NCBI RefSeq assembly: GCF_008710285.1
Contig: NZ_VYQF01000001.1
Coordinates: forward strand, 1,054,001-1,118,000
Source of the DNA: Ginsengibacter hankyongi
GTDB lineage: Bacteria; Bacteroidota; Bacteroidia; Chitinophagales; Chitinophagaceae
Length of the DNA: 64,000 bases
Reading direction: 5' to 3'
The position numbers were made by a program, and so were the translations under genes. Within the stretch, counting starts at the first letter, position 1. Each line of letters begins with the position of its first letter. Positions 1 to 64,000 of the stretch are shown here, piece by piece. Below the pieces are notes generated by a model. It was not told the origin of the DNA, ran no database searches, and was given only the letters and a program-made list of their open reading frames with translations.

Positions 1-939
1 ATTGCCAATTTTAATAAGTCTGCAAAATTGGGTGCTATGGTTCCCGGCATATATAATTTTATGGTTAGCAATGCCGCTACCGGCAAACTTATAAAACGAT
101 TAGCCGGCTTTGCCGAAAAACGTTCCATGCCTACGATTCATAAAATAAGCTTAGAGAAATGGTTCCGAAAAAGGAAGAAAAATACTTTAGCAACTAATCA
201 ATCTCCCCGCAAAAAAATCTATTTATTTTGCGATGAATTTACCAACTACAACGATACAGAAATTGGCGTTAAAGCAATTTTACTACTGGAAAGATTAGGA
301 TATGAAGTTACCATACCAAAACATGAAGAAAGCGGACGGGCATGGCTTTCCAAAGGATTAATAAGAGACGCTAAAGTTATTGCCAATAAGAACATAACGT
401 TATTAAGCAAACTCATAAACGAAGAAACGCCGTTAATAGGCATAGAACCCAGTGCTATACTTACTTTCAGAGATGAATACATTGACCTGGCTGATGATGC
501 AAATTATAATGCCGCTAAAGAACTCGCCAAAAATGTTTTTTTAATTGATGAATTTATTGCGAAAGAAATTGACAATGGAAATATAAATTCTAATTTATTT
601 ACTAAAGAAAAACGCCTGGTAAAATTGCACGGGCATTGCCAGCAAAAAGCATTATCCTCTTTAACTACTTCTGTAAAGATGTTGTCCTTTCCTGAAAATT
701 ATTCTGTTGAAGTTATTCCTTCGGGATGTTGCGGAATGGCCGGTTCATTTGGTTATGAAAAAGAACATTACGATTTATCAATGAAAATTGGTGAGTTGGT
801 TTTATTACCTGCAGTACGTAGTCAATCAAATGAAACAATTATTGCTGCGCCCGGAACAAGTTGTCGCCACCAGATAAAAGATGGAACAGGAAGAAAAGCT
901 TTGCATACAATTGAAGTTTTGTACAATGCTTTAAACTGA
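1..939 (+). CDS. C-terminal part of an FAD/Fe-S (D-lactate dehydrogenase-like) oxidoreductase, 5' truncated by window
   Basis: The frame is open from base 1, so this is the last 312 residues of a longer protein; the TTG at 28 and ATG at 37 are internal. The visible part has the cysteine-rich CCG-domain signature of the GlpC/LutA/HdrB family: GHCQQKAL followed by SGCCGMAGSFGYEKEHYDLS, then PGTSCRHQI. In Bacteroidota this arrangement ends the roughly 970-residue fusion of a GlcD/Dld-type FAD-linked oxidase with an Fe-S subunit, thought to oxidise D-lactate or another 2-hydroxy acid and pass electrons to the quinone pool. Only the Fe-S end can be seen, so the FAD half and the substrate are inferred. 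It ends just before a shared hairpin terminator. Confidence 0.85.
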   Translation: MANFNKSAKLGAMVPGIYNFMVSNAATGKLIKRLAGFAEKRSMPTIHKISLEKWFRKRKKNTLATNQSPRKKIYLFCDEFTNYNDTEIGVKAILLLERLGYEVTIPKHEESGRAWLSKGLIRDAKVIANKNITLLSKLINEETPLIGIEPSAILTFRDEYIDLADDANYNAAKELAKNVFLIDEFIAKEIDNGNINSNLFTKEKRLVKLHGHCQQKALSSLTTSVKMLSFPENYSVEVIPSGCCGMAGSFGYEKEHYDLSMKIGELVLLPAVRSQSNETIIAAPGTSCRHQIKDGTGRKALHTIEVLYNALN

Positions 940-965
940 TTAATAAAAAAAATTCTCATAGTAAA

Positions 966-989
966 AAACCCGGTTTTTAAGCCGGGTTT
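966..989. terminator. Bidirectional hairpin terminator
   Basis: Perfect 8-bp inverted repeat AAACCCGG (966-973) and CCGGGTTT (982-989) around an 8-base loop. It lies between the converging ends of the oxidoreductase (939, plus) and the DUF2383 gene (1014, minus). An A-run on the left and T-rich sequence on the right let it serve both strands. Confidence 0.75.
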
Positions 990-1013
990 CACATTTAATC
1001 TTTAGTCTTTAAT

Positions 1014-1484
1014 CTAAGAATTTACTGCTTCCTGAACGTCTCTGTATTTTTTTATAAGATCATGAGACGTTTTTAAAGAAGACTGTTGATCCGTTATCAA
1101 CTGTCTTGTTTCAGCACTTATTTCCGCATCCGATGCTAATGCAGCTTTGTAGGCTTTTTGTGCCGCATCTTCACCAAATTCGCATGATGAGAGAATTGCA
1201 TGCCTGTCTTTACCTGAAAATGTGGCTTTCACATCCATCCATGCCCTGTGAATCTTACCGCTGTTAGTGGTGCCAGTTGCAGCTTCCCCGCCCAACCTGC
1301 TAACTTCGTTCGTTAGTTGTGCGGCGAATTTCCTGCTCTGGTCGGCCATTTTATTGAACGTCGCCTGCAGATCTACATCAATTATTTTTGCCTCGTCGGA
1401 TGCATTTACATACCCGGTAGTTCTGTCATTGTTTATACGGATAAGATCATTTAAAACTTCGGTTAATTTTTCATTAGTATTCAT
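1014..1484 (-). CDS. PA2169-family four-helix-bundle (DUF2383) protein
   Basis: 156 residues, nearly all helical and charged, with no signal peptide. It matches the DUF2383/PA2169 family of ferritin-like four-helix bundles: an N-terminal NEKLTEVLNDLIRINNDRT helix, a central SRLGGEAATGTTNSGKIHRA turn, and HAILSSCEFGEDAAQKAYKA. The glycine-rich link followed by HRAWMD and the SCEFGED acidic helix are typical of the family. The function is unknown; members are often stress-inducible and sit beside other small general-stress genes. It is monocistronic and faces away from the SpoIIAA-like gene across a 192-base gap. Start is the ATG at 1484. Confidence 0.85.
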   Translation of the reverse strand: MNTNEKLTEVLNDLIRINNDRTTGYVNASDEAKIIDVDLQATFNKMADQSRKFAAQLTNEVSRLGGEAATGTTNSGKIHRAWMDVKATFSGKDRHAILSSCEFGEDAAQKAYKAALASDAEISAETRQLITDQQSSLKTSHDLIKKYRDVQEAVNS

Positions 1485-1628
1485 AATAATTATTTTTTGT
1501 TTCTATTATTAAAACTAAAACTGTGCCATGCGGTTTTGTTGTATGAATGCAATGTATTCAGCTGAATGTCATTAACAGAAGGGGAAAATTTTCTACTTAT
1601 ACTTCGTGCGTGTTCATTTTCTTATGAG

Positions 1629-1636
1629 TAACTTTG
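1629..1636 (+). promoter_or_regulatory. Candidate Bacteroidota -7 promoter box
   Basis: TAACTTTG matches the Bacteroidota -7 consensus TAnnTTTG exactly and is 40 bases upstream of the ATG at 1677. The -33 element is weak (TTCG about 21 bases upstream). Confidence 0.5.
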
Positions 1637-1676
1637 GAAAGAGGGACAGAAAATTTTTAAATTTTAAAATAATTTT

Positions 1677-2051
1677 ATGATTGAAGTCATCCCCGGAATG
1701 CCTCCATACGTCACTGCCTTTCGTGCAACAGGATTTGTTACAAAAGATGATTATTATAAAGTGATAAATCCTTTTGTAGAAAATGTTGCTACAACTTTCG
1801 GAAAAATCAATTACATGCTCGTTTTAAATACATCATTAAAAAATTATACTGTGGGCGCATGGATACAAGATGGATTGCTCGGCTTAAGATATTTTTCCAA
1901 ATGGAGAAAGCTTGCGATAGTTACTGAAAAAGATTCCATAAAAAAATTCACTGATACTTTTGGAATATTTATTCCCTGCCCCACGAAAGGTTTTAAAATG
2001 GATGAACTCAGCAAAGCCAATGAATGGATTTCAGATTTAGAAAAGCATTGA
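1677..2051 (+). CDS. SpoIIAA-like (STAS-fold) protein
   Basis: 124-residue soluble protein resembling the SpoIIAA-like family (PF11964): MIEVIPGMPPYVTAFRATG opens the first strand and helix, a central LGLRYFSKWRKLAIVTEKD strand-helix-strand follows, and DELSKANEWISDLEK is the C-terminal helix. These are single-domain relatives of anti-sigma-factor antagonists with a lipid-binding-like STAS/CRAL-TRIO fold, and most have no known function. No phosphorylatable serine of the classical SpoIIAA type is obvious, so partner switching should not be assumed. It is a single gene with its own upstream -7 box. Confidence 0.75.
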   Translation: MIEVIPGMPPYVTAFRATGFVTKDDYYKVINPFVENVATTFGKINYMLVLNTSLKNYTVGAWIQDGLLGLRYFSKWRKLAIVTEKDSIKKFTDTFGIFIPCPTKGFKMDELSKANEWISDLEKH

Positions 2052-2055
2052 AAAA

Positions 2056-2253
2056 TTAATAAGCATGTAATGATGCTTTTATTACAGAATCTTTTTGAGA
2101 AGCATTCAATAAGTAGTTATAATTGTATAAAGTAGTTTCCCAATCGCTATATACAGGATTGGGTAAAACGATAAACCGGTTACCAAATTCAGCAGTAACA
2201 TCATATACATTCGTACCGGGTTTTTTAATTTTACATTTGTTTTGCTTACAATG
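2056..2253 (-). pseudogene. Orphan C-terminal reading-frame remnant
   Basis: On the minus strand a 65-codon frame without an ATG runs from just after an in-frame TAA (2254-2256) to a TAA at 2056-2058. Its last 50 or so codons look coding: a varied amino-acid mix with segments such as VYDVTAEFGNRFIVLPNP and SDWETTLYNYNYLL. The codons resemble those of neighbouring genes. I do not recognise the family. The simplest reading is the 3' end of a decayed gene left between the SpoIIAA-like gene and cbpA. A chance open frame cannot be excluded. Confidence 0.4.
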
Positions 2254-2310
2254 TTATTTTAATAACGCTTAATTTTATTGAGGATTAAATTTAAAAGCTA
2301 AACTAATATA

Positions 2311-3222
2311 ATGGATTTTGTTGATTATTATAAAACACTTGGAGTAGCTAAAAATGCGTCAGCAGATGATATAAAGAAAGCCTATCGCAAACTAGCCCGA
2401 AAGCTTCATCCCGACCTGAACCCCAACGACAAAGAAGCTCATAAGAAATTTCAGCAGATAAATGAAGCTAATGAAGTATTGAGTGATCCTGAAAAAAGAA
2501 AGAAATATGACCAGTATGGGCAGGATTGGAAACATGCTGACCAGTTTGAAAAAGCAAAGCAACAACAGGGCTCGCGAGGTTTCGGCGGAGGAGGCTTTGG
2601 CGGGGAGAACTTTGGGGGTGGCTATACTTATTCATCTGATGATGATTCCGCATTTTCCGATTTTTTTGAATCGTTATTTGGTGGTTCCGGAGGAAGGAAA
2701 AGAAGCCAGGCAAAATATCGGGGGCAGGATTATAGTGCCGAACTGCATTTGTCCTTAACCGATGCATCTAAAACTCATCAGCAAACTCTTACCATCAATG
2801 GCAAGAATGTTAGAATAACTATACCTGCCGGCGTTGAGAACGGCCAGGTTATACGATTGAAAGGTTACGGTAGTCCAGGCGCTAACGGCGGACCTAACGG
2901 AGATTTACTCATAACATTTGTTATTAGCAATAATACTTCGTTTAAGCGTGATGGTAATGATTTATATAAAACAGAAGATATTGATTTATATACAGCTTTA
3001 CTTGGCGGAGAAAAAACCGTTGATACAATGGATGGAAAAATTAAGCTAAAAGTAAATGCCGGTACGCAGAATGGAACAAAAGTAAGGTTGAAAGGAAAGG
3101 GATTCCCTGTTTATAAAAAAGAAGGAGAGCATGGAGATTTATACCTGACGTGGAATATAAAAATCCCGACTAACTTAACCGAAAAACAAAAGCAATTATT
3201 TACTGAACTATCGAAATTATAA
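2311..3222 (+). CDS. cbpA: CbpA-type DnaJ family co-chaperone
   Basis: 303 residues. The N-terminal J domain (about residues 1-70) carries the HPD motif (LHPDLNPND) that stimulates DnaK ATPase. A Gly/Phe-rich linker follows (about 90-120, [15 protein letters not shown]), then two beta-sandwich substrate-binding domains ending with a dimerisation helix ([14 protein letters not shown]). It lacks the Cys4 zinc-finger repeats of true DnaJ, as expected for the CbpA/DnaJ-class-B type. The next gene, 17 bases downstream, encodes a CbpM-like modulator, a classical pairing that supports the name. It acts in the cytoplasm in protein folding, probably under stress. Confidence 0.93.
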
Positions 3223-3239
3223 AACTTAAAAATTTTGAA

Positions 3240-3518
3240 ATGGAGCAGGAAGAATTAATACCCGCCAATGATTTTTGCATACATCATAATATTGAGTATT
3301 CATTTATCAGCTCGTTGGAAAACTCAGGATTGATAAGTGTTACATCAGTTCAAAGCTCAACCTATATTCACCCGGATGAAATACATAAGCTCGAAAAATT
3401 TGTGCGGCTTCATTATGACCTTGATATAAATATCGAAGGAATTGAAACAATCAATTATTTGCTCGAAAGAATAGAAGAGATGCAAAGAGAGATTGTGAGT
3501 TTGAGAAATAAAATGTAG
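3240..3518 (+). CDS. cbpM: CbpM-like chaperone modulator
   Basis: 92-residue protein with a MerR-like helix-turn-helix opening (LIPANDFCIHHNIEYSFIS), the IHPDEIHKLEKFVRLHYDLDI segment, and a C-terminal coiled helix (NYLLERIEEMQREIVSLRNK). This layout is that of CbpM, which binds the J domain of CbpA and blocks both its co-chaperone and DNA-binding activity. It follows cbpA by 17 bases on the same strand, so the two are almost certainly co-transcribed. It converges with the permease gene four bases downstream, with no obvious terminator between them. Confidence 0.85.
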   Translation: MEQEELIPANDFCIHHNIEYSFISSLENSGLISVTSVQSSTYIHPDEIHKLEKFVRLHYDLDINIEGIETINYLLERIEEMQREIVSLRNKM

Positions 3519-3522
3519 GTAA

Positions 3523-4869
3523 TTAATTATTTTTAAAAGGCCACTCTGCCTTAATCTTTGCTTTTATAAAATAAACAATCGTTCCTAAACCGATTATGAA
3601 TAATCCCCAATTCATTAGTTTACTCCCTGTGGAAATTAAAATAAAAATCCACATAGCAATTGCAAGAATTACAGGCACAGGAAATAAAGGCATCTTATAG
3701 GGAAATTCAATTTCGTTTTTTTTACTTCTCAATAATAACAAACCAATCGCCTGTCCTATGAATTGAATCATAATGCGCATGGCTAATATAGCGCTGATAA
3801 CTTTACTTAAATCGGATACAAAAACCTGGCTGAACACAAATGCTAGGCCTCCCATAAACAATAAAGAGACATAGGGAAAATTTTTTGTTGAATGAAGCTT
3901 ACTAAAAATCTCGAAGAATTCTCCATCAGCGGCTGCAGCATACGGAATACGGCTGTAGCCCAGCGTTGCAGAAAAAACTGATGCAAATGCAACCCACAAA
4001 ATTAAACAGGTTGCAACTTTAGCAGCGCCATTGCCCGCGAGTATTTGTATAAACTCACTCACAACAAATTTGCTGTCTTTTGCATGCTGCCAGGGAATAA
4101 CACTTACTACACTTATATTCATCATTAAATACAAAAAAGCAATACCCGCTATGGATATAAACATACTGCGTGGAATATTTTTAGAAGGGTTTTTTATTTC
4201 GCTACCCAAATGACAAACGTTATAATAACCGAGGTAACTATAAACAGATTTTACACTTGCAAAACCTATTGCAGTAACAAAAGCGTAATCCAAATGTATG
4301 CCTGTATTAATATTTTTTATAGGCGTTAAAAAATTTCCATGTGCAATGCCGCCGCCAATAATCCAGAACATGGTGATGATAACACCACTCCAAAGAAACA
4401 TGCTTATTTTGCCAATCGATTCAATCTTTCTATATAATAAAATGATTATTAAAACTACCACGCTACCACTTACAATTTTTTCTGTGATGGAAGTAAGTGG
4501 TACGAGATAAGAAAAATATTTCGCAAACCCGATCGCAGCAGAAGCAATAACTAACGGTGCCTGAATCATTGTTTGCCACACGAATAAAAAACTCATCATT
4601 TTGCCCGCGCCATTTTTTCCGTATGCTTCTTTTAAAAAATTATAGGAACCTCCCGCTTTAGGAAATGCCGCACCCAGCTCACTCCATATCATAGCATCAA
4701 CAATTGAAAGAAGGGCCCCGGCAACCCATGCATATAAAAAATACGGGCCATTCATCATACCAATAACCATTGGCATTGTAATGAATGGACCGATACCAAC
4801 CATATCAGTCATATTTATGGCAGTAGCCTGGCCAAGGCCAAGCCTTCTTTCTAAAACATGTTGCGGCAT
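3523..4869 (-). CDS. APC-superfamily amino-acid permease
   Basis: 448 residues with about 12 hydrophobic segments. The N-terminal LGLGQATAINMTDMVGIGPF matches the first unwound helix of APC transporters, where the substrate amine and carboxylate are bound. SELGAAFPKAGGSYNFLKEAYG is the conserved loop after the second helix. It is a cytoplasmic-membrane secondary transporter, probably for amino acids or polyamines; the substrate cannot be read from the sequence. It has the canonical length and starts at the ATG at 4869. It stands alone, with the neighbouring lipoprotein gene separated by a terminator. Confidence 0.88.
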   Translation of the reverse strand: MPQHVLERRLGLGQATAINMTDMVGIGPFITMPMVIGMMNGPYFLYAWVAGALLSIVDAMIWSELGAAFPKAGGSYNFLKEAYGKNGAGKMMSFLFVWQTMIQAPLVIASAAIGFAKYFSYLVPLTSITEKIVSGSVVVLIIILLYRKIESIGKISMFLWSGVIITMFWIIGGGIAHGNFLTPIKNINTGIHLDYAFVTAIGFASVKSVYSYLGYYNVCHLGSEIKNPSKNIPRSMFISIAGIAFLYLMMNISVVSVIPWQHAKDSKFVVSEFIQILAGNGAAKVATCLILWVAFASVFSATLGYSRIPYAAAADGEFFEIFSKLHSTKNFPYVSLLFMGGLAFVFSQVFVSDLSKVISAILAMRIMIQFIGQAIGLLLLRSKKNEIEFPYKMPLFPVPVILAIAMWIFILISTGSKLMNWGLFIIGLGTIVYFIKAKIKAEWPFKNN

Positions 4870-4923
4870 TTAAAAACTAAATTGAATAAAAAGAATTTGA
4901 TTCCGGGAAATGCATTAAGGTGT

Positions 4924-4971
4924 AAAAATACAAAAGCATGATAAATGAATCGAATTCATCCATCATGCTTT
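4924..4971 (-). terminator. Hairpin terminator of the downstream lipoprotein gene
   Basis: AAAGCATGAT (4933-4942) pairs with ATCATGCTTT (4962-4971), with a further ATGAAT/ATTCAT pairing inside. Read on the minus strand it is followed by a T-rich tail (4924-4932). It lies just past the stop of the minus-strand gene ending at 4993. Confidence 0.7.
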
Positions 4972-4992
4972 ATAAAAAGAAAAGAACTTGTA

Positions 4993-5787
4993 TCATTCTT
5001 TGTAATACGTGATGGTTCGCTTAACAACTTTCACGGGCTTACCATCTTTATCCATTTCAGTTCGTTGTGTCCAGTTACCTTTTTCATCTAACTTATCATA
5101 ACGGTATTTTGTAATAGTGGTGATAGTTGAATCTTTTTTTGTTGCAGAATCCATTTTAATTTCTTTATAAATTGATTCAATCACGTTATTCTTTTCATCG
5201 TACGTTTGAGCAAAAGAAGATATTTCTTTGCCCACACTATCTTTTGCACTTTGATCTTTAAGAAATTGATTGTTGTAATTAAATGACATGCTTGATTTTA
5301 ACGTGCTGTCTGGTTTATATTGCTTAAATGCAGTGACGCGATCGTAATCATTTGCGGTAATATCTGTGTAATAAAAATCCATCTTATTTGCCGAATCAAA
5401 ACTGGTGGCACCGGAGTATTTGCCATCCTTATTCTTTACGATAAGTGACGACATTTGCTTACCGTTTTTAGTAAATTTTTGACCAGTAAATAAACCGTTT
5501 TCATCATGGGTAAAGGTACCCTCGTCCTTACTGGTACCAGCTTTGTTAACAGATGTGTAGCCCGATGCATAACCTTTGTCATCATATTTTGTTGAAGTAA
5601 CGCAGCAGGAATCAAGCTCGCCGATTTTCCCGGTGCTGTCTGTTTTAAAGGTGGAGTCAGTTGTTTGTTCTACTTTGCCGGATAAATTGTCTGCCAGCCA
5701 GTCGGCGTTTTTAGGGATTCCCTTTTTTGATTCATTACAGGAAATTACCAACACCAACGCCATCAAAAGAAATGAAAATTTTTTCAT
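4993..5787 (-). CDS. Predicted lipoprotein of unknown function
   Basis: 264 residues. The N-terminus MKKFSFLLMALVLVISCNES is a lipoprotein signal with the lipobox VISC, so the mature protein should be anchored by Cys17. The rest is hydrophilic with many Lys, Asp, Thr and Tyr residues. It has repeated short segments of the kind YDDKGYASGYTS, HDENGLFTGQ, KDGKYSGATSFDS and YDEKNNVIESIYKE, similar to the MORN/YD-like beta-hairpin repeats of Bacteroidota lipoproteins. I cannot assign a function. It has its own terminator. Confidence 0.75.
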   Translation of the reverse strand: MKKFSFLLMALVLVISCNESKKGIPKNADWLADNLSGKVEQTTDSTFKTDSTGKIGELDSCCVTSTKYDDKGYASGYTSVNKAGTSKDEGTFTHDENGLFTGQKFTKNGKQMSSLIVKNKDGKYSGATSFDSANKMDFYYTDITANDYDRVTAFKQYKPDSTLKSSMSFNYNNQFLKDQSAKDSVGKEISSFAQTYDEKNNVIESIYKEIKMDSATKKDSTITTITKYRYDKLDEKGNWTQRTEMDKDGKPVKVVKRTITYYKE

Positions 5788-5907
5788 GTTACAGGTTGTT
5801 TAAAAATTAATAAAGGAGAGGAAGCAGCAGGCGAAAGAGATAGTAATAGCTTTACCTAATATAAGTTTTATTGTTGAAAAAGAAGAATGAATAACCATAA
5901 TATTTAT

Positions 5908-6420
5908 TTACCTCAACTTTTCTTCTTTCGCCATTCGCATCATTTCAGGGTAGCCAAGTTTGCGTGATAGTGCTGTAACGGCCCTGGCTATTCGGCCGGC
6001 TTTGGTTTGCTCCGTTTTCGCACTTTCGATCCATTTACTAAAATAATTACGATGGCTTCCGGGTAAAGAATTAAAAAATTCCAATGCTTCAGGCTCATCA
6101 GCAAGACACACCAAAAATGTTTTTTTTATCTCAACTTCTCTTGGATCTTCAGTAAAGCTTACTTTAACAATAGCTCCCTTTCTTTTGCCCAAAGCTCTAC
6201 GAATAGTAGCATTTATAGGAATAATAAAACTACCGCCACCCATTGGTAACAGGCTTGTGCGTTCAATTGCGTAATTATCCAATGATCCCTTTACCCTGAA
6301 AGACTTTTTATAACCGGGCTTAATTTTTGAAGCGATCTCTTCTGGAATTTCAATATAAGACCAGCCGGTTTTTTCACCCTGCGCAGCAAATTTTTTTATA
6401 ACAGCATTAAAGTGGATCAT
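5908..6420 (-). CDS. YdeI/OmpD-associated family protein with DUF1905 domain
   Basis: 170 residues in two parts. Residues 1-85 form a DUF1905 beta-barrel-like domain (GWSYIEIPEEIASKIKPG, then MGGGSFIIPINATIRRALGK). Residues about 100-170 are the helical YdeI/OmdA-like domain (ALEFFNSLPGSHRNYFSKWI, AKTEQTKAGRIARAVTAL). The FNSLPGSHRNYFSKWI pattern is diagnostic of that family, linked in some bacteria to bacteriocin or peptide resistance, but with no proven biochemistry here. It reads away from pdxJ; the 128-base divergent region holds a palindrome and the pdxJ promoter. Confidence 0.85.
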   Translation of the reverse strand: MIHFNAVIKKFAAQGEKTGWSYIEIPEEIASKIKPGYKKSFRVKGSLDNYAIERTSLLPMGGGSFIIPINATIRRALGKRKGAIVKVSFTEDPREVEIKKTFLVCLADEPEALEFFNSLPGSHRNYFSKWIESAKTEQTKAGRIARAVTALSRKLGYPEMMRMAKEEKLR

Positions 6421-6444
6421 TGCATTAAATTATTATATTAAAGC

Positions 6445-6477
6445 AGACCTCACAGATTTTAAAAACCTGTGAGGTCT
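6445..6477. repeat. REP-like intergenic palindrome
   Basis: An 11-bp perfect inverted repeat, AGACCTCACAG (6445-6455) and CTGTGAGGTCT (6467-6477), has a nearly palindromic TTTTAAAA centre. The whole 33 bases are almost self-complementary. It sits between two divergent genes, so it does not terminate either of them. Confidence 0.7.
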
Positions 6478-6481
6478 TTCA

Positions 6482-6510
6482 TTGCACTTCAAAATTCATA
6501 CATAACTTTG
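6482..6510 (+). promoter_or_regulatory. pdxJ promoter, Bacteroidota type
   Basis: TTG at 6482-6484, an 18-base spacer and TAACTTTG at 6503-6510 fit the Bacteroidota sigma-A consensus (TTG/TTTG, about 17-23 bases, TAnnTTTG). Transcription would begin about 30 bases before the pdxJ ATG at 6549. Confidence 0.65.
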
Positions 6511-6548
6511 TATTCTTTGTAAAAAAAAGGTGACAATTTTCAAATGAT

Positions 6549-7268
6549 ATGGCTAAGCTCTCCGTCAATATAAATAAAATTGCTACTCTTCGCAATTCCC
6601 GCGGGGGCAACAATCCCAATGTAATTAAAGCTGCTATTGATATCCAGAATTTTGGAGCAGAAGGAATAACGGTGCATCCACGTCCTGATGAAAGGCACAT
6701 CCGTTATGCTGATGTATTTGAACTAAAAAAAATTATAACAACGGAATTTAATATTGAAGGCAATCCTAAAGAACAAAAATTCGTTGACTTGGTTCTTGCG
6801 AATAAACCAGAACAGGTAACACTCGTTCCTGACGCAGAAGGACAACTTACTTCTGACCACGGCTGGGACACTATAAAGAACAAAGACTATTTGATCAATA
6901 TAATTTCTGTGTTTCACAAAGCGGGAATCAGGGTTTCTATTTTTGTTGATCCTGATATAAATATGCTAATTGGAGCAAAGGAAACAGGCACAGACAGGAT
7001 TGAACTATATACCGAAGGTTATGCAAAGGAATATGCTATGGGTAATAAGCAACAGGCGATTAGCCCATATGTAGAAGCTGCTAAAAAAGCAAATGAGCTC
7101 GGCTTAGGAATTAATGCCGGTCATGATTTAGATTTAAACAATTTAAAATATTTTGCTGAAAATATTCCGGGGCTACTCGAAGTTTCTATTGGCCATGCAC
7201 TTATTTGCGATGCATTATATTTTGGTTTGGAAAATGCGGTGCAGTTGTATAAAAGACAGCTAATGTGA
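6549..7268 (+). CDS. pdxJ: Pyridoxine 5'-phosphate synthase
   Basis: 239 residues, the standard length of PdxJ, which condenses 1-deoxy-D-xylulose 5-phosphate with 3-amino-2-oxopropyl phosphate in the DXP-dependent vitamin B6 pathway. It is a cytoplasmic TIM barrel. Diagnostic segments are [17 protein letters not shown] (substrate-binding N and R), [16 protein letters not shown] (catalytic Glu/His region), [18 protein letters not shown] and [13 protein letters not shown] (phosphate-binding Gly/His). The start at 6549 is supported by the conserved N-terminus and a promoter at the right distance. No other B6 gene is adjacent. Confidence 0.96.
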
Positions 7269-7314
7269 GCATGGCGTACGATGTAAAGACAGTTTGCAAT
7301 TCTTTCGTTGATGG

Positions 7315-8373
7315 TTATTTGAAAATCTGATCGAGTTTATTTTCCAGCAAAGGTCCTCTTAAGTTCTTTGCAATTATTTTTCCTTGCGGATCAATCAAAA
7401 GATTTTGAGGTATGCTGCGTATTTGAAAAAGGCCGGCTACTTCATTGTTCCATCCTTTCAAATCACTTACATGATTCCAGGTAAGGCCATCCATCTGAAT
7501 TGCGTTTAGCCATGCTGGTTTGGCCTGGTCGAGCGATACGCTGAGGATAGTAAAATTCTTATCATGAAATTTATTGTAGGCTGCCACCACATTTGGATTC
7601 TCCATGCGGCAAGGCCTGCACCAGCTTGCCCAAAAATCGAGCAAAACATACTTACCTCTAAAAGAAGAAAAATTTACTGCTTTGCCTGAAGTATCGTTCT
7701 GCGAAAAATCTTTTACAACGGAGCCTATTGCATTTATTTTTGATTCCTGTATTTGCTGATTAACATATTGACCCAGTTGGCTTGCCTGGACAGGGCCGGC
7801 CATTAACTTATAAAGTTCCTCCGCTTTTAAACCATTTTGTGTAGCCTGGATTAAGCGAATAATTGCAAGGGGCGCAACATAAGAGGCAGGATGTTTTTTC
7901 ACAAAATCACTGCTTATTTTTTCAACCGCGTTAGTTGCATTGGAATCGTATACTGCATCATCGCCAAATATTTTTAAATAAGGCTGAATAGCATTTACAT
8001 ATTCTTTGTATTGTTCATGAGACGGAGAGCCCGTAATAGAAAGCTTATCGATTGTGTTTTTATCGCCTGATATTTTTATATTACTATTATCTAAAAATAA
8101 GGGCACCGCAGGTGGCTGATTACCAAAAACTAAAACTTTAAAAGATGGTTGAGGCATTTGTCCCTTGATAACAAATTTTGCATTCTCAATTGTTGTCTGT
8201 TGCTCTGGTTGCCCGGTTTCGTCATTTAAAAAAGATACAGCTGTACCATTAGGAAAACCTGTAACATCGCCTGTAATTACGAAACCATTTTGTATATGTG
8301 GCTCAGTTTTCTTTTTTATTTGTGAAAAACTAAAAATAGGAATAACAAGAAGAAGTATAAATATTTTTTTCAT
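7315..8373 (-). CDS. TlpA-family thiol-disulfide reductase with DUF4369 domain
   Basis: 352 residues. There is a signal peptide (residues 1-18, LLLVIPIFSFSQ), a DUF4369-like beta domain (about 30-120), a helical linker, and a C-terminal thioredoxin domain (about 215-352) with the redox motif WCRPC inside DFWASWCRPC and the cis-Pro region IRSIPQNLLIDPQGKII. Such proteins act in the Bacteroidota periplasm as membrane- or envelope-associated thiol reductants, for example in cytochrome c maturation or oxidative-stress repair. The exact client is unknown. It follows the trp operon on the same strand, 48 bases after trpA, so some read-through is possible. Confidence 0.9.
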   Translation of the reverse strand: MKKIFILLLVIPIFSFSQIKKKTEPHIQNGFVITGDVTGFPNGTAVSFLNDETGQPEQQTTIENAKFVIKGQMPQPSFKVLVFGNQPPAVPLFLDNSNIKISGDKNTIDKLSITGSPSHEQYKEYVNAIQPYLKIFGDDAVYDSNATNAVEKISSDFVKKHPASYVAPLAIIRLIQATQNGLKAEELYKLMAGPVQASQLGQYVNQQIQESKINAIGSVVKDFSQNDTSGKAVNFSSFRGKYVLLDFWASWCRPCRMENPNVVAAYNKFHDKNFTILSVSLDQAKPAWLNAIQMDGLTWNHVSDLKGWNNEVAGLFQIRSIPQNLLIDPQGKIIAKNLRGPLLENKLDQIFK

Positions 8374-8421
8374 GATTTTTTATTGGATAACAAATTTAAT
8401 TTTTTTTAAGTGAATACGAGT

Positions 8422-9219
8422 CTATGACGCAATAGTTGCGCCTAAAATTGAGTTAAGAAATTTTTCGGTATCGGCTTCAATATCATTTGAATTTTCAATT
8501 GCTTTAATGTAGGCCGTGCCAATAATGGCTCCTGCAGCATGTTTGCAGGCTTGTAAAAATGTTTTATTGTCTTTAATACCAAAACCAATCAAAATTGGAT
8601 TGTTAAGCTTCATGTCTCTAAGCCTTTGAAAATATTCTTCCTGAGCGCTCATATCTTTATCAGAACCAGTGATCGAAGAAGATGAAACTGCATATATAAA
8701 TCCTTTGCTCAACGCATCAATCTTTCGTATTCTTTTTTCGCTTGTTTCGGGCGTAATTAAAAAAATAAAATCGAGCTTATATTTTTCAAAAATATTTTTG
8801 TATTCGATTTCATATTCATGCAATGGAAGGTCCGGTAAAATTATTCCATCAATTCCGGCTTTATGTGCATCGCTGCAAAATTTTTCTATACCGTACTGTA
8901 AAACCGGGTTGAGATATCCCATTAAAATTAATGGGGCCTTAACTCCTGAAGGGGAATTAGAATACTTATTGAGTTGGTCAAATAATAGTTTAATCGACAT
9001 TCCATTCTGCAAAGCCTTCATACTGCTATGCTGAATAACAGGCCCATCAGCCAAGGGATCGCTGTATGGCATTCCAATTTCAATAAGGTCAGCTCCATGT
9101 TTTTGCAAAACATTAAGAATTGTGTTCGTATCATTCAATTCAGGAAAGCCTGCAGTAAAATATATACTTACAATATTTTTTTTCTTATCAGAAAATAATT
9201 TTTTTATCCTGTTCATCAT
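8422..9219 (-). CDS. trpA: Tryptophan synthase alpha subunit
   Basis: 265 residues, the normal length. It is a TIM barrel that cleaves indole-3-glycerol phosphate to indole, which is channelled to TrpB. The family signatures are present: LIEIGMPYSDPLADGPVIQ contains the catalytic Glu and Asp, and GIDGIILPDLPLHEYE follows. The phosphate-binding loop is near FGIKDNKTF. It is the last gene of the trp operon, 60 bases after trpB. The N-terminal MMNRIKKLF offers two adjacent Met codons and either could be used. Confidence 0.97.
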   Translation of the reverse strand: MMNRIKKLFSDKKKNIVSIYFTAGFPELNDTNTILNVLQKHGADLIEIGMPYSDPLADGPVIQHSSMKALQNGMSIKLLFDQLNKYSNSPSGVKAPLILMGYLNPVLQYGIEKFCSDAHKAGIDGIILPDLPLHEYEIEYKNIFEKYKLDFIFLITPETSEKRIRKIDALSKGFIYAVSSSSITGSDKDMSAQEEYFQRLRDMKLNNPILIGFGIKDNKTFLQACKHAAGAIIGTAYIKAIENSNDIEADTEKFLNSILGATIAS

Positions 9220-9279
9220 TCAAAAAATGCTATTGATTTTGATATTCTAACTTTTGGAAAATTTAAAACTTGCCAAAAG

Positions 9280-10476
9280 TTATTGCGTAGTAATATGCTT
9301 CATATATGTATCCATATCCTTGTCTCCTCTCCCGCTAAGATTTACAATTACTACATCATCTATTTTAAATTTTATTTTATTCAAAACATATAATGCATGT
9401 GCAGATTCCAATGCAGGAATAATCCCTTCCAGCTTTGCCAGTTCAAATGCCGATTCCAGCGCTTCTTCATCAGTTGCACTCATAAATGTTGCTCGCTTAC
9501 TTTCGAATAAGTGGGCATGCATCGGGCCAATGCCAGGGTAATCCAGCCCTGCTGAAATGCTGTGTGGTTCTATAACCTGCCCATCCTGTGTTTGCATCAC
9601 GAGGCTTTTACTTCCGTGTAAAATTCCATTGGTCCCCAATTGGGTTGTCGCAGCACTCATACCGCTATTAATACCTTCGCCTGCAGCTTCCACTGCAATT
9701 AGCTGAACTGACTTATGATTTAAAAAATGATAAAAAGCTCCCGCCGCGTTGCTTCCTCCGCCTACACAAGCGATCATATAACCAGGTAATTGGTTGCCTG
9801 TTTTTTCCTTCAGTTGCTTTTTAATTTCTTTACTTATTATGCTTTGAAAGCGAGCGACCATATCAGGATATGGATGCGGCCCAACGACGCTGCCAATTAT
9901 ATAATGTGTATCATCGGGATTATTGATCCAATCGCGTATAGCCTCATTGGTCGCATCTTTCAGCGTTTTGCTTCCACTCACTGCAGGAATAACTTTAGCG
10001 CCAAGCATCTTCATTCTTGCAACATTAGGTGCCTGCCGTGCAATATCTTTTTCGCCCATATAAACAATACACTCAAGTCCTTTTAAAGCGCACACTGTTG
10101 CAGTGGCAACACCATGCTGTCCGGCTCCCGTTTCTGCAATAATTCTTTTCTTTCCAAGTCGCTCTGCCAATAAAATTTGCCCAATTGTATTATTGATTTT
10201 ATGAGCACCGGTGTGGCAAAGATCTTCACGCTTTAAGTAAATGTTAGTATGATATTTTTCACTCAGCCTTGCCGCTAAGTAAAGTGGCGTGGGCCTTCCT
10301 ACATAATCTTTTAACAGCGAAGTAAATTCCTTTTTGAATTTTTCTTCCTTAATAATTTTCAAATAATTGTCTTTCAGATGCTGAACATTATTATGTAACA
10401 TTTCCGGAATGTATGCGCCTCCAAACTCTCCGTAGTAGCCATTCTTATCAACTTCAAAAATTTCTTTTGTTTTCAT
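9280..10476 (-). CDS. trpB: Tryptophan synthase beta subunit
   Basis: 398 residues. It is a PLP enzyme joining indole with serine to form tryptophan. The PLP lysine is in [15 protein letters not shown], preceded by the KREDL motif; [10 protein letters not shown] binds the PLP phosphate; and the C-terminal HALYVLNKI and NLSGRGDKD are standard. The N-terminal [16 protein letters not shown] marks the canonical TrpB1 that partners TrpA rather than the stand-alone TrpB2. It starts 10 bases after the trpF stop. Confidence 0.97.
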
Positions 10477-10486
10477 TTTATCTTAA

Positions 10487-11128
10487 TCAACTATTTTTTT
10501 CTAATAATTCCTCAGCCATAGTTTTTACTGCCTGCATATCTTTTACACCTTCGGAAATCTCCATTCTGCTGTTTACATCAACACAATAAAAAAAAGGATG
10601 GTCAAATGCTTTCAGTTTCTCAACATCATTTAGGGTGATACCACCGCTTAAAAAAAACGGCTTATTAATTTTATTTTGCTGCAAAATTTTCCAATCAAAT
10701 TTTTCGCCTGTTCCTCCATAGGCATTTTTACGGTTGGTATCAAACAGGTAATAATCACAATATTCTTCATACGGTTTTATCATCCAGTCAATATTTTGCT
10801 CATTGGATTGCGTGATTCTAAAAGCTTTTATAACAGTAATACGATCGCTTATAGTTTTACAAAATCCCGGTGTTTCATCTCCGTGTAGTTGAACGATATC
10901 CAGTGCAAAATCTTCCACCTGATTCATGATATATTCTTCGTCGGCATTTACAAATACCCCAATTTTCTTCAATGCAAGTTCCAGGGGCCGAACATCCTCC
11001 GCGTTTAATTTATTAATTACACACCTTGCAGACTGTTTATAAAATATAAGCCCTGCATAGTTTACACCAATTTCATCCAATTGTTTCAACTGTTCCAATT
11101 GCGTGATCCCACAAACTTTTAATTTCAT
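10487..11128 (-). CDS. trpF: Phosphoribosylanthranilate isomerase
   Basis: 213 residues. It performs the Amadori rearrangement of phosphoribosylanthranilate to CdRP. KVCGIT at the N-terminus has the catalytic Cys. LIFYKQSARCV, VQLHGDE and YLFDTNRKNAYGGTGEKFDW (catalytic Asp and phosphate loop) are all present. It is a free-standing enzyme here, not fused to TrpC as in enteric bacteria. The upstream gap to trpC is 91 bases, the largest spacer of the operon, and it contains a short imperfect tandem repeat. Confidence 0.96.
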   Translation of the reverse strand: MKLKVCGITQLEQLKQLDEIGVNYAGLIFYKQSARCVINKLNAEDVRPLELALKKIGVFVNADEEYIMNQVEDFALDIVQLHGDETPGFCKTISDRITVIKAFRITQSNEQNIDWMIKPYEEYCDYYLFDTNRKNAYGGTGEKFDWKILQQNKINKPFFLSGGITLNDVEKLKAFDHPFFYCVDVNSRMEISEGVKDMQAVKTMAEELLEKNS

Positions 11129-11170
11129 TTTTAAATTTTTGTTACTCTAATTTTTGTCACACCAATTTTT

Positions 11171-11194
11171 CGATTTTCACGAATTACACGAATT
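11171..11194. repeat. Imperfect 9-base tandem repeat in the trpC-trpF spacer
   Basis: TTCACGAAT (11176-11184) is directly followed by TACACGAAT (11185-11193), 8 of 9 bases matching, in the otherwise AT-rich 91-base spacer. I see no promoter or terminator in the spacer. The motif resembles short interspersed sequences that I recall from Bacteroidota genomes, but I cannot verify a copy number here. Confidence 0.5.
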
Positions 11195-11219
11195 AGTTTT
11201 TTTGATTTATGTAATACTC

Positions 11220-12020
11220 TTATACTCCCATTTTATTCACTGAACCCAACTCATGGGCAAAATATTGAAATGCGGCTCCGGGATCTTCTTCTTTCATAAA
11301 TCTTTCTCCAATTAAAAATCCATTAAAACCATGTTCTTTTAAAAGCTTTATTGATTCGGCATTATCAATACCACTTTCTGAAATTTTTACTTTACCAGCA
11401 GGTATTTGGTTACTTAATTCTATCGAGCGGTTAATATCTACAGTAAAACTTTTAAGATCACGGTTATTAACTCCAACAACATCTACATCATTGCAAATAT
11501 GGGCAAGTTCCTGCTCATTGTGAATTTCAAGTAAAACATTCAAACCAATATTTTTTGCCAAAGAAGCCAAAGTCTTTACTTCATCTTTTGTTAGACATGC
11601 CGCTATCAATAATATTACTGCAGCCCCATAAGATTTTGATTCTATCAATTGGTATTCATCAATAATAAAATCTTTTCTCAATAATGGAACCTCATTAATT
11701 GTTGATTCTAACAAATCATTTAAAGAACCACCAAAAAATTCTTCATCAGTAAGAACCGAAATTGCGCTGGCGCCATATTTTGCATATGCCGTTGTTACTT
11801 CTGTAACAGAAGTCCTGTCATTTATAATTCCTTTTGACGGGGATTTTCTTTTATATTCTGCAATGATTCCTGTTTTATCTTCTCTTAATAAATACTCTTT
11901 AAAAGACAGCGTTTCATTTCTAAAGAACCGGCCATTTTCCAACTCGGAAATACTCTTGTTTCTCTTTCTTTCCGCAACTTCTATTTTCTTTTTTGCAATT
12001 ATAGTGTCCAAAATATTCAT
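11220..12020 (-). CDS. trpC: Indole-3-glycerol phosphate synthase
   Basis: 266 residues. It closes the indole ring by decarboxylating CdRP. The conserved lysine segments are visible: ILDTIIAKKKIEVAERK at the N-terminal helix, IAEYKRKSPSKGII (catalytic Lys and phosphate binding), VPLLRKDFIIDEYQL, VLLEIHNEQEL and GVNNRDLKSF. The ATG lies directly after the stop of trpD with no spacer, which suggests translational coupling. It is a stand-alone TrpC, as expected with a separate trpF. Confidence 0.97.
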   Translation of the reverse strand: MNILDTIIAKKKIEVAERKRNKSISELENGRFFRNETLSFKEYLLREDKTGIIAEYKRKSPSKGIINDRTSVTEVTTAYAKYGASAISVLTDEEFFGGSLNDLLESTINEVPLLRKDFIIDEYQLIESKSYGAAVILLIAACLTKDEVKTLASLAKNIGLNVLLEIHNEQELAHICNDVDVVGVNNRDLKSFTVDINRSIELSNQIPAGKVKISESGIDNAESIKLLKEHGFNGFLIGERFMKEEDPGAAFQYFAHELGSVNKMGV

Positions 12021-13013
12021 CTACTGAAGGCTTATTAATTTTACAAAAGATTGATATGCTTTTCCACTTTCAAGACTCTCAACCGCCAACTCATAACAAT
12101 GTTCATAATCCTGGAAATTTCCCGTTGAAGATAAGGCTATTGCAGCATTTGCAATTACAACTGCATTTTGCGCCCAGCTACCCTCTCCTTTCAAAATCTT
12201 CAAAAATATTTTAGCAGCTTCCTCTGTTGAATTACCGCCATAAATATCTTCAGCGCTCACCATTCTCTTTCCTAATGATTCTGCCGTACAAATTTTTTCA
12301 CCGTCATTGGTTATGATTTTTGTATCGCCGGTTAATGAAATTTCGTCGTAACCATCGAGGCTGTGAACGATTGTAAATTTAGCATTTGATTGCTGAAGCA
12401 AATAGGAATAAATGCGCGCCATTTCAAGGTTGTAGACACCGATAACCTGCACTTCGGGCAAAGCAGGATTTACCATTGGGCCAAGCATATTAAAAAAAGT
12501 GCGCACACCAAGATTTTTTCTTACCGGGCCAACCACTTTTAAAGCAGGATGAAATAAGGGCGCATGCATAAAACAAATATTTGCCTTGTCAACTTCATTC
12601 AATAATTTTTTACTATCAGATGAAAATTTATAACCATGGGCTTCCATTACATTACTTGCACCGCTTATAGAAGAAGCGCCGTAATTACCATGCTTTGCAA
12701 TTTTTTGACCCGTACCGGCAACAATAAAACAACTCAGCGTAGATATATTAAAGGTATTTTTTCCATCACCGCCTGTACCAACAATATCCAATACACTAAA
12801 GGCTTTTAAGTCAACTGGAACGCACAATTCAATCAGTGCATCCCGAAAACCAAGTAATTCAGGAATGGTGATACTGCGCATAAGGTACACCGTTGTAAAC
12901 GATGCAATTTCAGCATCAGAATATATTCCTTTGGAAATATTCACGAGTATTTCCTTTGCTTTATCCCTTGATAAAGTTTTATGCTCAAATAAATATTTAA
13001 GAATCTCTTTCAT
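12021..13013 (-). CDS. trpD: Anthranilate phosphoribosyltransferase
   Basis: 330 residues. It transfers the phosphoribosyl group from PRPP to anthranilate. DIVGTGGDGKNTFNIST is the PRPP-binding signature; KHGNYGASSISGASNVMEA and GVRTFFNMLGPMVNP are also characteristic. The N-terminal helical domain (about residues 1-70) is complete. It is not fused to TrpG. It lies four bases after trpG and abuts trpC. Confidence 0.97.
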   Translation of the reverse strand: MKEILKYLFEHKTLSRDKAKEILVNISKGIYSDAEIASFTTVYLMRSITIPELLGFRDALIELCVPVDLKAFSVLDIVGTGGDGKNTFNISTLSCFIVAGTGQKIAKHGNYGASSISGASNVMEAHGYKFSSDSKKLLNEVDKANICFMHAPLFHPALKVVGPVRKNLGVRTFFNMLGPMVNPALPEVQVIGVYNLEMARIYSYLLQQSNAKFTIVHSLDGYDEISLTGDTKIITNDGEKICTAESLGKRMVSAEDIYGGNSTEEAAKIFLKILKGEGSWAQNAVVIANAAIALSSTGNFQDYEHCYELAVESLESGKAYQSFVKLISLQ

Positions 13014-13017
13014 ACTA

Positions 13018-13596
13018 CTATTTTAACCAGTTACGCATCATCAATTCACCCATGGGCGTTAACACGCTTTCCGGATGAAATTGTACGCCCTGCACATCAA
13101 AAGTTTTATGTCGCAAAGCCATTATATATCCATTTTCATCCTCCGCAGTTATTTCAAGAGCAGCAGGAAAATTTTCTTTACTTACAATCCATGAATGATA
13201 GCGGCCAACTTCCAGTTCATTATCTAACGAATTAAATATATCATTTTCGGATTTCGTTCTTTCAGCATTCACTTTAATTTTTGTGGCCACACCGTGATAT
13301 ACCGTTGTTAAATTTACGAGGCTTCCACCAAAGGCTTCACCAATTGCTTGCTGGCCGAGACATACTCCTAGTATGGATTTAGAAGAAGCATATTCTTTTA
13401 TAAGTGGCAGCAAAAGTCCGGATTCAACCGGGATTCCGGGGCCCGGCGATAAAATTATTTTATCATACTCCTTTACTTTTTCAAGTGGTATTTTATCGTT
13501 ACGATATACTTCAACCTTATCATTAATTACTTTTTCAACAACATGAACAAGGTTGTAGGTGAAAGAATCATAATTATCAAAAATCAAAATTTTCAT
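13018..13596 (-). CDS. trpG: Anthranilate synthase glutamine amidotransferase subunit
   Basis: 192 residues. It is a class I glutaminase that feeds ammonia to TrpE. The catalytic triad is visible: Cys in GVCLGQQAIGEAFGG, and His and Glu in VQFHPESVLTP. SPGPGIPVESG forms the oxyanion region. Some TrpG proteins also serve folate synthesis as PabA; the position between trpE and trpD supports the tryptophan role here. It starts three bases after trpE ends. Confidence 0.96.
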   Translation of the reverse strand: MKILIFDNYDSFTYNLVHVVEKVINDKVEVYRNDKIPLEKVKEYDKIILSPGPGIPVESGLLLPLIKEYASSKSILGVCLGQQAIGEAFGGSLVNLTTVYHGVATKIKVNAERTKSENDIFNSLDNELEVGRYHSWIVSKENFPAALEITAEDENGYIMALRHKTFDVQGVQFHPESVLTPMGELMMRNWLK

Positions 13597-13599
13597 TCT

Positions 13600-15018
13600 C
13601 TATATTTTTTCTGCAGATTTAATTGCTAATGTAAGTGCGTTTAATTTATTGGTAACTTCCTGCAACTCACTCGTAGGGTTAGACGCAGCAACAATGCCGG
13701 CTCCTGCCCTGTAAATAAGATTATTTTGTTTACTTAAAAAGGTACGTATCATAATAGCATGGTTAATGCTTCCGTTAAATCCAACGAAACCAATACAACC
13801 TCCGTAATATCCTCTTGCATCTTTTTCAAATTCATCAATAAGCTGCATGGCTTTATATTTTGGTGCACCGCTTAATGTACCGGCGGGAAAAGTAACTCCC
13901 AATAAATCAAACGGATTACTGTTTTCAGGGACTTTACCCTTAACCTCACTTACCAAATGAATAACATGTGAAAAATATTGAACCTCGCAAAAACGGGTAA
14001 CCTTTACTTCATTACATAAACGGCTCAAATCGTTACGGGCAAGATCGACCAGCATTACGTGCTCGGCATTTTCCTTTTCGTCTTTCGCCAATTTTTCAGC
14101 AAGGTCTTCGTCAACAGCATCATTCCCTGTCCTCTTAAAAGTACCAGCGATAGGGTGTACGACAGCTATATTATTTTGAACGATTAGCTGGCTTTCGGGG
14201 CTACTTCCGAACAATCGATAATCACCATAATCAAAATAAAAAAGATAAGGGCTGGGGTTAATATTTCTCAATGCCCGGTACACATTAAATTCATCTCCCG
14301 AAAATTTTTGCCGGAATTTACGGCTTAGTACCACCTGGAAAACATCTCCTCTTGCACAACTGGCAATTCCTTTCTTAACCATGTTCATATATTCTTCATC
14401 ACTTAAAGAAGATGTTTCTTTTTGCACAACCGCAAAAGGGTAAGCAGGAACATCTTTACTTTTAATAAGACTCTCCACAATATCAATTTCACTCTCAATT
14501 CCTTTTATATGATTTTCACAAATAAAAAGTTCATCTTTAAAATGATTGATAACTATAACGTACTGGTATAAACGATAACGAACGAGTGGAATTTGAGGAT
14601 GCTCACTCTCTCTTAACGCCTTAAATTTTATTTCTTCAAAAAATTGTATAGCATCAAAAGTTATATAGCCAAATAATCCCTGAGCCTTACTTACAGGGAG
14701 TGATACTAGCTCACCGATAGCAAAATATTGCATAAATTTCCATAGCTCATCTGCAACTTTTGTATCGTTTGTAATTTTAATTTTTTGAATATTCTGTGAT
14801 GGTAACTTAAATTCAATTTCCTGGTAGTTGCTTATTTCAATGCCCGCAATTGCATTGATTCCAATAATGGAAAAACTGTTTTCCCCTACATGAAAATCGG
14901 TGCTTTCCAATAAAACCGTATCCCGGAAACGGTCGCGAAGGCGCAGGTATATTCCAACAGGCGTATATACATCTGCCAATAATTTCTTGTACGTAGTAGA
15001 TAATTCTATTTTCTTCAT
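13600..15018 (-). CDS. trpE: Anthranilate synthase component I
   Basis: 472 residues. It converts chorismate to anthranilate with TrpG. The N-terminal LLESTDFHVGENSFSIIG corresponds to the tryptophan feedback site (LLES). The C-terminal chorismate-binding domain contains VFQVVLSRKFRQKF, DLARNDLSRLC, FPAGTLSGAPKYKAM and GYYGGCIGFVGF. It is the first structural gene of trpEGDCFBA. The ATG is only 5 bases beyond the T-run of an intrinsic terminator, so it is controlled by the leader upstream. Confidence 0.97.
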   Translation of the reverse strand: MKKIELSTTYKKLLADVYTPVGIYLRLRDRFRDTVLLESTDFHVGENSFSIIGINAIAGIEISNYQEIEFKLPSQNIQKIKITNDTKVADELWKFMQYFAIGELVSLPVSKAQGLFGYITFDAIQFFEEIKFKALRESEHPQIPLVRYRLYQYVIVINHFKDELFICENHIKGIESEIDIVESLIKSKDVPAYPFAVVQKETSSLSDEEYMNMVKKGIASCARGDVFQVVLSRKFRQKFSGDEFNVYRALRNINPSPYLFYFDYGDYRLFGSSPESQLIVQNNIAVVHPIAGTFKRTGNDAVDEDLAEKLAKDEKENAEHVMLVDLARNDLSRLCNEVKVTRFCEVQYFSHVIHLVSEVKGKVPENSNPFDLLGVTFPAGTLSGAPKYKAMQLIDEFEKDARGYYGGCIGFVGFNGSINHAIMIRTFLSKQNNLIYRAGAGIVAASNPTSELQEVTNKLNALTLAIKSAEKI

Positions 15019-15023
15019 AACAT

Positions 15024-15049
15024 AAAAAAACCCCGGCTTAGTGCCGGGG
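15024..15049 (-). terminator. Attenuator terminator of the trp operon
   Basis: On the minus strand the hairpin CCCCGGC, a 5-base loop and GCCGGGG (15031-15049) are followed by seven T residues (15024-15030), just before the trpE ATG (15018). It is a textbook intrinsic terminator placed ahead of, not after, a gene. Confidence 0.9.
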
Positions 15050-15091
15050 CGTAATATTTATTTAATATACAAATAAAGCTATGCGGCACAA

Positions 15092-15139
15092 TCAGGAGAT
15101 TGATTGCCACCAGCTATTATATGTATTTTTAATTTTCAT
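15092..15139 (-). CDS. trpL: trp leader peptide with tandem Trp codons
   Basis: A 15-codon ORF, MKIKNTYNSWWQSIS, starts with ATG at 15139 and ends in TGA at 15092. Two consecutive TGG codons (15112-15107) sit near its end. Tryptophan is rare, so WW in so short an ORF just ahead of an intrinsic terminator and trpE is strong evidence for a regulatory leader peptide. No Shine-Dalgarno is visible, which is usual for Bacteroidota. If the suggested promoter is right, the 5' leader is only a few bases long. Confidence 0.85.
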   Translation of the reverse strand: MKIKNTYNSWWQSIS

Positions 15140-15147
15140 TTGCACAG

Positions 15148-15179
15148 CAAAGATGTAATGAAAAATATTAAATAACAAA
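15148..15179 (-). promoter_or_regulatory. Possible trp operon promoter
   Basis: On the minus strand TTTG (15179-15176) is followed after about 20 bases by CATCTTTG (15155-15148), one mismatch from TAnnTTTG. Transcription would start within a few bases of the leader ATG. This is an imperfect match, offered as a candidate only. Confidence 0.35.
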
Positions 15180-15293
15180 TAAATTTTTAAAAAAGGACTG
15201 GTGTTATGACTAAATTATTGCGTGAATTTATTAACATACTTTTCGATCATTGTGAAGCAATCTATAAATCTCAAAACAAATGCAACCTTTCAA

Positions 15294-15731
15294 ATGAATA
15301 ATGCTGTCTTTTTGAAAACGTTATTATTGAAGACAATATTATTTTTTCTATTATTATTTTCTATTGAAGTGAAGGGGCAAAAAATAGATAGCATTTATGT
15401 TGATCTATACACAGACAGTTTAAAGAAAGGAACTTATAATTATATAAATATTGATGGTAAATTATCCAGCGGCCAATTTGTTCCGCTCGACACTGCAGAC
15501 ATAAGCTTTAGTTCTTCAATGGGGAAATTTTATGGTAACAGCCTTTGGATTGATCCTGATTTCAAACATGAAAACGTTTTTATAAAGGTTTTTCTTAAAT
15601 CAAACCCGTTAATTCATAAAGAGTTTATAATGTTTGTCAAGAAAAAACCCGATGCTGAAAAATTAAAAACGCTGGATGAATTGTTGAACGAGTCACGAAC
15701 CAATTCAAGGCGTTCACGCAAAAAAAGTTAA
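15294..15731 (+). CDS. Small secreted protein of unknown function
   Basis: 145 residues if started at the ATG at 15294, which yields a clean signal peptide (MNNAVFLKTLLLKTILFFLL, cleavage near VKG-QK). An upstream in-frame GTG (15222) would add 24 residues and bury the signal, so I reject it. The mature part has alternating beta-like segments (IDSIYVDLYTDSLKKGTYNY, FVPLDTADISFSSSMGKFYG) and a very basic Ser/Arg/Lys tail (NSRRSRKKS). I do not recognise a family. It is a single gene that reads away from the trp operon and ends at a shared hairpin with the aldolase gene. Confidence 0.65.
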   Translation: MNNAVFLKTLLLKTILFFLLLFSIEVKGQKIDSIYVDLYTDSLKKGTYNYINIDGKLSSGQFVPLDTADISFSSSMGKFYGNSLWIDPDFKHENVFIKVFLKSNPLIHKEFIMFVKKKPDAEKLKTLDELLNESRTNSRRSRKKS

Positions 15732-15752
15732 TCCCTTGAAAACACAAATAAG

Positions 15753-15787
15753 AAGGCCCTGCTAATTTCCATTAGGAGGGCCTTTTT
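15753..15787. terminator. Bidirectional terminator
   Basis: AAGGCCCT (15753-15760) pairs with AGGGCCTT (15777-15784), and inside it CTAAT pairs with ATTAG around a 4-base loop. A T-run follows on the plus strand. It lies between the ends of the converging genes 15294-15731 and 15799-16452. Confidence 0.85.
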
Positions 15788-15798
15788 ATATTTATGAG

Positions 15799-16452
15799 TT
15801 ATGCAAATTTCTTTGCGTCCGCAACAAATTTTGCAAGTCCAATATCAGTTAAAGGATGTTTTGTTAAACCAATAATTGATTCTAACGGGCAAGTACAAAC
15901 GTCAGCACCTGCTTCGGCACATTTAATAATATGAAGAGAACTACGAATAGATGCCGCAAGAATTTCTGATTCGAAACCCTGCACCTGGAAAATGTGGGAA
16001 ATCTGTTGGATAAGTTCCAGGCCGTCCCAGCCGCTATCATCAATTCTCCCTATGAACGGTGAAACGTAAGCTGCACCAGCTTTTGCTGCAAGCATTGCCT
16101 GGCCTGCACTAAAAATTAAAGTACAATTCGTGCGTATTCCATTATCAGTAAACCATTTTATTGCTTTAACGCCATCCGGTATCATGGGTACTTTTACCAC
16201 AATATTTTTATGAATCGCCGCAAGTTTTTTTCCTTCTTCAATTATTGTCTTAAATTCTGTTGTAACAACTTCGGCACTAATATCTCCATCAACCATTTCA
16301 CAAATTGTTTTGTAGTGGTTCATCACTGCGTCTTTTCCTTTAATTCCTACTTTTGCCATTAATGATGGATTGGTAGTGACACCATCTAAAATACCCAAAT
16401 CGTTGGCTTCCTTTATCTCATCAAGATTTGCTGTATCGATAAAAAATTTCAT
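15799..16452 (-). CDS. fsa: Fructose-6-phosphate aldolase / small transaldolase
   Basis: 217 residues, the short transaldolase type (TalC/FsaA-like) rather than the 310-330-residue TalA/B type. It has the expected (beta/alpha)8 segments: MKFFIDTANLDEIKEANDLG, GVTTNPSLMAK, IVVKVPMIPDGVKA with the Schiff-base lysine, and AAYVSPFIGRIDDSG. In Bacteroidota this protein is usually annotated as transaldolase or fructose-6-phosphate aldolase in the non-oxidative pentose phosphate pathway; sequence alone does not separate the two activities. It lies downstream of the SRP RNA gene on the same strand. Confidence 0.93.
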   Translation of the reverse strand: MKFFIDTANLDEIKEANDLGILDGVTTNPSLMAKVGIKGKDAVMNHYKTICEMVDGDISAEVVTTEFKTIIEEGKKLAAIHKNIVVKVPMIPDGVKAIKWFTDNGIRTNCTLIFSAGQAMLAAKAGAAYVSPFIGRIDDSGWDGLELIQQISHIFQVQGFESEILAASIRSSLHIIKCAEAGADVCTCPLESIIGLTKHPLTDIGLAKFVADAKKFA

Positions 16453-16592
16453 GATTAATTACTTTTTTAATTATTTAAATAATTCTGCGAAGATATTTCT
16501 TTATTAAAGAATTTTTGCGAAGTTAAAAATTGAGTTAAAACTGTGGAGTTATAAATTCCTGGAAACACAGGTAAATTGATTGTAAAAAAAAT

Positions 16593-16688
16593 CGGCAAGT
16601 TACTTACATCGCACCGCTCAACCACATACCCTTGCTATCTTCCGATCCTGGGGGAGTTCTGTAGGAGCTGGCCGTATAAGACTTGCCG
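16593..16688 (-). ncRNA. ffs: Signal recognition particle RNA, small bacterial type
   Basis: Read on the minus strand, the ends pair perfectly (CGGCAAGT with ACTTGCCG, 16681-16688 and 16593-16600). The apex carries the universally conserved SRP domain IV: CAGG, then ATC-GGAA-GAT, then AGCA (about 16633-16650), a GGAA tetraloop over the asymmetric loop that binds Ffh. A run of T residues (16584-16591, as A on plus) follows the 3' end as terminator. The roughly 100-base length fits the 4.5S-type RNA. A TATATTTG box lies just upstream. This occupies most of the 326-base gap between the aldolase and plug-protein genes; the remainder shows nothing notable. Confidence 0.9.
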
Positions 16689-16692
16689 GCTG

Positions 16693-16700
16693 CAAATATA
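16693..16700 (-). promoter_or_regulatory. -7 box of the SRP RNA gene
   Basis: TATATTTG on the minus strand is an exact TAnnTTTG match and ends about 5 bases before the first paired base of the SRP RNA, just where the start point is expected. The -33 element is not clear. Confidence 0.65.
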
Positions 16701-16778
16701 AGAACAAATCAGACTAATTATGCGAATTGAATGAATTGAGAATTAATTATTAGGGTAAAGATTTAACTAAGTGATTAT

Positions 16779-18074
16779 TTAGAAACTCAGCCCCGGTTTA
16801 TCTGTCCTGGAATCAAACGTTGCAAATCCTATTAGTTGATCCGAACGATCCGTAAATGATTTATAATAAACTAAAATTGTATAAAGGTTTTCTGTTTCGT
16901 AATAATTGCCATCTAATTCATTGCGTATCCCGGGATTATTTTTATCAACAGCTTCGTAGGTATAATCATAATACCCCTGTTTTAACAAAAGATGCGTTTC
17001 ATAAACATTTTTGTCTGGATTAAAAACCATTTTCAGGCTGTCGGCAAAATTGTAATTGGTTAACTGGCCGAAAAGATAAATATTTTTGTCAGGGTATGCT
17101 ACACCGCTAGTAGGAACGAAATAAAAATGAACCGTAGCATAATCTGTTTCCCATAAAGGATTATAACCCCGTACAGATGATGATACAAACATTCCGTTAT
17201 AGTCACGGTAATATATATATCGTTGACCATTTAAAGGTCCATCGGGTTTCAGGTATATTTCTGTTGAGCCCTTATTATAATCTGCGTTTTGCACTCTTTC
17301 ACTTTGCAAATGAAAATCGGTAATATCCAGCCAACGCCATTCTTTACCACCGGGAAAAATGCCAATGTTTTCTGAATTGTATTCCAAAGTAGTTCCCCGG
17401 ATAAAAGTTGGCGGAAAGTTCTTCAGGGCATCATCCCAACGAAAATTTTTAAGAATTACAACTTTTACCTGTTGCCCTGCATTAAATGCATCAATACCTT
17501 TTATATCAACTGTAAACTGAATTCTTTGATGCGTTTGAAAAAGATCAGGAGTAAATGGTTGAATAACTCTTGCCAAAATAGATGCTCTATTGTCTACTAC
17601 CATTAATCTTTTTGTAAAGGCAATTTGCGATGTGTCTCCATTCAAATACACTTTTAAAATATAATTTCCTGAACGTGTAGGATATCCGCTCCTGTCGGGA
17701 ATTACCGCTTGGTAATGCGTGTACCTGGTAAGAGCGATTGAAGAAAAACGGTAAGCGGATATCCGCAGTTGGGTAAAACCTTTTATGTAATCAAACTGGT
17801 TAATATCAACAGGCGTCCAATCATTATTACAAAGCTGGTAAGTATAATAATAATATTTTACATCAGCATCCAAATCATCAAAATGAAGTTCCAGCTGGTC
17901 ACCGCTGTTTAATTTTATCACGGGCATGCTAAGCTGATCCCCATAATTGTATAACCTTACTGTGCGAATATTATTCACATAAATACTATCCGGGGCCAAG
18001 GCAATTGTATGTGCCGTAAAAAATAAAAAAATAAAATTTATTAAAAGAAAGGAAGCAATCTTTATTGATTTCAT
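16779..18074 (-). CDS. Type IX secretion system plug protein (DUF5103)
   Basis: 431 residues with an N-terminal signal sequence (residues 1-27, FLLINFIFLFFTAHTIALA). The body is beta-rich and has the DUF5103 features: SIYVNNIRTVRLYNYGDQLS, LELHFDDLDADVKYYYYTYQ, CNNDWTPVDINQFDYIKGF, and a C-terminal beta domain with FYFVPTSGVAYPDKNIYLFG. DUF5103 proteins include the periplasmic plug that closes the SprA translocon of the type IX secretion system (established for Flavobacterium johnsoniae). That role is inferred here by family and agrees with the T9SS-type cargo at 23874-25886. It is divergent from the permease gene, 50 bases away. Confidence 0.88.
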   Translation of the reverse strand: MKSIKIASFLLINFIFLFFTAHTIALAPDSIYVNNIRTVRLYNYGDQLSMPVIKLNSGDQLELHFDDLDADVKYYYYTYQLCNNDWTPVDINQFDYIKGFTQLRISAYRFSSIALTRYTHYQAVIPDRSGYPTRSGNYILKVYLNGDTSQIAFTKRLMVVDNRASILARVIQPFTPDLFQTHQRIQFTVDIKGIDAFNAGQQVKVVILKNFRWDDALKNFPPTFIRGTTLEYNSENIGIFPGGKEWRWLDITDFHLQSERVQNADYNKGSTEIYLKPDGPLNGQRYIYYRDYNGMFVSSSVRGYNPLWETDYATVHFYFVPTSGVAYPDKNIYLFGQLTNYNFADSLKMVFNPDKNVYETHLLLKQGYYDYTYEAVDKNNPGIRNELDGNYYETENLYTILVYYKSFTDRSDQLIGFATFDSRTDKPGLSF

Positions 18075-18124
18075 TAAAATGTTTTAAAAAAAATTAGTTT
18101 TACAAGATACCAAATTTAAGGCGT

Positions 18125-19360
18125 TTGAATGTTTCTTCATTTATTGCAAAGCGTATAGCTTTTAACAGGCAAAAAACTTTTTCACGATTCATCATTGGTT
18201 TGGCAATTACCGCTACCATGATAAGTGTTGCGGTTATGATAGTTGCATTAAGCTTTGTTAATGGTTTCCAAAATGTGATAAGCAATAAAGTGTTCAGTTT
18301 TTGGGGACACATCAGGGTACAGCAAAATGTAATGGCACAGGCAAACATTGCAGAAGAATACCCGATTGAGAAAAATGATACACTCGAAAATTTCCTGAAC
18401 CATTTACCACAGGTAAAAAGTGTAGAACGTTATGCAACAAAATCGTCTGTTATTCGATATAAGGATAATATTGAAAGCGTGTTGATGAAAGGGATTGACA
18501 GCAGTTTTCATTTCAGCAGGATCAATTTTTTTTTAGAACAAGGAAAATGGCTCTCGTTTAATGATAGTGGTTATAGTAAAGACATTGACATTTCAGCATA
18601 TACCGCCAACCAGCTTGAAGTAAATGTAAATGACAGCGTGATTATTCTTTTTATACAACGTGATGGAAGCCAGCGTGCACGAAAATTAAAAATTGCAGGG
18701 ATATTTAAAACAGGAATAGATGAATATGACCAAAATTTTTGCCTCGGAGATCTCAAATTAATTCAAAAGCTTAACGACTGGGATTCCACTGAAATTGGCG
18801 GATACGAGATCTTTTTAAAAGACTATAAGCAAACAGATTCGGTAAACAATTATTTATTTGATTCTGATGCTTTGCCCGGGAAATGGTACAGTAAAACCAT
18901 ACAGGAGATTTATCCCAATATTTTTGACTGGCTCAATTTGCAGGGAAGAATAAAAAGTATTTTGCTGGGTATAATGATGGTAGTTGCTGTTGTTAATTTA
19001 ATCACCTGCCTTATTATTCTTGTTTTAGAAAGAACAAAAATGACGGGAATACTAAAAGCATTGGGAGCTCCTAATATTACGATTCAAAAAATATTTTTAT
19101 ACAATACGTCCATTATCGCTTTTACAGGCATTATTGCCGGAACTATATTGGGTTTAGGAATATGTTACCTGCAGGAAGCAACTGGTTTCATTAAACTTGA
19201 TGAAGACGCTTACTATATGAAAGTGGCACATGCAGATGTAGTATGGTGGCAGGTTGCAGCCGTTGACGGTGCAACGTTAGCTATTTGTTTTATAATGCTT
19301 ATTATTCCTTCATTGCTGGTAAGAAAGATACAGCCGGTGAAAGCAATCGAGTTTAGATAA
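18125..19360 (+). CDS. FtsX/LolC-type ABC transporter permease
   Basis: 411 residues. A transmembrane helix near the N-terminus ([21 protein letters not shown]) is followed by a large periplasmic MacB-PCD-like domain (about 45-255). Three further helices close the protein (about 275-400), the FtsX arrangement with [16 protein letters not shown] after the second helix. The motif resembles LolC/E, which extract lipoproteins from the inner membrane, but the ATPase is not in the window. The start is a TTG at 18125; an in-frame TAG lies upstream and no ATG is available, and [11 protein letters not shown] fits related N-termini. Confidence 0.87.
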
Positions 19361-19373
19361 CCTTACCCCACCC

Positions 19374-19390
19374 CTTCTCCGTAGGAGAGG
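19374..19390. terminator. Possible hairpin between converging genes
   Basis: CTTCTCC (19374-19380) and GGAGAGG (19384-19390) pair over a 3-base loop, with one G-T pair. It fills the 37-base gap between the permease stop and the methyltransferase stop. A T-run is lacking, so the terminator role is tentative. Confidence 0.4.
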
Positions 19391-19397
19391 AATTATC

Positions 19398-20144
19398 TTA
19401 TAATTTTACCTGCGCTAAAATTATTCCCGTTGCCACAGCAGCGTTTAACGATTCGGCATGTCCGTATTTTGGAATAGTTATTTTTTGTGTCGCCTTATTC
19501 AATAGTTCTTCTTTTATTCCTGTAGATTCATTACCGATCAGAATAATTCCTGCCTTTATTTTCTTGCAATCATTTAAAGAAATACCGGATAACGCTGCGG
19601 CATAAACGCTAATATTTTTATGCTCATCAATAAATGACAATAACGATGTATACCATACATCTACACGAACAAGGCTGCCCATAGTTGATTGCACCACTTT
19701 CGGATTATAACAATCAACACAATTTTCGCTACAAATAATATTTTCTATACCAAACCAATCTGCAATACGAATGATGGTTCCAAGATTTCCGGGATCCTGT
19801 ATATCATCGAGCATTAATGATAATTTATTTTCAAGCCTGGGAAGTTTTTTAGTGAGTTTTTTTTCAAAAACAGCCACCACCCTATTTGGGGTTTTTAAAA
19901 GCGATATTTTTTGCAGGGACATTTCATCAATTTCATAAATGTTTCCCGGCAATATGTTATTCAATAAATTTTTATTGGCGGCAAGCCAATCGCCATATGC
20001 ACATAATATTTTACAGTTCAAATTTCGCCCGGATAAAAACTCTGCAACCACTTTCGGCCCCTCTGCAATAAACGCATTCTCTTCGTCCCTGAATTTTTTA
20101 TGGCTTAAACTTTGAATATATTTGACAATCTTTTTGCTCAACAT
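19398..20144 (-). CDS. TrmH/SpoU-family RNA 2'-O-methyltransferase
   Basis: 248 residues. The N-terminal substrate-binding domain (IKYIQS-like LSHKKFRDEENAFIAEGPKV) is followed by the SPOUT knot domain. Its three motifs are present: DPGNLGTIIRIADWFG (motif 1), IGNESTGIKEEL (motif 2) and IPKYGHAESLNAAVATGI (motif 3). These enzymes methylate a ribose in rRNA or tRNA (RlmB/TsnR/TrmH group); the target cannot be read from the sequence. It starts only 9 bases from the divergent TamL start, so promoters of each gene must lie inside the other. Confidence 0.92.
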   Translation of the reverse strand: MLSKKIVKYIQSLSHKKFRDEENAFIAEGPKVVAEFLSGRNLNCKILCAYGDWLAANKNLLNNILPGNIYEIDEMSLQKISLLKTPNRVVAVFEKKLTKKLPRLENKLSLMLDDIQDPGNLGTIIRIADWFGIENIICSENCVDCYNPKVVQSTMGSLVRVDVWYTSLLSFIDEHKNISVYAAALSGISLNDCKKIKAGIILIGNESTGIKEELLNKATQKITIPKYGHAESLNAAVATGIILAQVKL

Positions 20145-20153
20145 GGCTTTTAT

Positions 20154-22604
20154 ATGAATGGAATAATCCGTATTAAAATATTTCCTCTTTTCTTTCTTGC
20201 TATAGCGCTTATATTTTTCTCTGGTTGTACCACCTCCAAAAAATATTCAGGTTTTACATCTGTTCGTAAATATCAAAAAAATAGCCCTTTCATTTTTAAA
20301 AATAATATAACGCTTACCGCACCCGACTTAAGCAAAGATGATAAAGTAACCGTTAATTCCAAGTTGAATACTCAACTTGATGATAGCGCAAAAGTTAAGG
20401 TAACGGATGCGTTTTTTATTTTTCATAAAATTACCAAACCTCCTGCTTTTGACACTAGTGCTGTTATTCGATCAGCAAACAACATGAAAACTGCAATGGT
20501 AAATCTCGGCTATTATAACCCGAAAGTTTCTTACACTTATGACACTGTAATACATAGAAATGGCCAAAAACGTGTTATTATCAATTATAGTGTTATTGCC
20601 GGTATCCGTACACTCGTAGATACGCTCGCTTATCTTTTTTCAAACCCTGAATTGGAAAAGCTTGCTTTGTCCACGAAAAAGGAATCCCTTTTACAAAAAA
20701 ATACGCCTGTTACGAAAAGCGCTATACAGTTTGAAACGGGAAGGCTTGTTGATCTGTACCGAAACAATGGGTATTATAAATTTACCGCGGATGAAATAAG
20801 GGTAACCGGCGATACTTCAATTGAAGCCCTTACATCGGTTGCAGAAGACCCTTTTGAACAATTGCGTTTACTGGAAGAAGCAAGTCAAAAAAGAGACAAG
20901 CCAACCATAAGGCTGGGTTTTCAATTAAATAATTTACCAGACAGCTCGAAACTGCAAAAATATTATATCGATAATATTTATGTTTTGCCAGACTATGTTC
21001 CCGGCGAACAATATACTGACAGCAGTTTACAGGAGCATATTTCCACAAATTATATTACAAGATATCATCAAAGATTATACAAATTTTATATACCAGGGAC
21101 TCATCTTTACTTGAAAAAAGGAGATGTATTTAGCCAGGATAATTATCTCAAAACAATTAATGGTTTTTATAAATTGGGCGCATGGGAAAGTCCAACCATT
21201 GATATTTTAGAGAAGAAAGATACCAACCTGCTGGACATTGTTATTAAACTTAACCCTATAAAAAAATATGCATTTGAAGGGAATATTGAACTGAGCTATT
21301 CAGCCAATACAACTACAACTATTTCAACATCTAATTCGGGAAACCTGCTTGGCGTAGCCGGGAACCTTTCGTTAACTAACCGCAATCTCTGGGAACAGGC
21401 AGCACGCATGACTAATGCAGTAAGGGCCGGAGTAGAATTTAATACTGCTCATCGAAATAGCAACGGCACACTCATAAACTCTACAGAGATAGGTTATACC
21501 AATAATATTTTGTTTCCAAAATTTGTCACTCCGTTTAAAAAACTGAACAGGAAAAAATTACTCACCAAGCAGACGTTTATAAACACCAATCTTTCATTAA
21601 TTAACAGAATTGATTTTTTTGACCAACAAATATTTAATATCGGCCTGGGATATAATTGGACCAATAAAGAAAATCACATCTGGAGTTATAAGCCTTTTAA
21701 TTTCGATTACCGAAGAATTTATAACAGGTCAGAAAGCTTTGACAGCACTTTAAAGTTGTATCCATTTTTGCGATACTCTTTTAATACTGCATTGGTTATG
21801 GGCCAGAGCCTGAGTTATTCTTCAACGTACATCAATCCAAAAAATCCAAAGCTTGTCGGTAATTTGAAAGCGAATCTTGAAGAATCAGGATTGATTTGGG
21901 GTTTACTAAAGCAGCGCAAGAAAACTCCGCAAAACGGAAATTTTTTTAACCAATATTTGAAAGAATTTATAAAAACAGATATTAAATATACCTACACTAT
22001 CAATCACCCCAGATCAGCAATTGTTTTTGGTGCTTTTGCAGGCGTTGGCATTCCACTTTCAAAAAGTGATACTACATTACCTTTTTTTAAACAATACTTT
22101 GGCGGCGGCCCTAACAGTATGCGTGCGTGGCCCGTAAGAGGTATTGGTGTTGGTGGCCAGCCACTGGCCGCCTATTCCAATAGTTTGTTTAATGATCGAA
22201 CCGGGGATATTCAGTTAGAAGGAAATGCGGAATATCGTTTTAATGTGGCACCTCTCTTTTCCAATGCAATCTTTTTTAAAATGGCACTCTTCACTGATAT
22301 CGGCAATATCTGGAATTTTAAAAATACCACGCCTGATGGTACTAATGACCCTACTCAATTTAAATTTAAAAATTTGTATAAACAATTGGGAGTGGCTTCA
22401 GGCGTAGGTTTCCGATTTGATTTTACATATTTCCTCATAAGATTTGATGTGGGCTTACGGTTCAAACGACCTGATGTGCCAGAGAACGATGGCTGGCAAA
22501 TTCCTAATGTTACACTTAAACATCTTTTCGGAACGTCGCTTAGCGATCGTGAATGGAGGTATCAAAATTTTAATGCCACAATAGGAATTGACTATCCGTT
22601 TTAG
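20154..22604 (+). CDS. tamL: Lipid-anchored BamA/TamA-family outer-membrane protein (TamL-like)
   Basis: 816 residues from the ATG at 20154; an upstream TTG (20112) would prepend 14 residues before the signal and is less likely. The N-terminus ends in a lipobox (LIFFSGC-TT), unusual for the Omp85 family except for the Bacteroidota TamL branch. POTRA-like regions (about 70-390) are followed by a 16-strand barrel with the Omp85 hallmark region GGGPNSMRAWPVRGIGVGGQ (VRGF-like). It ends with a beta signal, FNATIGIDYPF. It should insert or transport outer-membrane proteins or lipids with TamB, which is not in this window. A weak hairpin follows. Confidence 0.9.
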   Translation: MNGIIRIKIFPLFFLAIALIFFSGCTTSKKYSGFTSVRKYQKNSPFIFKNNITLTAPDLSKDDKVTVNSKLNTQLDDSAKVKVTDAFFIFHKITKPPAFDTSAVIRSANNMKTAMVNLGYYNPKVSYTYDTVIHRNGQKRVIINYSVIAGIRTLVDTLAYLFSNPELEKLALSTKKESLLQKNTPVTKSAIQFETGRLVDLYRNNGYYKFTADEIRVTGDTSIEALTSVAEDPFEQLRLLEEASQKRDKPTIRLGFQLNNLPDSSKLQKYYIDNIYVLPDYVPGEQYTDSSLQEHISTNYITRYHQRLYKFYIPGTHLYLKKGDVFSQDNYLKTINGFYKLGAWESPTIDILEKKDTNLLDIVIKLNPIKKYAFEGNIELSYSANTTTTISTSNSGNLLGVAGNLSLTNRNLWEQAARMTNAVRAGVEFNTAHRNSNGTLINSTEIGYTNNILFPKFVTPFKKLNRKKLLTKQTFINTNLSLINRIDFFDQQIFNIGLGYNWTNKENHIWSYKPFNFDYRRIYNRSESFDSTLKLYPFLRYSFNTALVMGQSLSYSSTYINPKNPKLVGNLKANLEESGLIWGLLKQRKKTPQNGNFFNQYLKEFIKTDIKYTYTINHPRSAIVFGAFAGVGIPLSKSDTTLPFFKQYFGGGPNSMRAWPVRGIGVGGQPLAAYSNSLFNDRTGDIQLEGNAEYRFNVAPLFSNAIFFKMALFTDIGNIWNFKNTTPDGTNDPTQFKFKNLYKQLGVASGVGFRFDFTYFLIRFDVGLRFKRPDVPENDGWQIPNVTLKHLFGTSLSDREWRYQNFNATIGIDYPF

Positions 22605-22620
22605 TTTCATCTCTAAATGG

Positions 22621-22647
22621 AATCTAAGTTTATAGATTTAGATTTTT
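22621..22647 (+). terminator. Weak terminator after tamL
   Basis: AATCTAA (22621-22627) pairs with TTAGATT (22638-22644), followed by T residues. It is short and AT-rich, so it may end tamL transcription only partly. Confidence 0.45.
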
Positions 22648-22777
22648 ATCTCGTACAAATAGTGGTAAATATTAAGTGAGTGCAAAACTTGTTAGAACTT
22701 TCTTATTTGAAATTTTGCAAAGTCCCGTTCTGTTAATATTTTTAACAAATAAATAATCAATATTTATAATCTACGAT

Positions 22778-22977
22778 AGCACTTCAAATTTCGTCCCTGG
22801 AGATTGACGTTTACCCTTGATTTCACTAACTATTTCTAACTATTTTAAAAAATCGCTTTAGTTCAATTGCGTTGAGCCTGCTTGACAGGTGAAACACAAT
22901 CTCAATTAAATAGAAATCGTTAGTCCTGATTACGAAAAACCAGTTTTACAAGTGCTGCTTGCTACAGCACTTTTTTA
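22778..22977 (+). ncRNA. Candidate structured small RNA or terminator switch
   Basis: The 573 bases between tamL and the next gene hold no ORF but a clear fold. AGCACTT (22778-22784) can pair with AAGTGCT (22950-22956). Inside, ACTAACTATTTC (22825-22836) pairs with GAAATCGTTAGT (22913-22924) with one mismatch, and CCTG/CAGG (22877-22889) forms a local hairpin. At the 3' end AGTGCTG (22951-22957) and CAGCACT (22965-22971) form an intrinsic terminator with T-run. The outer helix and the terminator compete for the same bases. I do not recognise the class; 6S-like RNA or a cis-regulator are both possible. The rest of the gap, apart from a promoter near 23133, shows nothing. Confidence 0.5.
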
Positions 22978-23108
22978 TTCCTTTTACCTATTGGCCTTTA
23001 CAAACTATTCCATTCATTATTCAGCTTCTGCTGACCAATTTTCGATAGCCATTTATACATGAATTTCTACCATTGAACACGGTATTATGCCATTCAATGT
23101 ACTATGCA

Positions 23109-23140
23109 TTGCATAGAACATAGTTTTAACTATATCTTTG
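23109..23140 (+). promoter_or_regulatory. Promoter of the small-gene pair
   Basis: TTG (23109-23111), a 21-base spacer and TATCTTTG (23133-23140), an exact TAnnTTTG match. The start point would be about 30 bases before the ATG at 23178. A hairpin, CTATGC-ATT-GCATAG (23102-23116), overlaps the -33 region and could be an operator. Confidence 0.65.
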
Positions 23141-23177
23141 TTATGTAATTAACCATTAACAATTAAAAATTAAAAAA

Positions 23178-23402
23178 ATGAAAACGATTACCGATAGCAA
23201 CGAAAATTCAGTTTTTGAATTTGCTAAACGCAGCATTTATTCTTTCCAGGTACTTATCGTAGGTGTAGCAATTCCATTTTTATTCCTTTTTGGTATTTCA
23301 AATGCCAACCAAAAGAAAATAGATGAAAACCAGGCAAAAGAAATAAGTAACATGACAGATCTTTCTGCCAATGTAATTGGGTTTTATATCCCAAAAATCT
23401 GA
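23178..23402 (+). CDS. Small single-pass membrane protein, unknown
   Basis: 74 residues with one hydrophobic segment (about residues 24-42, VLIVGVAIPFLFLFGISNA), a polar N-terminal part and a helical, acidic C-terminal part. No lipobox. I do not recognise a family. A well-placed promoter, an ATG preceded by an A-rich leader and a follow-on gene 40 bases downstream make it a plausible real gene. Both small genes may be a two-gene unit. Confidence 0.6.
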   Translation: MKTITDSNENSVFEFAKRSIYSFQVLIVGVAIPFLFLFGISNANQKKIDENQAKEISNMTDLSANVIGFYIPKI

Positions 23403-23442
23403 TAAGCAACTAATTTAATTCGTCTGTTACATCCAAATTAAA

Positions 23443-23865
23443 ATGAAAAAAGCAATCTTAATTTTCGCATTATCACTGCCGGGTGCTTATACTTTCGCAC
23501 AATGCAACAACACTGTAACCTACTTTTCCGGCAAAGCCGAATTTATGGACGAGACCGGGAAAGTAGCCCGCAGTGAAGAAGGAAAAGTGGTAGTTAGAGT
23601 AACACAAAGTCATATTACCCTAATGCATAACGAGGATGACAACGATACGATGGAGGGAGCCATAACTGAAAAAGTATGTGATTGGAAAACACCTTTTAAA
23701 ATTGGTAAGACAACATTTAATACCAGCCTTGTTGAAAGAAGCGGTGAAAGCAATGATGCATCAGTAAGTATCGAGGGCAAGGATGGAAAACTGGTAATTC
23801 TCATAAATCTTAAAAACAAGGGAAAGATTTTAAAACTTATGCCTACTAGTTATAAAGAGGAGTAA
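23443..23865 (+). CDS. Small secreted protein of unknown function
   Basis: 140 residues with a signal peptide (MKKAILIFALSLPGAYTFAQ, cleavage after FAQ) and a mature domain of alternating beta segments (VTYFSGKAEFMDETGK, EGKVVVRVTQSHITLMHNE, GKDGKLVILINLKNKGKILK). Two cysteines remain in the mature protein (near residues 21 and 88) and could form a disulfide. It shares no recognisable family. It follows the small membrane protein by 40 bases and converges, 8 bases apart, with the large secreted protein on the other strand. Confidence 0.65.
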   Translation: MKKAILIFALSLPGAYTFAQCNNTVTYFSGKAEFMDETGKVARSEEGKVVVRVTQSHITLMHNEDDNDTMEGAITEKVCDWKTPFKIGKTTFNTSLVERSGESNDASVSIEGKDGKLVILINLKNKGKILKLMPTSYKEE

Positions 23866-23873
23866 GCTCTTTA

Positions 23874-25886
23874 TTATCTTATCAATACTGTTGAGCCCTT
23901 TTGAAATACTTTTTTGCCTGTATCGTGATTGGTGTATTTTAACATCCACACATAAACGCCGGCATCTTGTGGATTTCCATTTATAGTTCCATCCCATTTT
24001 TTAGTCCAGTCAGTGGTATGAAATACTCTTTGACCTATACGATTATAAACACTGAATTCAAGGTCATCTGCCTTATAAGCATTTACCGGGTAAAGAAAAT
24101 CGTTTAAGTTATCACCGTTAGGCGTAAATGCATTTGGAACAGCTATATAGCAACTCTTTAATACCCTTATATTATTATAAGCAGTGTCATAACAACCTGC
24201 AGCGTTCTTGATGATAAGTTTAACCGTGTATATCTTTTCTGCACTTAAAATCGGATAGCGATGTGGCCCGGGATCTTTGAAGGAACTTGTATTTCCGTCT
24301 CCAAAATCCCAATAATAATTGGTAATATTTCCTAAGCTTTTATTTATAAAAGTTGCAGTGTCTTCAGGGCACAAAAGATTGTTTGTTTCGAAAGCGCTTT
24401 TTAACGTGTTATCAAGATTTATGGTTTTTGTGGCTGTGTCGCTGCACACGCCATTGGAAACAGACAATACAATTTCCTTCATACCAAACGTTGTGAAATA
24501 AGCAACGGGATTTTTTAAATTGCTATTTGCGGAATAATCAAAAGTCCACTGCCACTGGTTTACGCCATTTCTACCATCGTGTAAGAAAGCGACAGAATCT
24601 AAAGTACAACTTTGAAATATGGTATAAGAAAAGTCAGCAGACACCGTATCTTTTGTTGAAAAACTCAAAGTTGATCCTGCCGGTGTTTCCTGTCCGCATT
24701 CATCTATAATAGTATTTCCATCATTTCCCTTAACGAGGCTAACCTGGTAATTTCCCTGTGTTTGAATTGCACCGGATAAAACAACGTTTATTTGATTAGT
24801 AACTCCATTAATACAATTTCCCTGCGCACTTATTACAGAAACCGGTGAAGGCCCCGTAATAATAAAATCGCTCCCATCCGCAGCAATAGAATTGCATTTA
24901 ATATTTTTCTTAAATACTAATTTCAATGATTGCGGAGCGCAACCAATTTTTGTTAAACTATCCATCGGCGTCGGTTGTAAAACGGGAATAACCAGCGGAA
25001 TATTTTTTCCTGGCGGAATATTTCGACCACATACATCTAATAATGTATTGGCATCAGTTCCATTTTTTAAAGTAATAGTATAATTGCCAGGCGCTAAAGG
25101 GCTACTCATATTTAACACAACAGTATCCATATCAAAGCCGCTACTACAACCATTTGCAATTGCCGATGCAATGGATGAACCAGCGGGAGAAATGGCAAAA
25201 TCGCTACCGTTTGCATCCAAACTATTGCAAAGCATTTTTTTATTTAGCTTAATAATTATTTGCGTTGCATCGCACGACGCTGAAGCACTTACCATATCAG
25301 GTGTAATAGTATCTGTTATGCTTGCCGTTCCTCCTCCAAATGATAATTTATATCCATTTTGAGATGGGGTAAAAGTTGTAAAATGACTTATTAATAATAG
25401 ATAATTATGATGAAGCTGTAAGGCAGGCCTGCTGCTAAATGTTGGATAAGTAGGGCCCGCACAATTGTAAAGAGATCGTCCCGCGGAAGATGCACCGGTA
25501 AGGCCAACATTCCCTGACCAGTTACATCCCACAATTAATGAAGCATCTGTATAAATATCGTTAGGATTATGGCCCGTTATGTCGAATAACTCCCAATCAT
25601 AATCGTCGTTAAGATCATTTGGTGTGATAAGAAATCCTAATGTACCGGCACTAAAACATGTAAACTTATACCAGAAAGGATTCAAATCCCCGATACCATC
25701 ACTCTTACATTGTCCTGGCAGCAGTCTGCCTCCACAATAAGGCACTGTACTCTGGCTGAAAGTATCGGTACCACATACCGGAAATGCTGTAGATGGGTTT
25801 TGACCAATGGTTGTACAATTTTGTGAGTCTGCCCTCCCAAAGGCAAATGAAGCAATAAATAAAACACAAATAAATTTTTCAAACAT
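23874..25886 (-). CDS. Secreted T9SS type-B cargo with PKD and Ig-like repeats
   Basis: 670 residues. A signal peptide (1-21) is followed by a Cys-rich N-terminal domain (about 22-190). Two tandem Ig-like repeats come next (about 195-295 and 305-405), each with a pattern of CNS-x-x-(A)DGSDF and D-x-CG-x-x-x-PPG/PAG. A PKD-type domain (about 415-575, FLHDGRNGVNQWQWTFDY and NYYWDFGDGNTSSFKDPGPH) precedes the terminal CHU_C/gliding-motility-associated domain (AVPNAFTPNGDNLNDFLYPV to the end). That terminal domain directs export by the type IX system. Function is probably adhesion or surface binding, but the partner is unknown. Signal and sorting domain are complete. Confidence 0.88.
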   Translation of the reverse strand: MFEKFICVLFIASFAFGRADSQNCTTIGQNPSTAFPVCGTDTFSQSTVPYCGGRLLPGQCKSDGIGDLNPFWYKFTCFSAGTLGFLITPNDLNDDYDWELFDITGHNPNDIYTDASLIVGCNWSGNVGLTGASSAGRSLYNCAGPTYPTFSSRPALQLHHNYLLLISHFTTFTPSQNGYKLSFGGGTASITDTITPDMVSASASCDATQIIIKLNKKMLCNSLDANGSDFAISPAGSSIASAIANGCSSGFDMDTVVLNMSSPLAPGNYTITLKNGTDANTLLDVCGRNIPPGKNIPLVIPVLQPTPMDSLTKIGCAPQSLKLVFKKNIKCNSIAADGSDFIITGPSPVSVISAQGNCINGVTNQINVVLSGAIQTQGNYQVSLVKGNDGNTIIDECGQETPAGSTLSFSTKDTVSADFSYTIFQSCTLDSVAFLHDGRNGVNQWQWTFDYSANSNLKNPVAYFTTFGMKEIVLSVSNGVCSDTATKTINLDNTLKSAFETNNLLCPEDTATFINKSLGNITNYYWDFGDGNTSSFKDPGPHRYPILSAEKIYTVKLIIKNAAGCYDTAYNNIRVLKSCYIAVPNAFTPNGDNLNDFLYPVNAYKADDLEFSVYNRIGQRVFHTTDWTKKWDGTINGNPQDAGVYVWMLKYTNHDTGKKVFQKGSTVLIR

Positions 25887-26134
25887 ATACGCAATGACCA
25901 GTTAAAATTAACTTTCGCTGCAAATATGAAAGATTTATTTTAAGGGACAATGTCTCTGTTAGTCGAAATAATTGTTAATATCTAAAACAGAATGCTGACT
26001 CAAATCGGAGAAGTTGAATTTTTGCTGATACCTTTTAAACCCAAGAGGTTTGTTCTATAAAAGTTTGAATAGCACGACAAATTTATTATTAATGTTGGCG
26101 ATAATTAATATTGAAAAAAGAAGCATGCCGGTGC

Positions 26135-26812
26135 TCAACTTTTTTTTACGGAAGCAACAAAGTCCTCAATACTTATTGCGTCTTCAAGCTTGTATTCACC
26201 AATGCGCGTACGGCATAAACTACTAAGATACGCTCCGCATCCGAGAGCAGCGCCAAAGTCGTTTGCCAAACTTCGTATATACGTGCCCGTGGTACATACT
26301 ACTTTAAACGAAATTAACGGCAAACTGATATCGATAATTTCAAAACTATGTATGGTAATTTTTCTTGGTTCCATAATTACATCGACGCCTTTTCTTGCCA
26401 ATAAATAAACAGGCTTTCCTTTTTGCTTTATGGCAGAATGTATCGGCGGTAACTGCACTATTTCGCCCGTAAATTTTTTCGATATTTCAAATATGGCCTC
26501 GTTAGTGATTCCATCAATCGGCTGAAAGTTTTCGGGTTCACTTTCCAGGTCGAATGTTGGCGTTACAGATCCTAAGGTAAAAGTGCCGGTATATTCTTTT
26601 TCCTGCGCCATATAGTCATTAATCTTTTTGGTAAATTTTCCGGTACATACAATTAAAAGCCCGGTGGCCAGCGGATCGAGCGTTCCAGCATGACCAACTT
26701 TTTTTATTTTAATAGTGTTACGGATTTTCCGCACCACATCAAAAGATGTCCATCCTAATGGTTTATTAGTAAGAAGCACTCGTCCTTCTTCGAAAGTATT
26801 TTTATTCATCAA
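26135..26812 (-). CDS. truB: tRNA pseudouridine-55 synthase
   Basis: 225 residues. It makes pseudouridine in the T-loop of tRNA. VGHAGTLDPLATGLLIVC has the catalytic Asp; GTYIRSLANDFGAALGCGAYLSSLCRTRIG is the conserved C-terminal part of the catalytic domain. The protein lacks the C-terminal PUA domain of E. coli TruB, as is common in Bacteroidota. It starts six bases after the DUF58 gene, so it is the last member of the spoIIM-moxR-type run. Confidence 0.95.
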   Translation of the reverse strand: MMNKNTFEEGRVLLTNKPLGWTSFDVVRKIRNTIKIKKVGHAGTLDPLATGLLIVCTGKFTKKINDYMAQEKEYTGTFTLGSVTPTFDLESEPENFQPIDGITNEAIFEISKKFTGEIVQLPPIHSAIKQKGKPVYLLARKGVDVIMEPRKITIHSFEIIDISLPLISFKVVCTTGTYIRSLANDFGAALGCGAYLSSLCRTRIGEYKLEDAISIEDFVASVKKS

Positions 26813-26818
26813 AAAAAA

Positions 26819-28162
26819 TTATATAGCCTGGCGGGTTTTTAGTTCCAAATATTTATTAATAGTATTTACCGTTAGTTTCTGCGGTGAAGAAAGCAAAGAT
26901 AAAATCCCAAATTTCATCAGCTCTTTTGCGATAAGACGTTTTTCAAAAGCAAATTTTTCTGCAATTGTTTTAATATATACGTCTTCCACATTGGTAGCGT
27001 GTGAGCCCGTAAGTTTGTTTAACTCAGTATTTTCAAAAAAAACTACGAGCAGTAAATGATGACTCGCCAAAGACCTTAGATATTCAATCTGCCTATTTAG
27101 ACCGGACAACGATTCAAAATTGGTAAACAATATAAGCAGGCTACGGTTTTTAATCCGATTCCTGATTTGCATGTATAACATTTCAAAATCACTTTCCAGG
27201 AAACCGGTAGTTTGATTGTATAATAACTGCAGAATATTTTTTTTTTGCACGGGTTTTCTATCAGCCGCCAATATGTTTCCTATAGTATTTGAAAAAGTAA
27301 TTACCCCCACTCTATCCTGTTTTTTAAGACAGATATTGCTTAACACCAAACAACTATTAATTGCATAATCCAGCAATGTTAAACCCTCGAAAGGCATTTT
27401 CATCAGTCGCCCTTTATCAATAACACAATACACTTGCTGCGATCTTTCATCCATAAAATTATTAACCATTAAACCACCTTTGCGTGCTGAAGCTTTCCAG
27501 TTGAGCGTGCGAATATCATCGCCAGTTACGTATTCTTTAATTTGCTCAAACTCCATGCTCTGGCCAATCTTACGCATTCGCCTGCTTCCGCCTTCATTTT
27601 GGATTATTGCGTTTGACAAAAGCTCATATTTATATAATTGCATAAAAGCAGGATATACATTTATGGTTTCGGCGGCCTGGGAAGTAAACCGGTGGCTGAC
27701 AAATCCCAATGGTGAGGTAACAAACAAATGAATGTTGCCAAAATGATATTCACCTCTTTGATGAGGACGTAAATAATATTGAATTTTTTTTTGTTGCTTT
27801 TCTTTCAGGTCTAATTGTCTTTTCCATTTTCGCTCCTGGAATTGTTCCGGTAATTCATCATTTACGTTAACGTGAACAGGAAAAGAAAATTCATTTTTTA
27901 TAATTAATTCAATTTTATTTTCATCGCCGTTACTCAATCTGCCTGCGCTAATTCTTCTTGCAAATGGAACTCTGTCAGTAAAAAATAAAAAAACATAATC
28001 CGCCATGCAAAGAATTATAAACGCAAAAAAAACAACTGACGCTATTACATCAAACCAATAAATATAAAATGATGCAACAAATAAAAAAATACATACAAGC
28101 AACCCGCCGTAAAAACGTGCAGTGAGAAATAAGTCGCCAAAGTATCTTTTTATAAAATCCAT
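26819..28162 (-). CDS. DUF58-domain membrane protein
   Basis: 447 residues. Two or more transmembrane segments lie in the first 60 residues. The DUF58/VWA-like region (about 190-300) contains the signature VTGDDIRTLNWKASARKGGLMV. The rest resembles a von Willebrand A-type fold with FEQIKEYVTGDD. DUF58 proteins accompany MoxR AAA ATPases and are thought to be part of membrane-bound chaperone complexes. It follows moxR by 10 bases and precedes truB by 6. Confidence 0.9.
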   Translation of the reverse strand: MDFIKRYFGDLFLTARFYGGLLVCIFLFVASFYIYWFDVIASVVFFAFIILCMADYVFLFFTDRVPFARRISAGRLSNGDENKIELIIKNEFSFPVHVNVNDELPEQFQERKWKRQLDLKEKQQKKIQYYLRPHQRGEYHFGNIHLFVTSPLGFVSHRFTSQAAETINVYPAFMQLYKYELLSNAIIQNEGGSRRMRKIGQSMEFEQIKEYVTGDDIRTLNWKASARKGGLMVNNFMDERSQQVYCVIDKGRLMKMPFEGLTLLDYAINSCLVLSNICLKKQDRVGVITFSNTIGNILAADRKPVQKKNILQLLYNQTTGFLESDFEMLYMQIRNRIKNRSLLILFTNFESLSGLNRQIEYLRSLASHHLLLVVFFENTELNKLTGSHATNVEDVYIKTIAEKFAFEKRLIAKELMKFGILSLLSSPQKLTVNTINKYLELKTRQAI

Positions 28163-28172
28163 TTTTTATTTT

Positions 28173-29150
28173 TTATCGCGGCACTTCAATACTTGTAATA
28201 ATATTTTTTACAAGTTCATCGGGCGTAATTCCTTCCATCTCTTTTTCTGGTGTTAGAATTATTCTGTGGCGCATAACGGGAGCAGCCATTTCCAATATAT
28301 CTTCAGGGTTTACAAAGTCTCGTCCCTTAATTGCAGCATTTGCTTTGGATGCTTTTAAAATAGCCAGCGATGCTCTTGGCGATGCGCCTAAAAATAACGA
28401 TGGATTGTTTCTTGTTTCATTAACGATTTTCGCAATAAACTCTACCAGCTTTGGATCAATCATTACCTGGTTAATTAGATTCCGGTATTCTGCAATTTGC
28501 CTCGTTGACAATATTTTATTTACATCCTGCAACAATGCGTTTTGCGTAAGTGTTTGCTGATTGAGAAGAATATTTATTTCTTCTTCAAGAGTTGGATAGT
28601 TTACATTTATCTTAAACAAAAATCTATCAAGCTGCGCTTCCGGAAGTCGGTAAGTTCCCTCTTGTTCTATAGGATTTTGCGTCGCTAAAACAAGAAAGGG
28701 AAAGTCCATTATGTGAGTAGTTCCATCAATAGTTATTTGTCTTTCTTCCATTACTTCAAACAATGCAGCCTGTGTTTTTGCTGGCGCACGGTTTATTTCA
28801 TCTATAAGAATTATATTACTGAATATAGCGCCTCTTTTAAATTGGAAATCTGCTTCTTTAGGATTAAAAACTGAAGTACCCAAAACATCACTTGGCATCA
28901 GGTCAGGAGTAAATTGAATACGGGAAAATTCTGCATTGATAATTTTTGCCATCAGCTTTGCAGTTAGTGTTTTGGCAACACCCGGTACTCCTTCAATTAA
29001 AATATGTCCATCGCATAGCAGTCCAATCATCAGCATATTTACCATTTCATGCTGGCCAACAATAACTTTACTAATTTCATTCCGAATGTCTGCAACGGCT
29101 GCACTCAATGCACTCAAATCAATTCTCGGTTCAAAAAAATTCTCTTCCAT
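28173..29150 (-). CDS. MoxR-family AAA+ ATPase
   Basis: 325 residues. AAA+ elements are present: Walker A in LIEGVPGVAKTLTAKLMA, Walker B in NIILIDEINRAPAKTQAALFE, sensor/arginine region in VLATQNPIEQEGTYRLPEAQLDRF, and a C-terminal lid (GASPRASLAILKASKANAAI). Such ATPases act as chaperones for VWA-domain partners; their substrates in Bacteroidota are mostly unknown. Its start codon shares a base with the stop of the DUF4350 gene. Neighbouring DUF58, DUF4350, DUF4129 and SpoIIM genes form the usual MoxR cluster. Confidence 0.94.
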   Translation of the reverse strand: MEENFFEPRIDLSALSAAVADIRNEISKVIVGQHEMVNMLMIGLLCDGHILIEGVPGVAKTLTAKLMAKIINAEFSRIQFTPDLMPSDVLGTSVFNPKEADFQFKRGAIFSNIILIDEINRAPAKTQAALFEVMEERQITIDGTTHIMDFPFLVLATQNPIEQEGTYRLPEAQLDRFLFKINVNYPTLEEEINILLNQQTLTQNALLQDVNKILSTRQIAEYRNLINQVMIDPKLVEFIAKIVNETRNNPSLFLGASPRASLAILKASKANAAIKGRDFVNPEDILEMAAPVMRHRIILTPEKEMEGITPDELVKNIITSIEVPR

Positions 29151-30370
29151 TAGCTCTGGTTTTTATAAAAGTTTTCAATTTCGTTATTCAGTTGTATTAA
29201 TGTTGCGTCATCAATATTTTCGCCGCTGTGTATCCGTCTAATTAATGCAAATAATCGCTTCATTGTTTCAATAGGCACACCACTTTTTCCAGCAAGGGAG
29301 TTTATAAATTCATCATTAATTGTTGAAGTATTTATAAAGTATTTATTGCGGATGTGCTCATAAAAATAGGTAATCATCTTTTCAGCAATGTGATTGTTAT
29401 TTTTTTTCTGCAGGTAAAGACGTCCTACTGTCTCTGTAAAATTAACGGTTGTATTTACATTTGGTTTTATTACATCGATAATTCTTTGCTTTCTTTTTAC
29501 ATTAAATAAAATAAAAAGCAAAAGCCCAATAATTGCAAGCCAAAACGCCCAAAGTAAAGGCGGATGCTGCCTTATAACACTAAGCGATGAGAAGTTATTG
29601 TCATCTTTTCCGTTATTACTTTTTCTGCGGTTAGGGCTTGCATTTTTGTAATACTCATCCCAATAGATATTTTTAGGATCGCTGCGCAGAAAAGAAATTA
29701 CATTTTCGATATATTGATAATTATCGCCTGATAATAAAAAATAATTACTAAAAACCCTTGGGGCAACATGCAAATAAATACGTCCCTTACCTGAAAATAA
29801 AATTATATAATTAGGGTCGTTATTTTCGTTTACACCCAAAACCCTTACAAAGGCCGTATCGAAGGACGAGAGCGAATTCAAAAACGGGTAGTAGTAATAT
29901 CCATAAGCAGGTGCTTTAAAATTATTATCAAAGAACATGCTCACCTTTGTTTGACGCATTAAACCTTTTGTTTCATCAACTATTTCAGCCATCCTCTCAT
30001 TATTACAGTTGATATTTTCGAGCAGCCTTGTATCTATATAATCGGCAGAAATAAAAAGATCATTTCCGGCTTTTACATAATCCATAAAAGCATTTACTTC
30101 GGAATAATTAAGCACAAGGTTTTTAGTGATGAGAAAATAGAGTGAATATTTTTTATTGTTAGAATAGTCTTTGATTACGTTCCATTCCTGGTCAAATGGT
30201 TCCGTTACCGTTTCTACATACCGGTCTTTAAAAAGATTTCTAAATTCTTTATAGGCAATGTATCCTCCAAATGGCTGCTTATCTGATTTGCGAAAACTTT
30301 CACTTAGCGGCGGCAACACACGACCTGACTGTTTGCAGCTACCAGCTAATTCCGCAAGTGAAACAGACAA
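29150..30370 (-). CDS. DUF4350-domain membrane protein
   Basis: 406 residues from a TTG at 30370. No ATG is in frame before the upstream TAA. A CTG at 30397 would give nine more residues and a complete signal or membrane anchor (EKIILYLLLSVSLAELAGSC); the real start may be that CTG. The soluble extracytoplasmic domain (about 20-260) has the DUF4350 pattern KQPFGGYIAYKEFRNLFKD and AGNDLFISADYID. One transmembrane helix (about 275-295, PPLLWAFWLAIIGLLLFILF) and a cytoplasmic helical tail follow. It is cotranscribed with moxR. Function unknown. Confidence 0.78.
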   Translation of the reverse strand: MSVSLAELAGSCKQSGRVLPPLSESFRKSDKQPFGGYIAYKEFRNLFKDRYVETVTEPFDQEWNVIKDYSNNKKYSLYFLITKNLVLNYSEVNAFMDYVKAGNDLFISADYIDTRLLENINCNNERMAEIVDETKGLMRQTKVSMFFDNNFKAPAYGYYYYPFLNSLSSFDTAFVRVLGVNENNDPNYIILFSGKGRIYLHVAPRVFSNYFLLSGDNYQYIENVISFLRSDPKNIYWDEYYKNASPNRRKSNNGKDDNNFSSLSVIRQHPPLLWAFWLAIIGLLLFILFNVKRKQRIIDVIKPNVNTTVNFTETVGRLYLQKKNNNHIAEKMITYFYEHIRNKYFINTSTINDEFINSLAGKSGVPIETMKRLFALIRRIHSGENIDDATLIQLNNEIENFYKNQS

Positions 30371-30403
30371 TAAAAGATATAGTATAATCTTTTCCAGGTA
30401 AGG

Positions 30404-31228
30404 TTATATTTTTTTATTAAACAAAATAAATTCCTGTTTTAATTGCTGATAACGGTCGCGGTTAATCGCAAATTTCCCATACCACACATATTCATAATTA
30501 AGCGTTAACGATGCAAAGTCAAATTGAGTGGTATGTCCGCTCAGTTCCTGCACATAAAACTTGTTTGTTTTATCAGGAGAAAAAAGAATTAATTCCCTGT
30601 CGGAAAGTTTTTTCAGCGACTGCAAATACAAATATCTTATGGCAAGATTATAATCGCTTTTTGATTCAGCCTCATGTATAAGCTCATTGTAAGTTGAATA
30701 TTCATTCAGCTTTTCAGGTTCTTCCGCAACGGGCTCATCGCCATGTTTTATATTTCCCTTTGTAAACAAGCCTCCTTTAAAAAACAATTTATATAAAATA
30801 AATGCGATAAAGAATATGGCAATAAGCCAGAAAAAAATCTTTACAGGAAAGCTATTCAAAAAACCATTTGACCTAGAAGAAGGAATTGAGATTGTTTTAT
30901 ATTTTTTGCCGCCCGTATTGTTGTCGATACTTATTGTATCTGCCCTGAGGCCAGTTTTTTTCTTCTTAAGCAAACTATCAAGGAAGGACATGTAACCAAA
31001 TTCCGGATTCCGTTTCCATTTTAATATAGAATCTTTAGAATTGTCAAAAATAGTTTTTGTAATAACGGTATCGCCAATATCTTCAGAATCATTATTAACA
31101 GAATCGATGGCTATAACGGCGCCAGAAGTATCCGCCGTATCCTCATTATTGTTTTGGGCAAAGCACCGGCTATTGAAAAAAAACAACAGAACAAAAATCC
31201 AACAAAATTTTATACGCTTACAATTCAT
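30404..31228 (-). CDS. DUF4129-like membrane protein
   Basis: 274 residues. Signal peptide (FVLLFFFNSRCFAQ), a low-complexity acidic segment (about 28-60), one transmembrane helix (about 128-148, IFFWLIAIFFIAFILYKLFF) and a helical C-terminal domain with NLAIRYLYLQSLKKLSD, matching the DUF4129 region. The partner genes are typical of the MoxR cluster. It overlaps the spoIIM-like gene by 11 bases, which indicates coupled translation. Function unknown. Confidence 0.75.
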   Translation of the reverse strand: MNCKRIKFCWIFVLLFFFNSRCFAQNNNEDTADTSGAVIAIDSVNNDSEDIGDTVITKTIFDNSKDSILKWKRNPEFGYMSFLDSLLKKKKTGLRADTISIDNNTGGKKYKTISIPSSRSNGFLNSFPVKIFFWLIAIFFIAFILYKLFFKGGLFTKGNIKHGDEPVAEEPEKLNEYSTYNELIHEAESKSDYNLAIRYLYLQSLKKLSDRELILFSPDKTNKFYVQELSGHTTQFDFASLTLNYEYVWYGKFAINRDRYQQLKQEFILFNKKI

Positions 31229-32255
31229 AGGTTATTCCATTCTTTATAATTTTTCCATCTTCCAAAACAACACCATTATTATGTAACCGTATCGGATACA
31301 ACACAAAATACCATAGTATTAAAAAGAATGAACCGGCCAGGATAATAATACTTACGGGAACAGGAAGCCCTATATCGTGAGAATCTTTTTGAAAGGTATT
31401 ACTCATAAGATGGGTAACATAGCTTTCGAAAAATGCAGCCACAATAAAAAAAGGAACCAGGCTTACGCATATTTTCATGGCATCCTTCACCGATTTTAGA
31501 AATGATTGTCTTCGTGTATACGTGCCCGGGAACAGCCATCCAAAACCCAGTATAAGGCCGGCGCAGCTTGCAATTACAATTGATGATATTTCAATAGTGC
31601 CATGTATCCAGATAACCATCACTGATTGCCAGCCCAGGCCCTGCGAAAAAAAAATGTATTGAAAACAACCTAGCATAAGTCCATTATTCCACATAAAAAA
31701 AATAGTCCCGATTCCAAATAAAACTCCAAAGACAACACTATAAAAAGCCACCTTTATATTATTGTAAGCAATATAAACGAACATGGAAAAAGGATTCTCA
31801 CTTTTATAAACACCGAAAGGATCTCCTTTTTGAATGCGTGAAATGGTTTCCTCATAATAACCCGCCTGCACGTTATGATTAAAATAATTTTCAGCATAAT
31901 TGGGATCTGTAGTGGAAGATATAACGCCAATAGCTACAAACAACACAAATAATATCAGCGTAAATAGAAAAATTTTATGATAGCGGCGGAACAACAACGG
32001 CAACTCATATTTCCAGAATAATAATATTCTTGAATATTTATGTTTTCTATTCTGGTAAATACTTTGATAAATACCGGCTGCAATACCGTTAATCCACCGC
32101 GTTACTTTGCTTTGCGGGTAGAAAGTTTTTGCGTAAGACAGGTCATCGAGCAAGGTTACAAACCTGTCCGCCATTTCATCCGGGTCTTGTGTTTCTTCGT
32201 GCTGATATTGATTCCACTTATCAACATTTTTTTTTATAAACCTCGCCTCACGCAT
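31218..32255 (-). CDS. Stage II sporulation protein M family (DUF95) membrane protein
   Basis: 345 residues with about five hydrophobic segments in residues 95-330. The SpoIIM family core is visible: an extracytoplasmic loop (TTDPNYAENYFNHNVQ), NNIKVAFYSVVFGVLFGIGT and VWIHGTIEISSIVIASCAGL. Bacteroidota do not sporulate; this family here belongs to the MoxR cluster rather than to engulfment. It is the first gene of that run and starts 110 bases from the divergent RDD gene. Confidence 0.9.
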   Translation of the reverse strand: MREARFIKKNVDKWNQYQHEETQDPDEMADRFVTLLDDLSYAKTFYPQSKVTRWINGIAAGIYQSIYQNRKHKYSRILLFWKYELPLLFRRYHKIFLFTLILFVLFVAIGVISSTTDPNYAENYFNHNVQAGYYEETISRIQKGDPFGVYKSENPFSMFVYIAYNNIKVAFYSVVFGVLFGIGTIFFMWNNGLMLGCFQYIFFSQGLGWQSVMVIWIHGTIEISSIVIASCAGLILGFGWLFPGTYTRRQSFLKSVKDAMKICVSLVPFFIVAAFFESYVTHLMSNTFQKDSHDIGLPVPVSIIILAGSFFLILWYFVLYPIRLHNNGVVLEDGKIIKNGITYEL

Positions 32256-32365
32256 TTTATAAAATTAAAACGTAAACATATAAATATCGTTGAAACAAAT
32301 AGAAATAATTTAACCAAACAAAAAATAAAAAAAGGCAATTTCTCTTTAATATAATAATTTGCCTT

Positions 32366-33160
32366 ATGAGCGTTATACAAATAGCTACTCCTTTTAATAT
32401 CGACCTGGAATTTGAAATAGCCGAATTTCATAAAAGGCTTTTTGCATACCTCATAGATTTTACTTTATTGATACTCTTTTTTGTCGGCATGAAGTTTCTG
32501 TATTATGGAGGCTTTGATGAAGTGAGTGAAAATGTACTAAAAAGCCACATGGGCGTTGATATACTCACCATTTCTGTTCCTATGCTTTTGTATTCGCTTG
32601 TCACGGAAGTGATGCTGCATGGGCAAACGATAGGAAAAAAATTAATGAACATAAGGGTAATAAGCCTCAATGGCGGGGAGCCCGAGCTAAGCCAATATTT
32701 GGTAAGGTGGATGTTCAAAGCGTATGAGTGGCCTTTCTTTTTTGGCTACACTATTCTTACAAGAGGTAGCCTTATTGTTTACATAATGATCACCGGCTTC
32801 TTTGGAATCATCGTGGTAATTATTATTGCTATTTCAAAAAAAAATCAAAGGCTTGGAGACCTGGCGGCCAATACGGTTGTTGTAAACACTAAATCTGTTT
32901 TCACGGTTGAGGATACTGTTTTTATGGAAATTCAGCAGTCCAATTATGTGGTAAAATTTCCGGAAGTTTTAAAACTTTCTGATCGTGATATTAATACTAT
33001 TAAAAATGTGATTAACATGTTTTATAAAAATCACAACACAGAAACGTGTGCAAGGGTTTCCATTAAAGTGCAGGAAGTTTTAAAAATTCAAACTGATATG
33101 TACGCAATTGATTTTTTAGAAAAGCTGCTTGCCGATTATAATTATTTAGCTTCAAAATAA
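32366..33160 (+). CDS. RDD-family membrane protein
   Basis: 264 residues. The RDD core with about four transmembrane segments lies in residues 20-165: EFHKRLFAYLIDFTLLIL, LHGQTIGKKLMNIRVI and KNQRLGDLAANTVVVN (the R-D-D residues). The last hundred residues form a soluble helical part with LKLSDRDINTIKNVINMF. RDD proteins are little understood; in Bacteroidota the gene sits next to spoIIM/moxR and is divergent from that run here, as if sharing control. Confidence 0.9.
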   Translation: MSVIQIATPFNIDLEFEIAEFHKRLFAYLIDFTLLILFFVGMKFLYYGGFDEVSENVLKSHMGVDILTISVPMLLYSLVTEVMLHGQTIGKKLMNIRVISLNGGEPELSQYLVRWMFKAYEWPFFFGYTILTRGSLIVYIMITGFFGIIVVIIIAISKKNQRLGDLAANTVVVNTKSVFTVEDTVFMEIQQSNYVVKFPEVLKLSDRDINTIKNVINMFYKNHNTETCARVSIKVQEVLKIQTDMYAIDFLEKLLADYNYLASK

Positions 33161-33170
33161 CTTTAAAGCG

Positions 33171-33632
33171 TTAATGTGTTGCAGCGCCTATAATACCTAT
33201 CACAATTGTTAATGCATAAATTGAAAGAATTATAATTGTGAAGATGCCGAAAAATTTAAACATCGATTTTAAATTCATTAGCGATTCATCAAAGTTGTCC
33301 TGGCTGATATTTTTTGTTGCAAGCTGCATTTTTGCAGAAAATTTATACAGGTAAAAGCAAGGAAAAAAGAAGAGAAATGCCAGCATTAAATATAATACTG
33401 TCATCGCTGTTCTAATAACAGGAGTAAAGCTAAAAGTCACTCCTGCCGAAGAACTGTTTTGAGTTAATTGTGACATGAGTGCTGGTATTAAAAAAGCCAG
33501 TACAACCATAAATCCGCAAAAAACAAATCCAATGATCGCCAAAAACTTCCCCCACTTCGCAGATTCAGTTAAATAGCTTTGCCCTTGTGGCGTTACCTGC
33601 AAGTCGTTATTCAATAAATCAAAATTTTCCAT
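33171..33632 (-). CDS. DUF5362-family membrane protein
   Basis: 153 residues with three hydrophobic segments (about 30-50, 83-105, 130-150) and the pattern ESAKWGKFLAIIGFVFCGFM, with KNISQDNFDESLMNLKSMFK as the connecting helix. It fits the DUF5362 family of small Bacteroidota membrane proteins, whose function is unknown. It converges with the RDD gene, 10 bases apart. The promoter side, toward proS, leaves 47 bases. Confidence 0.75.
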   Translation of the reverse strand: MENFDLLNNDLQVTPQGQSYLTESAKWGKFLAIIGFVFCGFMVVLAFLIPALMSQLTQNSSSAGVTFSFTPVIRTAMTVLYLMLAFLFFFPCFYLYKFSAKMQLATKNISQDNFDESLMNLKSMFKFFGIFTIIILSIYALTIVIGIIGAATH

Positions 33633-33679
33633 GTTGTTAGTTTTGATTTTGGAATAAAAAGATTTTTAAAGTTATTTTT

Positions 33680-35155
33680 TTAATATGCTCTCGCAAATAA
33701 AACTCTTTCTTTACTTGGCTTGCCGGTTAAAATGCACTTTCCTTCTTCCTGTAGATTATTCAAAGGAATACAGCGTATAGTCGCCTTCGTTAGTTCTTTT
33801 ATTTTTTCTTCCGTTTCCGCAGTGCCATCCCAATGTGCAGAAATAAAACCTCCTTTACTATCGAGAAGTTTTTCAAACTCATCCCATGTGTCGGCTTTGG
33901 CTATATGTTCGTCGCGGAAATTTTTTGCCTTAGTATAAATATTTTGCTGAATGTCGTTCAGTAAAACAGCAACTGTATTGGCAAGCCCATCTATCGAAAC
34001 CGAAGTTTTCTCTTTTGTATCGCGGCGGGCAACTTCTACTACATTATTTTGTATATCCCTGGCCCCAATAGCGATCCGTACAGGAACTCCCTTTAATTCA
34101 TATTCTGCAAATTTCCAGCCTGGGCGGTTGTTGTCGTTATCATCATATTTCACTTTTACTCCCAGTGCTTTAAAATCTTCCATGAACATTTTTACTTTTT
34201 CATCGATCATTTTCTTTTGCTCATCTCCCTTATAAATGGGTACAATTACAACTTGTATCGGTGCTATTTTTGGCGGCAACACCAGCCCGTCATCATCGCT
34301 GTGGGCCATCACTAAAGCACCTATCAGTCTTGTACTTACTCCCCAACTGCTTGCCCAAACATAATCAAGCTTATTTTCTTTATCGGTAAATTGTACATCA
34401 AAAGCTTTAGCAAAATTTTGTCCAAGATAGTGCGAAGTGCCCGACTGCAATGCCTTTCCATCCTGCATCAGCGCTTCTATACAATAAGTATCTACTGCGC
34501 CCGCAAAACGCTCACTTATACTTTTAACCCCTTTAACCACAGGCAAACTCATCCATTCTTCGGCAAATGTTGCATACACATCAAGAATTAACTTTGTTTC
34601 GTCTATAGCTTCCTGTGAGGTGGCGTGGGCAGTATGACCTTCCTGCCATAAAAATTCTGTTGTACGCAAGAAAAGCCGGGTACGCATTTCCCACCTTACA
34701 ACGTTGGCCCATTGGTTTACCAATATTGGTAAATCCCTGTAAGACTGGATCCATGTTTTATAAGTATTCCATATAATCGTTTCTGAAGTGGGCCTCACAA
34801 TTAATTCTTCTTCCAGTTTTGCGTCAGGATCTACAACAATTCCTCCGCCATCAGGATCATTCATTAAACGATAATGAGTAACAACAGCGCATTCTTTAGC
34901 AAAGCCTTCCACATGTGCCGCTTCTTTACTCAAAAAACTTTTTGGAATAAATAATGGAAAATATGCATTTTGATGTCCTGTTTCTTTAAACATTTTATCC
35001 AACTGGTCACGCATATTTTCCCAGAGCGCAAATCCGTATGGTTTTATAACCATACAACCTCTTACTGCGCTGTAATCGGCCAGCCCGGCTTTTAAAATAA
35101 TATCATTATACCACTGAGAATAATCGGTTTCCCTTTTTGTAATTTCTTTACCCAT
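33680..35155 (-). CDS. proS: Prolyl-tRNA synthetase (archaeal/eukaryal-type)
   Basis: 491 residues, the short ProS type without the bacterial editing insertion. It is a class II synthetase: motif 2 in [20 protein letters not shown] (arginine loop), a TSETIIW segment, motif 3 near [17 protein letters not shown], then the anticodon-binding domain (about 290-400, [15 protein letters not shown]) and a zinc-binding-like C-terminal domain (about 400-491). The type is common in Bacteroidota. The start [18 protein letters not shown] matches related proteins. Confidence 0.95.
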
Positions 35156-35400
35156 AATTTCAAATCATTTTTAATCCTTTATCCTTTTTTATATATCTGA
35201 AAAATCAACCAAGCACCCGGTATTTTTCGTCTCGAAAAAATAAATTTTCAACCATAAAAAAACATAGTCATCTTAGCTATTCTTTAACAACCGTTTGTAA
35301 AATTAAACGCCATATAATAGTTGATTAATGCTTAAATTTACATAGCATTGGGCGCAAAAGTAATAAACTTCATTTTTAATTTTTTTTTAAACTTAAAGCC

Positions 35401-36246
35401 ATGAAAACAAAATATTTACTCATATTGGGTGCAATAGCTGCCTTTAGCAGTTGCACTTCAGCCTATCGCATAGGGCAAACGCCTGATGATGTCTATTATT
35501 CACCGGCGCCACCGCAGAATGAATATGTAACTACCGACAACCAGCAGGAGAAAGACAGCTATGCTTACAATAATTCAGGTAATATTGAAGATCTTGCAAT
35601 AAGACGCGGAATAAATGATCCCCAGTTTCGCAGTAATCTTTCGTTTTATTTAGGCTCTGGCTATTACCCATACGATTCTTATGGATCCGGGTTTTATAAT
35701 CCATACAATTCTTATTACAGTCCATATAATTATACAGGGGTTACTTTTTATCCTTACAATAATTATTACAGTAATTTTTATTCACCTTATAATAACTTTT
35801 ACTCACCCTACAACAATTATTATTCTCCTTATTATAATAGTTACTATCCGCCGTTATATTATAGTGCAAAGTCCGGCACTTCGCCAGCTAATTACAGCAA
35901 TGGGCCAAGGCAGTTCAATCTTCGTCCTTATAACGTAAATAATAATAGAACTAACCCTGCAAACACTACCACAAACAGTTCTTCTGTGCCCGTTAGATCT
36001 TTCAGACCACAAACAAATACAACAGGTGTTGGAAATTTTGTAAGAAGAATTTTTACCCCATCGAATAACAACACCAGGTCGAATAACTCAAGATCGAATA
36101 ACAATTATAACGACAATAATTATAATAATAACAATAACAATACTCCTGCAAGAACTTTTCAACCGAGTACTTCTTCAGGAAATAATTCATCATCATCATC
36201 TGGAAGTAGCAGTGGTAGCGCTCCTGTAAGAACTTTCAGGCATTAA
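35401..36246 (+). CDS. Tyr/Asn/Ser-rich lipoprotein
   Basis: 281 residues. The N-terminus MKTKYLLILGAIAAFSSCTS has a lipobox (FSSC). A stretch of about residues 90-165 consists of repeats of the type SPYNN, FYNPYNSYY and YYSPY; the next 100 residues are Asn/Thr/Ser-rich with repeated PVRSF/PARTF/PVRTF motifs near residues 197, 250 and 276. No enzyme motif. I do not know the family. It may be an envelope or matrix component. It precedes the FadL-like gene by 98 bases on the same strand. Confidence 0.75.
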   Translation: MKTKYLLILGAIAAFSSCTSAYRIGQTPDDVYYSPAPPQNEYVTTDNQQEKDSYAYNNSGNIEDLAIRRGINDPQFRSNLSFYLGSGYYPYDSYGSGFYNPYNSYYSPYNYTGVTFYPYNNYYSNFYSPYNNFYSPYNNYYSPYYNSYYPPLYYSAKSGTSPANYSNGPRQFNLRPYNVNNNRTNPANTTTNSSSVPVRSFRPQTNTTGVGNFVRRIFTPSNNNTRSNNSRSNNNYNDNNYNNNNNNTPARTFQPSTSSGNNSSSSSGSSSGSAPVRTFRH

Positions 36247-36344
36247 GATGTAAGAATGGCGAAAACCATCTTATAAATTAATTTATAAAAGAAATCAGTT
36301 TCTTGCTCCAAGATCTTTATTAAACATTTTACAATTATTGTACT

Positions 36345-37877
36345 ATGAAAGCAATGTATTTAATAGCAATCGTATTGTTTGCTGTCACTAAAAGTTATGC
36401 GCAAGAACCAGCGGATGCGCTTCGATACTCCTGGCTAACCACAAATGGAACAGCCCGTAACCAGGCTATTGGCGGGGCCGGCGCTTCATTAGGCGGAGAA
36501 TTTTCGTCCCTGTTTATTAATCCTGCAGGCTTAGGTTTTTATAAAACAAATGAATTTGTTTTAACCCCCGGATATTCTTTAAAAAATTTCAATTCAACCT
36601 ATAAAGCCAATTCAGAAAAAAGTAACAATAATAATTTCAACCTCGGGGCAAGCGGTCTTTTAATTTCATCTCCCACACCGGACCGGCCAATAAAAAGTTT
36701 CACGTTTGCTATTGGTGCAAACAGGATTGCAGACTTCAATAAGAATATTTATTATAAAGGGCAGAACTCAACAAGTTCTTATTCTGAAAAATATTTGGAA
36801 GAACTTGCCAACAATAATGTAACTGATCCTAATTCTGCCGCCGCAGATTATCCGTTTGGATCCAGCCAGGCATTCAATACATATCTTATAGATACAGTGC
36901 ATGCCTCGGATGGTTCCGTTTCCGGTTATAGAAGCCAGGCAAATCCTAACTTCGGTTTAATACAGGAAAACACCATTAATACCTCCGGCGGAATTACAGA
37001 TATATCAGCGGGAGTCGGACTTGACTTAAATGAAAAGTTTTTCTTTGGAGGCACACTTAGTTTCCCTTTTTTGAATTACGATCGCAATTCTCATTATAAA
37101 GAAAGTGATGCATCAGGGAATGCCAATAATAATTTTAATTATTTTGAATCAAATGAAACATTGAACACGAAAGGGATTGGAATAAATGGAAAATTGGGAA
37201 TTATTTATAAACCAATGGAAGATGTAAGAATTGGTGTTGCTGTGCACACTCCAACAATTTACCAGCTCACCGATAAATATTCTGCAGAAGTAATAACAGA
37301 CCTGGAAGGTTATGGCGGCGCCGGAGTAAAAAGCCAAAGCACTCTGGATTTAAATAACGGTCAATTGCTTGAAACAAAGTATAATTTAGTTGCGCCGCTT
37401 AAAGTTATCGTTAGTGGCTCTTATGTTTTTCGTGAGGCAGCCGATGTAAGAAATCAACGTGGATTTATTACAGCTGATGTTGAATATGCAAATTATAAAG
37501 GCGCTTCTTTTAAAGCCGCTGATAAAACTGATGCTACGTCAAAAAATTATTATTCATCACTCACTGATGCAATTAAGAATACTTATAAAAATGCCATCAA
37601 TGCAAGAATAGGTGGCGAATTAAAATATAATACTTATATGTTCAGGCTTGGAGGCGCTTATTACGGCAATCCTTATAAAAATGAAACGGCAAGCCTCTAT
37701 AAAGTGAGTGGCGGCTTAGGTTACAGGAACAAAGGAATTTTTATCGATCTTACTTATGTATATACTATCAACAAGGATATTAACTACCCGTATTTGTTAC
37801 AGGACAAACCAAATGTGCCTGCGTTAATAAAAAACACCGGTGGAAATATTATAGCTACGATCGGGTTTAAAATATAG
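36345..37877 (+). CDS. OmpP1/FadL/TodX-family outer-membrane transporter
   Basis: 510 residues. Signal peptide (1-19, cleavage after SYA), followed by the FadL-like plug and barrel: ALRYSWLTTNGTARNQAIGG, the NPAGLGFYKTNEF motif typical of the family (as FINPAGLGFY), then beta strands to the C-terminal aromatic NIIATIGFKI. FadL-type proteins import hydrophobic molecules such as fatty acids across the outer membrane; the substrate cannot be told. The upstream lipoprotein may be on the same transcript. Confidence 0.88.
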   Translation: MKAMYLIAIVLFAVTKSYAQEPADALRYSWLTTNGTARNQAIGGAGASLGGEFSSLFINPAGLGFYKTNEFVLTPGYSLKNFNSTYKANSEKSNNNNFNLGASGLLISSPTPDRPIKSFTFAIGANRIADFNKNIYYKGQNSTSSYSEKYLEELANNNVTDPNSAAADYPFGSSQAFNTYLIDTVHASDGSVSGYRSQANPNFGLIQENTINTSGGITDISAGVGLDLNEKFFFGGTLSFPFLNYDRNSHYKESDASGNANNNFNYFESNETLNTKGIGINGKLGIIYKPMEDVRIGVAVHTPTIYQLTDKYSAEVITDLEGYGGAGVKSQSTLDLNNGQLLETKYNLVAPLKVIVSGSYVFREAADVRNQRGFITADVEYANYKGASFKAADKTDATSKNYYSSLTDAIKNTYKNAINARIGGELKYNTYMFRLGGAYYGNPYKNETASLYKVSGGLGYRNKGIFIDLTYVYTINKDINYPYLLQDKPNVPALIKNTGGNIIATIGFKI

Positions 37878-37914
37878 AAAGGTCTTTGGCTTTTATTAAA
37901 AAATCTTCTACTTC

Positions 37915-38088
37915 TTAAAATCCTGTTCGTTCTCTTGCATCCCCTTTTCTTTGTGCCGCTTTCTCATCTAACAAATTTTCCATTGCATCATAAATTTGGT
38001 TGAGCTGCACATCATGTTCGCCCAACCTTTCTTTTATTTCTTTCAATTGTTCTTTCCTTTCGAGGTCACAATTTGTGATATTAAAGGA
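37915..38088 (-). pseudogene. C-terminal remnant of an ORF6N/KilA-N-type DNA-binding gene
   Basis: On the minus strand a frame without ATG runs from an in-frame TAA at 38089-38091 to a TAA at 37915-37917. Its end includes REQLKEIK-like EQLKEIKERLGEHDVQLNQ, IYDAMENLLDEKAAQRK and ERTGF, which I recognise as the coiled-coil tail of ORF6N-domain proteins found in mobile and phage contexts. The N-terminal DNA-binding part is missing, so this is a leftover of a truncated gene. It sits between the FadL-like porin and miaA. Confidence 0.65.
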
Positions 38089-38096
38089 TTATTACT

Positions 38097-38123
38097 TTTG
38101 AGGTTTCAAATTGAAACCTCAAA
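38097..38123. repeat. Perfect 27-base palindrome
   Basis: TTTGAGGTTTCAA (38097-38109) and TTGAAACCTCAAA (38111-38123) are perfect inverted repeats around a single A. It lies between the ORF6N remnant and the miaA stop at 38135. There is no clear T-run, so it is not an ordinary terminator. Confidence 0.75.
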
Positions 38124-38134
38124 TCCCAATATTC

Positions 38135-38977
38135 TCACTCATTAAACTTCTTAAACCAAGTAACCTGTCTCTTGGCAAAATGCCTGGTATTTTTTTTAAT
38201 ATCATCAATGGCTTTGTCCAAAGAAATTTTACCTTCTATAAAATCAAATAATTCCTTGTAGCCTACTGTTTGCAAAGCATTCAAATGTCTGTATAGAAAA
38301 AGATTCTCAGCTTCCTTTAATAAACCGTTATTCATCATATCATCTACCCGCCTGTTTATCCTTTCATACAATTCATTCCTGGGAAGTTCTAAATTGATTT
38401 TTTTTATTTCAAAATCTCTTTTAATTTTTTTTCCTGAATGAAAATCAAGAATAGAATTACCTGTCGATAAATTTACTTCCAACGCTCTCATCATTCTTTG
38501 AGGATTTTGTATTTCTCCCGAAGTAAAATAAAATGGATCGTGCTTTTGTATTTCTTTTTGAAGCCATTCAATTCCATTTTTTTTATAGGCTTCTTTAATT
38601 TCATTACGGATTTTTTCACTAACTGTTGGAATGTCATCAACGCCTTCGCAGAAAGCCTTAATGTAAAGCCCGGTGCCACCTACCACAACGGCAACATCAT
38701 TTGTTTCAAATATTTTTTTGACGGCATTTAGCGCATATTGTTCAAATACTTTTACATTAACATCTTCCTGTATGGAATGAGAACTAATGAAATAATGTTG
38801 TATGATGTTAAGTTGCTCAGCAGAAGGTTTGGCTACGCCAATATTTAGCTCCTTGTAACATTGCCGGCTATCCGCAGAAATAATTTGGGTTTGATGTTTT
38901 TGTGCGAGTTCAATAGCGAAGTCTGTTTTTCCAACAGCGGTAGGACCTGATATTATAATGCAGGTTTTGCGATTCAT
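38135..38977 (-). CDS. miaA: tRNA dimethylallyltransferase
   Basis: 280 residues from the ATG at 38977; an earlier TTG (38986) adds only three residues. It adds dimethylallyl to A37 of tRNAs reading UNN codons. The P-loop SGPTAVGKTDFAIEL, the SADSRQCYKELNIGVAKPS substrate loop, and VVVGGTGLYIKAFCEG are standard, as is the FAKRQVTWFKKF motif near the end. The length is slightly under the E. coli enzyme but complete. Confidence 0.95.
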   Translation of the reverse strand: MNRKTCIIISGPTAVGKTDFAIELAQKHQTQIISADSRQCYKELNIGVAKPSAEQLNIIQHYFISSHSIQEDVNVKVFEQYALNAVKKIFETNDVAVVVGGTGLYIKAFCEGVDDIPTVSEKIRNEIKEAYKKNGIEWLQKEIQKHDPFYFTSGEIQNPQRMMRALEVNLSTGNSILDFHSGKKIKRDFEIKKINLELPRNELYERINRRVDDMMNNGLLKEAENLFLYRHLNALQTVGYKELFDFIEGKISLDKAIDDIKKNTRHFAKRQVTWFKKFNE

Positions 38978-39015
38978 ATAATGCAAAGGTTTGTATAGAA
39001 CCCGGCAATTAATTT

Positions 39016-39585
39016 TTAAATTTCTTCGGAAGTATTTTCTTCAACATCTTCATCAGCTTCTGTTTCAGTATCTGCCTCTCCTTCTTCGCCGAAACCGTCA
39101 GGCATAACAGCGCTATTCAAATCATATTTCTCCTCTATCTCTGCAAGTTTCTCGTTAATGAGACCTTTAGTTCCATATTGGCTCGGCCCTATTCCTTCGC
39201 TTCTAACGCATGACGGATAACTGATTTTATTATCCTCTCCTTTGTTTACATTAATAAGCTCAACCATAAATGTCCAGTTTTTATGGAAGTCGTACACGTA
39301 AATAAATTTCTGGTTGGGATCTTTTATTTCTGAACCAACAGTACAATCTTTCATCAATAAAGGCTGAACCTGGTATTGCTTATCATACTTTTCAAGCGTA
39401 ATTTCTTTTCCACGTTGCCATTTATCATTGCTTCGATAAAACGTTGCGCTATGTTTGTTATCAAAGTCAAAACATTTCAAAATAACCTGGTGCAGTTCAA
39501 AAAAAGTTTGAACATGCTTAATCACAATGTCGCGATAAACGCTGTCATCATCTTCCCAATAAATTCTAAACTTTAAGACTGCCAT
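39016..39585 (-). CDS. pRiA4b ORF-3-family protein
   Basis: 189 residues. A beta-rich PRiA4_ORF3 domain fills residues 1-150: IYWEDDDSVYRDIVIKHVQTFFELHQVIL, with DNKHSATFYRS. A strongly acidic tail (about 155-189) follows. This domain was first named from a plasmid ORF and is sometimes called transposon passenger, but it is widespread in chromosomes without mobile elements and no function is proven. It has the usual start and sits between miaA and the CCA-adding-enzyme relative. Confidence 0.8.
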   Translation of the reverse strand: MAVLKFRIYWEDDDSVYRDIVIKHVQTFFELHQVILKCFDFDNKHSATFYRSNDKWQRGKEITLEKYDKQYQVQPLLMKDCTVGSEIKDPNQKFIYVYDFHKNWTFMVELINVNKGEDNKISYPSCVRSEGIGPSQYGTKGLINEKLAEIEEKYDLNSAVMPDGFGEEGEADTETEADEDVEENTSEEI

Positions 39586-39645
39586 ATCACGAAATTAAGA
39601 ATTAGTAATCAATAATAACGTTCAAAACGGGTTTCAATAATTCTT

Positions 39646-41115
39646 TTAATTTTTAATCTTTTTTTGTATGCCAAGTTCCTTTGCTTTTTGCTCCATAAAT
39701 GCAAATGCGGCGTTAAATTCGTTAGGTATTAACCCATCCAATACGGCTTCACGAACTGCATTTTTTATTTCTCCTACCATCCTTGATGGCGGAAGCCCAA
39801 ACTCATTCATTATAATTTCGCCGGTTATCGGTGGCTGCCAGTTACGAAGGTTATCAGATTCTTCGACTTCTTTCAGCCGTTTTTCCACCATATCAAAATT
39901 TGATAAAAAACGCTGAACCTTTTGCTTGTTCTTTGAAGTAATATCCGCTTTGCACAGAGTCATTAATGCTTCTATATCATCTCCTGCATCAAAAATAAGT
40001 CTTCGTATAGCCGAGTCTGTTATATTCTCTTTTGTAAGGCTGATAGGCCGCAAATGCAATTCCACTATCTTTCTTACAAATTTCATTTTTTCATTATGAG
40101 GCAATTTCAATTGTGCAAATATTTTTGGTACCATCCTGCCACCTACCACTTCATGCCCGTGAAATGTCCAGCCATGACCTTCTTCAAATTTTTTTGTTAC
40201 CGGCTTGGCAATATCGTGTAAGATAGCAGCCCATCGCAACCACAAATCATTTGTATGAGGTGCAATATTGTCAAGCACTTGCAAGGTGTGATAAAAATTG
40301 TCTTTATGTCCTTTCCCATCAATATACTCAGCGCCCGCCAATGCAACCATTTGAGGAAAAATAATTTGCAGCAGTCCGCTTTTATAAAGCAAATCAAAAC
40401 CAATTGACGGCTTTTCAGTTAAAATGATTTTATTCAATTCATCTGTTATTCTTTCGGCACTTACAATTGTAATACGATGTGCATTCTTTTTTATCGCTTC
40501 AAAGGTTGCAGGAGTAATATTGAAACTAAGCTGGGTAGCGAAACGAATTGCACGCATCATCCTCAGAGGATCGTCACTAAAAGTTTGATCAGGATGAAGT
40601 GGTGTTTCGATAATTTTTTTTTGAATGTCAGCAATTCCCTCTAATGGATCTACCAATGTTCCAAAATCATTTTTATTAAGGCTGACAGCAATTGTGTTTA
40701 TGGTGAAATCCCTGCGCATTCTGTCATCGTCCAGTGAGCCCTGTTCAACTTCTGGTTTACGGCTGTTATAATTATAACTTTCCTTTCTTGCCCCTACAAA
40801 TTCTACGTCGAAGGCGTCATCTTCACCATTAATTTTCAACGAAGCGGGAAAAGAATTTTTATAAATTTTTATTTGGGCGGTTCCAAAGGTTTTGAAAACA
40901 TTTACTGCAGGTATTGGATGAAACTGTTGCGCTGTTTTTTTCGCCAATTCTATTCCATCGCCAACGCATACTATATCCAGATCTTTATCGGGCCTGTTCA
41001 ATATTTTATCTCTTACAAAACCACCAATAACAAATGCCGGCATATTAAGTTCCTCTGCGGCCTTACTGATTTTCCTAAAAATAAAAAGTTCTTCATCACT
41101 CCATTTAATATCCAT
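39646..41115 (-). CDS. CCA tRNA nucleotidyltransferase / HD-domain tRNA repair protein
   Basis: 489 residues from the ATG at 41115; an in-frame upstream ATG at 41163 would add 16 residues. The nucleotidyltransferase head contains FVIGGFVRDKILNRPDKDLDIV (GG-x-VRD and D-x-D), then DRMRRDFTINTIAVSL and DPLRMMRAIRFA. The HD region follows (RWAAILHDIAKPV, and EKMKFVRKIVELHLRPI). This is the bacterial class II CCA-adding/poly(A) polymerase arrangement; the exact nucleotide specificity is not certain from sequence alone. Confidence 0.92.
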   Translation of the reverse strand: MDIKWSDEELFIFRKISKAAEELNMPAFVIGGFVRDKILNRPDKDLDIVCVGDGIELAKKTAQQFHPIPAVNVFKTFGTAQIKIYKNSFPASLKINGEDDAFDVEFVGARKESYNYNSRKPEVEQGSLDDDRMRRDFTINTIAVSLNKNDFGTLVDPLEGIADIQKKIIETPLHPDQTFSDDPLRMMRAIRFATQLSFNITPATFEAIKKNAHRITIVSAERITDELNKIILTEKPSIGFDLLYKSGLLQIIFPQMVALAGAEYIDGKGHKDNFYHTLQVLDNIAPHTNDLWLRWAAILHDIAKPVTKKFEEGHGWTFHGHEVVGGRMVPKIFAQLKLPHNEKMKFVRKIVELHLRPISLTKENITDSAIRRLIFDAGDDIEALMTLCKADITSKNKQKVQRFLSNFDMVEKRLKEVEESDNLRNWQPPITGEIIMNEFGLPPSRMVGEIKNAVREAVLDGLIPNEFNAAFAFMEQKAKELGIQKKIKN

Positions 41116-41349
41116 CCTGCAAAAGTAAATATTTTGTTTTAGGGTAATTGTTAGCACATACACGAAATAGAAAAGTCAGGAAGGATATCGTAAAGCCGAA
41201 CATAGCTAATTATAATCAACATAAAAGAGAGTCTTTTTTTGTTGTTATAAATTTTAATTTCGTGGCATTAATGTTGAACCATATACAATTATGTTGAAAA
41301 CTTCGTTTATTAAGAGGAGCAATTGACATATTGACAAGAGAAAAATAAT

Positions 41350-43752
41350 ATGAATAGAAACTTTTTTATGGGTGGCTCTGAAGATGAAATGGAGTTTATG
41401 CCCATTATCCCACTGAATGAAGATGGAGGCGAAGGCGGTGATGATCAGGTAATTCCTGCGGAATTACCCTTACTTCCTTTAAGAAATACCGTACTTTTTC
41501 CCGGCGTTGTTATACCCATTACAGTGGGCAGAGACAAAAGTATAAAGGCGGTAACTGACGCTTACAAGGCTGACAAATTGATAGGCGTTGTGTCGCAAAA
41601 AGACAGCCTCGTAGAAGAACCTACCGTAAGTGATTTGGTGGATATTGGTACCGTAGCGAAAATTATCAAGCTTATAAAAATGCCCGATGGTGGCACAACC
41701 GTTATTATACAGGGTAAAAAAAGATTTAAGATTGATGAGATTACAACTGATGATCCTTATTTCAAAGCAAAAATTACCGTACTTGCTGAGGAAGAATTGA
41801 AAAACGATAATGATTTTGATGCCATGGTTTCTTCAATTAAGGAACTTGCCGGTCAAATTATACAACTCTCTCCCAACCTACCTTCTGAAGCTTCTATTAT
41901 CTTAAAGAATATAGAGAATCCATCATTCTTAATACATTTTGTAAGTAGTAACCTAAACAGCACCATAGCCGAAAAGCAAAAATTGCTGGAGATTCATAAT
42001 ATTAAAGCAAGAGCAGAAATATTAATGAACTTGTTGCAAACAGAATTACAATATGCTGAACTTAAAAATAAAGTAACCAATAAAACACGTGCTGAACTTG
42101 ATAAACAGCAGAAGGATTATTTTTTACAGCAACAATTAAAGGCCATAAAAGAAGAACTTGGCGGCGATAATTTTGCGGAAGTAAAAGAAATGCAGAAGAA
42201 AGCCGAATTGAAAAAATGGCCCGCAACTGCGAAAGAAATGTTTAATAAAGGTTTGGAGAAATTGGAAAGAATGCATCCTTCAACACCTGATTATTCTGTA
42301 GTGTATAACCATCTTGATTTGATGCTTGATTTGCCTTGGGAAGATTATACAAAAGATCAATACGATTTTAAAAAGGCAAAAAAAATACTGGATCACGATC
42401 ATTATGGAATGGAAAAAATTAAGCAAAGGATTCTTGAATATCTTGCCGTATTGAAGTTAAAAGGCGACATGAAGAGCCCGATCCTATGTTTTGTAGGCCC
42501 TCCGGGAATTGGAAAAACTTCCTTAGGAAAAAGCATAGCCAACGCTATTAACCGTAAATATGTACGGGTAAGCTTGGGTGGTCTCCACGATGAAAGCGAA
42601 ATACGTGGGCATCGTAAAACCTATATTGGCGCCATGCCTGGAAGAATTTTACAATCTATCAGGAAAATAAAATCGTCTAATCCTGTTATGATTTTGGATG
42701 AAATAGATAAAGTGGGCACCGACTTTCGCGGTGATCCATCTTCCGCATTGCTTGAAGTTCTTGATCCGGAGCAGAACAATAATTTTTACGATAACTACCT
42801 GGAGATGGAATATGATTTAAGTAAGGTATTATTTATTGCCACTGCCAATAATCTTCAAAACATTCAACCTGCATTACGTGACAGGCTTGAGATTATAGAT
42901 CTTAATGGATATGCCATTGAAGAAAAAATTGAAATTGCCAAGCGCCATCTTCTACCTAAGCAAAAAGAAGCACATGGGTTGAAAGATGTTCCTTTTAAAA
43001 TGAGTGATACTGTAATAGAAAAAATTATATCAGAATTTACAAGGGAAAGCGGAGTGCGTGAACTCGACAGGCAACTGGCAAGCGTTATGCGTAATCTTGC
43101 CAGGACCTATGCTGAAAAAGGGAAGCTCAAGCCCACTATAAGTATTGGAGATGTTGAAAAAATACTTGGTAAGTCCAGGTATAATAATGAAATGTATAAA
43201 ACGGCGAATATGCCCGGCGTGGCTGTTGGGCTTGCCTGGACGTATGTGGGGGGTGATATTTTATTTATTGAAACCACCACCAGCGACAATGGTAAAGGTG
43301 AATTGAAACTTACCGGCAACCTCGGTAATGTAATGAAGGAAAGCGCAAGCACAGCTATGACGTACCTGCAGGCCAACGCAAAAAAATATGGAATCAATCC
43401 TGATGTCTTTAATAAAAAAAATGTTCACGTTCATGTACCGGAAGGAGCAGTTCCTAAAGATGGGCCAAGTGCCGGAATTACAATGATGACTGCACTCGCA
43501 TCTTCATTTACCGGACGTAAAGTGAAACCTTATCTTGCGATGACCGGTGAAATTACCTTGCGGGGACAAGTATTGCCTGTTGGCGGCATTAAAGAAAAAG
43601 TGCTGGCAGCAAAAAGGGCGGGCTTGAAGGAAATAATCATGAGCGTACAAAATGAGAAAGATGTGGAAGAAATAAATCCTAATTTTATTAAAGGCTTAAA
43701 AGTAAATTATGTAAAAACAATGCAGCAGGTACTCGATCTTGCTTTATTGTAA
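41350..43752 (+). CDS. lon: ATP-dependent protease La (Lon)
   Basis: 800 residues. An N-terminal LON substrate-binding domain (LPLLPLRNTVLFPGVVIPIT, about residues 35-235), AAA+ module with Walker A GPPGIGKTSLGKSIA and Walker B PVMILDEIDKVG, then the C-terminal serine protease domain with the catalytic Ser in PKDGPSAGITMMT and the Lys in GGIKEKVLAAKRAG. It degrades damaged and regulatory proteins. It stands alone with a strong terminator. Confidence 0.97.
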   Translation: MNRNFFMGGSEDEMEFMPIIPLNEDGGEGGDDQVIPAELPLLPLRNTVLFPGVVIPITVGRDKSIKAVTDAYKADKLIGVVSQKDSLVEEPTVSDLVDIGTVAKIIKLIKMPDGGTTVIIQGKKRFKIDEITTDDPYFKAKITVLAEEELKNDNDFDAMVSSIKELAGQIIQLSPNLPSEASIILKNIENPSFLIHFVSSNLNSTIAEKQKLLEIHNIKARAEILMNLLQTELQYAELKNKVTNKTRAELDKQQKDYFLQQQLKAIKEELGGDNFAEVKEMQKKAELKKWPATAKEMFNKGLEKLERMHPSTPDYSVVYNHLDLMLDLPWEDYTKDQYDFKKAKKILDHDHYGMEKIKQRILEYLAVLKLKGDMKSPILCFVGPPGIGKTSLGKSIANAINRKYVRVSLGGLHDESEIRGHRKTYIGAMPGRILQSIRKIKSSNPVMILDEIDKVGTDFRGDPSSALLEVLDPEQNNNFYDNYLEMEYDLSKVLFIATANNLQNIQPALRDRLEIIDLNGYAIEEKIEIAKRHLLPKQKEAHGLKDVPFKMSDTVIEKIISEFTRESGVRELDRQLASVMRNLARTYAEKGKLKPTISIGDVEKILGKSRYNNEMYKTANMPGVAVGLAWTYVGGDILFIETTTSDNGKGELKLTGNLGNVMKESASTAMTYLQANAKKYGINPDVFNKKNVHVHVPEGAVPKDGPSAGITMMTALASSFTGRKVKPYLAMTGEITLRGQVLPVGGIKEKVLAAKRAGLKEIIMSVQNEKDVEEINPNFIKGLKVNYVKTMQQVLDLALL

Positions 43753-43849
43753 TAATTTATACACAACCATTACCGCTTTTCTTACGTATATATAATTGTA
43801 AACAGAATCAACAGTTTTTTCATGTTGGTTGTTTTAAGGGTTAAAGAGA

Positions 43850-43882
43850 TCCCTCCTGATTCTTCGGGAGGGAATTTTTTTT
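43850..43882 (+). terminator. Terminator of lon
   Basis: TCCCTCC (43850-43856) pairs with GGAGGGA (43867-43873), followed by an AT-rich run of eight T residues. It is about 100 bases after the lon stop and precedes the end of the converging DUF488 gene. Confidence 0.85.
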
Positions 43883-43899
43883 ATACTCTTTTATAAAAT

Positions 43900-44445
43900 C
43901 TAAAATAGATCTTGCTGCTCCGTTGTATAAAATAGCTTTCCTTCTATAATTTTTGCGGGTGCAGTATATGGATGTTCTTCTGCTTTTTTATTATTGATAA
44001 TATGTAGAACTTTCCAACCTTCTGCTTTTACATAATCGGCAATCATTGAACGGTGACATCTCCACCAAACGGCTTCTGAGCACATAAATGCGGTGTTATA
44101 TTTTCCGGCAATATCTTCTAGCTCCAAGATGCCATTTTTAAATTCAGCCGTTTCCATATAATCCGCGTAACCTCTGAAAGCATCATTTTTCCATACAGAA
44201 TTTTTTGAATGAGCTAAACTCTTTCTCCTGCCTCCCAACGAGGCAAGATGTGTATAAAGAATATTATTAAGTGAAAGTTTTTTTGCAAGATGTTCTTTAT
44301 TAAAATGCGGATATCGTTTTGAGCCGGGATAGCTTCTTACATCTACCAGCATTTTTATAGAAAAAGCTTCTAATAATGCGAGGAACTTTTCTAAAGTTCT
44401 TGTAGAATGGCCAATGGTATATATTGTTTTATGCAAAACATTCAT
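43900..44445 (-). CDS. DUF488-domain protein
   Basis: 181 residues. The N-terminal IYTIGHSTRTLEKFLALLEA and LVDVRSYPGSKRYPHFN are signatures of the DUF488 family; the central MCSEAVWWRCHRSMIADYV contains the conserved Cys and Arg. Members are small cytoplasmic proteins of unknown function, some with a reactive-cysteine motif similar to rhodanese or DNA-repair-associated enzymes. It is monocistronic. Confidence 0.87.
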   Translation of the reverse strand: MNVLHKTIYTIGHSTRTLEKFLALLEAFSIKMLVDVRSYPGSKRYPHFNKEHLAKKLSLNNILYTHLASLGGRRKSLAHSKNSVWKNDAFRGYADYMETAEFKNGILELEDIAGKYNTAFMCSEAVWWRCHRSMIADYVKAEGWKVLHIINNKKAEEHPYTAPAKIIEGKLFYTTEQQDLF

Positions 44446-44522
44446 TGAAAGGGTTATTCAAATACTATGCCCTTAACCAAGCCAATTGAATTAAAAAAGT
44501 GAAATAAAAGAATTGGAGAACG

Positions 44523-45134
44523 TTATTTTATTTCCAGCTTAAGAACTGAATTATTCTCAAGAAAGCCTTCCAAAATATCACCCACCATGCATTCGCCAAC
44601 TCCAGCCGGTGTGCCGGTGAAAATAAGGTCGCCAATATTCAAAGAAAAATAATTGGAAATATTTGCAACAATAGCATCGATGGAAAATATCATATTTCCG
44701 GAATTTCCTTTTTGAACTACTTCTTTATTTTTAGAAAATGAGAAATTGATATTCTTTTTATTTATAGCGGGGGTTAAATCTGTGAAAGTTCCAACCGCGG
44801 CGGAATTATCAAATGATTTTGACTTCTCCCATGGCAGGCCTTTTTCTTTTAATTGCTTCTGAATATCACGGGCCGTAAAATCAATACCTACGCTGATAGC
44901 ATTGTAGTAATTAGGAGCGTGTTTCTCCTGTATATATTTACCATTTTTACTAATCCGCACCACCAGTTCGCATTCATAATGTAGCTCATTAGTAAATTCA
45001 GGATAATAAAATGGAGTATGATTTTGAACTAGAGCACTTTTAGGCTTCATGAAAATTACGGGTTCGTCCGGTATTTCACTATCCATTTCCTTAGCGTGGT
45101 CTGCATAATTACGTCCTATACAAAAAATTTTCAT
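44523..45134 (-). CDS. Fumarylacetoacetate hydrolase-family protein
   Basis: 203 residues, a short single-domain member like the FAHD1-type acylpyruvases or oxaloacetate decarboxylases. The metal ligands are visible in HYECELVVRISK (Glu pair) and the active-site segment GIDFTARDIQKQL, and the C-terminal GDLIFTGTPAGVGECMVGD. Substrate cannot be told from sequence. It starts 77 bases after pth ends and lies on the same strand. Confidence 0.9.
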   Translation of the reverse strand: MKIFCIGRNYADHAKEMDSEIPDEPVIFMKPKSALVQNHTPFYYPEFTNELHYECELVVRISKNGKYIQEKHAPNYYNAISVGIDFTARDIQKQLKEKGLPWEKSKSFDNSAAVGTFTDLTPAINKKNINFSFSKNKEVVQKGNSGNMIFSIDAIVANISNYFSLNIGDLIFTGTPAGVGECMVGDILEGFLENNSVLKLEIK

Positions 45135-45211
45135 GTTTAAGCAGCTTTTTTATTTGGGTGCCAGAAGTTAATTGGCGAAAATATACAAAACAAATTAAAA
45201 AAAGAACTTGC

Positions 45212-45802
45212 CTAACCGGCAGATTCAATATTAAATGTAATACTATTTATTGTGTTCATTGTACGATCAATTCCTATCGCGGCAAAATTTTCTATTACTT
45301 CTACACATTTTTCAATTTTTAGTCTTACCAGCGGGACTTCCTCCTGTAACCACCGGCTAAGAACAAACTCAACCTGCATCCCTTTCGGGAAGCTATTACC
45401 AATTCCAAAACGAAGCTTGGGATACACGTCTGTTCCTAAAACATTTTGAATATCGCGAAGGCCGTTATGACCCGCATCGCTCCCACTTTTGCGTAATCGC
45501 AGTTTATTTAAAGGGAGTGCCAGGTCATCCACGATAGTTAACGAATTTTCTACGTCAATATTTTCTTTATCCAGCCAATATTTTACGGCTTTACCACTTA
45601 AATTCATAAATGTTGTGGGTTTTATACAAACAAAAGTCTTTCCCTTCCATTTTATTTCCGATACTTCTGCAAGCCTGCCCATCTTAAAAAGCCCTTTATG
45701 CTTTAATACAAAAGCGTCTACCACATCAAATCCAATGTTGTGTCTTGTATGGGTATACTGGCTTCCTGTATTACCAAGCCCAACAATTAAATATTTTGAC
45801 AT
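45212..45802 (-). CDS. pth: Peptidyl-tRNA hydrolase
   Basis: 196 residues if started at the ATG at 45802 (MSKYLIVGLGNTGSQYTHTR), the typical beginning; an upstream ATG (45844) would add 14 residues that do not fit the family. The catalytic His is in THTRHNIGFDVVDAF; KPTTFMNLSGKAV and AGHNGLRDIQNVLG are also diagnostic. It recycles peptidyl-tRNA released from stalled ribosomes. Confidence 0.95.
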   Translation of the reverse strand: MSKYLIVGLGNTGSQYTHTRHNIGFDVVDAFVLKHKGLFKMGRLAEVSEIKWKGKTFVCIKPTTFMNLSGKAVKYWLDKENIDVENSLTIVDDLALPLNKLRLRKSGSDAGHNGLRDIQNVLGTDVYPKLRFGIGNSFPKGMQVEFVLSRWLQEEVPLVRLKIEKCVEVIENFAAIGIDRTMNTINSITFNIESAG

Positions 45803-46033
45803 TATAGCAACGAAGATAATCTTTTGACAAAAATGTAGAATCAATAGTAAAACAAAATTTACGGGTATTCGTAGACTTGCGGGAAGATCAATTTTCTGTT
45901 ATTGACCACAAATACAGTGTTTACGTTAGAAGGTTTCCATATAATTTGTGCAGTTATTTTTTAAATAATCAAGTTAGTATAAAAAAATAATGCTTAGCCG
46001 AATAATTGCGTTTAAGCGAAATAGTTAGATAAG

Positions 46034-48511
46034 CTAGTCCCTGTTAAGATACTGCTGTAGTTCCGCATCTGTCTTAATAAGCACATCTCTCACTTTGCTG
46101 CCCTGGTTGGGGCCTACAACACCGGCGGCTTCCAACTGATCCATCAACCTTCCCGCACGATTATATCCTAATTTCATCCGGCGCTGCAATAAAGAAGTGC
46201 TCCCACTCTGGCTTTGAACTATTAGCCTTGCAGCGTCCTCAAACAGCGCGTCCCTGTCATTCACGTCAAATTCTTTATTTTCAAATTCCTTCTCGTCAAC
46301 ATATTCCGGCAACAAGAATGCCTGCGGATATCCCTGCTGATCACCTATAAAGTCAGTCACCTTATCAACCTCAGGCGTATCAACAAATGCGCATTGTAAG
46401 CGTGTAAGCTCGCCGTTATAACTTATCAGCATGTCTCCTTTACCTATTAATTGCTCAGCGCCGCCTATGTCAAGAATGGTGCGGCTATCGATTTTACTGC
46501 TAACCTTAAAGGCTATCCGCACAGGGAAGTTAGCTTTAATAGTTCCGGTTATAATATTAACAGAGGGGCGTTGTGTTGCAATGATCAAATGAATACCTAC
46601 GGCCCTTGCAAGCTGTGCCAGGCGGGCGATCGGCATCTCCACTTCTTTACCGGCAGTCATTATAAGATCAGCAAATTCATCAATTACCAAAACTATAAAC
46701 GGCAAATATTGATGGCCCTTTTCCGGATTCAATTTTCTTGCAACAAATTTCTCATTGTATTCACGAATGTTCCTGGTGCCGGCTTCCTTTAATAAATCAT
46801 AACGGTTATCCATTTCAATACACAAAGCATTGAGGGTATGAATAACTTTTTTTGTATCGGTAATAATTGCATCTTCCTCGCCCGGTAACTTTGCAAGAAA
46901 ATGCTTTTCAATACTCTTATAAATACTTAGTTCTACTTTTTTAGGATCAATTAAAACAAGCTTTAGTTGCGAAGGATGCTTTTTATACAAAAGAGAAACA
47001 AGAATTGCATTTAACCCAACTGATTTACCCTGGCCTGTTGCGCCTGCCATTAATAAATGCGGCATGGTTGTGAGGTCAACAATAAAATTTTCGTTATCAA
47101 TTTTTTTACCAATGGCAATTGGCAATGAGAAATTATTGTTCTGAAATTTTTCTGAATTTAATAAGGTCCTCATGCTCACAACGGTCTTTTTCACATTGGG
47201 TACTTCTATACCAATTGTACCTTTGCCGGGTATGGGTGCAATAATACGAATGCCAAGAGCCGCAAGGCTTAGAGCGATATCATCTTCCAGGTTTTTTATA
47301 CGTGAAATACGAACGCCCGGGGCCGGAACAATTTCGTACAAGGTAACGGTAGGCCCAACAGTTGCATAAATTTTTTGTATTTCTATATCATAATTTTTCA
47401 GCGTATTGATGATCTGGTTCTTATTGGTTTCAAGTTCAGTTACATCTTGTATTATCTTTTCGCTTCCATGTGTCTCTAACAAATCAACCGTGGGAAATTT
47501 ATAATTTCTCAGGTCAAGGATTGGATCATAAGGCTGTTGTTGTATTTTTGGCTTCGAAATTATATCCGGCTCTTTTTCAATTTCAGCGGGGAATGATTTT
47601 ACTTCCAGTTGTAATCCACTTTCAGGAGAACTGTTTAAAGTCGGCGCTTTGCTTTTTTCTTCTCTAACTTCCGGAACAAAAAATTCCTTACGGACATCTT
47701 CTTTTATAATTGGCGCATCATCATTTTTTTCGATAATCTGGAGGTCATGATTTATTCCGTTATCATTTTTTATTGGAATATTCATTAACGGAACAAAATG
47801 ATCATTTGAAGTTTTCAACGAGGCGTCTCCAAATGTATCAGCCGGCGCCAGGATTTTATCATCCGATTCACTTCTTCCGGCAATTAACTTTTTATTGATA
47901 AAATCAAATGATGGATTAAATCGCCAAATAGTATAACTCATCACCGCCACTAACAATAATGCCGCTGTACCTACTTTTCCAATCATTTGCTGCAACCATT
48001 GATTTTCCATATCGCCTACTGCACCGCCCCATGGAAACGGGTGGCCTTTAAACAAAAATGAAGCTGTAACGCTTATTACCAAAAGTCCTACGACTACATA
48101 TCGAATGTTGCGGCTGACAGAAAATATTTTTTTCGGTGCAAATAAATTTACACCCACAATAAAAAAGAAGGTGCAAAATAAATAGGATGCTATGCCAAAA
48201 CCTGACCTAAAAAAAAGATCGGAAAAATAAGCCCCTGCGGTACCCAATAAATTTGCCATGGACTCTGCATGGCTTGGCAACAAAATTTTTGCGCCTTTAA
48301 AAACTTTAGATTGATCTTCCTGCCATGTAAACAAGTAAGAAGTAAAAGAAAGGAAAAGTAATATTGATATTAATATAAGAATTGTACCGGCGATCTTATG
48401 TGACCGCTCATCTTTCAGCAACTTTTTTACCTCAACTTTCGCCTCAATATCAGCGGCCATTTTTTTAGGATCAGCCGCCTTACTTTTTTTTGTTTTTTTA
48501 CTATTAGCCAT
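46034..48511 (-). CDS. ftsK: DNA translocase FtsK
   Basis: 825 residues. About four transmembrane helices in residues 38-200 anchor it at the division septum; a variable linker follows (about 210-330). The motor domain (about 340-745) has Walker A in LLMAGATGQGKSVGLNAIL and Walker B in PFIVLVIDEFADLIM. The C-terminal gamma winged helix (about 755-825, SGSTSLLQRRMKLGYNRAGRL) reads KOPS-type sites. Linker shorter than in E. coli, which is normal for this phylum. Chromosome segregation and XerCD activation are its known roles. Confidence 0.96.
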   Translation of the reverse strand: MANSKKTKKSKAADPKKMAADIEAKVEVKKLLKDERSHKIAGTILILISILLFLSFTSYLFTWQEDQSKVFKGAKILLPSHAESMANLLGTAGAYFSDLFFRSGFGIASYLFCTFFFIVGVNLFAPKKIFSVSRNIRYVVVGLLVISVTASFLFKGHPFPWGGAVGDMENQWLQQMIGKVGTAALLLVAVMSYTIWRFNPSFDFINKKLIAGRSESDDKILAPADTFGDASLKTSNDHFVPLMNIPIKNDNGINHDLQIIEKNDDAPIIKEDVRKEFFVPEVREEKSKAPTLNSSPESGLQLEVKSFPAEIEKEPDIISKPKIQQQPYDPILDLRNYKFPTVDLLETHGSEKIIQDVTELETNKNQIINTLKNYDIEIQKIYATVGPTVTLYEIVPAPGVRISRIKNLEDDIALSLAALGIRIIAPIPGKGTIGIEVPNVKKTVVSMRTLLNSEKFQNNNFSLPIAIGKKIDNENFIVDLTTMPHLLMAGATGQGKSVGLNAILVSLLYKKHPSQLKLVLIDPKKVELSIYKSIEKHFLAKLPGEEDAIITDTKKVIHTLNALCIEMDNRYDLLKEAGTRNIREYNEKFVARKLNPEKGHQYLPFIVLVIDEFADLIMTAGKEVEMPIARLAQLARAVGIHLIIATQRPSVNIITGTIKANFPVRIAFKVSSKIDSRTILDIGGAEQLIGKGDMLISYNGELTRLQCAFVDTPEVDKVTDFIGDQQGYPQAFLLPEYVDEKEFENKEFDVNDRDALFEDAARLIVQSQSGSTSLLQRRMKLGYNRAGRLMDQLEAAGVVGPNQGSKVRDVLIKTDAELQQYLNRD

Positions 48512-48585
48512 TTGCTCACAAAGATAGATAAATGGTTAAATGGTTGAATTCTTTTAATTGTTGAATTGCTTTAAATTCAAAGCTT

Positions 48586-48990
48586 TTATTGTAAAGTGGA
48601 TTTCGGTTTTTTTGCTATTCCAAAAAATAAACAAAGCCAGCCGGCAATAAAACACAGTCCGCCAAAGGGGGTTATAGCACCTACCCAATCGTAACCGGGT
48701 AACACCGCAGCTTTAATAAAAGTGAGCGCATATAATGAAGCAGAGAATAAAATAATTCCGGCAATGAATAATTTACCAGACCATTTAATAAATTTATTCG
48801 GAAACTCTTTATACAAAATACCACTTGTTAATAATGCAAATACATGATAAAACTGGTAGCGGACACCGGTTTCAAAAATACTTACTGCGTAATCCGAAAC
48901 ATGTTGTTTTAAGGAATGAGCAGCAAATGCGCCAAGCGCTACGGAAAGCGCACCAATAATTGTTGCAGTTTTTAAATAACCCCTATGCAT
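48586..48990 (-). CDS. DUF423-family small membrane protein
   Basis: 134 residues with four hydrophobic segments. ALSVALGAFAAHSLKQH at the start and the FETGVRYQFYHVFALL helix are diagnostic of DUF423 (YgdD-like) inner-membrane proteins. Function unknown. It stands between ftsK and aroK on the same strand. Confidence 0.88.
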   Translation of the reverse strand: MHRGYLKTATIIGALSVALGAFAAHSLKQHVSDYAVSIFETGVRYQFYHVFALLTSGILYKEFPNKFIKWSGKLFIAGIILFSASLYALTFIKAAVLPGYDWVGAITPFGGLCFIAGWLCLFFGIAKKPKSTLQ

Positions 48991-49028
48991 TATTATAAAG
49001 AATTAAAAATTTAAACAAACCAGTTGCA

Positions 49029-49673
49029 TTATTTTGTTGGCGTAAGAAAAAGTGAAAGTGAATTTTCGTTGAGTTCATCAACATTAAGAATGACATCGGC
49101 CTGTGAATAATAAGGTTCTCGTTCTTCTAATTTTTTCTGAATAAAAAACAGCAATTCAGATGGATTTACTTTTTTAATGACAGGTCTTTTCTCTGTTTCG
49201 TGCATTACCTGTTGCAAAAGTAACTCAGGTTCTGCCTTTAAATAAAAAACTTTGCCCTGCGATTTCATCCAATCCATATTATCAGAAAAACATGGAGTTC
49301 CTCCGCCACATGCCAGTAAAAAATTCTTTTTGCTTTCAAATTTCCGGAGATGATACCTTTCTAATTCCCTGAATTTTTCTTCGCCTTTCTTTTCAAAAAT
49401 TTCGGTAATACTCATTTTGAAAGCCTTTTTTATTCGTCCATCCAGATCATAAAAGGTTAATGATTCGTTTTTTGCCCATATCTTTCCCCAGTGTGTTTTA
49501 CCGCTGCCCATAAAACCTATGAGGAAAATTTTGACAGGAAGAGCAATCACCTTCTTACTTTTTTTTTCAGGTATTTGTTCGCCTCCTTTAACAGGTTTTA
49601 CATCTGGCGTTTCATCGCGTTTCATTAGAGTTTTTGATTTTAAAAACAATTTGTCCATAGAAGCCAATATCAT
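49029..49673 (-). CDS. aroK: Shikimate kinase with N-terminal extension
   Basis: 214 residues. The kinase core starts near residue 48: P-loop IGFMGSGKTHWGK, DLDGRIKKAFKMSITEIFEKKGEEKFRELE (shikimate-binding D and R), and ACGGGTPCF. It phosphorylates shikimate on the way to chorismate, so it feeds the trp pathway elsewhere in the window. A Lys-rich extension of about 45 residues precedes the core; a Met at residue 17 is an alternative start. ATGA overlap with the preceding acyl-CoA dehydrogenase stop (49670-49673) suggests translational coupling. Confidence 0.88.
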   Translation of the reverse strand: MILASMDKLFLKSKTLMKRDETPDVKPVKGGEQIPEKKSKKVIALPVKIFLIGFMGSGKTHWGKIWAKNESLTFYDLDGRIKKAFKMSITEIFEKKGEEKFRELERYHLRKFESKKNFLLACGGGTPCFSDNMDWMKSQGKVFYLKAEPELLLQQVMHETEKRPVIKKVNPSELLFFIQKKLEEREPYYSQADVILNVDELNENSLSLFLTPTK

Positions 49674-50848
49674 TTAAATGCGTTCAATCCGGTAATATCC
49701 ATACCTGTTATCAGCAGGTGCACATCATGAGTACCTTCATAAGTGATAACACTTTCAATATTCATCATGTGGCGCATAATAGAATATTCGCCGGTAATAC
49801 CCATGCCACCCAGCATTTGCCTTGCCTCACGGGCAATGTTAGACGCAATTTCACATGCGTTTCTTTTTGCCATGCTTACCTGCGGCGGGGTCGCTTTGTC
49901 TTCACTCATCAATACACCCAATCGCCAATTCATCAATTGCGCCTTGGTAATTTCAGTTATCATCTCCGCTAGTTTCTTTTGCTGTAACTGGAAACCGCCA
50001 ATTGGTCTATCAAACTGAATCCTTTCTTTAGAATAACCCAATGCGGTATCATAACAATCCATTGCTGCACCAACTGTTCCCCATGCAATTCCATACCTGG
50101 CTTTGGTTAAGCAACTCAACGGGCCCTTCAATCCTTTTATATTTGGTAAAATATTTTCTTTTGGAACTTTTACATTATCAAAAACAAGTTCGCCTGTAGC
50201 GCTTGCACGCAGGCTCCATTTACCATGAGTTGTTGGTGTAGTAAAGCCTTCCATTCCACGCTCTACAATTAATCCGCGAATTTCCCCCGCTTCATCTTTC
50301 GCCCACACAACTGCAACCTGGGCAAATGGCGCATTACTGATCCACATTTTACTTCCATTCAAAATAACATGGTCACCAACCTCTTTAAAATTACTCAACA
50401 TACCGCCGGGATCACTTCCATGATCGGGCTCCGTAAGACCGAAGCAGCCGAGCCATTCTCCGCTTGCAAGCTTTGGCAAATATTTCTTCCTTTGCTCTTC
50501 ACTGCCATACGCATAAATAGGAAACATTACTAACGACCCTTGCACACTCGCAGTTGATCTTATACCGCTATCGCCTCTTTCGAGTTCCTGCATCATCAAT
50601 CCATAAGAAATATAATCCAGCCCGCCACCGCCATATTCTACCGGTATTGTTGGGCCAAAGCATCCAAGATCGCCCATTTGTTTTACCACGTGCTGTGGAA
50701 ATTCTGCCCGTTGGGCAAAATCTTCAATGATGGGCGAGATTTCTTTTTTTACATAACTTCTTACAGATTCCCGGATTAACTTATGTTCATCAGTGAGCAA
50801 TTCATCAACATTAAAATAGTCTGGTGATTGAAATAGATCCTGTGCCAT
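49670..50848 (-). CDS. Acyl-CoA dehydrogenase, glutaryl-CoA dehydrogenase-like
   Basis: 392 residues. FAD-dependent acyl-CoA dehydrogenase with the catalytic Glu in VITYEGTHDVHLL. RSTASVQGSLVMFPIYAYG, GCFGLTEPDHGSDPGGM and the WKSLRAS-like GKWSLRASATGELVF match the glutaryl-CoA dehydrogenase subgroup, which oxidises and decarboxylates glutaryl-CoA to crotonyl-CoA in lysine and tryptophan breakdown. The subgroup assignment rests on these patterns, so a related substrate is possible. A 3-hydroxyacyl-CoA dehydrogenase and kynU lie within 5 kb on the same strand. Confidence 0.88.
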   Translation of the reverse strand: MAQDLFQSPDYFNVDELLTDEHKLIRESVRSYVKKEISPIIEDFAQRAEFPQHVVKQMGDLGCFGPTIPVEYGGGGLDYISYGLMMQELERGDSGIRSTASVQGSLVMFPIYAYGSEEQRKKYLPKLASGEWLGCFGLTEPDHGSDPGGMLSNFKEVGDHVILNGSKMWISNAPFAQVAVVWAKDEAGEIRGLIVERGMEGFTTPTTHGKWSLRASATGELVFDNVKVPKENILPNIKGLKGPLSCLTKARYGIAWGTVGAAMDCYDTALGYSKERIQFDRPIGGFQLQQKKLAEMITEITKAQLMNWRLGVLMSEDKATPPQVSMAKRNACEIASNIAREARQMLGGMGITGEYSIMRHMMNIESVITYEGTHDVHLLITGMDITGLNAFK

Positions 50849-50909
50849 TTAATTAATAAGTTAACTGATTAATCCGTGTATTCACGGTTTTAAATTCGTA
50901 TAATTAAAA

Positions 50910-51710
50910 TCAAAGGTAATTCATCATTTCTGTTTGATATTGCTGCGCTATAATCCTGGCTTCTTCTGCAAAATTTTCTCCTGTACCGGCATAAATAATT
51001 GCCCGGGATGCATTCACCAATAACCCGCAATCTTTATTCATTCCATATTTTGAAACGTCCTCAAGACTTCCACCCTGGGCGCCGACGCCAGGTATTAATA
51101 AAAAATTACCAGGAATAATTTTTCTTATTGATTCAAGCTCTGTCGCCTTTGTAGCACCCACAACAAACATGAGATTTTCTTTTGTTCCCCATCCGCTTAC
51201 TTTTTTCAAAACTGTTTCATATAAAAAATTATCTCCTGTTTTCAACTGCTGAAAATCTTCACTTCCTTTATTGCTGGTAAGCCCTAAAACTATGGTGAAT
51301 TTATTCTCATATTCAAGAAAAGGTTGAACGCTGTCGAAGCCCATGTAAGGTGCAACTGTTATCGCATCAAAATTTAAGACATCAAAAAAAGCCTTGGCAT
51401 ATTGAGAAGAAGTGTTGCCAATATCTCCCCGTTTGGCATCCGCAATTCGAAAATGTGTTGAAGGAATATAATTTACTGTTTTCTCCATCGCTTCCCATCC
51501 TTTTATTCCGTTAGATTCATAAAAGGCCGTATTGATTTTATAAGCTACGCATAAATCTTTAGTCGCATCAATAATTTGCTTGTTAAACTCAAAAACCGCA
51601 GCTGGATTAGATTGAAGGTGTTTAGGAATTTTTTCGATACTTGTATCAAGCCCTACACACAAATATGATTTTTTTTGTTTAATCTGCTCAATCAAAAATT
51701 GTAAAGTCAT
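50910..51710 (-). CDS. pyrF: Orotidine 5'-phosphate decarboxylase, type 2
   Basis: 266 residues. The longer type 2 form is recognised by [17 protein letters not shown], the catalytic [19 protein letters not shown] (Asp-Lys network) and [12 protein letters not shown]. It makes UMP from OMP, the last step of de novo pyrimidine synthesis. It stands between kynU and the acyl-CoA dehydrogenase on the same strand but is metabolically unrelated. The start [16 protein letters not shown] is standard. Confidence 0.95.
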
Positions 51711-51808
51711 TTTATAATTTTATTCTGATCATCTTTTTTCATTTCAAATGTTATTTCATTTGTTCGGCATCCATTAATGCAATGTACAAGATGCGCTGTA
51801 AAATAATA

Positions 51809-53080
51809 TTACACAATAATGCTTTTTATTATTTCACCGAACCGATAAATATCTTCAAAAGTATTATAGAGAGGAACCGGTGCCAGCCGAATTACATTGG
51901 GCTCCCGCCAGTCAACAATTACACTGTTATTTTTAAGCAATTCAAAAATTTCTTTCCCCTTTTCCAGCATGAACATCGACACCTGGCAACCATGTTCATT
52001 TTCATTTCGGGGAGTAATTATTTCAATCACCTTTTTCTCGGAGGAGGCATTTATATCATCCAAAATAAAAAAAAGGTAAGCGCCTAATTTTTTCATTTTT
52101 GCAATAATATTTTTGTAGCCGGCCTCGTCAAAAATATCCAGCGAAGCCTTATGGCAGCTCATATTAAGTATCGGTGAATTACTCACCATCCATCCCTCAG
52201 CAGTCGGGATAGCATCAAATTCCTTTTCCATTTTAAACCTGGTTTGTTTATTGGTTCCCCACCAGCCCCGGAGCCGGACTAAAGATTTATCCGCAATATG
52301 ACGTTGATGGATAAACGCACCTGCAACAGCGCCCGGCCCGGAGTTTAAATATTTATAAGAACACCAGCATGCAAAATCTACATTCCAATCATGCAGTTTT
52401 AATTCAATATTTCCCACCGCATGTGCGAGGTCAAACCCGCAGAAAGCGCCTGCACCACGAGCAGCGGCAGTTATAGCGTTCATATCAAACACCTGGCCTG
52501 TGTAATAATTAACGCCACCAATTATAACAATGGCAACTTCATTGCCATGTTCTTTAATTGTTGCAATTATATCTTCGTTTCTTATGGATTGCTCGCCATC
52601 GCGAGGCGTCACTTCAATAATAACTTTCTCGGGATCCAAACCTGCTATAAGCGCTTGTGATTGCAATGCATATTGATCGGAAGGAAATGCTTTTGCTTCA
52701 CAAATAATTTTATACCGATCTTTTGTTGGCCTGTAAAATGTTATTAATAACAAATGCAAATTGATAGTGAGCTGGTTCATAACAACAATCTCTTCTTCCA
52801 ACGCTCCTAATATCGGGGCAAGTTTGGGAGGAAACATTTCATGATATTTAGTCCATGGATTTCTCCCGTGAAAATGGCCTTCCACGCCATAATTTGCCCA
52901 ATCTTCCAAATCGTCTAAAATATAATCCTGGGCTGTTTTTGGCTGCAAGCCTAGCGAGTTGCCGGTAAAGTAAATACTCTCTTTCCCGCTAATAAAAGGG
53001 ATATAAAATTTCTCTCTAAACCTGTTTAACGGATCTTCTTTATCCAGCTGCTGCGCAAATGCCAAAGTATTTTCAAACAT
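51809..53080 (-). CDS. kynU: Kynureninase
   Basis: 423 residues from the ATG at 53080 (MFENTLAFAQQLDKED), which matches typical beginnings; an upstream in-frame ATG (53137) would add 19 Phe/Leu-rich residues and is less likely. It is a PLP enzyme splitting kynurenine to anthranilate and alanine, or 3-hydroxykynurenine in NAD synthesis. The PLP lysine is in CSYKYLNSGPGAVAGAF; FTGNSLGLQPK and GFDLAHAVGNIELKLHDW are further signatures. No tryptophan dioxygenase is in the window. Confidence 0.93.
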   Translation of the reverse strand: MFENTLAFAQQLDKEDPLNRFREKFYIPFISGKESIYFTGNSLGLQPKTAQDYILDDLEDWANYGVEGHFHGRNPWTKYHEMFPPKLAPILGALEEEIVVMNQLTINLHLLLITFYRPTKDRYKIICEAKAFPSDQYALQSQALIAGLDPEKVIIEVTPRDGEQSIRNEDIIATIKEHGNEVAIVIIGGVNYYTGQVFDMNAITAAARGAGAFCGFDLAHAVGNIELKLHDWNVDFACWCSYKYLNSGPGAVAGAFIHQRHIADKSLVRLRGWWGTNKQTRFKMEKEFDAIPTAEGWMVSNSPILNMSCHKASLDIFDEAGYKNIIAKMKKLGAYLFFILDDINASSEKKVIEIITPRNENEHGCQVSMFMLEKGKEIFELLKNNSVIVDWREPNVIRLAPVPLYNTFEDIYRFGEIIKSIIV

Positions 53081-53195
53081 ATTTTTATCAATATTGAATA
53101 AAGATAATGAATCAAAAAAAAAAGGATAAGTATGCATTTATTTTTCAGTATTTAAAGAAATAAGTTAGCTTCCGCTTTTCCAATTAAATTTTCAA

Positions 53196-53795
53196 ATGGA
53201 TTTCTATTTTACAATAAACAAAGAAGGTTTTGCTGAATATAAGGATAGGGGAAGTAAGTTCCTGGCGTTTGCTTATCCAATAAAAAATAAAGACGAGTTT
53301 AAAACACATTTGCAGGCGCTGAAAAAAGAACACCCAAAAGCTGTGCATCATTGCTTCGCTTACAGGATAGGTTACGATGGAAATAATTTTAGAGTTAGCG
53401 ATGATAGAGAACCGTCAGGCACTGCAGGCAAACAAATTTTATCACAGTTAGATTCAAAAAATCTTTGTAACATTTTGGTGATAGTTGTTCGGTATTTTGG
53501 AGGAACATTACTTGGAGTACCGGGACTCATTAACGCATACAAAACTGTGACATCGCTGGTTTTGCAATGCACAGAAGTTGTAAAAAAATCAATTGAGGTT
53601 AATTATAATTTACAATTTAATTATACTGAAATGAATGAGGTAATGCGAATTTTAAAACAATATAATTGCACGGTTTATAAAAATGAAAACCAATTATTTT
53701 GCAAAATAGAAGCAGGAATTCCGAAAGATAGATTAACTGAAACACTATATGCACTGGAAAATATTCTGCATATAGAAATTCAAAAAATTGAATAA
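53196..53795 (+). CDS. YigZ/IMPACT-family protein
   Basis: 199 residues. The N-terminal UPF0029/IMPACT domain (residues 1-115) has KGSKFLAFAYP-like RGSKFLAFAYPI, PKAVHHCFAYRIG, and REPSGTAGKQIL, VVRYFGGTLLGVPGLINAY. A C-terminal domain of about 60 residues follows (TEMNEVMRILKQYNCTVY). Function uncertain; linked to translation control by homology to eukaryotic IMPACT. It reads divergently from kynU. Confidence 0.9.
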   Translation: MDFYFTINKEGFAEYKDRGSKFLAFAYPIKNKDEFKTHLQALKKEHPKAVHHCFAYRIGYDGNNFRVSDDREPSGTAGKQILSQLDSKNLCNILVIVVRYFGGTLLGVPGLINAYKTVTSLVLQCTEVVKKSIEVNYNLQFNYTEMNEVMRILKQYNCTVYKNENQLFCKIEAGIPKDRLTETLYALENILHIEIQKIE

Positions 53796-53798
53796 TTT

Positions 53799-54689
53799 TT
53801 ATTTAAATCTTTCACTAACCACCAAATCTTTGCTTCCTTTAGTGTACTTGTAAAATCCTTCGCCGCTTTTAATTCCCAAATAATTTGCGTTTACCATATT
53901 CGCTAGTAAAGGGCATGGAGCATATTTTGGATTTCCGAAACCTTTATAAAGAACTTCTAAAATTGAGTGACAAACATCAAGGCCAATAAAGTCTGCAAGC
54001 TGCAAAGGCCCCATTGGGTGCGCCATTCCAAGTTTAATTACTGTATCAATTTCTTCAACGCCGGCAACGCCTTCATACAAACTATAAATTGCCTCATTAA
54101 TCATTGGCATTAAAATTCTGTTTGCAATAAACCCAGGGTAATCATTAACCTCACAGGGAATCTTCCCCAATTGTTTACTTAGTTCTATAATTTCTTTTGT
54201 AACGTTTTTACCTGTGCTATACCCATTTATAATTTCTATCAATTTCATAACGGGAACGGGATTCATAAAATGCATACCAATTACTCGTTCGGGGCGTTTC
54301 GTAACAGACGCAATTTTTGTAATTGAAATGGAAGAAGTATTAGTTGCAAGAATGCAATTTGAAGTTGCTGCTTCATCAAGTTGCTTAAAAATTTTTAATT
54401 TCAAGTCAATATTTTCAGTTGCAGCTTCTATTACCAAATCTGCATCCTGAACGCCTGCTGTAAGAGAAGTGAATATTGTAATGTTTTTTAACGTATGCTG
54501 CTTTTGTTCTTGTGATAAAGAACCTTTTGAAATTTGCCTATTGCAATTTTCATCAATCAATTCAAGCGCTTTGTCAAGTTGTTGTTGGGATACGTCTATA
54601 AGATTTACATTAAAATTATTTTGTGCAAATACATGAGTGATCCCATTCCCCATAGTGCCTGCCCCTATTATGGCAACCGATTTAATCAT
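53799..54689 (-). CDS. 3-hydroxybutyryl-CoA dehydrogenase
   Basis: 296 residues. Rossmann GAGTMGNGI at the N-terminus, catalytic His and Asn region in RVIGMHFMNPVPVMKLIEI, then the C-terminal helical domain (GFIANRILMPMINEAIYSL). It oxidises 3-hydroxyacyl-CoA with NAD in fatty-acid or butyrate metabolism; stand-alone form, not the multifunctional FadB. It converges with the YigZ gene, 3 bases apart. Confidence 0.93.
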   Translation of the reverse strand: MIKSVAIIGAGTMGNGITHVFAQNNFNVNLIDVSQQQLDKALELIDENCNRQISKGSLSQEQKQHTLKNITIFTSLTAGVQDADLVIEAATENIDLKLKIFKQLDEAATSNCILATNTSSISITKIASVTKRPERVIGMHFMNPVPVMKLIEIINGYSTGKNVTKEIIELSKQLGKIPCEVNDYPGFIANRILMPMINEAIYSLYEGVAGVEEIDTVIKLGMAHPMGPLQLADFIGLDVCHSILEVLYKGFGNPKYAPCPLLANMVNANYLGIKSGEGFYKYTKGSKDLVVSERFK

Positions 54690-54817
54690 ATAGAAATTTT
54701 TTGAAATTGGCGCTGTAAATGTACTTTAAAAAAATCTTGACAATTGTCCCTTCATATATTCATTAATATCAGATGAATTTTCATAACAATTAAAAACCAG
54801 ATTTTTTAACTTATTAG

Positions 54818-54973
54818 AGCCATTGGTCTGCAGTTGACGGATTGTGGTTACAAATTCCTTTTATAAATCTAGGTGCCCGTTATGAAATGGGTTTAACTAA
54901 TCTGAATGATATAGATAATCAACAAAAATGGAAAAGCCAGGCCTTTACCATATTTGCAGGATTTACATTTTAG
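54818..54973 (+). pseudogene. C-terminal remnant of an outer-membrane beta-barrel gene
   Basis: Within the 365-base gap before 55055, a plus-strand frame runs from a TAG (54815-54817) to the TAG at 54971-54973. The translation includes WLQIPFINLGARYEMGLTN and ends SQAFTIFAGFTF, a typical C-terminal barrel signature of Bacteroidota porin-family proteins. A strong terminator follows. No barrel coding precedes it, so the gene has lost its 5' part. The rest of the gap shows nothing. Confidence 0.65.
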
Positions 54974-54998
54974 CTCCATATATATCTGTTTTTATTTT

Positions 54999-55024
54999 GC
55001 CCGTTTTATCCACGGGCTTTTTTT
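54999..55024 (+). terminator. Terminator behind the barrel remnant
   Basis: GCCCGT (54999-55004) and ACGGGC (55012-55017) over a 7-base loop, followed by seven T residues. It lies 26 bases after the remnant stop and so marks the end of a former gene. Confidence 0.8.
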
Positions 55025-55054
55025 GTATATTCAGGACGATTTAATTTATTTTTT

Positions 55055-55774
55055 ATGCAACAGATTGCTATTGAAAATTTATTTCTAATAGATATTGAAA
55101 CAGTTTCAGGCGTTCAACACTTTCATTTATTAGATGATGAATGGAAAGAATTATGGACTGAAAAAATTTTCAGAAGTCTTCCGCCTGAAACAACTGCAGA
55201 GGAATATTACCCAAAGCGTGCAGCCATACTCGCAGAATTTGCAAAAGTTGTTTGCATTAGTACAGGATATTTTAAAAAAGAAAATAATGAATTGCAATTG
55301 AGGTTAAAATCTTTTTATTCAGAAAATGAAAAAGAAGTTTTGGGAAGCTTTACCAAAATGCTGGAGCAATTACATTCCAAAAATTCAAAATGGATTTTTA
55401 CGGGGCACAACATTAAAGAATTTGATATTCCCTTCTTATGTAGGAGAATGTTGGTGAACAACATAACAATACCTTCGTACATTGACTTTCAAAATATGAA
55501 GCCGTGGGATACGCCTGTGCTTGATACGCTGCATTTGTGGCGCTTTGGAGATTATAAACATTATACTTCTTTGAAATTGCTTGCAGCTACTCTTGGAGTT
55601 CCTTCACCAAAAGATGATATTGACGGAAGCAAAGTGGGTGAAGTTTTTTGGGAAGAAAAAAATTTGGAACGTATTGCAGTTTATTGCCAGAAAGATGTTG
55701 CTACGGTTGCTAATGTGTTGCTCAGGTTTAAAAATTTATCGCTGCTAACAGAACAACAAATAATTTTTTGTTAA
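55055..55774 (+). CDS. PolB-type 3'-5' exonuclease-like protein
   Basis: 239 residues, the size of the stand-alone DNA_pol_B_exo2 family. The DEDDy motifs can be seen: FLIDIETVSG (motif I, D and E), WIFTGHNIKEFDIPFLCRRM (motif II), and the final YCQKDVATVANVL (motif III, Y and D). It should be a predicted exonuclease acting on DNA ends; biological role unknown. It starts 31 bases after a terminator and converges with the amine-oxidase gene. Confidence 0.88.
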   Translation: MQQIAIENLFLIDIETVSGVQHFHLLDDEWKELWTEKIFRSLPPETTAEEYYPKRAAILAEFAKVVCISTGYFKKENNELQLRLKSFYSENEKEVLGSFTKMLEQLHSKNSKWIFTGHNIKEFDIPFLCRRMLVNNITIPSYIDFQNMKPWDTPVLDTLHLWRFGDYKHYTSLKLLAATLGVPSPKDDIDGSKVGEVFWEEKNLERIAVYCQKDVATVANVLLRFKNLSLLTEQQIIFC

Positions 55775-55795
55775 GAGAAATACTATAAGAGTTCT

Positions 55796-57076
55796 TTATT
55801 TCAAATTAATTATTTTTTCTGCTGATAGTATTCCGCTTTGTAAAGCATCATCTACAGTTGACGAAGAATTCTTTATAAGAAATTCACCTGCAAAATAGAA
55901 TTTATCCTCAAAAGGAGTTAATAAAATATCACGCGTCCTTTCAGTTTGTAAAGTTGAATAAGAATACCCACCTAAAATATGGGGCTCTTTAATCCAATTC
56001 ATTATTTTAATTTTTTTTAAACGGCCTTCCAGTTCCATAATGGGTATTGAAAAAATTGATGATAAAGAAGTTAATAGAAGGTTTGTAAATTTTCTTTCTG
56101 AATAGTTTTTCATTCTTATCGAGGCTGGTCCTGCAATCCAACCCGTAAGTAACGGCTTTTGGTGCGGATATTGCGTCCACCAGGTTGGAATAACTGCATC
56201 ACTAAAAATGTAAGATGGCGGAGGTATTTTGCGTTCTCTTAAAAACTTTTCTTCCAACCAAAATGCCTTATCAAATTCTAATAAAAATTTAATAACGCCA
56301 CCATTTCCAATTTTCTTTGCAGCAGCTATATATTTTTTTATGGAAGAAGGAAATTCAATAAAGCTTTTGTTATTTTTTTTGCTTTGCAATACGCCTAACG
56401 GAACAGTAATAATTATTTGTTTACACAAATATTTTCCTGCGGATGTAATTACTTCAACATTTTTATTGTTCTTTATTTCTTTAACTGGTTCGCCTGTTTT
56501 AATTATTCCATTACATTTTAAACAGGTTTCTTTCAAAAAATTAATTAATGCATAATAACCAGGCACAGGCCTGTATTGGCTTTCATCCTCGTCTTCCATT
56601 TCATCTCTTACGGCAAGAACATTTGCATACTTTGGATCGGCTGCATCATAGCCTTCAATATATTTTCGGAATTGTCTTTTAACTGTATCGTACTTTTTTG
56701 CTTTGAGAAATTTGTTCAAAAAACTGTCAACACTTATATCTTGTTTACATTCTTTCAGTTTTTTCACTAACAAATCCCAATTTTCGATAGGTTCATCTTC
56801 TGTGTTCCATTTGCCGTTAGTTACGCGGCAAAAATTTCCTTTAATCTTTTCCTTTTTTAAACCAGCTTCTTTTAAAAGGGAAACGGTTGTTTTTAAATTT
56901 CCATGAATAAATTCTGCGCCACCTTCAACGGGGAAAGAAAAATTTTTAATGCAATGTATTCGACCACCCAGCTTTTCCTTGGCTTCAAGCAATAAAATCT
57001 TTTTACCGCTCTCGCTCAAAAGCTTTGCAGCCACTAATCCTGCTGCACCACCACCGATTATTATTACATCATACAT
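55796..57076 (-). CDS. Flavin-containing amine oxidoreductase
   Basis: 426 residues. The FAD dinucleotide-binding N-terminus is MYDVIIIGGGAAGLVAAKLL with the following ...EAKEKLGGRIHCI. The C-terminal FYFAGEFLIKNSSSTVDDAL is the second FAD contact. GWIAGPASIRMKNYSE gives the substrate-domain pattern of monoamine or polyamine oxidases. Substrate unknown. It is a single gene between the exonuclease and gcvP. Confidence 0.88.
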   Translation of the reverse strand: MYDVIIIGGGAAGLVAAKLLSESGKKILLLEAKEKLGGRIHCIKNFSFPVEGGAEFIHGNLKTTVSLLKEAGLKKEKIKGNFCRVTNGKWNTEDEPIENWDLLVKKLKECKQDISVDSFLNKFLKAKKYDTVKRQFRKYIEGYDAADPKYANVLAVRDEMEDEDESQYRPVPGYYALINFLKETCLKCNGIIKTGEPVKEIKNNKNVEVITSAGKYLCKQIIITVPLGVLQSKKNNKSFIEFPSSIKKYIAAAKKIGNGGVIKFLLEFDKAFWLEEKFLRERKIPPPSYIFSDAVIPTWWTQYPHQKPLLTGWIAGPASIRMKNYSERKFTNLLLTSLSSIFSIPIMELEGRLKKIKIMNWIKEPHILGGYSYSTLQTERTRDILLTPFEDKFYFAGEFLIKNSSSTVDDALQSGILSAEKIINLK

Positions 57077-57153
57077 AAAAGCAATTGAGAGTAAAACAGC
57101 AATTAAAAAAAAAGTCCCATGCCTGGAACTTTTTAAAAATTATAGCTTGTGAA

Positions 57154-60024
57154 TTAAACTGCAGTTTCTACATAACTTTCCACAGGCTCGCAGGTACAAA
57201 TTAAATTTCTATCGCCATAAGTATTATTTACCCTGCTTACGCTTGGCCAAAATTTATTTTGTTTTAAATATTCGATTGGAAAAGCAGCCTTGCTACGGCT
57301 ATACGAATGTTTCCATTCATCTGCAGTGATAACAGCCAAGGTGTGTGGCGCATTTTTTAAAACATTATCTTTCTTATCTCCATGGCCATTTTCAATTTCT
57401 TTTATCTCTTCATAAATGTTAATCAATGCATCACAAAACCTGTCCAGTTCTGCCTTACTTTCACTTTCAGTTGGTTCAATCATTATGGTTCCTGCAACAG
57501 GAAAACTTAATGTAGGTGCGTGAAACCCATAATCCATAAGCCTTTTAGCTACATCTTCCGCTTCAATACCAACCGAATTTTTGAAAGGACGTAAATCGAC
57601 TATAAATTCATGTGCACAGGTTCCACCTTTTCCAGTATATAAAATCTTGTAATATTTTTTCAATCTTGCCTTCATATAATTGGCATTCAGAATGGCATAT
57701 TCTGTTGCTTTACGAAGGCCTGTTTGTCCAAGCAATTTTATATAGGCATAACTGATTAATAAAATACTTGCTGAACCATAACGTGCTGCACTTACTGAAC
57801 CGGCTCCATTATTTTTTCCCGGTAAGAATGGAGCAAGCTTTTTATTTACACAAATCGGGCCCATGCCCGGGCCGCCGCCGCCATGGGGTATTGCAAAAGT
57901 CTTATGAAGATTAAGATGGCAAACATCGGCACCAATATTTCCTGGTGATGTTAGGCCAACCTGCGCATTCATGTTAGCGCCATCCATATACACGAGTCCA
58001 CCGTTATCATGAATTAATTTGCATATTTCCTTTATCGTTTCTTCAAACACACCATGAGTTGAGGGATAAGTAACCATTAAACCTGCAAGCGAATCTTTAT
58101 ATTTTTCAGCCTGGATTTTTAAATCATCCATATCAATATTTCCTTCGTCGTCACATTTTGTAACTACCACTTTGCAACCGGCCATTACTGCTGATGCAGG
58201 ATTGGTTCCATGTGCAGAAATGGGAATTAATATCACACTGCGATGAAGATCATTCCTGCTTTCGTGATAACTTTTTATGGTAAGCAATCCGGCAAACTCT
58301 CCCTGTGCGCCACTATTAGGCTGAAGGCTGCACGCCGCAAACCCCGTTATGGTACTTAACAATTTTTCAAGTTCGCTTGTAATGTAGGCGTAACCGTTAG
58401 TTTGGTTTTCCGGAGCAAAAGGATGTATTTTGCCAAACTCCGGCCAGCTCACAGGAATTAATTCGGTGGCCGCATTTAGCTTCATAGTGCAGGAACCTAA
58501 AGCAATCATGGAATGTGTAAGAGACAAATCTTTATTCTCCAGCATTTTTAAGTACCGCATCATTTCAGTTTCACTATGGTACGTGTTAAAAACGGGATGC
58601 AATAAAAACTCTGAAGTTCTTGTAAGCGAAGTTGGGATGTTATCTAAAGCACTTTCATTATCAAAGGTTGCCTGGGAAGTATCATTCCCTATTGATGAGG
58701 TAAAAACATTAATAATGTCCAGCACATCATTCCTGGTAGTAGTTTCATCAAGTGAAATTGTAACAAGGCCTTCAGCCGGATAATGAAAATTCATTTGATG
58801 TTTTTGAGAAATATCTTTTATTTTTTCAACATCATTGATTTTGAAAGTAATCGTATCAAAATAATTTTCATTTTTCAATTCAAAACCTTCATCCTGCAGT
58901 TCAGTCGCAAGTGTTTTCGTAAGCAGCGAAATTCGCTTAGCGATGTCCGTTAGTCCTTCAGCGCCATGATATACCGCATACATCGCAGCCATATTAGCCA
59001 GCAATGCCTGTGCAGTACAAATATTGGAAGTTGCTTTTTCGCGGCGTATATGCTGTTCCCTTGTTTGTAAAGCCATACGCAGGCAACGGTTACCCTGTGC
59101 GTCTACACTTACACCAATAATTCTGCCCGGAATATTTCTTTTAAATTCATCTTTGGTTGCAAAAAATGCAGCATGAGGACCGCCAAAACCCATCGGCACA
59201 CCAAATCTTTGAGAAGATCCTATGGCTACATCCGCGCCCAGTTCTCCCGGGGGTGTTAATAAAGTAAGAGCCATTAAATCGGTGGCCATTATTACCTGTG
59301 CATTTATTGCATGTACCTTCTCAATAAAATTCCTGTAATCTTCAATACTTCCATCACTATTTGGATATTGAACTATCGCACCAAAAAAAGATTCATCCAA
59401 ATCAGTTGTACTATAATCTCCAAAAACTATCTCAATGCTAATTGGTTTCGCCCTTGTAATTAATACTTCTTTAGTCTGGGTAAATATTTTTTCATCAATA
59501 AAAAATTTTGGGGCAGTCACATGGTCGTGGTCTTTATTTTTATGATTGAAAAGCATAGCCATTGCTTCAGCAGCCGCTGTTCCTTCATCAAGCAAACTGG
59601 CATTGGCTATAGGCAACGACGTGAGATCGCTTATTAAAGTCTGAAAATTTAACAGACTTTCCAGTCTGCCTTGTGCAATTTCCGCCTGGTAAGGTGTGTA
59701 CTGGGTGTACCACCCGGGATTTTCAAAAAGATTTCTCAGAATAACATTCGGCACAATTGTATCGTAATATCCCTGGCCTATGTAAGACTTATAAACTTTG
59801 TTTTGCCTGGCGATTTGTTTTAAATCATTAAGGTATTCAAACTCACTTACAGAATGCGGCACTTTTAATTCCTCCTGCAATCTTATGCCGGTAGGAATTG
59901 TTTTATCTATTAGTTCTTCAATTGAATTAACTCCGATTTGATGCAACATCGCGGTTGTTTCAGCATCATTTGGCCCAATGTGACGGGCTGTGAATTCTGC
60001 AGATTGCCTTTCGAAAAGATTCAT
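57154..60024 (-). CDS. gcvP: Glycine dehydrogenase (decarboxylating), P-protein
   Basis: 956 residues, a fused single-chain P protein. It decarboxylates glycine and passes the aminomethyl group to the H protein in the glycine cleavage system. The N-terminal half starts with [18 protein letters not shown]; the PLP lysine is in [20 protein letters not shown], and the [14 protein letters not shown] region is conserved. The other gcv genes are not in the window, as is common in Bacteroidota. Its upstream region has a partial promoter: CAAAGTTA on plus (TAACTTTG on minus, 60095-60102). Confidence 0.95.
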
Positions 60025-60165
60025 ATTTTCTTTTATTTTTCATTGAAATGTTTCCTCAAACACATCTCTTTTTTATGTGTATAAAATGAAGGCGCAAAGT
60101 TACGTTGCAAAAGGGAGAAAAATGGTATTGAAATAATAAGGGATGTGGAATTGTATATTTACAAA

Positions 60166-60639
60166 ATGAAAGACGATTTATTGCATAATTGGGAAAAGAA
60201 ATCGGCTCAAAATCAAAAAAAATATAAAGATTTTTTAAAAAGAGTGGATAAAAATAAAGCGCTTAAAGTATTGCCAGCACTACATGACGAAGCTTTTGAA
60301 AAAATCGATTGCCTGCAATGTGCTAATTGCTGTAGAAATTATTCTCCCCGGTTTAAAACCCCGGACATAAAAAGAATTGCAAAGCATTTAAAAATGAAAG
60401 AAGGTGATTTTATAGAGACTTATTTATACCTCGACCAGGACGGCGATTATGTAACAAAAAAATCTCCGTGCCCTTTTCTTGGACAGGATAATTATTGTAC
60501 CATTTATGAAAACCGCCCATCTGATTGCCATCGTTTTCCTTATACTGATGAAGATGTATTGTTGAAACGACCTGCAATTACTTTAAAGAATTCCACTTTT
60601 TGCCCGATTGTATATTATGTGTTGGAGAAATTAATCTGA
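60166..60639 (+). CDS. YkgJ-family cysteine-cluster protein
   Basis: 157 residues from the ATG at 60166; a GTG at 60145 is an alternative. The cysteine signature CLQCANCCRNYSPRF and later CPFLGQDNYCTIYENRPSDC is diagnostic for the YkgJ/UPF0153 family, which binds zinc or iron-sulphur. Function unknown. It lies 142 bases from divergent gcvP. Confidence 0.88.
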   Translation: MKDDLLHNWEKKSAQNQKKYKDFLKRVDKNKALKVLPALHDEAFEKIDCLQCANCCRNYSPRFKTPDIKRIAKHLKMKEGDFIETYLYLDQDGDYVTKKSPCPFLGQDNYCTIYENRPSDCHRFPYTDEDVLLKRPAITLKNSTFCPIVYYVLEKLI

Positions 60640-60730
60640 ACCCGGAATTTTAGAATTGAATGAAATTTATAAGACCGTTTCTTTGTTCCTTTGCGATAAC
60701 AAATTACGAATCAAATTTTAAGAAATAAAA

Positions 60731-61987
60731 ATGATGGAAATAGAAATTAATAAAAATGAAATTGCAGAACGCTTTATGCGGTATGTACAAATTGATACAC
60801 AAAGCGATCCGCAAAGCAACAGCCATCCCTCAACAGAAAAACAAAAAGACTTAAGCATTTTATTGGTAAAAGAATTAATTGAATTAGGAATTACAGATGC
60901 TTCAATGGATGAATATGGATATGTGTATGCGACTATTCCTGCTAATTCAGATAAGGAAAATATTCCGGTTATTTGTTTTTGCAGTCATGTGGATACGGCA
61001 CCCGATTGCAGTGGAACTGGCGTAAAACCGATTCTGCATAGAAATTATAACGGCGAAGAAATTATTTTACCGGATGATACATCACAGGTATTATCTGCGG
61101 TTACGCATCCTTATTTATACAAGCATATAAACGAAGATATTATTACAGCGAGTGGAAAAACATTATTAGGTGCCGACGATAAAAGTGGCGTTGCTGCTAT
61201 AATACAGGCTGCAGATTTTATTATGCAAAATCCTTCCATAAAACACGGAACTATAAAAATTTTATTTACTCCTGATGAAGAGGTAGGTAAAGGAACTTCT
61301 AAACTTGACATGGAAAAATTAGGAGCCGATTTTGGTTACACACTTGACGGCGGAGAAGCAGGAAGCCTCGAAGATGAAACCTTTAGCGCAGATGGCGCAA
61401 CAATAATTATTAATGGAGTTATTGCACATCCGGGTTATGCAAAAAATAAGCTGGTGAATGCAATAAAAGTAGCCGGTGAAATTTTACATGCATTGCCAAC
61501 CACTGAATGGGCACCTGAAGCAACGGAAAAAAAGGAAGGCTTTGTTCATCCGGTACGCATGGAAGGTAATGCTGAAAAAGCAACGATCGAATTTATTGTA
61601 AGAGACTTTGATAATGACGCTTTAATAAAACACGAAGAGAGATTAAAGAGTATTGCGGAAGAAGTTGTAAGCCATTACCGGGGAGCTTCCATAGATTTTG
61701 TAATTACCGAACAGTACCGGAACATGAAACTAGTGCTTGATGAAAACCCGCAGGTAGCTGCATATGCCGCAGAAGCTATAACCCGTGCAGGACTTGATGT
61801 CAAAACTGAAAACATACGTGGGGGAACTGATGGCAGCCGGCTTAGTTTTATGGGATTACCTTGCCCAAATATTTTTACCGGCATGCAATGTATTCATTCG
61901 AAAGTTGAATGGATTGGTGTAAGGGACATGGCAAAAGCAGCGGAAACCATTGTACATTTATGTATGATTTGGGAAGAAAAAAATTGA
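60731..61987 (+). CDS. pepT: Peptidase T
   Basis: 418 residues. It is a tripeptide aminopeptidase of the M20 family with two metal-binding sites. FCSHVDTAPDCSGTGVKP, LLGADDKSGVAAIIQAA and FTPDEEVGKGTSKL give the metal ligands and catalytic Glu; RGGTDGSRLSFMGLPCPNIF is the end of the catalytic domain. Expected to act in the cytoplasm. Two adjacent Met codons (MMEIEINK) leave the start uncertain by one residue. It is on the same strand as YkgJ, 91 bases downstream. Confidence 0.95.
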   Translation: MMEIEINKNEIAERFMRYVQIDTQSDPQSNSHPSTEKQKDLSILLVKELIELGITDASMDEYGYVYATIPANSDKENIPVICFCSHVDTAPDCSGTGVKPILHRNYNGEEIILPDDTSQVLSAVTHPYLYKHINEDIITASGKTLLGADDKSGVAAIIQAADFIMQNPSIKHGTIKILFTPDEEVGKGTSKLDMEKLGADFGYTLDGGEAGSLEDETFSADGATIIINGVIAHPGYAKNKLVNAIKVAGEILHALPTTEWAPEATEKKEGFVHPVRMEGNAEKATIEFIVRDFDNDALIKHEERLKSIAEEVVSHYRGASIDFVITEQYRNMKLVLDENPQVAAYAAEAITRAGLDVKTENIRGGTDGSRLSFMGLPCPNIFTGMQCIHSKVEWIGVRDMAKAAETIVHLCMIWEEKN

Positions 61988-62122
61988 TGCCCAACCTTTA
62001 CAATTAGAGGATAGGCATGTACGTTATTGGATATGGTATTAAATTTTTATATAGCTTTTTAACATTTAAGTTAAAGTTTATATTACAAATTAATGCAACC
62101 TCTCATTTATAGAATTACTCTT

Positions 62123-62130
62123 TACATTTG
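62123..62130 (+). promoter_or_regulatory. -7 promoter box before exbB
   Basis: TACATTTG, an exact TAnnTTTG match, 17 bases upstream of the ATG at 62148, implying a leader of only about ten bases. No -33 element is evident. Confidence 0.5.
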
Positions 62131-62147
62131 TCATCAAACATAATTAA

Positions 62148-62822
62148 ATGGATTTATTTTTCCTGCAAATTGACACAAGTACTGTTGCACATACTGCTCC
62201 AAAAACTCAAAGCCTATGGGACATACTCGTAAGCGGTGGAGTAATAATGATTCCGCTGGCAATTTTATTTATTGCAGCAGTTTATTTCTTTTTTGAAAGA
62301 TTCATTGCTATTAAGAAAGCCTCCAAAATTGACGATAATTTCATGCGCATTATCCGTGATCACATTGTTACCGGGAATGTGGCGGCAGCAAGAAGCTTTT
62401 CAAAAAACAATGATAACCCTGTTGCACAGGTGATAGATAAGGGAATACAGCGCATCGGTAAACCAATGGATGCTATTGAAAAAAGTATGGAAAATGTAGG
62501 CGCTCTTGAATTGTATAAACTTGAAAAAAATCTTTCAATAATTTCTATCGTTGCCCGTATTGCTCCTTTATTTGGTTTTCTTGGGACTATTATCGGGATG
62601 CTTGCTTTGTTTAAGGGAATTGCTGCAAGTACAGAATATACTCCTAATACAATTGCTGATGGTATTTACATTAAAATGATCACTTCTGCAACAGGTTTAA
62701 TCATCGGTATATTAGCGTATATAGGTCACAGTTATCTTGCAACGCAAATTACCCGCATCGAAAATAAAATGGAAATTGCCACTGCAGAGTTCACAGATAT
62801 TTTACAGGAACCAACTCGGTAA
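62148..62822 (+). CDS. MotA/TolQ/ExbB proton-channel family protein
   Basis: 224 residues with three transmembrane segments (about residues 33-50, 127-150, 170-195) and the usual ExbB layout: SIVARIAPLFGFLGTIIGML, with the conserved Pro-Leu-x-Gly-x-Leu-Gly-Thr segment and AITSATGLIIGILAYIGH-like MITSATGLIIGILAYI. With ExbD/TolR it turns proton motive force into work on an outer-membrane transporter or on the envelope. The ExbD-type gene starts 33 bases downstream. Whether the pair serves TonB or Tol cannot be told. Confidence 0.92.
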   Translation: MDLFFLQIDTSTVAHTAPKTQSLWDILVSGGVIMIPLAILFIAAVYFFFERFIAIKKASKIDDNFMRIIRDHIVTGNVAAARSFSKNNDNPVAQVIDKGIQRIGKPMDAIEKSMENVGALELYKLEKNLSIISIVARIAPLFGFLGTIIGMLALFKGIAASTEYTPNTIADGIYIKMITSATGLIIGILAYIGHSYLATQITRIENKMEIATAEFTDILQEPTR

Positions 62823-62855
62823 AGCAATTCCTAATTATAAATTAATAATTGAATA

Positions 62856-63260
62856 GTGAGTATAAGAAAGCGATACAAAAATGAAGATACCGAGCTGGAT
62901 ACCGGCCCGTTAAATGATATATTATTCATCCTAATGTTCTTCTTTCTTATCATTTCTACATTGGCAAACCCTAATGTTATTAAGATGAATAACCCCAGGG
63001 CCACCAGTGAAACGAAAGCCAAGCAGAGTGTAATTGTGAGTATTAATAAAAACCGGGATATTTATTTAGGGCAACAAAAAATTATTTTTGATTCGCTTGA
63101 GTCTTCTTTAAAAAAGCAACTACGCGTTGGCGATAGTATAAAGCCGGCAGTAGTAATTAATGCTGATTCTCTTGTAAGCTGGGGCGATATTGTAAGAGTA
63201 ATGCAGGTAGCTAAAAAGCTTGGCGCCACCACGTCTGCATCTGTAAGCAGTGCAAAGTAA
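62856..63260 (+). CDS. ExbD/TolR-family protein
   Basis: 134 residues from a GTG at 62856 (MSIRKRYKNEDTELDTG). One N-terminal transmembrane helix (about 22-42, DILFILMFFFLIISTLANP) carries the essential aspartate (LNDILF). The periplasmic domain follows (IVSINKNRDIYLGQQKI, VVINADSLVSWGDIVRVMQVAKKLG). It is an obligate partner of the ExbB protein upstream, 33 bases apart. It converges with prmC. Confidence 0.92.
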   Translation: MSIRKRYKNEDTELDTGPLNDILFILMFFFLIISTLANPNVIKMNNPRATSETKAKQSVIVSINKNRDIYLGQQKIIFDSLESSLKKQLRVGDSIKPAVVINADSLVSWGDIVRVMQVAKKLGATTSASVSSAK

Positions 63261-63266
63261 TTGGAA

Positions 63267-64000
63267 TTAACTTATTGATCGGGTGGCTTTCAGCATTCTA
63301 TTTTTTCCATACATATCTTTTCTGATCTCCGTTTTAAAATTAGCAGCCAGAAAAATCTTATCTACTTCTTCCGAATAATCTTCGTGAATTTCCACAAAAA
63401 CTTTTCCCTTAGGTTTTAAATTTGATTGTGCAAATTTTGCCATCTTCTTATAAAAAATAAAAGGATCATTATCGTCAACAAACAAGGCCAGGTGCGGCTC
63501 AAATGCAGTTACATTTTTCGATAATTTTTCTTTTTCCTTTTGATGAATGTAAGGCGGGTTACTAACTATTATATCATAAACACCAAGCCGGTTCCATAAA
63601 CTCTCATTTAAAAAATCAACTTGAAGAAAATTAATCTTTGGCTGCAATGTGTCCGCATTCTTTTTTGCAACCTTTAAGGCTTCTTCACTTACATCAATAG
63701 CAGTTACTTCAATATTTTCTAACTCATTTTTAATGGATACAGCAATGCATCCGCTTCCTGTTCCCACATCTAATATTCCGAATTCTTCACCTCGCACATC
63801 ATACATCGTGCTTCGTACATCTAACACAACCCATTCTACTAATTCTTCAGTTTCCGGTCTTGGAATTAATACATTTTCATTTACATAAAACTTCATTTTA
63901 TAAAACCATGCTTCATTTAAAACATATTGCACAGGCCTGTATTTGAGAAGTTCATGCAAGCATTTTTCTAATTCTTTTATTAAGTCAATTTCCAATTCAA
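63267..64000 (-). CDS. prmC: Release-factor glutamine methyltransferase, start truncated by window
   Basis: The frame is open to the right window edge; the TTG at 63995 is not necessarily the start and the usual N-terminal helical domain is partly missing. PVQYVLNEAWFYKMKFYVNE, IPRPETEELVEW, ILDVGTGSGCIAVS and the catalytic NPPY (IIVSNPPYIHQKE) identify PrmC, which methylates the GGQ glutamine of RF1 and RF2. Between RPETEELVEWVV and GILDVG lies an unusual segment, LDVRSTMYDVRGEEF, encoded by short repeated DNA. Full-length relatives are about 280 residues. Confidence 0.92.
   Translation of the reverse strand, partial: ELEIDLIKELEKCLHELLKYRPVQYVLNEAWFYKMKFYVNENVLIPRPETEELVEWVVLDVRSTMYDVRGEEFGILDVGTGSGCIAVSIKNELENIEVTAIDVSEEALKVAKKNADTLQPKINFLQVDFLNESLWNRLGVYDIIVSNPPYIHQKEKEKLSKNVTAFEPHLALFVDDNDPFIFYKKMAKFAQSNLKPKGKVFVEIHEDYSEEVDKIFLAANFKTEIRKDMYGKNRMLKATRSIS

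Follow-up and report, generated by a model that had tools for sequence, protein, structure and literature searches.

Evidence for a probable ribosome-mediated trp attenuator ahead of trpE in Ginsengibacter hankyongi and its relatives

Tryptophan peptide leader RNAs are listed for Bacteroidetes in Rfam as Bacteroid-trp (RF01692; Weinberg et al. 2010, PMC2864571). In Flavobacterium psychrophilum, which belongs to the same phylum as the organism studied here and to a different family, transcript mapping gave strong clues for leader-peptide attenuation at the structured 5′ regions of amino-acid operons; the main text of that work makes no mention of tryptophan or trpE (PMC9723704). Our literature search found no experimental study of trp attenuation in Bacteroidetes; a 2010 survey by Lopatovskaya may list such leaders. 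We analyzed a 64,000-nt stretch of the Ginsengibacter hankyongi genome (contig NZ_VYQF01000001.1, positions 1,054,001 to 1,118,000; hereafter the window), and conclude that the trpEGDCFBA operon it carries is very probably controlled by a ribosome-mediated transcriptional attenuator.

The attenuator region and the operon lie entirely on the minus strand of the window. The first gene, trpE (13600..15018), encodes anthranilate synthase component I, with TIGR00564 as its best match at 412 bits, a score under the curated cut-off of that model. On its 3′ side, trpG, trpD, trpC, trpF, trpB and trpA (8422..13596) follow in the same orientation, each with an NCBIfam match, which gives the order trpEGDCFBA from the leader onward. 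The gene upstream of the leader is divergent, and therefore no read-in transcript is expected from it. A small SRP RNA is also found in the window at 16589-16695 on the minus strand (Rfam RF04183, 89.8 bits).

An initial annotation, made by eye, had proposed attenuation on the basis of a 15-codon ORF with adjacent TGG codons, two mutually exclusive pairings and an intrinsic terminator close to trpE, and this reading is correct in every detail that could be checked. The leader peptide ORF, MKIKNTYNSWWQSIS*, runs from 15139 to 15092 (15 codons plus stop, with the ATG at 15139 and the TGA at 15094-15092), and its position and Trp codons are kept in relatives. The adjacent Trp codons TGG TGG (15107..15112) sit, as described, inside the 5′ arm (region 1) of the 1:2 hairpin, in which GTGGCA (15110-15105) pairs with TGCCGC (15088-15083). 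Directly 3′ of the leader stop codon lies the region 2 core, GTGCCG (15084..15089), followed after a 37-nt, mostly AT-rich spacer by the region 3 core, CGGCAC (15041..15046), which can partner either region 2 (antiterminator) or region 4 (terminator). The intrinsic terminator and its T-run span 15024..15050, with the hairpin GCCCCGGC-ACTAA-GCCGGGG(T) at 15050-15030 and the T-run at 15030-15024; the trpE ATG at 15018 comes five bases (ATGTT) after the T-run, the same interval that had been noted by eye. The distance from the leader ATG to the terminator, estimated as about 90 bases, is 89 nt. With a minimum free energy (MFE) of -43.2 kcal/mol (z = -5.46), the leader is more stable than all 200 of its shuffles, and its MFE structure contains both the 1:2 hairpin and the terminator. 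A two-codon ORF, ATG TTA TGA (15023-15015, minus strand), overlaps the trpE start codon and is present in some, though not all, close relatives.

The marks of a ribosome-mediated trp attenuator can be read from this region: a short, putatively translated ORF that places tandem Trp codons ahead of a trp gene, an intrinsic terminator between the leader and the first gene, and a predicted, mutually exclusive antiterminator pairing. In the proposed mechanism, RNA polymerase would transcribe the short leader ORF with its two Trp codons, and scarcity of Trp-tRNA would stall the ribosome at these codons, covering region 1; regions 2 and 3 would then pair, the terminator would be blocked and the operon would be transcribed. 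With plentiful tryptophan, the ribosome would reach the stop codon adjoining region 2 and cover region 2, whereupon regions 3 and 4 would pair and transcription would stop just short of trpE. The sequence elements, their conservation and covariation, and the computed effect of each ribosome position on folding are shown here; termination itself, its tryptophan dependence and the transcription-translation coupling in G. hankyongi are steps that we infer.

Ribosome occupancy was modeled by folding only the RNA left free, with the front edge of the ribosome assumed to lie 13 nt from the A-site codon. A ribosome placed on the first Trp codon gave an antiterminator occupancy of 0.97, one on the stop codon gave 0.32, and the untranslated RNA gave 0.50, the corresponding values for the G. 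hankyongi leader being 0.98, 0.34 and 0.00. In silico, then, the position of the ribosome selects the structure. Once complete, the terminator usually prevails at equilibrium even when the ribosome is stalled (0.95 for the G. hankyongi leader), and regulation must therefore be kinetic. Kinetic trapping is accepted for E. coli attenuation.

Conservation was assessed on 233 trpE upstream regions, nearly all from Chitinophagaceae, gathered by searching whole genomes of close relatives and of the family at large, together with named genomes (mostly Chitinophagaceae such as Ferruginibacter, Terrimonas, Flavihumibacter, Filimonas and Chitinophaga); some genomes were present in both sources, and the distinct leaders with a terminator number 185. 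The initial annotation had named relatives lacking conserved Trp codons or the alternative pairing as the observation that would count against attenuation. Adjacent Trp codons within a short ORF mark 224 of the 233 regions, 212 of which have a terminator beyond the ORF, and the alternative pairing is conserved. The leaders hold two to four TGG codons each, spaced mostly 50-69 nt from the terminator. Within the genus of G. hankyongi the peptide is of the type MKINNTYNSWWHTI(S), and its usual form in the wider family is M(K)xxxxNNxWWWHTNSxRGL. Of 61 further loci outside the family, 55 have a short ORF ahead of trpE in which two or more Trp codons fall in a stretch of five, by a loose criterion that had no shuffle control. 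The terminator abutting trpE, noted by eye, is typical of the genus but does not characterize the family: about 11 nt lie between the hairpin stem and the trpE ATG in G. hankyongi, and 9-22 nt in most of the genus, but across relatives this distance varies between about 9 and 529 nt with the T-run and terminator retained. Abutment was considered as a mechanism and was rejected as a general feature. Three loci (L012, L018 and L059) have extra sequence between the terminator and trpE, placing the leader ~300-480 nt upstream.

Covariation among trpE upstream regions, the check suggested for the initial reading, was examined in a structure alignment of 33 sequences. Paired cells amounted to 89.1% in the 1:2 helix, 93.4% in the 2:3 antiterminator and 93.6% in the terminator, with far lower values for slid versions. 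Antiterminator pair 28-76 is C-G in 16 sequences, U-A in 15 and U-G in 2, and terminator pair 76-87 is G-C in 14 and A-U in 13; a single position triple across regions 2, 3 and 4 accordingly reads C, G, C in about half of the sequences and U, A, U in most others. This compensatory change, common to the 2:3 and 3:4 helices, supports both as predicted from the alignment, with the qualification that the double-sided antiterminator change concerns a single base pair in related sequences and may reflect few evolutionary events. Antiterminator pair 31-74 is broken in 10 of the 33. The pairing of GTGCCG with CGGCAC, the alternative seen by eye, is also borne out energetically: in 179 leaders, the mean energy of region 2 paired with the region 3 of the same leader is -14.3 kcal/mol, compared with -11.8 when region 3 is swapped, -7.9 when region 2 is shuffled and -2.4 for the coding part of the leader. 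In a set of mostly Chitinophaga loci (L222, L224, L227-L229, L231 and L236), the post-Trp segment (CCGCTGTGT...) favors the 3′ arm of the terminator (about -20 to -28 kcal/mol) over the 5′ arm (-11 to -15 kcal/mol), and these modeled energies suggest a rewired antiterminator.

Upstream of the leader ORF lies a candidate promoter on the minus strand, consisting of a -7 box, CATCTTTG (15148..15155), of the Bacteroidota TAnnTTTG type with C at its first position, 8 nt before the leader ATG, and a -33-like element, TTTG (15176..15179), 20 nt upstream of the box. The -7 box occurs in 167 of 196 unique leaders, as against 3% of shuffles, and 80% of the box-bearing leaders have C at position 1, where the consensus is T. 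Among the 167 aligned leaders, TTTG stands 19-21 nt upstream of the box in 135, and the leader ATG follows 4-10 nt (median 7) downstream of it in 160. Transcription in Flavobacterium johnsoniae starts 4 or 5 nt after the -7 box (PMC6847099); applied here, this distance predicts a start at 15142..15143 and a 5′ UTR of 3-4 nt, and at the median of the aligned leaders a 5′ UTR of 2-3 nt. It is therefore reasonably likely that the Chitinophagaceae trp attenuator uses a nearly leaderless leader ORF, with a conserved TTTG-N20-YAHHTTTG promoter setting a predicted start 2-4 nt before the AUG, from which it follows that the sensing ribosome would have to initiate at the extreme 5′ end. Leaderless messages and very short leaders are otherwise rare in the phylum: leaderless messages make up 5.5% in F. 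psychrophilum (PMC9723704), and 3.7% of 5′ UTRs are under 10 nt in Bacteroides thetaiotaomicron (PMC7366714); Shine-Dalgarno-dependent initiation is not expected in Bacteroidota (PMC6847099).

Other explanations for this arrangement were weighed against attenuation. Short ORFs and hairpins are frequent in AT-rich DNA, and a short ORF might by chance have come to precede an unrelated terminator. This idea is refuted by the shuffles and has next to no credibility left: none of 3000 dinucleotide shuffles of the G. hankyongi trpE upstream region produced an adjacent-TGG ORF with a suitably spaced terminator, and over the relatives an ORF with terminator was found in 186 of the 233 real regions versus 1 of 6990 shuffled ones, in addition to the conservation of the Trp-codon ORF in nearly all of them. 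Equally improbable is that the leader ORF is incidental and the operon is under TrpR, TRAP or T-box control. These are the other well-known controls of trp operons; yet neither TRAP (PF02081) nor TrpR (PF01371) has a match in the G. hankyongi genome, in searches that detected their positive controls, no T-box matches in the window, where the SRP RNA is the sole gathering-level Rfam match, and the Trp codons are conserved.

Control might instead be mainly translational, the terminator hairpin near the trpE start blocking ribosome binding until translation of the leader, or re-initiation, opens it. The closeness of the stem to the trpE ATG in G. hankyongi and most of its genus would suit such an arrangement, and mRNA structure tunes initiation in Bacteroidota (PMC6847099). 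Set against it is the widely varying distance from hairpin to trpE in relatives that nevertheless keep the T-run and terminator, and we regard mainly translational control as quite unlikely. Transcriptional attenuation, with its Trp-codon leaders and covarying antiterminator and terminator columns, remains the reading that the data support.

At the hisG locus of the same genome (L315; G000:C1 near 17.5 kb), the reverse complement from index 1224 encodes a His-rich leader, MTKTIHIHHHFLSKGKLC*, just after a TTTACTTTG box, and a terminator lies between this leader and hisG. Relatives have similar His leaders (L309-L313 and L316-L319), and the hisG leader looks like a putative his attenuator of the same architecture as the trp leader.

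Beyond the initial annotation, our analysis adds a candidate promoter and a predicted near-leaderless start, shows that the leader is conserved in Chitinophagaceae and further, and exposes a gap in what the Rfam model covers. A Bacteroidota trp leader that is known but little studied is thereby extended to a family in which the public model does not detect it. Because the phylum does without Shine-Dalgarno initiation, the leader also offers a clean case in which to test how transcription and translation are coupled there. Its geometry, short and regular, and its predicted near-leaderless start should make reporter testing easy.

Several described systems share parts of this design. The trp leader of Sinorhizobium meliloti is leaderless. 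Mycobacteria have leaderless small ORFs (PMC4633059). The G. hankyongi leader resembles both in that its ORF is predicted to start at or almost at the RNA 5′ end, whereas the phyla are unrelated and the promoter type differs. With the E. coli type trpL (RF00513, Trp_leader), it has in common a Trp-codon leader peptide, the 1:2, 2:3 and 3:4 alternatives and a terminator before trpE; it differs in scoring 26.0 bits against a gathering score of 41, in having no TrpR partner in the genome, and in belonging to a phylum where initiation is not expected to depend on a Shine-Dalgarno sequence (PMC6847099). Rfam matches to PrrF, anti-hemB and other sRNAs were sub-threshold and were attributed to the terminator and AT-rich flank.

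Like RF01692, the G. hankyongi leader is a Bacteroidetes Trp-peptide leader sited ahead of trp genes, but its score of 18.9 bits with that model falls below the gathering cut-off of 49. At that cut-off, none of 119 Chitinophagaceae genomes has a match, and the published model therefore misses the Chitinophagaceae clade. Several weak RF01692 matches within the family do sit directly upstream of trpE, and a relative outside the family (L257) has a gathering-level match within its trpE locus. A covariance model built from the leader (R1) finds one convincing site in the G. hankyongi genome, at 93.1 bits with the next best at 26, and its strongest matches across the 119 family genomes sit upstream of trpE. 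The attenuator is thus real and of a known kind, a member that lies beyond the reach of the published Rfam model.
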